Source: Gammaproteobacteria bacterium
GTDB taxonomy: Bacteria > Pseudomonadota > Gammaproteobacteria > S012-40
Length of the DNA: 35,229 nucleotides
Reading direction: 5' to 3'
Assembly (NCBI GenBank): GCA_029884425.1
Contig: JAOUHV010000032.1
Coordinates: 1-35,229, forward strand
Shown here: in pieces, positions 1 to 35,229 of the stretch
How the letters are laid out: each line of letters starts with the position of its first letter
Position numbering within the stretch: the first letter of the stretch is position 1
The notes under the pieces: generated by a model
Told to the model about the DNA's origin: nothing
What the model saw: only the letters and a program-made list of their open reading frames with translations
Databases searched by the model: none
Position numbers and translations under genes: made by a program

Positions 1-2
1 GG

Positions 3-1607
3 GGTGCAGACTGGTCGTTGTTCAACATCAATTCACCCGAAAATGACCGGATTAACGGCTGGGCTAATTACCGTTACCTGGATGCGGCCAATAACGTGAT
101 TTACGAAGGTGAAATCAATCGTGACGGTAGCGGTGCGATGGATTGGCGCAAGATGCTGCCCAACAACGTCGAGCTGGGTAAAACCTACTCGTTCAGCATG
201 CATCATGAGTGGATGGATTGGGATAGTGCCACCCAAACTCAGGTTCCTGCGACATCGGATGTGACAGTGACTGTCATGATTAATCGTGCGAACAACACCG
301 ATGGCACACCGGCGGTTATGAAGGATTTGCTGGGCAAAAAAATTCCTGTCATGAAGGTTAATGTGTCTCAATCTGAGACACGCAAAGTGGGTACGCAAAC
401 CCAGACAGACGGTGGCAAGACTGCGTTCTACATCGTGCAGCGCTATGGTGTAGAAGGTGCGGCCCATGTTTGTGCCGCTGCACCGGCCAACAACGACGAA
501 ACCAGCTGTCCTACCCAGGATTGGGAAACTGCCTTGGCGGATGTACGTTTCGGTATCATTTCACCTGACAAGGATATGCCGGTTGCTAACTTGCCAGCAG
601 AATGGGCTGGTACGGTGTGTAATCCTCTTGCGGATGCCACTATCCTTGCCAACACGGTATGTATGACTACGCCTACGGATTTGGTTGCAGGTACTGGCGG
701 CGCGACACCAATGCCAAGTTATGATGTGTTTGGTGCACCCGTCGCTATTGACACTGTAAACCATACGTTTACCGCCAATATGATCTCTACTGGCCTAGGC
801 GTGAAAACTGTGCGTGACTCCTGGTTGGGTGCGATGGCCAAGTACATCAACGAGATCGATCGTCGCCAAGACAACAACAGTAATCGCGGTTGGTTCTACA
901 TCAACTTTGATGCTAACGGTAAGGGTGTTGAGCCTGCTAGCTGGGATCCTGTGACCAACAAGTCATACTCATTGCTGGCTGCGACAGCGTTTGTTATCGA
1001 TACCGAGATGGATGGTGTGGCAACTGGCGGTGTTCCAACCAACTACGCCGCGTTCTCTGCGCCTAGCCTGGATGCGACTTCCACCTTCCATTACGCCATC
1101 CCTGGTGATGGTGTGGGCGGCTTCAAACCCCACTATATGACGGCAGAAGCGAAGTACTACGATCCAACCGCAAGCTGTAGCGATGGTAATGGCAACACCT
1201 GGACTGGATGTGATGTTCCCTTCACTTCCGGTGGCGTTTCCGGTAACTACGTTGAACTGCTGGACCCAATTGCTGATGGAAACAGAAAGCACCTGGCATT
1301 CAGCTTCAACCTGCCAGTGGTTAATACCACTAACTACAAGCAAGTGTGGATTAACTGGGAAGAAAGTGCTCCTGGGTCAGGTATCTGGCAGCCATACTGC
1401 GCCAGCAACGTAAGCATCTGGTTCAGCATGGCAGAGAAGGTAGGTGCTCAGGTTGACTATAATCCGGCTAGCACCGAAACTGACGACGTCCACGTTACAC
1501 AGAATCCTGTGGGTTGGTACATGGTGAGAAATGCAACACCTATTACCTATGCTCCAGGTGATCCAATGCCTGATGTGGCAACAGCTTGTGCTGCACCAGC
1601 AATTTAA
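3..1607 (+). CDS. Hypothetical, probably exported, cysteine-containing protein (5' end outside window)
   Basis: The reading frame is open from the first bases of the window, so the true start lies upstream and about 534 C-terminal residues are visible. A TTG at position 18 is in frame but has no convincing ribosome binding site, so I treat the gene as partial. I do not recognise the family. The visible part is rich in Asn, Asp, Thr, Gly and aromatic residues, has no membrane segment, and contains eight cysteines, mostly in pairs spaced as in disulfide-bonded loops. This fits an extracytoplasmic protein of beta-rich domains. No CxxCH haem motif is seen, so it is not the C-terminus of a multihaem cytochrome in the visible part. 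It is followed within 30 bases by a strong terminator, so it ends its transcription unit. Confidence 0.6.
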   Translation, partial: GADWSLFNINSPENDRINGWANYRYLDAANNVIYEGEINRDGSGAMDWRKMLPNNVELGKTYSFSMHHEWMDWDSATQTQVPATSDVTVTVMINRANNTDGTPAVMKDLLGKKIPVMKVNVSQSETRKVGTQTQTDGGKTAFYIVQRYGVEGAAHVCAAAPANNDETSCPTQDWETALADVRFGIISPDKDMPVANLPAEWAGTVCNPLADATILANTVCMTTPTDLVAGTGGATPMPSYDVFGAPVAIDTVNHTFTANMISTGLGVKTVRDSWLGAMAKYINEIDRRQDNNSNRGWFYINFDANGKGVEPASWDPVTNKSYSLLAATAFVIDTEMDGVATGGVPTNYAAFSAPSLDATSTFHYAIPGDGVGGFKPHYMTAEAKYYDPTASCSDGNGNTWTGCDVPFTSGGVSGNYVELLDPIADGNRKHLAFSFNLPVVNTTNYKQVWINWEESAPGSGIWQPYCASNVSIWFSMAEKVGAQVDYNPASTETDDVHVTQNPVGWYMVRNATPITYAPGDPMPDVATACAAPAI

Positions 1608-1632
1608 TTTCAATCCCTAGAGGTTGAAATGG

Positions 1633-1661
1633 AAACGGGACCTTCGGGTCCCGTTTTTTTA
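1633..1661 (+). terminator. Rho-independent terminator, probably bidirectional
   Basis: A perfect 10-bp stem (AAACGGGACC pairing with GGTCCCGTTT) closes on a TTCG tetraloop and runs into seven T residues. It sits 26 bases after the stop of the left-edge gene. The A residues on its 5' side give a short U tract on the other strand, so it can also serve the convergent ABC exporter unit ending at 1669. Confidence 0.92.
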
Positions 1662-1668
1662 TGTCTGG

Positions 1669-2004
1669 CTATCGGGTTTTTAGTTCGCCCAGCAGTTTTT
1701 CAGGCTTGGTATCCACATCATTGGCGCGATACTTGGCCAGTTCTGGAAATTCCGCGGCGGCCTTTTTGATTTTGCTGCCCATAAAGCAGAAGGACGCCTT
1801 GTTCAGCTTAAACAGCATGATCAAAAAAATCACCGAGGTGATCGCCTCGATGTAAAAAAAGATCGGCGGGAATTTGTCGACCAGCATGGCGAAGGTGAAA
1901 AAGTAGATCAGGAAGATGATCCCAATGGTGACGCCGATACTGACTTTTATCGACGTCTGTTTTTCCTGCAGTTGTTGAAGTTTTGCTATGGCTTGTTCGC
2001 TCAT
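1669..2004 (-). CDS. Small two-helix membrane protein, third gene of yadGH-like unit
   Basis: A 111-residue protein of no family I recognise. It has an N-terminal amphipathic, Gln/Lys-rich helix (residues 1-20), a hydrophobic segment at about 22-42, a second at about 48-66, and a charged C-terminal tail of about 45 residues rich in Lys, Glu and Ala. It begins 12 bases after the permease gene on the same strand, so it is very probably cotranscribed with the ABC-2 exporter and may be an accessory or unrelated inner membrane protein. The start at 2004 is the only reasonable ATG before the first hydrophobic segment. Function unknown. Confidence 0.75.
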   Translation of the reverse strand: MSEQAIAKLQQLQEKQTSIKVSIGVTIGIIFLIYFFTFAMLVDKFPPIFFYIEAITSVIFLIMLFKLNKASFCFMGSKIKKAAAEFPELAKYRANDVDTKPEKLLGELKTR

Positions 2005-2016
2005 CTAATTTTCCTG

Positions 2017-2786
2017 TTATTTGCGGATGCCAATACCGTTGTTGAGCAGGTACATCGCCCAGCTGAACAACAGCGCGTTAAAACCGATGATAATGCCAAA
2101 CGCAGTGCCGATGGCAATATCGGCGGTGCCGAGGATGCCGTAGCGGAACGCATTGACCATGTACAAAATCGGATTGGCCTGCGATACCGCCTGCCAGAAC
2201 TCCGGTAGCATTTTGATGGAATAAAATACACCGCCCAGATACGTCAGTGGCGTCAGCACAAAGGTCGGCACGATGGAGATGTCGTCAAAGCTGTTGGCGT
2301 AAACCGCGTTGATGAAACCACCCAGCGAGAACAGCGACGCAGTCAGCAAAATCACCAGCGTGGTGATAAACCAGTTGTCGATGGCCAGATCAGTAAAAAA
2401 CAGCGAAATGCCGGTGACGATAAAACCAACGCACAGGCCGCGCGCGACCCCGCCGGCGACGTGCCCCAGCAGAATGATGTAATTGGGCGTGGGCGAGATC
2501 AGCATTTCTTCAATATTGTGTTGGAACTTGGCGCTGTAAAACGATGACACCACGTTGGCGTAGGAGTTGGTGATCACCGCCATCAGGATCAGTCCCGGTA
2601 CGATGAAATCCATGTAGGCAAAGCCGTCCATGTCCCCGATTTGCGAGCCGATCAAGCTGCCGAAAATGACGAAGTACAACGCGGTGGTGATCGCCGGCGG
2701 TAGCAGCGTCTGAATCCAGATGCGGGTAAAGCGCAAAATTTCTTTGACCAGAATGGTTTGAAACGCGATGTAGATTTCTTTGGCGT

Positions 2787-2790
<4 letters not shown>
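2017..2790 (-). CDS. yadH: ABC-2 type transporter permease, YadH family
   Basis: A 257-residue integral membrane protein with six predicted hydrophobic segments and the ABC-2 fold. The N-terminal half (FTRIWIQTLLPPAITTALYF, then GSLIGSQIGDMDGF and the FIVPGLILMAVITN segment) closely follows E. coli YadH, and the length matches that family at about 256. It would form the membrane channel of a homodimeric exporter with the ATPase encoded upstream; the exported substrate is not established for this family. Its ATG overlaps the stop of the ATPase gene by four bases (ATGA), typical of translational coupling. The sequence looks intact. Confidence 0.9.
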
Positions 2791-3707
<917 letters not shown>

Positions 3708-3783
3708 GGGCTAGCTGCTGACAAATGTGGGCGGGCTATTTTAGCCGATTGCAGCGCTGCCGTCAGTGTTTGCGATGCGGATG

Positions 3784-3806
3784 GCCGCCCCGACACACGG
3801 GGCGGC
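3784..3806 (-). other. GC-rich perfect hairpin downstream of comF
   Basis: A 9-bp perfect inverted repeat (GCCGCCCCG, five-base loop, CGGGGCGGC) lies 12 bases beyond the comF stop in the 110-base gap before yadG. It has no T tract on either strand, so it is not a canonical intrinsic terminator. It could stabilise the comF mRNA end or act with Rho. Confidence 0.5.
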
Positions 3807-3817
3807 GAAGCTTTGGG

Positions 3818-4495
3818 CTAGACGATGGCCCGTGCGATCAGCCAGACGTCGATTTGTTCGACGCCATTTTTGCGCAGCAGTTTGCTGATTTCGTGGACGG
3901 TGTTGCCGGTGGTCATGATGTCGTCCACCAGCGCAACGTGTTTGGCGTCAAATGGTTGACGAAGATCGAAGGCGTCCTTCAGGTTATTTTGACGCTCCAG
4001 CGCGTCCAGCCGGGTTTGCTGCGGGGTGTCACGGACGCGGCGCAAACTGTGAAAATCCAGCGGGACCCCCAAGGTCTTGGCGACGGGTTGGGCAATGGCC
4101 AGGGCCTGATTGAAGCCGCGCTGGCGCAGTCGGGTGGGGTGCAGCGGTACGGGCAGAATGCATTCGGGCAATGGGTGTTCGGCGACTTTGTCTGCCAGCA
4201 TGGCAGCAAATTGCGGCAACAGGTGTAGCTGGTCGCCAAATTTGACGCCCTTGATCAGGTGATCCACGGGCGGCGCGTAGACAAACAGCGCCAGGGTGCG
4301 ATCGAACAGCGGCGGGCTTTGCTGGCACTGGCCGCAGGTCAATGAATCGTCACTCAGCGGCATCGCGCACGCCTGACAGGCGTGGCCCAGCAGTGGCAGG
4401 TCCTGCCAGCAGGGGGCGCACACCCCGGCGGAAAACGGAGTGGAGCTTTGGCATAGCTGACAAGGGGTGCTGGCAATTGATTTCTTTTTGAGCAT
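3818..4495 (-). CDS. comF: ComF/GntX family phosphoribosyltransferase-like protein
   Basis: A 225-residue protein with an N-terminal zinc-ribbon-like part holding four CxxC pairs (residues 12/15, 26/29, 40/43, 54/57) and a C-terminal type I phosphoribosyltransferase domain with the PRPP-binding loop VALVDDIMTTGNT. ComF helps DNA uptake during natural transformation in competent bacteria, and the related GntX of E. coli is linked to use of DNA as nutrient; the role here is inferred. The ATG at 4495 is preferred over an in-frame upstream start at 4558 because an AGGA ribosome binding site precedes it, the cysteine motif starts right after it, and the longer form would run through the bioB promoter. 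It is divergent from bioB, a common gammaproteobacterial arrangement. Confidence 0.88.
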   Translation of the reverse strand: MLKKKSIASTPCQLCQSSTPFSAGVCAPCWQDLPLLGHACQACAMPLSDDSLTCGQCQQSPPLFDRTLALFVYAPPVDHLIKGVKFGDQLHLLPQFAAMLADKVAEHPLPECILPVPLHPTRLRQRGFNQALAIAQPVAKTLGVPLDFHSLRRVRDTPQQTRLDALERQNNLKDAFDLRQPFDAKHVALVDDIMTTGNTVHEISKLLRKNGVEQIDVWLIARAIV

Positions 4496-4528
4496 TGGTA
4501 AACCATCCTGCGCGGTTAAAGTTGACAG
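4496..4528 (+). promoter_or_regulatory. Candidate BirA (BioO-like) operator of the biotin operon
   Basis: TGGTAAACC at 4496-4504 matches 8 of 9 positions of the BirA left half-site TTGTAAACC. After exactly 15 bases, AGTTGACAG at 4520-4528 matches 6 of 9 positions of the right half-site GGTTTACAA. The right half covers the -35 hexamer of the bioB promoter, where a repressor would block polymerase. The left half is good and the right half weak, so this is a candidate only. Confidence 0.45.
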
Positions 4529-4549
4529 AAAAAACGCTTGCTCTAAACT
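4522..4549 (+). promoter_or_regulatory. Sigma70-type promoter of the bio operon
   Basis: A perfect -35 hexamer TTGACA (4522-4527) is followed after 16 bases by TAAACT (4544-4549; 4 of 6 to consensus). Initiation near 4556 would give a leader of about 37 bases with AGGAG at 4581-4585 ahead of the bioB ATG. Confidence 0.65.
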
Positions 4550-4592
4550 CTGGGCCATCCATGCTAGTTATAGACCACACAGGAGTTTTTGC

Positions 4593-5636
4593 ATGTTGGA
4601 CAACACCGTTTACGAGCGCATTAACGAAATCACTCTGCGCATCCTCAATGGCGGCGAGATGAGCGTCGAGGAAGGCAATTGGATGATCAACCTGCACGAC
4701 GACTACGTGCCGGCGTTGATGGCCGGCGCCGATCGTCTGCGCAAAACCTACCGTGGCCACGAGATTGAAGTCTGCGCCATCTCCAATGTTCGCTCCGGCA
4801 ACTGTTCCGAGGACTGCTCGTTCTGCTCGCAGAGCGGCCACCACAAGGAAACTGCGGCACCGGTTTACAACTACATTCCCAAGGAAAAACTGGTCGAGCA
4901 GGCCAGACAGGCGCGTGAGTGGGGAGCCAGCGATATCGGCATCGTCTCCAAGGGCTGGGGCGTGCGCAACGACAAAGAAGCCGCACAGCTCAAGGAATAC
5001 CTTTCCGTGCTGAAAGACGAAACCGACATTGGCCGCTGCGGCAGCCTGGGCGTGTTGACGCCAGACACGGCGAAAATGCTCAAAGAAGCCGGACTGGAAA
5101 ACTACCACCACAATCTGGAGGCGGCGGAGAGCTTCTTCCACAACGTGTGCACCACGCACACCTATCAGGAAAACATCGACACCATCATCGCTGCGCGCGA
5201 TGCCGGTTTGCGCGTGTGCGCTGGCGGCATTCTGGGCATGGGTGAAACCCCCGAGCAGCGCATCGAGCTGGCCCAGACCCTGCGCAGCGTCGGCGTCGAA
5301 TCCGTACCGCTGAACTTCCTGAATCCTGCCAAGGGCACGCCCATGCAGGATCAGGAGCCGATGAAGCCCTACGAAATCTTGCGTGCGATTTCTACCTTCC
5401 GCTTCATGCTGCCCAAGGCGGAAATCCGCATTGCCGGCGGTCGCGGTTTTCTGGGTGACATGCAGGCGATGATTTTCATGGCCGGTGCATCCGGCGTGAT
5501 GATTGGCGACTACCTGACCACCAAGGGCCGCAGCGTGCAGAACGACATCGATATGATGAACGCCCTGGACCTCAACGCCCGTGGCGACACCCAACAGCGT
5601 CGCGCGGCAGCACAGCCTATCACCTTTCATCGCTAA
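4593..5636 (+). CDS. bioB: Biotin synthase, variant auxiliary-cluster ligands
   Basis: A 347-residue radical SAM enzyme that inserts sulfur into dethiobiotin, the last step of biotin synthesis. The radical SAM cluster cysteines are C71, C75 and C78. Against E. coli BioB (from memory), Cys128 and Cys188 correspond to C149 and C209, and Arg260 to R279. Cys97, however, aligns with G116 (context SDIGIVSKG), and additional cysteines occur at C61 (E. coli Ser43) and C186 (E. coli Ile165). The sequence overall is closer in style to BioBs of anaerobes and Firmicutes than to enteric ones. The start at 4593 has AGGAG eight bases upstream; a longer in-frame start at 4467 would include the promoter and is rejected. 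First gene of bioBFHCD. Identity as a BioB family member is firm; cluster type is inferred. Confidence 0.95.
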   Translation: MLDNTVYERINEITLRILNGGEMSVEEGNWMINLHDDYVPALMAGADRLRKTYRGHEIEVCAISNVRSGNCSEDCSFCSQSGHHKETAAPVYNYIPKEKLVEQARQAREWGASDIGIVSKGWGVRNDKEAAQLKEYLSVLKDETDIGRCGSLGVLTPDTAKMLKEAGLENYHHNLEAAESFFHNVCTTHTYQENIDTIIAARDAGLRVCAGGILGMGETPEQRIELAQTLRSVGVESVPLNFLNPAKGTPMQDQEPMKPYEILRAISTFRFMLPKAEIRIAGGRGFLGDMQAMIFMAGASGVMIGDYLTTKGRSVQNDIDMMNALDLNARGDTQQRRAAAQPITFHR

Positions 5637-6787
5637 TGCCCTTTGACCATCTGGCGGCGCGCCTGAAGCAGCGCCGCCAGCAGCACCTCTACCGCCAGCG
5701 CCGTACCACCCAAGGCCCCCAGGGGGCCGAGCTGGTGGTGGATGGTCGCGCCCTGCTGAATTTCTGCAGCAACGATTATCTGGGCCTGGCCAACCATCCC
5801 GAGGTGGTGGCTGCCTTCAAGCGTGGCGCCGACGACTACGGCGTCGGCAGCGGTGCCGCGCATCTGATCTGCGGCCACTCGACGGCGCATCATGCGCTGG
5901 AGGACGAGCTGGCCGAGTTTACCGGCCGTCAGCGGGCGCTGCTGTTTTCCACCGGCTTCATGGCTAACCTGGGCATCGTTACCGCGCTGCTGGACAAAAA
6001 CGACGCGGTGTTCGAGGACCGGCTCAACCACGCCTCACTGCTGGACGCCGGTTTGGCCAGTGGTGCGCGCTTCAAGCGCTATGCCCACGGTGATGTGGCG
6101 GCGCTGGAAAAGCATCTGACGGACTCAGATGCGGAAAATAAGTTAGTACTGACTGACGGTGTGTTCAGCATGGACGGTGACGTTGCGCCGCTGGCAAAAC
6201 TGGCCACGTGCTGCGCCCACCAGAATGCCTGGCTGATGGTGGATGACGCCCACGGTTTTGGTGTGCTCGGCCCGCAGGGGCGCGGTAGCGTCGCGGCGGC
6301 TGGGCTGGATGCGCAGCAGGTGCCGGTCTACATGGCCACCCTGGGCAAGGGCGCGGGCGTGTTCGGCGCGTTTGTCGCCGGCAGTGAAACCCTGATTGAA
6401 TACCTGATCAACGAGGCCCGCAGCTACGTCTACACCACCGCTATGCCACCGGCCCTGGCCGCAGCGCTGCGCGCCAGTCTGCGCCTGATCCACAGCGAGC
6501 AGTGGCGGCGTGACAAGGTCATGGCCCTAGCGGCACGGTTCCGTGCGGGGGCCGGGCAGTTGGGATTTCAACTGTTGCCCTCGGACAGTCCCATCCAGGC
6601 GCTGATTCTGGGTGACGAGGCGCGCGCCATCGCCGCCAGCGAAAAATTACTGGCGCAAGGCATTCTGGTCAGCGCCATTCGCCCGCCGACGGTGCCCAAG
6701 GGCACGGCGCGGCTACGCATCACCTTCAGTGCCGAACATAGTGAACAGCAGGTGGATCAGTTGTTGTCTGCCTTGGAGAAGATTTAG
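5636..6787 (+). CDS. bioF: 8-amino-7-oxononanoate synthase
   Basis: A 383-residue PLP enzyme that condenses pimeloyl-ACP (or -CoA) with alanine, releasing CO2, to give 8-amino-7-oxononanoate (KAPA). The PLP lysine is K238 in TLGKGAGVFG, and the conserved DDAHGFG (H206) is present. Length and spacing match E. coli BioF. The ATG overlaps the bioB stop by one base (TAATG), so the two are translationally coupled. The enzyme supplies KAPA for BioA, whose gene is not in this window. Confidence 0.95.
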   Translation: MPFDHLAARLKQRRQQHLYRQRRTTQGPQGAELVVDGRALLNFCSNDYLGLANHPEVVAAFKRGADDYGVGSGAAHLICGHSTAHHALEDELAEFTGRQRALLFSTGFMANLGIVTALLDKNDAVFEDRLNHASLLDAGLASGARFKRYAHGDVAALEKHLTDSDAENKLVLTDGVFSMDGDVAPLAKLATCCAHQNAWLMVDDAHGFGVLGPQGRGSVAAAGLDAQQVPVYMATLGKGAGVFGAFVAGSETLIEYLINEARSYVYTTAMPPALAAALRASLRLIHSEQWRRDKVMALAARFRAGAGQLGFQLLPSDSPIQALILGDEARAIAASEKLLAQGILVSAIRPPTVPKGTARLRITFSAEHSEQQVDQLLSALEKI

Positions 6788-6788
6788 A

Positions 6789-7574
6789 GTGAGCAGTAAC
6801 TTATACATCAAGACGCTGGGCCGTGGTCCCGATCTGGTGCTGCTGCATGGCTGGAGCTTCAGTCATGTGGTCTGGCAGGACGTGGCCGAGGCGCTTGCGG
6901 ATTTCTACACGGTGCATCTGGTGGATCTGCCCGGTCACGGTCGCAGCGATTTGCCCGCAGGGGATTACACCCTGGACTCGGTCACTGCCATGCTGGCGCA
7001 GCATCTGCCGCAGATGGCAATCTACATGGGATGGTCGCTGGGCGGGCAGATTGCGCTGAATCTGGCGCTGCAACAGTCCTCCATGGTGCAGAAACTGATA
7101 CTGGTCACCGCCAATGCCCAGTTTGTCAAAAGTGACAACTGGCCGTTCGGCATGGCCCCAGAAGTGCTGGCGGGGTTTGGCGAAAGTTTGGAGCAGGACT
7201 GTCGCGCCACGCTGCAGCGTTTTCTGGCGCTGCAGGCGCGTGACAGCGAAAACGCTCGCGAGACCATCAAAGTCCTGCGCGAGCGCATGGCGGATGAACC
7301 CTTGCCGAGGATCGAGGCGCTACGGGGAGGGCTGGACATTTTGCGTGATACGTCCCTGCCGGCGCGCCTGTCGCAGATCCGCTGCCCGGTGCGTCTGGTG
7401 TCCAGCCTGCGCGATGCGCTGGTGCCTGCCGAGGCGATGCAGCTGATGTGGGAAGTGTTGCCCGATGCTTCGTTGTTCCAGTTTGAATATGCCGGTCACG
7501 CCCCGTTTCTTTCTCATCCCCAGGAATTCCTGCAGGTGATCGAACCGTTTTTGGGGATAGTGCATGAAGGATAA
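6789..7574 (+). CDS. bioH: Pimeloyl-ACP methyl ester carboxylesterase
   Basis: A 261-residue alpha/beta hydrolase that removes the methyl ester from pimeloyl-ACP methyl ester, ending the BioC-BioH pimelate route. The oxyanion motif LLHGW (residues 18-22), the nucleophile S83 in GWSLGG, and the histidine in AGHAPFLSHP are clear, matching E. coli BioH, whose nucleophile is Ser82. I choose the GTG at 6789, one base after the bioF stop, because the BioH-like sequence begins there; the longer reading from 6612 only repeats bioF in another frame. It overlaps bioC by 11 bases. Position between bioF and bioC supports the assignment over other esterases. Confidence 0.92.
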   Translation: MSSNLYIKTLGRGPDLVLLHGWSFSHVVWQDVAEALADFYTVHLVDLPGHGRSDLPAGDYTLDSVTAMLAQHLPQMAIYMGWSLGGQIALNLALQQSSMVQKLILVTANAQFVKSDNWPFGMAPEVLAGFGESLEQDCRATLQRFLALQARDSENARETIKVLRERMADEPLPRIEALRGGLDILRDTSLPARLSQIRCPVRLVSSLRDALVPAEAMQLMWEVLPDASLFQFEYAGHAPFLSHPQEFLQVIEPFLGIVHEG

Positions 7575-8448
7575 ACCGCAGGAATACCAGATCGATCAAG
7601 CCTGGATTCGCAACAGCTTTGACAAGGCGGCCGGCAGTTACGACAGCGCGGCGGTGCTGCAGCGCGAAGTGGTCAATCGCCTGATCGAGCGGCTGGAGTG
7701 GATCAAGATCGAGCCGCAGGTGATTCTCGATGTGGGTGTGGGCACCGGCTATTGCGCGCGTCAGTTGCGGCAAAAATACAAAAAGGCCACGGTGATTGGT
7801 CTGGATCTGGCGCCGTCCATGATTCGCCAGGCGCGCAGTCAGGTTCCGTGGATGGACAAGTTGCGCGGCAAGCAGCGTTTCGTTTGCGCCGATGCCCATC
7901 ATATTCCGCTGGCCGACAACAGCGTCGACATGGTGTTCTCCAGTCTGGCGATTCAGTGGTGCAATGACCTGGATCAGGTGTTCGCCGAGTTTCGCCGCGT
8001 GCTCAAACCCGGCGGTCTGGTGATGTTCGCCACTTTGGGGCCGGATACCTTGCGCGAACTGCGTTTGGCTTGGCGGGCCGTGGACGACTACGCCCACGTC
8101 AGCGCGTTTCTGGACATGCACGACATTGGCGATGCGCTGGTGCGTCGTCGTCTGGCCGATCCGGTGATGGACGTGGAAACCATCACCCTGACCTATGATT
8201 CCGTGCGTGAGCTGGTGCGCGATCTCAAAACCCTGGGCTCGCGTAACGCAGCCTCAGGACGTCAGCACTCACTCACGGGGAAACAGCATTTCCTGGCCAT
8301 GGAGCAAGCCTACGAGCAATTCCGCCGCGATGGCATGTTGCCGGCCAGCTACGAGGTCGTCTATGGTCACGCCTGGGTGCCGTTGAAAAAAGGGCCAGAG
8401 ATTGCGAGCCGCGCTGTAGATTTTCCGATTCCGATACGACACATTTAA
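7564..8448 (+). CDS. bioC: Malonyl-ACP O-methyltransferase
   Basis: A 294-residue class I SAM methyltransferase that methylates malonyl-ACP, so that the disguised primer can be elongated by fatty acid synthase to pimeloyl-ACP methyl ester. The N-terminal part (RNSFDKAAGSYD) is characteristic of BioC. The SAM loop ILDVGVGTG lies at about 54-62, and a motif like LVMFATLGPDTLREL further on is typical of the family. It is longer than E. coli BioC (about 251), mainly through the C-terminal half. The start lies inside the bioH end, giving an 11-base overlap. Confidence 0.93.
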   Translation: MKDKPQEYQIDQAWIRNSFDKAAGSYDSAAVLQREVVNRLIERLEWIKIEPQVILDVGVGTGYCARQLRQKYKKATVIGLDLAPSMIRQARSQVPWMDKLRGKQRFVCADAHHIPLADNSVDMVFSSLAIQWCNDLDQVFAEFRRVLKPGGLVMFATLGPDTLRELRLAWRAVDDYAHVSAFLDMHDIGDALVRRRLADPVMDVETITLTYDSVRELVRDLKTLGSRNAASGRQHSLTGKQHFLAMEQAYEQFRRDGMLPASYEVVYGHAWVPLKKGPEIASRAVDFPIPIRHI

Positions 8449-8472
8449 ACCTTCACACGAGAGAGGCAGGGC

Positions 8473-9147
8473 ATGAAAGGCTATTTCATCACCGGAACAG
8501 ACACGGATGTGGGCAAAACCGTAGTGACTGCCGGCTTGGTCGAGGCATTCAACAAACGGGGTACGCCGACGGTGGGGCTCAAGCCGGTGGCGACCGGCAG
8601 TGAAGGCAACAAAAAAGGCATGTCGCCAGACACTGAGTTTTTGATGAAAAACGCCAAGGTGGAGCTGCCCAAGGAGGAAGTGACGATTTACAGCTTTGCT
8701 CCGCCGGTGTCGCCCCACATTGCCGCAGTTCATGCCGATGCGCGCATCGAAATGGAAAAGCTGGTTACTTCGATCAAGAAAACCGCCAAGAAAGTGGACA
8801 TGGTGATTGTCGAGGGGGTTGGCGGCTGGCTGGTGCCGCTGAACGAATCCGAGACGGTGGCCGACCTGGCCGTTGCGCTGCAATTGCCGGTGATCGTGGT
8901 GGTTTCTATCAAGCTGGGTTGCATCAATCACGCGGCGTTGACCATGGATGCCATCCGGGGGCGTGGCCTGAAAATCGCCGGCTGGGTTGCCAACCTGCGC
9001 CATGTGGATACGCCCAATGTTCCTGATGTCATCAACACCCTGGTACAAAACGCTGCCGATGCCCCCATGTTGGGCATTATCCCGCCCATGCGTTCGGTGA
9101 CGCCGGTTGCGGCGGCACGTCACATCAATCTTGATTTGCTCGTTTAG
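8473..9147 (+). CDS. bioD: Dethiobiotin synthetase
   Basis: A 224-residue ATP-dependent carboxylase that closes the ureido ring of 7,8-diaminononanoate to give dethiobiotin, the BioB substrate. The P-loop GTDTDVGKT is at residues 8-16, LKPVATGSE follows, and the VEGVGGWLVPL and KLGCINHA motifs are intact. It begins 24 bases after bioC with a GAGAGG-type ribosome binding site and is the last bio gene. No clear terminator follows. The sequence looks gammaproteobacterial, in contrast to bioB. Confidence 0.95.
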   Translation: MKGYFITGTDTDVGKTVVTAGLVEAFNKRGTPTVGLKPVATGSEGNKKGMSPDTEFLMKNAKVELPKEEVTIYSFAPPVSPHIAAVHADARIEMEKLVTSIKKTAKKVDMVIVEGVGGWLVPLNESETVADLAVALQLPVIVVVSIKLGCINHAALTMDAIRGRGLKIAGWVANLRHVDTPNVPDVINTLVQNAADAPMLGIIPPMRSVTPVAAARHINLDLLV

Positions 9148-9327
9148 GCGGGCAATTTTTCTCGTTGCGAAAATTTATCGATGCGCCGGTGAGGTATCCT
9201 GTGCGGGCGTTGTCTGCAAGTTTCTGAAATTTTATCTTGTATGTTGGGTGGATCAGTAGCAGAACGGTTGTTTTCTGCCGGCTTTAGGGGTAAGGCTGGC
9301 TGGAAAGCCAGTTCAGCCACGATAGAA
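9148..9327. other. Intergenic region between bioD and the parvulin gene
   Basis: These 180 bases separate convergent genes and hold no supported gene. An imperfect hairpin (9294-9318; GGCTG outer and CTGG inner stem around a short loop) lies 10 bases after the parvulin stop on the minus strand. It has no T tract, so I do not call a terminator. A short plus-strand frame from 9241 runs into the parvulin gene and looks like chance. Confidence 0.6.
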
Positions 9328-9612
9328 TCAAGATTTGCGCGCCGTTACCCAAATCAGGTGATGGCCGTAGGGTGTGACCACCGGTCCCAGGACGCAGTTA
9401 AGTTCACCGCTGAAAACAGCGGCGTCGAACGCTGCTACCATTTTTCCTTGCGGGATAATTCCCAGATCGCCGCCGACGCGCCCTGATGGGCATTGCGAAA
9501 ATGCTCTCGCGAGGCGGTCGAAATCCTCAAAAGACAGGATCTGCTGTTTTAGCTCGATGGCTTGTTGCTCGGTTTCAAGCAAAATGTGGCGGGCTTTGGC
9601 TTTGTGAGTCAT
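9328..9612 (-). CDS. ppiC: Parvulin-type peptidyl-prolyl cis-trans isomerase
   Basis: A 94-residue single-domain rotamase, almost exactly the length of E. coli PpiC (93). The features are ARHILLETEQQA at the N-terminus, the FDRLARAFSQCPSGRVGGDL segment, and the C-terminal FGPVVTPYGHHLI-like strand, here GPVVTPYGHHLIWV with the conserved histidine. It has no signal peptide and should act in the cytoplasm on proline bonds of folding proteins. It lies downstream of rpoH on the same strand, with a terminator between them, so it may be transcribed by read-through or separately. Confidence 0.9.
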   Translation of the reverse strand: MTHKAKARHILLETEQQAIELKQQILSFEDFDRLARAFSQCPSGRVGGDLGIIPQGKMVAAFDAAVFSGELNCVLGPVVTPYGHHLIWVTARKS

Positions 9613-9632
9613 GGGTCAGGCAAGAATGGAAA

Positions 9633-9657
9633 AGGGAGCCAAGGCTCCCTTTTTTTG
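9633..9657 (-). terminator. Terminator between rpoH and the parvulin gene, usable in both directions
   Basis: A stem AAGGGAGCC/GGCTCCCTT with a two-base AA spacer (so the effective loop is slightly larger) is followed by seven T residues on the plus strand and preceded by four A residues, giving a short U tract on the minus strand. It lies 19 bases past the rpoH stop. The stronger U tract is on the plus strand, which has no gene ending nearby except bioD about 490 bases earlier. Confidence 0.7.
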
Positions 9658-9675
9658 TTGTGTACCCCGGGCGGC

Positions 9676-10527
9676 TTAGGCGAATGCGGCTTTCAGTTTT
9701 TTGATCGCGGCATTTTCCAGTTGGCGAATCCGCTCGGCAGATACGCCGTACTCGGCAGCCAGGTCGTGCAGGGTGGCCTTGTCGTCGGCACCCCAACGCT
9801 TGAGCAGGATATCGCGGCTGCGCTCGTCCAGTACCGCCAAGGCGCGCTTCAGCTTCTCCTGGGTGTGATCTTCCCAGTCGCTTTGCTCCAGCACCATGGC
9901 CGGGTCGGCATTGTGGCTGGCCAGGTATGAGGATGGCGCGACGTGATTGTTATCGTCGTCATCGTCCGCGAAACCGTCAAATGAGGCGTCGTGCGCGGCC
10001 AGGCGCTTTTCCATTTCCAGCACATTTTCCGCAGTCACGCCCAGTTCGTCGGCCACTTTCTGTACTTCGTCGTGGCTGAACCAGCCCAGGCGCTCTTTGG
10101 ATTTGCGCAGGTTGAAGAACAGCTTGCGCTGGGCCTTGGTGGTGGCCACTTTGACGATGCGCCAGTTGCGCAGGATATATTCGTGAATTTCGGCGCGAAT
10201 CCAGTGAACGGCAAAGGACACCAGACGTACACCCTGATCAGGGTCAAAGCGTTTGACCGCTTTCATCAGGCCGATGTTGCCTTCCTGGATTAAGTCCGCC
10301 TGGGGCAGGCCATAGCCAGCGTAGCCGCGTGCGACATGCACCACAAAGCGCAGGTGGGACAAGATCATCTGGCGTACAGCGTTGAGGTCGCCGCTGTCAC
10401 GGAATTCCCGTGCCAGGCGTTGCTCTTCGTCCACACCAAGCACCGGGATACTGCTAACGGTCTGGATGTAGGATTCCAGACTTCCCTGGGCGGGATTGAA
10501 GTTGGCAGATAACACGATGTTGCTCAT
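9676..10527 (-). CDS. rpoH: RNA polymerase sigma factor RpoH (sigma32)
   Basis: A 283-residue heat-shock sigma factor. Region 2 contains [20 protein letters not shown] and [19 protein letters not shown], followed by the RpoH box QRKLFFNLR at residues 133-141, which separates RpoH from other group 3 sigmas. Region 4 ends with [20 protein letters not shown], the helix-turn-helix for the -35. Length matches E. coli RpoH (284). It is the last gene of the ftsYEX block but has its own extended promoter region of 187 bases with two CIRCE-like elements, so HrcA control is predicted. A strong GGAGG lies four bases upstream of the ATG. Confidence 0.97.
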
Positions 10528-10563
10528 TGAACCTCCATTCGCAGTTTGAGAATTCTGCGGTTA

Positions 10564-10593
10564 ATACTAGCACTCGATCTTCAATAGTGCCAA
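10564..10593 (-). promoter_or_regulatory. Sigma70-type promoter of rpoH with extended -10
   Basis: On the minus strand TTGGCA (10588-10593; 5 of 6) is followed after 18 bases by TAGTAT (10564-10569; 4 of 6), with TG one base upstream of it as an extended -10. Initiation near 10557 would leave a leader of about 30 bases. The second CIRCE copy covers exactly this interval. Confidence 0.65.
10567..10593. promoter_or_regulatory. Degenerate second CIRCE element over the rpoH promoter
   Basis: CTAGCACTC-N9-TAGTGCCAA matches the CIRCE consensus TTAGCACTC-N9-GAGTGCTAA at 15 of 18 positions with the correct nine-base spacer. It ends two bases before the perfect copy and spans the -35 to -10 region of the predicted rpoH promoter. 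Confidence 0.7.
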
Positions 10594-10595
10594 TT

Positions 10596-10622
10596 TTAGC
10601 ACTCAAGGCCTTTGAGTGCTAA
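10596..10622. promoter_or_regulatory. Perfect CIRCE operator (HrcA site) upstream of rpoH
   Basis: TTAGCACTC (10596-10604), a nine-base spacer, and GAGTGCTAA (10614-10622) form the exact consensus CIRCE palindrome bound by the HrcA repressor. It lies about 70-95 bases upstream of the rpoH start. No other gene start lies nearby: ftsX ends at 10715 on the same strand, so rpoH is the only plausible target. Confidence 0.95.
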
Positions 10623-10714
10623 TTCGGCCAAGAGTTCCGCTTGCTGAAGGCTGAATTTGCCGGGAAGAACTGGGTTTGAAAAGCCTAATTATTTTAATGG
10701 GTTAGCCTAAAAGG

Positions 10715-11782
10715 CTATAGGTCCAGTTCTTTCAGGTAGCGGTTGACCGCCATCCATGCGCCCCCCAGTCCCAGGGTGGCACCAATGGCCAGCACCGACA
10801 AAATATCGGAGATGCCCAGGCCGCGCAGGATGAAGCTGCTTTGGTACAGCTCTGCCAAGTGGTTGGCCGAGGGGGCGATCCAGGCGATGGCCAGGGTGAC
10901 CAGGAATATGGCCAGCAAGCTGCCGACCAGGCCATAAAACAGCCCGCTGTAGAGGAACGGGCGGCGGACAAAGGCATCAGTGGCGCCAACCAGTTTGTAG
11001 ACCTCGATTTCGGCGCGGTAGTTTTGGCTGAGCAGGCGAATGGTATTGCCCACCACCATCAGCACCGCGAACGTCAGGAACAGGCTGAGGAAGGTCGCGC
11101 TGCGCTGCAAAATGTCGATGATGCCAAACAGGCGTTCAATCCAGGCCATGTCCAGTTGTGCCATGTCGACCAGTGGCAGCTCACTGAGCTCGTCCCGTAG
11201 CTGCTGAATGCTGTTTTTATCCTGATCCAGGCGCGGCAAGACCACCAGCACATGCGGCAGGGGATTTTCGTCCAGGGTTTTGAGAGCCTCGGTGAAGCCG
11301 GACAGGCTTTCAAACTCGCTCAAGGCTTGTTCGCGGCTAATGTAGCTGACCTCGGCAATGTCGCTGCGGTCGCGCAGTTGCTGTTGCAGCGCCAGTGCCT
11401 GACCTTCGGTCGTTTGGCCTTTGAGGAACAGCGAAATCTGCGCGCTTTCTTCCAGGCCACTGCCCAGTTGCTGGGTGTTGGTGATCAACACTTGCAGTGC
11501 AGCAGGCAGCGATAAGGCTACGGCAATCACCAACACAGTCATCAGCGTGTGCAGCGGCGTGGCTTGCAGGCGCTGTCTGGCGCTGTGAATCGCCAGTTTG
11601 TGACTGGCCCAATAGCCCGTGCTGCCGCGAGGCAGGCGAGGCCCGCTGGCTTTGACCTTGGGCGGCTTGGGCCGGTTGGTGGCGGCTGGATTGGTTTTGG
11701 GGCGGCGCTCCGGAATGCCTTGTTTGGGGCTGCGATCCAGTGGGGTGGCACCGCGGCCACGATCCTGTTTTTTATCAAACAT
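10715..11782 (-). CDS. ftsX: Cell division ABC transporter permease FtsX
   Basis: A 355-residue membrane protein that, with FtsE, couples septal ring assembly to activation of peptidoglycan hydrolases. A basic, Pro/Arg/Lys-rich cytoplasmic tail of about 70 residues precedes the first membrane helix (TLMTVLVIAVALSLPAALQV). A periplasmic domain of about 100 residues, the EnvC-type activator-binding region in homologues, then three more helices follow. The ATG at 11782 gives an N-terminus of MFDKKQ and overlaps the end of ftsE by eight bases; a frame seven residues longer is possible but lies deeper inside ftsE. Confidence 0.95.
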   Translation of the reverse strand: MFDKKQDRGRGATPLDRSPKQGIPERRPKTNPAATNRPKPPKVKASGPRLPRGSTGYWASHKLAIHSARQRLQATPLHTLMTVLVIAVALSLPAALQVLITNTQQLGSGLEESAQISLFLKGQTTEGQALALQQQLRDRSDIAEVSYISREQALSEFESLSGFTEALKTLDENPLPHVLVVLPRLDQDKNSIQQLRDELSELPLVDMAQLDMAWIERLFGIIDILQRSATFLSLFLTFAVLMVVGNTIRLLSQNYRAEIEVYKLVGATDAFVRRPFLYSGLFYGLVGSLLAIFLVTLAIAWIAPSANHLAELYQSSFILRGLGISDILSVLAIGATLGLGGAWMAVNRYLKELDL

Positions 11783-12443
11783 GCCCGTGCTCCAGCAGTA
11801 CACCGTCGTTGATGATCAGGCGACGGTAGGGCAGGCTGTTGATCAGCTCGATGTCGTGGGTGGCGATCAGGGTGGTGACACCGACCTGTTTGAAGCGGAC
11901 GAACAAATCCATGATTTCCCGTGACAGTTCGGGGTCGAGGTTGCCGGTGGGCTCGTCGGCCAGCAGGACTTTGGGTTTGCCGACCACGGCGCGGGCGATG
12001 CCAACCCGTTGCTGTTCGCCGCCGGACAGAGCGATGGGTAGGGCATTTTCCTTGTGCAACAGGCCAACCTGATCCAGTGCAGCGCGTACACGCTTGCCGA
12101 TTTCGTCGTGGCTGTAGCTGCCACACACCTGTAGCGGCATGGCGACGTTGTGAAATACGCTGCGGTCGTTGAGCAGGGTCGGGCTCTGAAAAATAATGCC
12201 GATGCTGCGGCGGAAATAGGGGATGTCGCGCGCGCCCAATTGCGCCAGATTTTGTTCACCGACGACGATTTTGCCGCTGCTGGGACGCTCGATCAGCGCG
12301 ACCAGTTTCAATAAGGTGCTTTTGCCTGCGCCGGAATGGCCGGTGAGAAAAGCAATTTCACCGGTGGATAATTCAAACGTGATGTCCTTGAGCGCTTCCT
12401 GGCCGCTGGGGTAGCGCTTGCGTACGTGTTCAAAACTGATCAT
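11775..12443 (-). CDS. ftsE: Cell division ATP-binding protein FtsE
   Basis: A 222-residue ABC ATPase, the standard FtsE length. Walker A GHSGAGKST is at residues 35-43, the signature is LSGGEQQR, Walker B is VLLADEPTGNLD, and the switch histidine follows in IATHDIE. It binds FtsX and, through ATP hydrolysis, controls cell wall hydrolase activation at the septum. It starts five bases after the end of ftsY and overlaps ftsX, so ftsYEX are one transcription unit. Confidence 0.96.
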   Translation of the reverse strand: MISFEHVRKRYPSGQEALKDITFELSTGEIAFLTGHSGAGKSTLLKLVALIERPSSGKIVVGEQNLAQLGARDIPYFRRSIGIIFQSPTLLNDRSVFHNVAMPLQVCGSYSHDEIGKRVRAALDQVGLLHKENALPIALSGGEQQRVGIARAVVGKPKVLLADEPTGNLDPELSREIMDLFVRFKQVGVTTLIATHDIELINSLPYRRLIINDGVLLEHGHV

Positions 12444-12448
12444 CTGGG

Positions 12449-13450
12449 TTAACCGGCCTGCTCGTCGTCTTTGGCCAGCAGTGCCTCAATGAAATCGTCG
12501 GCATCAAACGGACGCAGATCGTCAATGCTCTCGCCCACGCCAATGTAGCGAATGGGAATGCCGACTTTTTTGGCCAGCGCGAACAAAATTCCGCCCTTGG
12601 CAGTGCCGTCCAGTTTGGTGAGGGTCAAGCCTGTGAGGTTGACGGCCTGGTGAAACATCTGGGTCTGGTTGACGGCGTTTTGACCGGTGCCGGCGTCGAT
12701 GACCAGCATGGTTTCGTGCGGTGCGCTGTCGTCCAGTTTTGTCATGACTCGGCTGATTTTTTTCAGCTCGTCCATCAGGTTGCTCTGGGTGTGCAGGCGT
12801 CCAGCGGTGTCGGCAATCAGCACATCAATGCCGCGGGCGCGGGCAGCCTGCAGGGCGTCGAAAATAACGGCGGCTGAATCGGCACCACTTTGCTGGGCGA
12901 TGACGGGTACGTTGTTGCGCTCGCCCCAGGTTTGCAGCTGCTCAACGGCGGCGGCGCGGAAAGTGTCGCCCGCTGCCAGCATGACCGACTTGCCCTCGGC
13001 CTGGAATTTTTTCGCCAGTTTGCCAATGGTGGTGGTTTTGCCCACGCCGTTGATGCCGACCATGAGGATGACGTAAGGTGATTTTTCGCTGTCGATCTGC
13101 AGTGGCTGGTTGACGGGCTCGAGCAGGGCGCGCATGTTTTCCTTCAGCGCCTGCAGCAGAGCGTCGGTGTCAGCCAGCTGCTTGCGGGCGACGCGCTGGG
13201 TCAGGTCCTGGATAATTTGCTGAGTGGCTTCGATGCCCACATCAGCGGTCAGCAGCAGGGTCTCGATTTCTTCCAGGATGTCATCGTCGATTTGCTTCTT
13301 GCCCAGGAACAAATTGGCGATGCCCGAGCCGAAATTTTGCCGGGTACGGGACAGCCCCTGCTTGAGTCGGGAGAAAAATCCCGATTTTTCGGTCTGATTC
13401 TCGGCAGTGGCGTCAGTGGAATTTTGGGACTTCTTCTTGAAACCGAACAT
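12449..13450 (-). CDS. ftsY: Signal recognition particle receptor FtsY
   Basis: A 333-residue SRP GTPase that docks ribosome-nascent chain complexes at the membrane. The NG core carries GINGVGKT (132-139), DTAGR (214-218) and TKLDG (278-282), all intact. The N-terminal acidic/basic A domain is only about 35 residues, far shorter than in E. coli FtsY (497 residues in total), but it keeps the amphipathic FFSRLKQGLSRTRQNF segment that contacts lipid. First gene of the ftsYEX unit, divergent from the M16 peptidase pair. The ribosome binding site is weak: an AGGA lies about 14 bases upstream. Confidence 0.96.
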   Translation of the reverse strand: MFGFKKKSQNSTDATAENQTEKSGFFSRLKQGLSRTRQNFGSGIANLFLGKKQIDDDILEEIETLLLTADVGIEATQQIIQDLTQRVARKQLADTDALLQALKENMRALLEPVNQPLQIDSEKSPYVILMVGINGVGKTTTIGKLAKKFQAEGKSVMLAAGDTFRAAAVEQLQTWGERNNVPVIAQQSGADSAAVIFDALQAARARGIDVLIADTAGRLHTQSNLMDELKKISRVMTKLDDSAPHETMLVIDAGTGQNAVNQTQMFHQAVNLTGLTLTKLDGTAKGGILFALAKKVGIPIRYIGVGESIDDLRPFDADDFIEALLAKDDEQAG

Positions 13451-13496
13451 GGTTAAGGGTAGTTTCCTGTATCAAACTGCAAAAACAATAAAGGCG

Positions 13497-13520
13497 CTAT
13501 CCTATCATCACCAAGGATAG
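13497..13520. promoter_or_regulatory. Palindrome in the ftsY / M16 divergent promoter region
   Basis: CTATCCT (13497-13503) and AGGATAG (13514-13520) form a 7-bp perfect inverted repeat with a 10-base spacer. It sits in the middle of the 114-base divergent intergenic region, about 45 bases from each start codon. It could be a shared operator or part of overlapping promoters; I cannot name a regulator. Confidence 0.4.
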
Positions 13521-13564
13521 GCGTCACTCGAACTAGCACAATCCATACAGAGGATAATCATTTC

Positions 13565-14998
13565 ATGAATCGAAAAACGGTGATCAGTTTGGCCGTGGCG
13601 GCCACGCTGACGGTGGGTAGTTGCGTGATCATGGCGGGCCCAGTGTCGGCATCCGAGGTTAGACCCTTGCCTGCGACCCCACACGCGGCCAATGCCAAAG
13701 TGTTTGAACATACGCTGAAAAACGGTATGAAAATCATCGTCAAAGAGGATCATCGTGCGCCGGTAATGGTGTCCCAGGTTTGGTACAAGGTGGGTTCGAG
13801 CTACGAGGACAACGGGACCACCGGTCTGTCGCATGTGCTTGAGCACATGATGTTCAAGGGGACCAAAAAACATGGTCCCAACGAGTTTTCGCGCATCATC
13901 GCCGAAAATGGCGGCCGGGAAAATGCGTTTACCGGTCGGGATTACACCGCTTATTTTCAGACCATGGAGAAGCGCCGTCTGCCAGTCAGTCTGGAACTGG
14001 AGTCTGACCGCATGAGCAATCTGGTGTTGCTCGAAGAGGAATTCAAAAAAGAAGTTCAGGTGGTGATGGAAGAGCGGCGCATGCGCACCGAAGATAATCC
14101 GCAATCCATGACGTATGAACAATTCAGTGCGATTGCCTACATCAACAATCCATATCATCACCCGGTGATTGGCTGGATGAACGATCTGGAAAACATGCAG
14201 CTCGACGACTTGGCGCATTGGTACAAACGCTGGTACGTGCCAAACAATGCTACGTTGGTGGTGGCCGGTGACGTCAATGCCGGTGAAGTGTTTGCCTTGG
14301 CGGAAAAATATTTTGGCAGCATTCCCGCAGGTAAAGTGCCCAAACTCAAACCGCGCAAGGAAATCGAGCAGAAAGGCGAGCGCCGCATCGTGGTCAAAGC
14401 GCCCGCACAGTTGCCTTTCCTGATTCTGGGTTACAAGGTGCCATCGATCAAAGATGCGTCACAGCCGTGGGAACCGTACGCACTGGAAGTGATGGCGGCC
14501 GTTCTGGACGGTGGCAACAGTGCACGCCTTTCGCGCGATCTGGTGCGTGGTTCTGAAGTCGCAGCTGAGGTCGGTGTGGGGTATGACTCCGTGTCGCCGC
14601 ACGAAGAATTGTTCATGTTCAGCGGCACGCCCAATCAGGGCAAACAAGTGGCCGATCTGGAGCAGGCGATACAGCAGCAACTGGGCAAGCTGAAAAAAGA
14701 TCTGGTGACCCAGGCGGAACTGGACCGAGTGAAAGCCCAGGTTGTTGCCGGCAAAGTCTACGAACAGGATTCGACATTTTATCAGGCGATGACCATTGGC
14801 ATGCTGGAAACCACCGGTTTTGGTTGGCCGCTGGTAGAACAATATCTGGACAACATCAAGGCGGTAACGCCAGAGCAGGTTAGAGAAGTGGCAAGAAAAT
14901 ATTTTATTGATGACAACCTCACCGTGGCCGTTCTGGATCCGCAGCCTTTAGACCAAAAACGCCCGGTAAAATCAGGAGGCGGCCGTCATGCAAATTAA
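13565..14998 (+). CDS. M16 family zinc peptidase, catalytic subunit
   Basis: A 477-residue pitrilysin/insulinase-like metallopeptidase. The inverted zinc motif HVLEH (H90, E93, H94) is followed by the third ligand E170 at the normal spacing. It has an N-terminal export signal (about 28 residues ending near VSASEV). A cysteine at 20 (VGSC) is an imperfect lipobox, so a lipoprotein cannot be excluded. It should act in the periplasm, probably as a heterodimer with the product of the next gene, which it overlaps by 11 bases. The location next to ftsY and upstream of rsmD is conserved in pseudomonads. Substrate unknown. Confidence 0.92.
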   Translation: MNRKTVISLAVAATLTVGSCVIMAGPVSASEVRPLPATPHAANAKVFEHTLKNGMKIIVKEDHRAPVMVSQVWYKVGSSYEDNGTTGLSHVLEHMMFKGTKKHGPNEFSRIIAENGGRENAFTGRDYTAYFQTMEKRRLPVSLELESDRMSNLVLLEEEFKKEVQVVMEERRMRTEDNPQSMTYEQFSAIAYINNPYHHPVIGWMNDLENMQLDDLAHWYKRWYVPNNATLVVAGDVNAGEVFALAEKYFGSIPAGKVPKLKPRKEIEQKGERRIVVKAPAQLPFLILGYKVPSIKDASQPWEPYALEVMAAVLDGGNSARLSRDLVRGSEVAAEVGVGYDSVSPHEELFMFSGTPNQGKQVADLEQAIQQQLGKLKKDLVTQAELDRVKAQVVAGKVYEQDSTFYQAMTIGMLETTGFGWPLVEQYLDNIKAVTPEQVREVARKYFIDDNLTVAVLDPQPLDQKRPVKSGGGRHAN

Positions 14999-16289
14999 GA
15001 TTTTTACACTGCTGATGCTGTTTGCCACTGCGGTAGTGGCGTCACCGGAAATCAAACAATGGGAAACCAGCAATGGCGCCCGAGTGTATTACGTTTATGC
15101 GCCAGAGCTTCCCATGGTAGATATCAATGTCACGTTTGATGCGGGCAGCGCGCGTGATGGTGGCAAAGGTGGTCTGGCGTTGATGACCAACGGCATGTTG
15201 GGCGAAGGCGCAGCAGGGATGGATTCGGACCAGATCGCGGAAAAATTTGAGAGCGTGGGTGCGCAGTTTTCCAACAGTTCTTTGCGTGATATGTCAGTGT
15301 TTAGTTTGCGCACGCTGACAGATGATGCGTGGATGAAAACGGCGGCGGATACGTTTGCCAAAGTGATCAATCAGCCTTCGTTTCCCAAGGATGCATTTGA
15401 GCGCGAACGCAAGCGACTGCTGGTGTCCATTGAGCAGAAAAAACAATCACCAGAAGCCATCAGTGAAGATGCTTTTTATGCTGCCGTGTATGGAAAGCAC
15501 CCATACGCTTCGCCCAGTGGTGGCACGGAAGTCAGCGTAAAGGCGCTGGAGGTTGAAGATCTCAAGGCGTTCTATCAGCGTTACTATGTTGGTAAAAATG
15601 TTGTGGTAGCGATTGTTGGTTCGATTGATCGCAATCGTGCCGCGGCATTGGCGGATCAGGTGGTGGGCAAGCTGCCGGCTGGTGCACCAGCCGAAGCCTT
15701 GCGCGAAGTCAAACCGCTGGATGCGGCAGTGAAAGAGCAGATTGATTTCCCCTCGTCACAGACTCACATCATGCTGGGCTTGCCGGGAATTAGTCGTGAT
15801 GACCCGGATTATTTTCCATTGTTCGTCGGCAATCACATCCTAGGTGGTAGTGGTCTAGTGTCGCGTATTAGCGACGAAATTCGTGAAAAACGTGGTTTGT
15901 CCTACAGCGCGTACTCTTATTTTGCGCCTATGCGTGCCGCTGGTCCGTTTGTGATGGGGCTGCAGACCCGCAATGAGCAGGCGGAGGAAGCCTTGAAGGT
16001 CATGCATCAAACCCTCAGTGACTTTATTGCCAAAGGCCCCAGTCAGGCGGAATTGGTCGCGGCACAAAAAAATCTGGTGGGAGGCTTTGCATTGCGTATC
16101 GATAGTAATGGTAAAATCGTCGGTAATTTGGCTTCCATCGGTTTTTACAACCTGCCATTGGATTATTTGGACACCTACATAGGCAAAGTTGAGGCCGTGA
16201 CGGTGTCGCAGATTCGCGATGCGTTTGCGCGCAGGGTTAATCCGGACAAAATGGTAACGGTGATGGTGGGAAGCAAAGCCGCAAAATAA
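14988..16289 (+). CDS. M16 family peptidase-like protein lacking the zinc motif
   Basis: A 433-residue M16 homologue with a signal peptide (MQIKIFTLLMLFATAVVAS). Where the zinc motif should lie it reads GGLALMTNGMLGEGAAG, without HxxEH, so it is not catalytic itself. It keeps the C-terminal GLSYSAYSYF segment that supplies substrate-binding residues in the partner subunit of heterodimeric M16 enzymes. The 11-base overlap with the catalytic gene supports an obligate pair. A strong terminator follows 23 bases after the stop. Confidence 0.92.
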   Translation: MQIKIFTLLMLFATAVVASPEIKQWETSNGARVYYVYAPELPMVDINVTFDAGSARDGGKGGLALMTNGMLGEGAAGMDSDQIAEKFESVGAQFSNSSLRDMSVFSLRTLTDDAWMKTAADTFAKVINQPSFPKDAFERERKRLLVSIEQKKQSPEAISEDAFYAAVYGKHPYASPSGGTEVSVKALEVEDLKAFYQRYYVGKNVVVAIVGSIDRNRAAALADQVVGKLPAGAPAEALREVKPLDAAVKEQIDFPSSQTHIMLGLPGISRDDPDYFPLFVGNHILGGSGLVSRISDEIREKRGLSYSAYSYFAPMRAAGPFVMGLQTRNEQAEEALKVMHQTLSDFIAKGPSQAELVAAQKNLVGGFALRIDSNGKIVGNLASIGFYNLPLDYLDTYIGKVEAVTVSQIRDAFARRVNPDKMVTVMVGSKAAK

Positions 16290-16311
16290 CGGCGAGTATT
16301 TGCCACGATTG

Positions 16312-16343
16312 CGGACGGGGTCGTATGACTCCGTTCGTTTTTT
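16312..16343 (+). terminator. Rho-independent terminator after the M16 pair
   Basis: A stem of about 11 bp (outer CGG/TCG part, then ACGGGGTC pairing with GACTCCGT, with G-T wobbles) closes on a GTAT loop and is followed by six T residues. It ends the M16 operon and lies before the hydrolase gene. Confidence 0.85.
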
Positions 16344-16382
16344 GTGGTGACGGATAACGAAAGGCAATGCAGGGAATTTGAC

Positions 16383-17177
16383 GTGATCATCGAAGAGATT
16401 GAATCGCTGACCAGCACAGACACGCTGGAACATCGTGACATCAATTACAACAAGCATCAGCAGCTTGATTTGTTTTTACCAACGCGCAAGAACGACCAGC
16501 CGGTTGCGGCTGCCCTGCTGATGCATGGTGGTGGCTGGAGTAGCGGTCAACGGCAAAACATGGAAGGTATGGCGCGCTGGTTGGCGCATCACGGAGTGCT
16601 GGTCGCCAACATCAGTTATTCGCTGGCCCCCGAGCATAAATGGCCGACGCAAATGATTGATGCCGCGCAAGCGGTGTGGTGGCTCAAAAAAAATGCAGAG
16701 CACTTGAATATCGATTCGCAAAAAATTGTGGCTATCGGTGTATCTGCCGGCGGTCACCTGGCGGCAATGTTGGGACAAATGAATTTCACCGACGTGTACT
16801 CTGGCGAAGATAGCTCTGTTGCCGCGTTGATCTCCATTTGGGGGCCGTGGAATTTGATGATCACTCAGACTGAACAGCAGAATAACGCGGTAAAAACACT
16901 GTTGCGACGCGACAACGAAAAAAATCGTGCCGAAGCCTCGCCGCTGTTTCGTATTCGCCGCAGTTCTGCGCCAGCGCTGTTGATTTATGGTGAGCTGGAC
17001 GACCAAGTTCCTTTTGATCAGGCAGAAAAAGTGTTGTCCAGTTATCACGATCTGGCCGATGCCGAATGCACGCTGGTCAGCTTTCCTGAGTTGGGCCATG
17101 AGTGGCCTGAAGATGACGAGCGGATGTTCGCGCCGATCAAGGCATTCTTGCAGCGTCAGTCGATGATGGCAGATTGA
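16383..17177 (+). CDS. Alpha/beta hydrolase, carboxylesterase (HSL/BD-FAE-like)
   Basis: A 264-residue esterase-like hydrolase. The oxyanion-hole motif HGGGW and nucleophile elbow GVSAGG are clear; the acid is probably in YGELDDQVPF and the histidine in ELGHEWP, so the triad looks complete. No signal peptide, so cytoplasmic. I choose the GTG at 16383 because AGGGA lies seven bases upstream. A GTG at 16344 in the same frame abuts the T tract of the preceding terminator, so it would have no leader. The family acts on short-chain esters or N-formylkynurenine-like substrates; the exact one cannot be read from the sequence. Confidence 0.85.
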   Translation: MIIEEIESLTSTDTLEHRDINYNKHQQLDLFLPTRKNDQPVAAALLMHGGGWSSGQRQNMEGMARWLAHHGVLVANISYSLAPEHKWPTQMIDAAQAVWWLKKNAEHLNIDSQKIVAIGVSAGGHLAAMLGQMNFTDVYSGEDSSVAALISIWGPWNLMITQTEQQNNAVKTLLRRDNEKNRAEASPLFRIRRSSAPALLIYGELDDQVPFDQAEKVLSSYHDLADAECTLVSFPELGHEWPEDDERMFAPIKAFLQRQSMMAD

Positions 17178-17178
17178 T

Positions 17179-17418
17179 ATGCAGGAAGTGAATTTGCTGA
17201 TTACAGTTGCCGGGGTGATGTTCCTGGTGCTGTTTTTTACCTTGCGTTTTTTTGTTCGCCGCGCCAAAGCCAAGGGTGAGGACACCATGGTGGCAGCGCG
17301 CAATGGGTTGTTTGTGGCGCTGATTTTGTTCGCGGCTTTTGTTGTCTTGTATGAAGATGCCAAGGCAGATGTGGAGATTGTTCCCCTGACCAATTGTTGT
17401 TTTCTGTTGCTGCAATAA
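17179..17418 (+). CDS. Small membrane protein, unknown function
   Basis: A 79-residue protein starting one base after the hydrolase stop and ending just before rsmD, so it is embedded in the unit. It has two hydrophobic stretches (about 5-26 and 42-61) separated by a strongly basic linker (RRAKAKGED), suggesting a hairpin with a cytoplasmic loop. The C-terminus has a Cys-Cys pair and Leu-rich end. I do not recognise a family. Confidence 0.7.
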   Translation: MQEVNLLITVAGVMFLVLFFTLRFFVRRAKAKGEDTMVAARNGLFVALILFAAFVVLYEDAKADVEIVPLTNCCFLLLQ

Positions 17419-17421
17419 TTG

Positions 17422-18000
17422 ATGAAAAGTAAAAAGCCTCGCGTATCCAATCAGCTTCGAATCATTGCAGGGCAGTGGCGCGGACGGAAGTTGAACTTCC
17501 CTGATGGAGAGGGGCTGCGTCCGACCATTGATCGAGTGCGCGAAACGTTGTTCAATTGGTTGCGTGGAGATGTGGCTGGTGCGCGCTGTTTGGATTTGTT
17601 CAGCGGCAGTGGTGCGTTGGGTTTGGAGGCATTGTCTCACGGCGCAGCACAATGCACGTTTGTGGAAAAAAATTCGGTCGCAGTCGCTTCGCTGAAGGCC
17701 AATCTGGCACTGCTCAAATGTGATGTCGGTAGCGTCGTGGCCCAGGATGCGTTTGAATTTCTGGCGCGCCAATCACGGCCGTTTGATTTGATTTTTCTTG
17801 ACCCCCCTTTTGGTCAGTCGTTGTTGCAACGCAGCATTGACGAGATCGCGCAGCGTCAATTGCTGTCGCCGACCGGACTGATTTACCTGGAATCGGAGCT
17901 GGATCTAACCGCGTTGACGTTACCCGTCAACTGGGAACTGGTGCGTCATAAAAAAGCCGGACAATCTCATTACGGTCTGTTATCAACGACCCAGTGTTAG
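17422..18000 (+). CDS. rsmD: 16S rRNA (guanine(966)-N2)-methyltransferase
   Basis: A 192-residue SAM methyltransferase that modifies G966 of 16S rRNA during 30S assembly. Features in order: LRIIAGQWRGRKL, the RPTIDRVRETLFNWL segment, the SAM loop LDLFSGSGALGLEALS, and the catalytic DPPF motif. All match RsmD. The ATG at 17422 follows the upstream stop by three bases; a TTG directly before it is unnecessary. The linkage with the M16 pair and ftsY is typical of gammaproteobacteria. Confidence 0.96.
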   Translation: MKSKKPRVSNQLRIIAGQWRGRKLNFPDGEGLRPTIDRVRETLFNWLRGDVAGARCLDLFSGSGALGLEALSHGAAQCTFVEKNSVAVASLKANLALLKCDVGSVVAQDAFEFLARQSRPFDLIFLDPPFGQSLLQRSIDEIAQRQLLSPTGLIYLESELDLTALTLPVNWELVRHKKAGQSHYGLLSTTQC

Positions 18001-18060
18001 ACAAATACGCTGGCGCGTTTCATACTCAATGGCATTCGATACAACGGATTGAGGTGTCGC

Positions 18061-19335
18061 ATGACGTGTTACCGAAGCTTGCTGTTGTCGCTGTTGATGC
18101 TGGTGATCTTGTTGCCTTCATTGTCCCATGCCAAGGTTGAACGACGTAAGGATCAGTTCGGCAAGGATTTCGGGTACTACGTCTATCCCATTGCCGGTGA
18201 AATTCCCGGTCTGGGTGTTGCCAACGGTGCTGGCGCCAGTGTGCTGAACATGGGCGGCACGGACGCGGATATCACCGGTTATTATCTGGAAGGTGATTTC
18301 GAGGCCAAGGGTGTTGCCCTGCTGGATCTGCAATGGATTCCGCGAAGGCTGATTTTTGACGTAGCGTATAACGGTTATTTCGTTGCTCCTATTTCCTATC
18401 AGCGTGGCCTGGACTCTGATCCTGATCAATATATTCAGCCGAAGGCAGAAGGTCAGTATTTGCTGGGGCAGGTGACGCTCTCATTTTATCAGCGGCGATA
18501 TGAAGCATTTTTACGGGCGCTTGGTGGCAAGGAGCGATTGCACGCCATTCTGGATGCTGATGGTAATGCATTTGCCGATGTTGATAGCAGTTGGAATCAC
18601 TCTAGTGCTTATTTCATCGGTGGCTCGGTGGATTGGACCGATGACCGGCTTGATCCGCGCGAAGGTCTGCGACTGGAAACCAGTTTTAAACTGCCTGAAG
18701 AAGAATCATCACGTAACACGGAATTCATGGTGGCAGATGTGAATTACACACACTTTGTGCCCATGCGCCAATGGGATACGTTGGTGTTTAATCTGTATGG
18801 TTCGCATGCGCTGGTGACCCGTAAAGGCGAAACCGATAAGGCAGCGGTGCAAGCTGAATTCAACCTGGGATGTGATGCATTGTCTGTTGGTCCTGAACAA
18901 GATGCGTGTTTGTCTGCCGAGCGGACGCGTGTGCAGCAGATTATGGCACATCGACGCTATGGCACTGCCTCACCACTGGGTGGGACGCAGCGTTTGCGCT
19001 CATTCAACAATTACCGTTTTTATGCGTCCAAGACTCTTTTTTACGGTGCAGAATATCGCTGGAATCTGACCAACGAAAATACACCGTTTGATATTTTTAT
19101 TGCCAAAGGAATACGTACCGGCATTCAGTTGGCGGCGTTCTGGGAGCGTGGTTCAGTGTCGGATGGATATCGCGAATTGCTGGATCGTGGTGTAGAGAGT
19201 TACGGTCTGGGTTTTCGTGTGGTGCTGTCAGGCGTGGTGATTCGCTTTGACATGGCCAACGGCAGCGAGGGAGCGCAATCCCAATTATTCATCACCTACC
19301 CGTGGAGTATGTTCTCGGTAGACAATCCCGGTTAA
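18061..19335 (+). CDS. Outer membrane beta-barrel protein, Omp85/BamA-like barrel without POTRA domains
   Basis: A 424-residue protein with a signal peptide (cleavage near SLSHA-KVE). The mature part is a series of alternating hydrophobic/aromatic strands. The segment LGGTQRLRSFNNYRFYASKT and the following FYGAEYRWNL resemble the GG..xLRG and EYR strands of the bacterial surface antigen barrel. No POTRA repeats precede it, so it is a barrel-only relative; lipid or protein assembly roles are speculative. The ATG at 18061 has GAGG six bases upstream and is preferred to a TTG at 18049. Its stop overlaps the stop of the convergent gene. Confidence 0.75.
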   Translation: MTCYRSLLLSLLMLVILLPSLSHAKVERRKDQFGKDFGYYVYPIAGEIPGLGVANGAGASVLNMGGTDADITGYYLEGDFEAKGVALLDLQWIPRRLIFDVAYNGYFVAPISYQRGLDSDPDQYIQPKAEGQYLLGQVTLSFYQRRYEAFLRALGGKERLHAILDADGNAFADVDSSWNHSSAYFIGGSVDWTDDRLDPREGLRLETSFKLPEEESSRNTEFMVADVNYTHFVPMRQWDTLVFNLYGSHALVTRKGETDKAAVQAEFNLGCDALSVGPEQDACLSAERTRVQQIMAHRRYGTASPLGGTQRLRSFNNYRFYASKTLFYGAEYRWNLTNENTPFDIFIAKGIRTGIQLAAFWERGSVSDGYRELLDRGVESYGLGFRVVLSGVVIRFDMANGSEGAQSQLFITYPWSMFSVDNPG

Positions 19336-20531
19336 CCCGCGTTTTGATGACTGTTAATGTGCGGCTGTAGTGAGTTGATTAGCCCCGTGGTAATTTCCTC
19401 GAGCAGTTTGCCGCTGCGTTGCTGCAGTTGTTCTGCCAGTGATTGCTGTTGATCATTTGCGCGGAACAGATCAATGAACAGTTTTTCAAAGCTGTCATTG
19501 GCGTTGACGGCGAACAGTGGACTGCGTTGCATGTCGCCCAGTGCCTGGGCGAAATCACGGACGAACTGTCCGAAGGGCGATCCGGGTTTGGCCAGTTGCT
19601 GTTTGGCTAAATCATCACTGTTGCCAATTTGCTGATAGGCTCGCGTTGCGCGATGATAGCTGACATCTTTCATTCGCAAGCTGAAGCTGGCCAGCTCGCT
19701 GGTGTCAAAGCCCATGTTGCGCGCAATGCCGATGGCGGCCTGAGTATCATTGGTAAAAAAACGTTCTGACGCCTGGTGAACCTGATTGACCAGTTTGTCG
19801 ATGGCAGCCAGCTCCTGCTCGTCCAATTGTCCTTCAGTCGCGTACTCAAATTTTATCGACGCGCCATGCTGTGTTGTTTGCATCGCATCATTGATTTGTT
19901 CTGAATGCTGGCGCTGCATGACGTGCAGTGTAACCATATCGCCATCCTGGGTTGTTATTTTCAGACTGATGCGTTGATGGTTCTCGTTGATGACGGCGGG
20001 CTCGGGATCGGAAACTTCCGCCGACTGAAATAGCGATTCGCCGGTGGTGATGCGTTGATGGAATTGATCCAGGCCGCGCTGGATCAGTTCGTAGGTTTGT
20101 TCGGCATTGGCTTCAATGTCGTTTTGATAGATGCCAAGGTTGCTGAGAATGTCTTTGGCTTCGTTGAATCCGCGTTCCACACCTTGTCTTGCTGCGCGCA
20201 AACGTGCGTGTGCTGCCTCGGTGTCTCCGCCCAATGAGCTTAGTGCGTTGCCGACAAAGCTGAGAATGCGATCGGCGACGTTTTCTGGCGCAAATTGTTC
20301 TTCATCTAACTCGGCAAATTCGGTATCGCCGCCGACGGCATTTTGCAGCGCAAGTAGAATTTGTTCGTTGAGCAAGCGGCGAGGGTTTTGTTGTGCGAGC
20401 TCTGCTCTGTCGTCACTAGTGGTGTCGTGCGCAGCTTTTGCTGTCTCAGGATGCAGCATTTTCTTGAGATTAGCCGTAGCAGGATTGCGGTTTTTATCGA
20501 GTGCGCCTGGGATATTGGGTTTGATTTGCAT
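19332..20531 (-). CDS. Hypothetical protein, DUF5610-like
   Basis: A 399-residue soluble protein, hydrophilic and Gln-rich, without signal peptide or membrane helix. An N-terminal disordered part (1-50) leads into LLNEQILLALQNAVGG and FAPENVADRILSFV, a helical segment that recalls the DUF5610 family of gammaproteobacterial proteins of unknown function. A middle beta-rich part (about 185-215) and a helical C-terminal half follow. I recall the family only by pattern. The start has an AGGA about ten bases upstream. It overlaps the barrel gene tail to tail by four bases. Confidence 0.75.
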   Translation of the reverse strand: MQIKPNIPGALDKNRNPATANLKKMLHPETAKAAHDTTSDDRAELAQQNPRRLLNEQILLALQNAVGGDTEFAELDEEQFAPENVADRILSFVGNALSSLGGDTEAAHARLRAARQGVERGFNEAKDILSNLGIYQNDIEANAEQTYELIQRGLDQFHQRITTGESLFQSAEVSDPEPAVINENHQRISLKITTQDGDMVTLHVMQRQHSEQINDAMQTTQHGASIKFEYATEGQLDEQELAAIDKLVNQVHQASERFFTNDTQAAIGIARNMGFDTSELASFSLRMKDVSYHRATRAYQQIGNSDDLAKQQLAKPGSPFGQFVRDFAQALGDMQRSPLFAVNANDSFEKLFIDLFRANDQQQSLAEQLQQRSGKLLEEITTGLINSLQPHINSHQNAG

Positions 20532-20645
20532 CGGCCGTGTCCTGTGGCAACCAATGATGTCCCTTGCATATCGTCCGGGCGCTGCCGTTGTTTAAACAAT
20601 GAGCAGTGAATGTGGGCTGGATCACACGAAATTTGTATGGCTGAA

Positions 20646-21533
20646 TCAGTCGGAAATGTCGACTCCGGATAATTCTTCTAACAAAACGCAAATGGCAGAA
20701 GAGTCGATCTCGCCATCGCGATGCGCCAAGGCGTTGAGATATTGGGCACTGAGGGCGGTGCCAGGCAGCGCGATACCCAATTCTGCGGCAGTTTGTTGCA
20801 CGATGTTCATATCTTTGCGATGTAGACTGGCTTTAAATCCGGGGGCAAAGTGATGATCGAGCATGCGTTGGCCGTGAACTTCAAGAATGCGACTGCCAGC
20901 GAATCCACCGAGCAAGGCTTTGCGCACCCGAATGGGATCAACGCCGGCAGCACGGGCAAGGATAAATGCTTCGGCAATGGCGCTCATGGTTTGCGCGACG
21001 ATGGTTTGATTGCATGCCTTGGCGATTTGTCCTGCGCCATGATCACCGACGTGTACAACGTTATTGCCCAGCACATTCAGTAGTGTCGATGCGCGCTGGA
21101 AGATGTCTGGTTTTCCGCCGACCATGATGGATAATGTGCCATTTATCGCGCCCTGTGGGCCACCCGAGATGGGGGCATCGAGCATGTGAATGTGTGCCTT
21201 GGCCAGTTGATGGGCAATTTCACGGGTGGCGCGCGGCGAAATGGTACTCATGTCGATGATCACGCTGTCGGCGTGGGCACCGTGAATTAATCCTTTTTCG
21301 CCAAGGATAATTTGCTCTACGCTTTGGTCATCGGTGACGCAGATAAACACAACGTCGCAGACATCGGCCAGCTCTGCGGGCGTGCGATGCGGAATGGCGC
21401 CTGCCTCCAGCAGGGGTGGCAGCGAGACTTGTCGCCGTGCGTATACGTGCACGTCATAGCCAGCCTTGATCAAATTGTAGGTCATGGGAGACCCCATCAG
21501 GCCGAGTCCAATAAATCCGATAGTTTGCGACAT
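20646..21533 (-). CDS. NAD(P)-dependent beta-hydroxyacid dehydrogenase (GarR/MmsB-like)
   Basis: A 295-residue enzyme of the 3-hydroxyisobutyrate dehydrogenase superfamily. The N-terminal Rossmann motif is GFIGLGLMGSPM, the substrate loop DAPISGGPQGA, and the catalytic lysine in HGAGQIAKACNQ. The C-terminal stretch with SRILEVHGQRM and PGFKASLHRKD is closest to tartronate semialdehyde reductase (GarR/GlxR), which reduces 2-hydroxy-3-oxopropionate to glycerate; other hydroxyacids are possible. It lies just downstream of the GGDEF-EAL gene on the same strand but no glyoxylate genes are nearby, so the physiological substrate is open. Confidence 0.87.
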   Translation of the reverse strand: MSQTIGFIGLGLMGSPMTYNLIKAGYDVHVYARRQVSLPPLLEAGAIPHRTPAELADVCDVVFICVTDDQSVEQIILGEKGLIHGAHADSVIIDMSTISPRATREIAHQLAKAHIHMLDAPISGGPQGAINGTLSIMVGGKPDIFQRASTLLNVLGNNVVHVGDHGAGQIAKACNQTIVAQTMSAIAEAFILARAAGVDPIRVRKALLGGFAGSRILEVHGQRMLDHHFAPGFKASLHRKDMNIVQQTAAELGIALPGTALSAQYLNALAHRDGEIDSSAICVLLEELSGVDISD

Positions 21534-21561
21534 CTGTGCTCCGGTACGGCGAAGGGTGGGC

Positions 21562-24303
21562 TTAGGCGGGAATCAACTCTGCAGATGCAATGACATCCCG
21601 CCAAGGTTGCGGACGATGTATACCATAGCCTTGCACATAGTCAACGCCGAGTTTGCATAACTCCAGCGCAATAGCTTCGGTTTCGACGAACTCGGCAATG
21701 GTGCGAATGCCCATGACGTGGCCGATTTGAACAATGGACTTAACCATGGCGTGGTCCACCGGGTCACGCAAAATATTGCAAATGAAACTGCCATCAATTT
21801 TTAAATAATCAACGGGCAGATTTTTTAGATAAGAGTAAGAGCTTAGGCCGCTGCCAAAGTCATCCAGTGCGAATTGGCAGCCCATCAGGCGTAATTCTTC
21901 GATAAGCTGACTGGCGTTGCTGAGGTTGGCGATGGTGGCTGTTTCTGTGATTTCAAAGCACACCCGGTTCGGAGTGATTTTGCTTCGTTTGAATTCGTTA
22001 ATGATAAAACTAAGAATCGTTTCGTCGTTGATCGATTTGCCTGACAAATTGATGTTGAAAGTGTCGGAGGTGGTGGGATTTTGCGAAATTAAGTCAAATG
22101 CATGGCTGATAACCCATTTGTCGATTTGTGGCATGAAGTTGTAGTGTTCAGCAGCAGGAATGAATGTGCTGGGGGAGATGAATTTTTGCTCGTCTTGCAG
22201 TCGCAGCAGAACTTCGAAGTGCGCAGGTGCGTTGAGGTCTTGCACCGGGAGTACCTTTTGGAGAAATAGACGGAGCTGTTGATTGTCCATGGCGCGCTTG
22301 ATGCGATGCAGCCATTCCATGTCGCCACTGCGTTGTTGCAGCTCATGACTGTCACGTGTGTGCACTACAATGCGGTTGCGGCCTTTGTCTTTGGCGATAT
22401 AGCAGGCCGAGTCTGCGGCAATCATGAGTTGTTCGACGCTGCCGATGTCTGGTGTGATTTGCACTAGGCCCATGCTGCTGCCTATTTCAAAGACTTTGCC
22501 ATTCCAGCTAAAACGGTGCGTCCGAATTTTGTGTTGTAATTGCGATGCGGCTTCGACCGCTTCACCGATGTCTCGCTGGTGGAATAAAATGCCAAATTCA
22601 TCGCCGCCCAGGCGGGCGAAAATATCTTGTGGGCCAAGACTCTGCTTGAGTGCGTTACTGATTTGTTTGAGCAGTTCATCCCCCGCCATATGGCCACAGG
22701 TGTCATTGACCAGTTTGAATTGATCCAGGTCGAGGTAGCACAGAACATCAGTCTGTAGTGATGTCGGTGATTTTAATGCGAGTCTCAGGCTGCGCTCAAA
22801 CTCGCGGCGATTGAGCAAGCCGGTTAATTCGTCGTGGCGGGCCTGATGGCTGAGCATTTCTGCCAGTTTTTGTTCTTTGGTGATGTCGCGAAATACAATG
22901 ACACTCCCCATGACAATACCGTCGCGATTGCGAATGGGGGCGGCAGAAATGCGGACGACAAATTCCTTTCCCTGATGTTGTCTGAGGACGTAGCTTGCAT
23001 GGGTTTCACTGGAGGTTTCTATGCCCGGTGGCTGAGTGGAGAAAGCATCGCTGCGACCGGACACCTTTTTGACCAGATGCAGAATTTTTTTCAGCGGTTT
23101 CTTTTTGGCCTGGGACAATGACCAGCCACATAAGTTTTCGGCCACCGGATTCATGTGCTCAATCAGATTGTGTACGTCAGTGGTGATAACACCATCAGCG
23201 ATGGAGTTGAGCGTGACTTCTGCCAGCTCTTTTTCGCGAAAGATATCATCCTTGGCCAGCTCGTGTGTCAGGTTATGTAGCCGGTCGCGCTGCAATGACA
23301 GTTGGATGGAGCGCATCAGGATCAATGCAATGATAATGATAAATGCAATGCTGGTCAGGCTGAGGTCGCTCAACAGAAGTTGTCGCTCCATGATGAGAGT
23401 AAAAGGCTGTTTGATTTGCTGCAAATTTAATGTGGCATTGAAGGTGATATGCAGCGGAAGGTTGGTCAAGTCATTGGCGTGAGGCAAATGTTCAAAAACA
23501 ACATTACTACCAGTCTGGGTTGTTTTGTTGTAGACCAGTTTGATCTGTGTGCTGGGGGTGCCCATCATTTCCTTGATGGCTTCCAGTAATTTGTTGGTCG
23601 CCATGCCGACGGCGTAGATGCCAGCAACTTGTTCGCTGCGTTGTTGTTCGCTGTCAGGAGTGATAGTGCCTTTGTAGACAGCTTTGAACAGGTACAGTTG
23701 TTTTTCACCAAGCAGTTGTACTGGCATGGAGGCTTCGGTTTTGCTGCTGTGAATGGCGGTGTCGATGCTGTCAGCGGTGATGGTGAGCGAACTCATATCC
23801 AGGCCGAGAATGCCCGCAGACTCAGGGCGTAGTGGGCGTAGATATGTAACAGGGTAATAGACTGGGCGTTTGCTGGCGGTGATAAACCGAAGATCGGTTT
23901 TGTCTTTGATGCTGAAGTTGGCGTAACCGTTGTCTATCATTTCCGATTCAAAGTTGGCGCGCTGTGATTCGGTGATCTTTGGTAAAAATATGACGGAGGT
24001 GACGTGTGGATAGCTGGCCTGCATTTCACGGGTAAAAGTTGACAGATCGTTGTTTTCTGCTCCGTGGTGGGTATGGTGCCAGCCAGTTAGTGCGGTAATT
24101 AGCGAGTTGCCTGAATCCAATTGGTGTAATAGCTGGACGAAGGCAGTGTCGGTCTTAGCGAGGAAGCGCTTTTCGGCGTTACTGATGTCAAATCGAATTA
24201 CTACCCAAATCAACAGTAACGTAAACAGCAGGCAGAAAGCTGCCGATGTTGCCAGGCGGACGCGATAGGTTCGGTGAAAGTCGCGACGCAGGTTATTTTG
24301 CAT
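21562..24303 (-). CDS. Membrane c-di-GMP enzyme, CHASE-PAS-GGDEF-EAL
   Basis: A 913-residue sensor with a first membrane helix (18-38), a periplasmic CHASE domain (about 60-290, with RPVYYPVTYLRP and GILGLDMSS), a second helix (316-335), a PAS domain (about 360-478), a GGDEF domain (motif at 566-570) and an EAL domain (about 665-905). The GGDEF motif is canonical; the RxxD inhibitory site upstream is lost (residue 557 is Gly). The EAL signature reads EVLLR (697-701), and the metal-binding LDDFGSG, LKIDG, EFVET and QGYGI motifs are kept, so both making and breaking c-di-GMP seem possible. It overlaps the upstream binding-protein gene by 11 bases, suggesting a coupled sensory pair. Confidence 0.93.
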   Translation of the reverse strand: MQNNLRRDFHRTYRVRLATSAAFCLLFTLLLIWVVIRFDISNAEKRFLAKTDTAFVQLLHQLDSGNSLITALTGWHHTHHGAENNDLSTFTREMQASYPHVTSVIFLPKITESQRANFESEMIDNGYANFSIKDKTDLRFITASKRPVYYPVTYLRPLRPESAGILGLDMSSLTITADSIDTAIHSSKTEASMPVQLLGEKQLYLFKAVYKGTITPDSEQQRSEQVAGIYAVGMATNKLLEAIKEMMGTPSTQIKLVYNKTTQTGSNVVFEHLPHANDLTNLPLHITFNATLNLQQIKQPFTLIMERQLLLSDLSLTSIAFIIIIALILMRSIQLSLQRDRLHNLTHELAKDDIFREKELAEVTLNSIADGVITTDVHNLIEHMNPVAENLCGWSLSQAKKKPLKKILHLVKKVSGRSDAFSTQPPGIETSSETHASYVLRQHQGKEFVVRISAAPIRNRDGIVMGSVIVFRDITKEQKLAEMLSHQARHDELTGLLNRREFERSLRLALKSPTSLQTDVLCYLDLDQFKLVNDTCGHMAGDELLKQISNALKQSLGPQDIFARLGGDEFGILFHQRDIGEAVEAASQLQHKIRTHRFSWNGKVFEIGSSMGLVQITPDIGSVEQLMIAADSACYIAKDKGRNRIVVHTRDSHELQQRSGDMEWLHRIKRAMDNQQLRLFLQKVLPVQDLNAPAHFEVLLRLQDEQKFISPSTFIPAAEHYNFMPQIDKWVISHAFDLISQNPTTSDTFNINLSGKSINDETILSFIINEFKRSKITPNRVCFEITETATIANLSNASQLIEELRLMGCQFALDDFGSGLSSYSYLKNLPVDYLKIDGSFICNILRDPVDHAMVKSIVQIGHVMGIRTIAEFVETEAIALELCKLGVDYVQGYGIHRPQPWRDVIASAELIPA

Positions 24304-25255
24304 AGAATGCTTTTTCCTGAATGATTATGTACTCAGGGATCGTGATCACCAGTTGGCTTGGCAGTGAGTGATTGATGATGTCCCAGTCCTGGTTGGGAAT
24401 AACGGGAATGTCTTGGGGGGGCACGTCATTAAGGATGGCGATGGTGCAACGGGCTGCCCACTCGCCTTGTTCCTCGGGGAGTTTGTGCATGCTCATGCTG
24501 GCGAGATTGATCATACAGTCATAAACCGCGATGCTGAATTTGTTGCCATGCTGCATGACGGTCTGAAGGGCTTTTTGTTCGTCCCAATCATTGATGCCGG
24601 ACTCTGTACTCAGAATGATGAAGTCGGCGTGTTGCGCCTGCTGATAATAGCTTTGCCACTGCGCCATGTTGTTTGTCAGACGCACGGTAAGTTGTAAGTT
24701 GTTTTGTTGGGCGATGAGTGAGAATTGTGGGTGGATTTTGTGTTCAGTCAGGGTGTTTGCCGCCAAATAAAACCCCGATCGAGCTGACGGGATGATTTCG
24801 CGAATTTTGTGGAAAATTTCGGTTGTCGGTGCAACTTCTATCATGCCGGTGATGTTATTTTTCGGGTAGTCATATTCTCGGCTGGACCAGTTGATGCCGC
24901 AAAAAATGACTGGAATGGAGCTGTTTTGCAGATGCGGTACGATCAGGTATTTGGAGGCGGCATCATCGGCCGCAATGATGATATCCGGCTGCCAGTGGTC
25001 AATGAACTTTTTAATTTTTAACGCAGTTGCCTGGGTGATTTTTTCATCTTTTTGGCGTTTGGTGTTCATGTTGAACTGGTGAATTTCACAATGCCCACGG
25101 AGTGTTTTCCGCAGACCTTTTTCTATGCCGTCGGACCAGGGGTAGCCAGGATGATAAGAGGATACGAACAAACATCGTGCAGCTTCGCTGGGAATCGCGT
25201 ACAGCCATGCGAAAAGGAAGAGTACAACGACAAAATGTCGGCGATGTTCGCGCAT
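24293..25255 (-). CDS. Periplasmic ABC-type substrate-binding protein (sensory)
   Basis: A 320-residue protein with a signal peptide (cleavage near IPSEA) and a periplasmic binding protein fold: FVSSYHPGYPWSDGIEKGL, then PDIIIAADDAASKYLI and IPVIFCGINW, as in the ABC_sub_bind family (tryptophan-like ligands in some members). No transporter permease or ATPase gene is nearby. Instead it overlaps the CHASE-PAS-GGDEF-EAL gene by 11 bases, so it more likely presents a ligand to that sensor. A GAGGTG ribosome binding site lies upstream of the ATG at 25255. The ligand is unknown. Confidence 0.85.
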   Translation of the reverse strand: MREHRRHFVVVLFLFAWLYAIPSEAARCLFVSSYHPGYPWSDGIEKGLRKTLRGHCEIHQFNMNTKRQKDEKITQATALKIKKFIDHWQPDIIIAADDAASKYLIVPHLQNSSIPVIFCGINWSSREYDYPKNNITGMIEVAPTTEIFHKIREIIPSARSGFYLAANTLTEHKIHPQFSLIAQQNNLQLTVRLTNNMAQWQSYYQQAQHADFIILSTESGINDWDEQKALQTVMQHGNKFSIAVYDCMINLASMSMHKLPEEQGEWAARCTIAILNDVPPQDIPVIPNQDWDIINHSLPSQLVITIPEYIIIQEKAFYAK

Positions 25256-25476
25256 GTTGTCACCTCAGGCGGTATTGAATGAAGGATACGATGCAGATGA
25301 CGCAGTGGCCGGCATGCTATTTTCGGCCTCAAGCCAGTTTGTTGCTCGCTCCATCGACGACCAGATTTACTGTAACGATAATGCGTTTGTTTATCAATGC
25401 CCTTGAGCGCAATGACGAGCTGTTATCGCAGAAGAGAGGATGGATGTTTATTCGCTGTTATAGTGGCGGCGGTTTA
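25256..25476. other. Intergenic region upstream of the sensory operon
   Basis: These 221 bases lie between two minus-strand genes and should carry the promoter of the binding protein and c-di-GMP enzyme unit. I cannot pick a convincing -35/-10 pair by eye. A plus-strand frame (25279-25542) crosses into the next gene and looks like chance. No hairpin with a T tract is present. Confidence 0.5.
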
Positions 25477-25971
25477 TTAAATGGATTTGGTCTGAGTGAA
25501 TTTTTTAAAAAAATATGCGAGTTGTCTTTTTTTTGCGACTAGCCGGCCTTTGTTTTCCGGGGTGGTGCTGCAGAATTGTTTTAGTTCAATGGCCGTGTCT
25601 TTGATCGAGTCGCGAAGTTCATCCAGGGTGAGTGTATTGATCTGTCCCGTTTTGTTTTCCAGTTCGATGAGTTGAACATGACTGGTCAGAGTGTTCAGGC
25701 GATGATTGAGGGCGAGTGCAACGGTTTCCAGCGCGGCTTTTTTCTCATCGCGTGTGCGTATCTCGCAACGTTGACATTGGGCGCGGTCGATTTTGCGGTA
25801 AAGTGCACTGCAAGCAATAATGGTGCAAAGGCAGGTCAAAATGACAGTGATCCACTGAATTTTCCAAGATGGCAGACCCACGCCAAAGATCAGGTCTTTA
25901 GTGATTTCTAATGTCAGCATGAGCGCAAAGATAATGCTGCTTACGATGATGATAATAGCGGTGGGATGCAT
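25477..25971 (-). CDS. Small membrane protein with a histidine-kinase-like dimerization helix, no ATPase domain
   Basis: A 164-residue protein. Two membrane helices (about 5-25 and 39-58) are followed by a short cysteine pair (QCQRC) and then a helix reading VALALNHRLNTLTSHVQLIE, which resembles the H-box of HisKA/HisKA_2 kinases with histidine as possible phosphoacceptor. No N, G1 or G2 boxes follow: the protein ends about 65 residues later in a basic tail. The ATG at 25971 has GAGGA eight bases upstream; a frame opening 62 residues earlier has no such site. The kinase relationship is inferred from one motif. Confidence 0.65.
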   Translation of the reverse strand: MHPTAIIIIVSSIIFALMLTLEITKDLIFGVGLPSWKIQWITVILTCLCTIIACSALYRKIDRAQCQRCEIRTRDEKKAALETVALALNHRLNTLTSHVQLIELENKTGQINTLTLDELRDSIKDTAIELKQFCSTTPENKGRLVAKKRQLAYFFKKFTQTKSI

Positions 25972-26101
25972 GACTAGTTTCCTCGGGTACGACTGTGGAC
26001 GAAGTACATGTCCAGGAAGACTTATCGAGCCCGAAAGCAAAATATGTAGGGTTGCGAGAGAAAAAACGAGAGAATAACCTACTGCATTTGTTGTGTTTTT
26101 A

Positions 26102-26989
26102 TTACATGTTTTTGACAACAAGTTTGAAAACCGGACGAAACCGCATGGACAGATCAATGGCTTTGATATCTTTGGTCAGACCGCCGATGGAAATGAAATC
26201 GACGCCGGTCTCGGCGATGCCGCGAATGGTTTGCAGATTGACGTTGCCTGAGGCTTCCAGCTTGGCCTGGCCTTGGTTGATGGCGACGGCCTGACGCAAC
26301 AGGTCGTTATCCATGTTGTCCAGCAAAACGATGTCGACCTGAGCATCCAGCGCCTGGCGCAGTTCATCCAGGTTTTCCACTTCGACCTCAATGAATAAAT
26401 CGGTGCCCAGGTCTCGGGCGGTATTGACCGCATTGGCAATGGAGCCGGCGGCCATGATGTGGTTTTCCTTGATCAGGATGCCGTCGTACAGACCGTGGCG
26501 ATGATTTTGGCCGCCGCCGCAGGTGACGGCGTATTTTTGCGCATCACGCAGGCCGGGAATGGTTTTGCGGGTATCCAGAATGGTCACGCCAGTGCCTTCG
26601 ACCAGATCCACATAGCGACGAACACAGGTAGCGGTGGCTGACAGCGTCTGCAGGAAATTCAGTGCGGTGCGTTCGCCGGTCAGCAGGGAGCGGGCGTTGC
26701 CAGTGAGGGTGCACAGCAGGGTATTGGCCGCGACCGACTGGCCGTCCTCAACCTGCCATTGTACTTCCACGTCCGGGTCCAACTGGGCAAACACCTCGTC
26801 AAACCAGGCCGTGCCGGCGATGACTGCGGGTTCACGGCAGATGACCGTGGCGCGGGCTTCGTTTTCCTCGGGGATCAACAGTGCGGTGACGTCGCCGTCG
26901 CCAATGTCCTCTTCCAGAGCGGCTTCAACGATGACGGGCAGGGAGTCTGGCAGTGAACTCAACGGGGCGATCCTCGGGCTATGAATCAA
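26102..26989 (-). CDS. nadC: Nicotinate-nucleotide diphosphorylase (carboxylating), quinolinate phosphoribosyltransferase
   Basis: A 295-residue enzyme that converts quinolinate and PRPP to nicotinate mononucleotide in de novo NAD synthesis. The N-terminal [12 protein letters not shown], the central [16 protein letters not shown] and [20 protein letters not shown], and the C-terminal barrel strands ([24 protein letters not shown]) are all typical and intact. It ends about 130 bases before the small membrane protein gene and is divergent from the ankyrin gene. nadA and nadB are not in the window. Confidence 0.96.
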
Positions 26990-27091
26990 ATGATGCGTAT
27001 TCTAGCGGGTTTTTACTGCGGATGCAGGCGCTTAAGACGGGGCGGACACAGGTCGTTATTAGTGCAGGAGTGCGTTATCCGTGGGAAGGCT

Positions 27092-27901
27092 ATGAATAAT
27101 TTGTACCGCCGCTGTTTTTTGGGGCTACTGCTGCTGTCGGCGGTGGGGGCAACCTATGCCGATGTTCAGGCGGATTTGATCCGCGCTGCCCGGGAAGGCA
27201 GCGTTGAGCGTATCAAATCTGCCTTGATGGCCGGGGCTGATGTCAATGTCGCCAACGCCAATGGCAAAACTGCCCTGATGGGGGCGGCAGCCTATGGCAA
27301 TCAGAGGGTGGTGGCCTATTTGCTGGCAGAGGGGGCTGACGTCAATATTCTTGATAAAAAAGGCCATTCGGCACTGATGGACGCGGCAATGCGAGGTAGT
27401 GCGGTGGTGGTTGATCAATTGTACCGCATGGGCGCGGAACTGAATCTTCAGTCGCAATCGGGGGATTCGGCGCTGATGCTGGCAGTGTTTGGTGGCCATG
27501 AACAAGTGGTGACCATGTTGGTCAGCAAGGGCGCGGATGTGCGTTTGGCGCGCAAGGATGGCACCAGTGCGCTGCACTATGCCGCCAGTCTGGGGCACGA
27601 GAAAATCGCGCGCCTGTTGATAGGTAATGGCGCGGATGTGAATGCCAAAACCGAAGATGGGATGACGCCGCTGATGAAGGCTGCGTTTACTGGCAAGGAA
27701 GCAATGGCTCAGTTGTTGGTGGACCAAGGTGCTGATCTGAAGGCAGAGTCCAAAAATGGTATGACCGCGTTAAAGAGCGCCAAGGCCAATGGCATGGAGG
27801 ATATGGCGGATTTAATTACTGATCTGATTGATGAAAAAGATCAGGAGGCGAAGGAAGAAGAGCAGAAAAAAGCCGAAGCTGAAAATGCCCAGCCGGGCTA
27901 G
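27092..27901 (+). CDS. Periplasmic ankyrin-repeat protein
   Basis: A 269-residue protein with a signal peptide (MNNLYRRCFLGLLLLSAVGATYA) and seven ankyrin repeats of about 33 residues (GKTALMGAAAYGN, GHSALMDAAMRG, GDSALMLAVFGGH, GTSALHYAASLGH, GMTPLMKAAFTG and flanking ones). The last repeat is degenerate and is followed by a charged Glu/Lys coiled tail. Such exported ankyrin proteins usually bind protein partners; the partner is unknown here. The ATG at 27092 is chosen because the signal peptide begins there; a start at 26981 would overlap nadC and add 37 residues of no use. Confidence 0.87.
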   Translation: MNNLYRRCFLGLLLLSAVGATYADVQADLIRAAREGSVERIKSALMAGADVNVANANGKTALMGAAAYGNQRVVAYLLAEGADVNILDKKGHSALMDAAMRGSAVVVDQLYRMGAELNLQSQSGDSALMLAVFGGHEQVVTMLVSKGADVRLARKDGTSALHYAASLGHEKIARLLIGNGADVNAKTEDGMTPLMKAAFTGKEAMAQLLVDQGADLKAESKNGMTALKSAKANGMEDMADLITDLIDEKDQEAKEEEQKKAEAENAQPG

Positions 27902-27950
27902 GCTATGGTGCTATGATTCGCCAAGCGTATTTTTTTTGAGATAAGTTGCC

Positions 27951-28658
27951 GTGGAATGGTTTGTTGTTTTGTTGGTTTTGCTGGTGATGTTTTGGATGGG
28001 GCATCGCTTTTTGCAGCGATGTGATCGCGCCAGTCAAATTGACTGGGGAAATCGATGGCTCAATCGTGTGGATGGATTAAGCCGAATGCTGAGTTATCGC
28101 TACCATCGTTTGGAGTGTGATCACATTCCATTGCCAGCGACAGGGCCTGCAGTGTTGGTGGCCAATCATGTTTCTGGTCTGGATCCGCTGCTGTTGATTG
28201 CGGCAGTGAATCGACCATTGCGTTTTTTGATTGCGCAAGAAGAATATGAGCGGTTTGGGTTGACGTGGCTGTTTCGTCTGGCGGGTTGTATTCCGGTGGA
28301 TCGTGAAAAAAATCCCGAGCGGGCAATGCGCCTGGCGCAGGAGGCATTGGTCAAGGGGGAAGTGGTGGCGGTTTTTCCCCACGGAAGTATCCAGTTGCCA
28401 GGTGTTCCCGGCAAAAAAATTAAAGGCGGCGCAGTGCGATTGGCGCGCCGGCAACGATGCAACATTTATCCGGCCTACATTGAAGGCATTAAAGGCCACG
28501 GTATGACTTTGATGGCGGTGCCGTTGCGAAGTCGGGCGCGGATTCGGGCCTTGCCGGTGATGGATTGCTCGGTGTGTGATTACGAACAAGCGGTAGAGCA
28601 TCTTAATCAACTGTTGAACACGCCACCGTCAGAGGGAGAGAACATTAGCCATGATTGA
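27951..28658 (+). CDS. PlsC-like lysophospholipid acyltransferase with variant motif
   Basis: A 235-residue membrane-bound acyltransferase starting with GTG. An N-terminal hydrophobic anchor (1-20) precedes the catalytic NHVSGLD (H73, D78), matching NHxxxxD. The third motif, normally FPEGTR, reads FPHGSI (142-147), so the glutamate that contacts the acceptor phosphate region is replaced by His144. It may therefore use a different acceptor or acyl donor. It overlaps the next gene by eight bases. A 49-base gap separates it from the ankyrin gene. Confidence 0.88.
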   Translation: MEWFVVLLVLLVMFWMGHRFLQRCDRASQIDWGNRWLNRVDGLSRMLSYRYHRLECDHIPLPATGPAVLVANHVSGLDPLLLIAAVNRPLRFLIAQEEYERFGLTWLFRLAGCIPVDREKNPERAMRLAQEALVKGEVVAVFPHGSIQLPGVPGKKIKGGAVRLARRQRCNIYPAYIEGIKGHGMTLMAVPLRSRARIRALPVMDCSVCDYEQAVEHLNQLLNTPPSEGENISHD

Positions 28659-30144
28659 TATCATTACAAGCACAGGGCCGCTGTTGTTTGCCATTACGGG
28701 GTGGTTGGCAGGCATTGTTATGTTTGCGCTGGTGTTGCTGTTTGTGCACGATATTTTTCAGAAAAAGCACGCGGTGCTGCGAAATTTCCCGGTGGTAGGT
28801 CATCTTCGCTACTTTCTCGAACGGCAGGGCGAATATTTCCGCCAGTATTTTTTTGCCAACGATCGCGAGGAAATGCCGTTTGATCGGGCAACGCGCAGCT
28901 GGATTTATCGAACCGCCAAGGGTTTGGGTGGCATTATCGGTTTTGGCTCAACCCATGACACGCGTGAACCGGGAACGGTTATTTTTATCAGCTCGTCCTA
29001 TCCCAAGCTGGAAGAGGAATGTACCCCGGCCGTGCCGTTGGTGATCGGTCCGCGTTGTGATTTGCCGTATGCGCCCAAGCATGTGTTCAATATTTCCGCC
29101 ATGAGTTATGGCGCGTTGTCGGCGCCAGCTATTCGCGCTCTGTCACGCGGCGCGGCAGAAGCCAATGTCTGGCTGAATACCGGTGAAGGTGGGTTGTGCA
29201 AATACCATCTGGAAGGTGAATGCGATCTTATTTTTCAGATTGGCACCGCCAAATACGGTGTGCGCGATGAAGATGGCAATTTATCCAATTTGAAATTGCG
29301 CGAAGTGGGACAAAAGGTTCGTGCGTTTGAAATTAAAATATCCCAAGGTGCCAAGCCGGGACGGGGTGGTGTGTTGCCGGCGGTGAAGGTGACACCGGAT
29401 ATTGCCGAAGCGCGCGGCATTCCGGTTGGGGTAGTGTCCAGCAGTCCCAATCGGCATCGCGAGATCAGAACGGCTGGTGATTTGCTGGACATGATAGATC
29501 GTATTCGCAGTGTCACTGGCCGGCCAGTGGGTTTCAAAATGGTGTACTCCAGTGACGTGTTTGCCCATCAGCTGTTTGAAGAAATTCATCGTCGCGGAGT
29601 TCATTCGGCACCGGATTTTATTACCATCGACGGTGGTGATGGAGGTACGGGTGCTGCGCCGCAAGTATTGGCTGATTACGCCGGCTTGCCATTGCGCGAA
29701 TCATTGCCGATGTTTGTCGATAGCCTGATTCAATACGACTTACGCCAGCATATTCGCGTGATTGCCTCGGGTAAACTGGTGACCTCCGCCAATGCCGCAT
29801 GGGCCTTGTGCGCGGGGGCGGATTTTGTGGCCTCCGCGCGGGGATTTATGTTTTCGCTGGGTTGTATACAGTCCATGCAGTGTCATCAGGATACATGTCC
29901 AACCGGCATCACGACCCACAACAAACGTCTGCAGCGCGGTTTGGTGGTGATGGAAAAATACAAGCGCGTTGCTAATTATGCCCATTGGGTGAATGTTGAA
30001 ATCGATAAGCTGGCGCATGCCTGTGGTTTGAACAATGGCCGTGAATTTACCCGTGACCACATTCGCTTGGTGTTGGACGCCAATCGCAGCAAAGTGTTTT
30101 CGGAATTGTGGCCTTATCCACAACCGATACAGTTTAAACGCTGA
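28651..30144 (+). CDS. FMN-binding glutamate synthase family protein, membrane-anchored
   Basis: A 497-residue protein with a membrane helix at residues 12-36 and a C-terminal GltB-type FMN barrel. Features include NISAMSYGALSAPAIRALS, KISQGAKPGRGGVLP, the phosphate-binding DGGDGGTGAAP and a cysteine cluster C405, C411, C416 suited to a 3Fe-4S centre. The amidotransferase and GltD parts of real glutamate synthase are absent, as in the stand-alone family, whose activity is not established. It is coupled to the acyltransferase gene by overlap, and abuts the convergent kinase gene with no bases between the stops. Confidence 0.9.
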   Translation: MIDIITSTGPLLFAITGWLAGIVMFALVLLFVHDIFQKKHAVLRNFPVVGHLRYFLERQGEYFRQYFFANDREEMPFDRATRSWIYRTAKGLGGIIGFGSTHDTREPGTVIFISSSYPKLEEECTPAVPLVIGPRCDLPYAPKHVFNISAMSYGALSAPAIRALSRGAAEANVWLNTGEGGLCKYHLEGECDLIFQIGTAKYGVRDEDGNLSNLKLREVGQKVRAFEIKISQGAKPGRGGVLPAVKVTPDIAEARGIPVGVVSSSPNRHREIRTAGDLLDMIDRIRSVTGRPVGFKMVYSSDVFAHQLFEEIHRRGVHSAPDFITIDGGDGGTGAAPQVLADYAGLPLRESLPMFVDSLIQYDLRQHIRVIASGKLVTSANAAWALCAGADFVASARGFMFSLGCIQSMQCHQDTCPTGITTHNKRLQRGLVVMEKYKRVANYAHWVNVEIDKLAHACGLNNGREFTRDHIRLVLDANRSKVFSELWPYPQPIQFKR

Positions 30145-31557
30145 TTATTCGGCGCTGTTGGTGGGCGGAATTTGCGGGCCCATCGGCATGAAGTTTTCCG
30201 CTGATTTGAAATAAACACTGACCAGCAAACCGCCGAGATGCGCTTCGCCCAGTTCGATGCGAGCATCGTGCAGATCGGCAATCCGGCTGACGATCGACAA
30301 TCCCAATCCCGTGCCTGGTGACTTGGTGCCCAGGCGGCGGAAAAATCGCTGAAACACCCGTTCGCGATCTTCAGCAGGAATGCCGGGGCCGTTGTCGGCA
30401 ACGCGCAGAATGACCTCGCCAGTGGCTTCGTCCTGATCAACGATGACTTCTACTTCACCACCTTCAGGCGTGTAGCGAATTGCATTGTCGACCAGATTGC
30501 GAATCAATACCGCCACTGCATCGGCCGCGCCGTTCAAAAACTTGCCTCGGGTGCCGGTCAGGCCGATTTCAATATGTTTTTCAAACGCCAGCAGCGCTTC
30601 GTCGCTGATGATGGTTTCGGCGATGATGAACAAATCAGTGCGGCGAATATTGGTCAGCCCGGTATCCGGGTCGAGTCGCGCCAGAGTTAGCAGTTGTTCC
30701 ACCATGCGGGTGGCGCGATTGACGCCACGAACTACTTGGCGCAGCGCCTGTTGTTGTTCTTCCGGGTTTTTGGCTTGCAGCGCAACTTCGGCGTGAGTTT
30801 TCAGCGCGGCCAGCGGCGTGCGCAATTCGTGCGCAGCATCGGCAGTAAAGCGGCGCTCGCTGTCGAACGCGGTTTTGAGGTGATTAAACAGTTTGTTCAT
30901 CGACGTGGCCAGTGGTCGCGCAGCGGGTGGGATGGTTTTTTCATCAATCCGGCGCAGATTGCTGGGGCCGCGCTTTTGCATTTCTTCGGTAATGTGCTGC
31001 AGCATTTCCGGGCCGCGACCGATGCCCAGCCACAGCATGACAACCAGCAGTGGCAAACTCATCAACAGGGGTATTAAATTGCGCAGCGCGATGGCATTGG
31101 TCAGGGTGTCGCGATTGTCACTGGGTTCGCCCAGCAGTACCCGCAAGTGTTCATCGGCGGATTGCAGGGCGTACATGTGCCAGTACTGGCCATTGACGCG
31201 GACTTCGCTGAAGCCTTCGGTCGATTTGGTTAGCGCGGTGTAGGGCGCGTTTTGCGAACGCAGCATCAGCTGGTTGCCATCCCGCCAGACCTGGAAGATC
31301 AGTTTGTTCTCGTAGGGCAGTTCCTGCTGCAACAGGTTTTGCGCCATGTCGAGTTGTTCCTGTTCGCTGCCGATCTGATCCAGTTTATTCTGGCTGATTG
31401 CCAGCAGCGCATGTGCGGACAGGGTGAGTTGGTTGTCCAGCAGCGAGGTGACTTCGCCACGGGTTTCAAAATAACTCAGAACCGCAGTGAACAGCCACAA
31501 CAGCGCAACAATCGGTAACAACAGAGTGATGAGGCGCTGCCGCAGGTAGGGGGTCAA
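30145..31557 (-). CDS. Two-component sensor histidine kinase (QseC/PmrB-like)
   Basis: A 470-residue kinase. A membrane helix (9-30), a periplasmic sensor domain (about 31-158), a second helix (161-179) and a short linker precede the dimerization helix with H243 in AAHELRTPLAAL. The ATPase domain has LIRNLVDNAIRYTPEG (N box), VADNGPGIP (G1) and TGLGLSIV (G2). All catalytic boxes are intact. The start is TTG at 31557, preceded by AGGGTG six bases away. The response regulator gene ends nine bases upstream, so the two form one operon. The signal is unknown. Confidence 0.93.
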   Translation of the reverse strand: MTPYLRQRLITLLLPIVALLWLFTAVLSYFETRGEVTSLLDNQLTLSAHALLAISQNKLDQIGSEQEQLDMAQNLLQQELPYENKLIFQVWRDGNQLMLRSQNAPYTALTKSTEGFSEVRVNGQYWHMYALQSADEHLRVLLGEPSDNRDTLTNAIALRNLIPLLMSLPLLVVMLWLGIGRGPEMLQHITEEMQKRGPSNLRRIDEKTIPPAARPLATSMNKLFNHLKTAFDSERRFTADAAHELRTPLAALKTHAEVALQAKNPEEQQQALRQVVRGVNRATRMVEQLLTLARLDPDTGLTNIRRTDLFIIAETIISDEALLAFEKHIEIGLTGTRGKFLNGAADAVAVLIRNLVDNAIRYTPEGGEVEVIVDQDEATGEVILRVADNGPGIPAEDRERVFQRFFRRLGTKSPGTGLGLSIVSRIADLHDARIELGEAHLGGLLVSVYFKSAENFMPMGPQIPPTNSAE

Positions 31558-31566
31558 TGTTGCACC

Positions 31567-32229
31567 CTATTTGGCTTTGTCGATGATGTAGCCGACACCG
31601 CGAATGGTGCGAATCAACTCGGCCCCCAGTTTTTTACGCAGGTGATGAATGTGAACTTCAACGGTGTTGCTTTCGACTTCATCGTTCCAGGCGTACAGAC
31701 CTTCCTCAAGGCGCGAACGCGACATCACTTTGCCCATGTTTTCCAGTAACAGCAGCAAAATGGTGAACTCGCGCGGTGAAATATCCACCGATTTGCCTTC
31801 TTTGGTGACGGTGTGCGAAGCCGGGTCCAGGGTGATGCTGTTGTGCTGGATGACGGGCGAAGTCCGGCCGCCGCGACGGCGCAGCAGCGCACGAATCCGC
31901 GCGCCCAATTCGTCCAGGTCAAAGGGTTTGGTAATGTAATCGTCGGCACCGCTGTCCAGACCCAGAATGCGGTCTTCGACGGTATCCTGGGCGGTGAGAA
32001 CGATCACCGGGGTGTCGATGTCGCGGGCGCGCATGCCCTTGAGCACATCCAGGCCGGCTTTTTTGGGCAAGCCCAGATCCAGTACCACTAATTCGTACTC
32101 GTTGGTTTTCATCGCGGTTTCCGCAGCCTCGCCATCCTCTACCCAATCGACGGCATAGCCTTCCTGCGTTAATCCAACCTGTATTCCATCACCAAGCAAT
32201 TGGTCGTCTTCAACGATAAGCAAACGCAT
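31567..32229 (-). CDS. OmpR-family response regulator (QseB/PmrA-like)
   Basis: A 220-residue DNA-binding regulator. The receiver has the acidic pair D8/D9, phosphoacceptor D51 (VVLDLGLP), T79 and K101 (DDYITKPFD). A winged-helix domain (about 125-218) ends with VEVHIHHLRKKLG and IRGVGYII. Length and layout match the QseB/PmrA group, with the kinase gene following. Its 5' region of about 180 bases is shared with the divergent clpB. Confidence 0.95.
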   Translation of the reverse strand: MRLLIVEDDQLLGDGIQVGLTQEGYAVDWVEDGEAAETAMKTNEYELVVLDLGLPKKAGLDVLKGMRARDIDTPVIVLTAQDTVEDRILGLDSGADDYITKPFDLDELGARIRALLRRRGGRTSPVIQHNSITLDPASHTVTKEGKSVDISPREFTILLLLLENMGKVMSRSRLEEGLYAWNDEVESNTVEVHIHHLRKKLGAELIRTIRGVGYIIDKAK

Positions 32230-32348
32230 ACTGCAATGGACTCCTAACCTGATTACCCCGGATCAATCGTGGGGACGCATGTGGGGTTGTATTATTCACC
32301 GAATTATCGGCCAATTAAAGCGTTACTTAAAGAAATGGAATGTGGGTG

Positions 32349-32378
32349 CTTGAAGTTTATGAACCCCATCCCCATCTA
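32349..32378 (+). promoter_or_regulatory. Sigma32 (RpoH) heat-shock promoter of clpB
   Basis: CTTGAA (32349-32354) is followed after 15 bases by CCCCATCTA (32370-32378). This is an almost exact match to the sigma32 consensus CTTGAA - 13 to 15 bases - CCCCATnT. A CCCCAT copy also overlaps the end of the spacer. Initiation near 32385 leaves a leader of about 27 bases with GGAG at 32401-32404. Confidence 0.9.
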
Positions 32379-32411
32379 GTGTCCAATAGCCAATTTTACC
32401 GGAGTACAGCC

Positions 32412-35015
32412 ATGCGAATGGATAAACTGACCAGCAAATTTCAGATGGCCCTGGCGGACGCGCAAAGTCTGGCCGTGGGACGCGACCACCAATTTATAGA
32501 GCCTGTGCACTTGATGCGTGCGCTGCTGGATCAGGATGGCGGTACCGTGCCACACCTGTTGACGCAATCCGATGTGAATGTGAATCAGTTGCGCTCGGCG
32601 CTGGGTGAAGCACTGGAGCGTTTACCCAAGGTGTCCGGCACCTCGGGCGATGTGCATGTGTCCAATGACTTGGGCAGACTGCTCAATGTCACCGACAAAT
32701 TGGCCCAGCAGCGCAAGGATGCCTTCATTTCCAGCGAGCTTTTTGTATTGGCCGCACTGGAAGACAAGGGCGCTTTGGGTGAACTGATGCGCAAGGCCGG
32801 CGCGGCCAAAGGTTCGCTGGAAAAAACCATCGAAAAAATGCGCGGCGGACAAAGCGTGAATAATGCAGATGCCGAGGAAAATCGTCGCGCCCTGGAAAAA
32901 TACACCATCGATTTAACCGAGCGCGCAGAACAAGGCAAACTCGACCCGGTGATTGGTCGTGATGATGAAATCCGTCGCACGGTGCAGGTACTGCAGCGCC
33001 GTACCAAAAATAATCCGGTACTGATCGGTGAGCCTGGCGTGGGTAAAACCGCCATTGTTGAAGGCTTGGCGCAGCGCATTATCAAGGGCGAAGTACCTGA
33101 AGGTCTGAAGAACAAGCGGTTGCTGTCGCTGGACATGGGCTCGCTGATTGCCGGCGCAAAATTCCGTGGCGAATTTGAAGAACGCCTCAAGGCTGTACTC
33201 AATGATTTGTCCAAGCAGGAAGGTCAGGTGATTCTGTTTATCGATGAATTGCACACCATGGTTGGCGCGGGCAAGGCAGAAGGCGCGATGGACGCGGGCA
33301 ATATGCTCAAGCCTGCACTGGCGCGCGGTGAGTTGCACTGCGTGGGCGCGACTACCCTGGACGAATATCGCCAGTACATTGAAAAAGATGCTGCGCTGGA
33401 ACGTCGCTTCCAGAAAGTGTTGGTCGATGAGCCTTCCGTGGAAGACACCGTGGCGATTCTGCGTGGCTTGAAAGAAAAATACGAAGTTCATCACGGTGTC
33501 GACATCACTGACCCGGCGATTGTTGCTGCGGCGACGTTGTCGCATCGCTACATTACCGATCGTCAATTGCCGGACAAGGCGATCGATTTGATTGACGAAG
33601 CCGCGTCGCGGATTCGGATGGAAATCGATTCCAAGCCAGAGCAAATGGATAAACTTGATCGTCGCTTGATTCAGTTGAAAATTGAACGCGAAGCGATGAA
33701 AAAGGAAACTGATGAAGCCTCGAAAAAACGTCTGGGAAATTTGCAGCAGGAAATCGACGAGTTGAGCAAGCAGTATTCTGATCTGGAAGAAATCTGGAAA
33801 GCAGAAAAAATGGCGCTGCAAGGTTCGCAATCCATCAAAGAGGAATTGGATCGTTGCCGCCAGGAACTGGAAACTGCGCATCGCGCAGGCGATTTGGCGC
33901 GCATGTCCGAGCTGCAGTACGGTCGTATTCCTGAGTTGGAAAAACGTCTGGCGGCGGCAGATCGTGTCCCGGTAAAAGAAGCGCAACTGCTGCGCAACAA
34001 AGTGACCGACGAAGAAATTGCCGAAGTGGTTTCCAAGTGGACAGGCATTCCGGTGACCAAAATGCTCGAAGGCGAGAAAGAAAAACTGCTGCGCATGGAA
34101 GACAGTTTGGGCAAGCGTGTCGTTGGTCAGGCCGAGGCGGTGACTGCGGTGGCCAATGCGATACGTCGTTCTCGCGCTGGGTTGTCTGATCCCAATCGTC
34201 CCAATGGTTCGTTCCTGTTTCTGGGACCAACCGGCGTGGGTAAAACCGAATTGACCAAGGCGCTGGCGGAATTTTTGTTCGACACCCAGGATGCCATGGT
34301 GCGCATCGATATGTCGGAATTTATGGAGAAGCATTCGGTGGCGCGTTTGATCGGCGCACCTCCTGGCTACGTGGGTTATGAAGAAGGTGGCTATCTTACC
34401 GAAGCGGTGCGTCGCAAACCTTACTCGGTCATTCTGCTGGACGAAGTGGAGAAAGCACATCCCGATGTGTTCAACGTGTTGCTGCAGGTACTCGATGATG
34501 GTCGTCTCACCGATGGTCAAGGTCGTACGGTGGATTTTCGCAACACCGTAGTGGTGATGACATCCAATCTGGGTTCGCAGTTGATTCAGGACATGAGCGG
34601 TGAAGAAAATTACAGCGCGATGAAAAATGCGGTGATGGATGTGGTTGGTCAACATTTCCGTCCTGAATTTATCAATCGTGTGGACGATGTGGTGGTGTTC
34701 CATCCGCTGGGCCGTGCGCAGATCCATTCCATCGCCAATATTCAGATCGCCTACCTGCGCAAGCGTTTGCAGGATCGCGATATGGATTTGAGTTTGACCG
34801 ATCAGGCGTTGGATTTTCTTGCCGAAGCAGGCTATGACCCGGTGTATGGTGCACGTCCGCTCAAACGGGCGATTCAGCAAAACATCGAGAATCCATTGGC
34901 GCAGGCGATTTTGTCCGGTCAGTTTATGCCGGGTGATGTGATCGAAGTGGTGCGTGGTGAAGTTGCACTGGATTTCAAGGCCGCCAAACGCAGCAAAACA
35001 TCGGCGACAGCTTAA
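32412..35015 (+). CDS. clpB: ATP-dependent disaggregase ClpB
   Basis: An 867-residue AAA+ chaperone that, with DnaK, threads aggregated proteins through its hexamer. The N domain ([20 protein letters not shown] and on) is followed by AAA module 1 with Walker [10 protein letters not shown], the coiled-coil middle domain (about 400-525), and AAA module 2 with Walker [10 protein letters not shown] and the [13 protein letters not shown] Walker B. Sequence is close to E. coli ClpB (857). The start at 32412 (MRMDKL) matches E. coli MRLDRL and follows GGAG; a longer frame from 32340 would include the sigma32 promoter. Regulated by RpoH as the promoter shows. Confidence 0.98.
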
Positions 35016-35083
35016 ACAGAACTCCCCCCCCCTTGCGTGGAGTAAATTCTGCAAGCGCCTAAACGATCTCCCGCGCAAGTTGT

Positions 35084-35229
35084 TTAAAAACGATACTCAA
35101 GCGCGGTGCGATAGCTGATGTCGGTGGTTTTAACTTCGAGCGGTGGGCGATTGTCGTGCTTGACCAGTAATTTCAAATTCAAATTGACCTGGTCAGTTAG
35201 TTTGACGCTGAGTTGTGCTTCGTGCATGG
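35084..35229 (-). CDS. C-terminus of a DUF481-like outer membrane protein (partial)
   Basis: The minus strand from the window edge to the TAA at 35084-35086 codes about 47 residues and continues beyond the edge, so the start is not visible. The pattern alternates polar and hydrophobic residues and ends with YRTALEYRF, a final strand closing on phenylalanine as outer membrane barrels do. The stretch HDNRPPLEVKTTDIS resembles the penultimate turn of DUF481 (YdiY-like) proteins. It is convergent with clpB across about 70 bases without a clear terminator. Confidence 0.6.
   Translation of the reverse strand, partial: MHEAQLSVKLTDQVNLNLKLLVKHDNRPPLEVKTTDISYRTALEYRF

Follow-up and report, generated by a model that had tools for sequence, protein, structure and literature searches.

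Why should rpoH, the gene for the heat-shock sigma factor sigma-32, be preceded by two copies of CIRCE, the operator of the repressor HrcA, set almost end to end? The question arises from a gammaproteobacterial contig of 35,229 nucleotides, analysed whole and called the window here, in which a first-pass annotation had described such a pair and proposed that HrcA represses rpoH, so joining two heat-shock circuits.

Two CIRCE elements and the predicted promoters beneath them

We searched the window for the CIRCE consensus TTAGCACTC-N9-GAGTGCTAA and used 100 dinucleotide shuffles as the null. Two matches were obtained against a shuffle mean of 0, and every coordinate of the annotated pair proved correct (Table 1). 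Two of the three mismatches of the proximal copy share one arm and, given these mismatches, its binding of HrcA may be weak. The copies lie 2 bp apart with their centres separated by 29 bp, and both are upstream of rpoH inside the 187-bp gap between ftsX and rpoH, in which no terminator-like site was found.

Table 1. Features of the ftsX-rpoH region, in window coordinates
Feature	Positions	Strand	Basis
rpoH (sigma-32), 283 aa	9676..10527	-	NCBIfam TIGR02392, 409 bits against a cut-off of 323
rpoH ribosome site	10532-10536		GGAGG
Predicted sigma-70 promoter on proximal CIRCE	10593-10564		TTGGCA-18-TAGTAT with TG
Extended -10, overlapping the end of proximal CIRCE	10564..10572	-	TGC-TAGTAT; promoter scan; WAT flank conserved
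Proximal CIRCE (predicted HrcA operator)	10567..10593	.	15/18; in rpoH sense TTGGCACTA-N9-GAGTGCTAG
Sigma-70-type -35 inside proximal CIRCE	10588..10593	-	TTGGCA; promoter scan; A-to-G at CIRCE position 3
Second possible sigma-70 promoter, on distal CIRCE	10593..10622	-	TTAGCA-18-TAAAAT with TG; promoter scan
Distal CIRCE (predicted HrcA operator)	10596..10622	.	perfect, 18/18, 0 mismatches
Predicted sigma-E promoter	10638-10611		GGAACTC-16-TCAAA
Sigma-E-type -10	10611..10615	-	TCAAA; inner TC of distal CIRCE plus three spacer bases
Sigma-E-type -35	10632..10638	-	GGAACTC; register conserved at rpoH-linked CIRCEs; pattern match 10611-10638
ftsX, upstream neighbour, same direction as rpoH	10715..11803	-	TIGR00439, over cut-off

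For sigma-70 extended -10 promoters we took -35 and -10 hexamers spaced 16-18 nt with TGN as the criterion. Two were found against 0.4 expected, one on each CIRCE and each with 9 of 12 matches plus the TG. The proximal one is the extended -10 promoter that had been predicted there. The distal CIRCE perhaps also covers a weak sigma-70 promoter, and because it scores as one, the two copies divide the promoters less cleanly in the window than in relatives. The distal copy also holds the -10 of a predicted sigma-E promoter, which fits the pattern GGAACTT-N16-TCNNA upstream of rpoH. In a pattern count across the genome the sigma-E motif alone was no commoner than its reversed control. Upstream of rpoE itself the sigma-E matches were weak only, with GGAACTT ahead of the gene in two family relatives (G001 and G002).

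Both regulators are encoded in the window's genome (2.9 Mb, 98% complete). HrcA, which the first-pass annotation had invoked, is present elsewhere as one intact copy (PF01628, E 2e-64; 355 aa) followed by grpE, and rpoE was identified at C2:29079-29633 (TIGR02939, over cut-off). A genome-wide scan allowing up to 3 mismatches returned only one CIRCE outside the window, upstream of groES. Upstream of hrcA-grpE (L004) no CIRCE was found within 6 mismatches. Several family relatives, unlike the window's genome, carry a CIRCE ahead of hrcA, and autoregulation of HrcA seems, from the upstream sequence, to have been lost here.

CIRCE and its register at rpoH across the class

We then asked how general the association is, taking Gammaproteobacteria in the GTDB sense, Burkholderiales included. 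Our class-wide sample comprised 58 genomes from 57 families, many of the assemblies being incomplete; hrcA was found in 41 and a CIRCE with at most one mismatch in 40. These CIRCEs were almost confined to the regions upstream of groES, rpoH and hrcA. A CIRCE preceded rpoH in 37 of 40 genomes with hrcA versus 1 of 15 without it (Fisher 2e-9, an indicative value, since the sites come from related genomes and the counts are not independent). In G022, G033 and G066 hrcA is present and rpoH has no CIRCE. In the named sample, CIRCE was observed at rpoH in Burkholderiales, Nitrosomonas, Dyella, Methylocaldum, Woeseiaceae and Pseudoalteromonas, and Vibrio, Shewanella and the enterics were without CIRCE. 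Because CIRCE at rpoH tracks hrcA in this way, control of rpoH by HrcA is very likely. The proposal of the first-pass annotation thus gains support from the co-occurrence, although not as an oddity: the counts and the named sample show that genomes with HrcA generally have an HrcA site at rpoH, the window's genome being a typical case, and among hrcA-bearing Gammaproteobacteria CIRCE is about as regular at rpoH as at groES.

A separate case is G025, which has a one-mismatch CIRCE at rpoH (L123 1501-1527) and no hrcA that we could find in a 97% complete genome; a relic, a missing contig or another regulator are the alternatives.

The position of CIRCE relative to promoter elements was compared for 87 rpoH-linked, 42 groES-linked and 16 hrcA-linked sites. 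A sigma-E -35 (GGAACTT, at least 6 of 7 matches) at -15 to -17 of CIRCE was present in 45 of the 87 at rpoH, 0 of 42 at groES and 0 of 16 at hrcA. It starts 16 bases ahead of CIRCE at rpoH, and a 16-base spacer puts the sigma-E -10 on CIRCE positions 8-9 (TC) and three bases of the CIRCE spacer. The final A of TCNNA was found at 41 of 43 rpoH-linked sites with the sigma-E -35 versus 17 of 44 without; since this A co-occurs with the -35, two separate elements travel together. The TGCTAA of CIRCE with a WAT flank forms an extended sigma-70 -10 (TGCTAAWAT) in 56 of 87 cases at rpoH versus 3 of 42 at groES. At position 3 an A-to-G change, which converts TTAGCA to the better -35 TTGGCA, occurred 26 times in the upstream arm and 0 times at the mirror position, a one-sidedness that contrasts with the symmetry of the HrcA site. 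The register at groES differs, a conserved CYTATnTA-like motif preceding CIRCE there. At rpoH, then, CIRCE is superposed on promoter elements, a point absent from the first-pass annotation. The perfect distal copy lying on a predicted sigma-E promoter means that three circuits would meet at rpoH, those of HrcA, sigma-E and sigma-32. The joining of two circuits proposed earlier is partly supported.

The E. coli ftsX-rpoH gap contains GAACTT-16-TCTGA, with the same spacing as the window's sigma-E elements, which we take to be the published promoter P3. The rpoH promoter P3 of E. coli depends on sigma-E (PMC8103513). From this element and the sigma-E dependence of P3, the most natural reading of the window's distal element is a P3 whose -10 is overlain by an HrcA operator; E. 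coli P3 exists without hrcA and without CIRCE, whereas its counterpart in the window has its -10 inside the predicted operator. Outside the enterics, SigE of Bordetella bronchiseptica transcribes its own fam (rpoH) promoter in vitro (PMC3490749), so that there too an RpoE-like factor reads rpoH, as proposed for the window; the passages of that report on fam transcription do not mention HrcA or CIRCE.

Tandem sites in the window's family

In all 10 family genomes with a readable rpoH this gene was preceded by one CIRCE or more, and 6 of the 10 (G000, G001, G002, G005, G006 and G008) had two; the tandem thus recurs in 5 family relatives besides the window. The strong site is distal and the weak site proximal in all six. 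A sigma-E -35 precedes the distal copy in every tandem (weakly in G005), and downstream of the proximal copy stands a sigma-70 -10, which in G001 and G002 is degenerate. The sigma-70 -10 flank of the distal copy is retained in the window and lost in the other five. The remaining arrangements include a single merged site (G010 and G011), a sigma-E promoter retained without the distal operator (G007) and a distal operator retained alone (G003). The RpoH tree resolved part of the family, with G006 and G011 left out, and placed the single-site G010 outside G008/G007 and G005/G003; a tandem ancestor followed by loss of one copy fits this resolved part. A second tandem at rpoH was found in another family (G019), where both copies are of the sigma-70 type.

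Centre distances in the family tandems were 29, 30, 30, 31, 32 and 32 bp, and 32 bp in G019, from few and partly related cases. Cooperative binding of HrcA is possible, being compatible with a spacing of 29-32 bp (about three helical turns), and the same distances may reflect the mere packing of two 27-bp sites. The Lactococcus lactis dnaK operon is described, in a paper citing the original work, as having two CIRCE elements that overlap the promoter (PMC1676014). As far as that description goes, it resembles the window in placing two CIRCEs over one promoter region but concerns a Gram-positive chaperone operon, the sigma-E and sigma-32 wiring belonging to the window only. Tandem CIRCEs were also observed at groES in G011 and G012 (L187 1200-1267 and L189 1174-1241), both copies imperfect, with a centre spacing of 41 bp (about four turns).

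A predicted HrcA gate on rpoH and competing readings

We propose that the pair represents two HrcA operators, each lying over an rpoH promoter (sigma-E distal, sigma-70 proximal) and gating both, a reading to which we assign a probability of roughly 0.77 on the sequence evidence. From the sequence, its register, its conservation and its co-occurrence with hrcA we infer HrcA binding, promoter use, feedback through GroEL and the logic of the circuit. HrcA loses activity when GroEL is busy, as is established for HrcA generally. In unstressed cells, GroEL-activated HrcA on both operators would exclude RNA polymerase. Misfolded protein occupying GroEL would leave HrcA inactive, and rpoH would be transcribed from the sigma-70 promoter; were envelope stress to coincide with inactive HrcA, transcription from the sigma-E promoter would be added, the sigma-E input being effective only once HrcA is released. 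Transcripts begun at the sigma-E start may also be blocked in elongation at the proximal operator. Sigma-32 would raise GroEL and so restore HrcA, closing the loop. Most likely, then, HrcA gates both promoters and rpoH would fire strongly only with GroEL overloaded and HrcA released. Most relatives would use one CIRCE for both promoters, and the window's family mostly two, giving each promoter its own lock.

It could be argued that HrcA has its operator in the distal CIRCE only and that the proximal copy is a promoter that resembles CIRCE through its overlap with TTGGCA and TGCTAAWAT, or a decaying duplicate. None of the family tandems, indeed, has a perfect proximal copy, and conservation in these copies is highest in the -35 and -10. 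At the six positions outside these elements, however, the weak proximal sites match CIRCE in 29 of 36 cases against 9 expected, even though identity across their 9-base spacer has fallen to 38%, and this retention makes the operator function look maintained. Together with a downstream trio GAG kept in 17 of 18 cases and a proximal copy in G006 that has one mismatch only, it renders this reading improbable. That the repeats act chiefly through stem-loop structures in the leader of the rpoH RNA, affecting stability or translation, is very improbable indeed. A CIRCE hairpin can form, and either read-through from ftsX or a start at the distal promoter would transcribe it; but the presence of CIRCE follows hrcA, its conserved register is with promoter elements, and RNA initiated at about 10557, where the sigma-70 promoter is predicted to start transcription, would contain neither repeat, since both lie further upstream; all this counts against a leader function.

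A further possibility is that HrcA binds but rpoH is controlled mainly by translation and turnover, as in E. coli, the operators trimming the basal level. Control at the level of the RpoH protein is ancient, which counts in favour of this view, and E. coli and other relatives without hrcA cope without CIRCE. Operators on the rpoH promoter are nevertheless kept in nearly every hrcA-bearing genome sampled, and such retention argues for a useful effect; we consider a mere trimming role unlikely, though well worth bearing in mind.

The two-operator gate may derive from a simpler one. We lean somewhat towards the view that across hrcA-bearing Beta- and Gammaproteobacteria the 27-bp palindrome at rpoH serves at once as HrcA operator, sigma-70 promoter and sigma-E -10, and that this gate is ancestral. 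If so, envelope stress and basal transcription would reach sigma-32 only beyond the capacity of cytosolic GroEL, E. coli would have lost the gate together with HrcA, and in the window's family it would have been duplicated and split, making sigma-E and sigma-70 transcription separately releasable. Textbook control of rpoH derives from E. coli, a bacterium without HrcA. Should an operator on the promoter be usual where both systems exist, HrcA would stand above sigma-32 and not beside it, and whether sigma-E acts on rpoH would depend on the folding state of the cytosol. The family with two CIRCEs, with its relatives missing one or the other copy, offers a natural series for testing the HrcA gate.

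A precedent exists in Geobacter sulfurreducens, in which a perfect CIRCE at -51 to rpoH led to a prediction of HrcA control (Rodionov et al. 2004, PMC545781). The passage concerned describes, as in the window, an upstream CIRCE and predicted HrcA control of a heat-shock sigma gene, but in one deltaproteobacterium and with a single site in place of a tandem, and it mentions no sigma-E overlap at rpoH (PMC545781). A single CIRCE at rpoH had accordingly been predicted for Geobacter in 2004, and the promoter register and the split tandem are added here. Within the collection of papers searched, our literature search on CIRCE and rpoH in beta- and gammaproteobacterial taxa found nothing beyond Geobacter. 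Permina and Gelfand reportedly surveyed the same taxa in 2003 and may already list rpoH among CIRCE targets.

Two further observations concern the HrcA regulon in individual genomes. In G066, where rpoH (L223) is without CIRCE, perfect CIRCEs lie upstream of genes named by sequence only as an Hsp20-type small heat-shock protein (L165 1200-1226) and clpB (L166 1170-1196); judging from these sites, targets of the sigma-32 type seem to have come under direct HrcA control. Upstream of rpoH at L049, L079, L092 and L221, in Lysobacteraceae and others, we noted operator variants in which G replaces C at position 7 and/or the mirror position. The variant is symmetric in L079 (TTAGCAGTC-N9-GACTGCTAA), and such changes may point to an altered specificity of HrcA.
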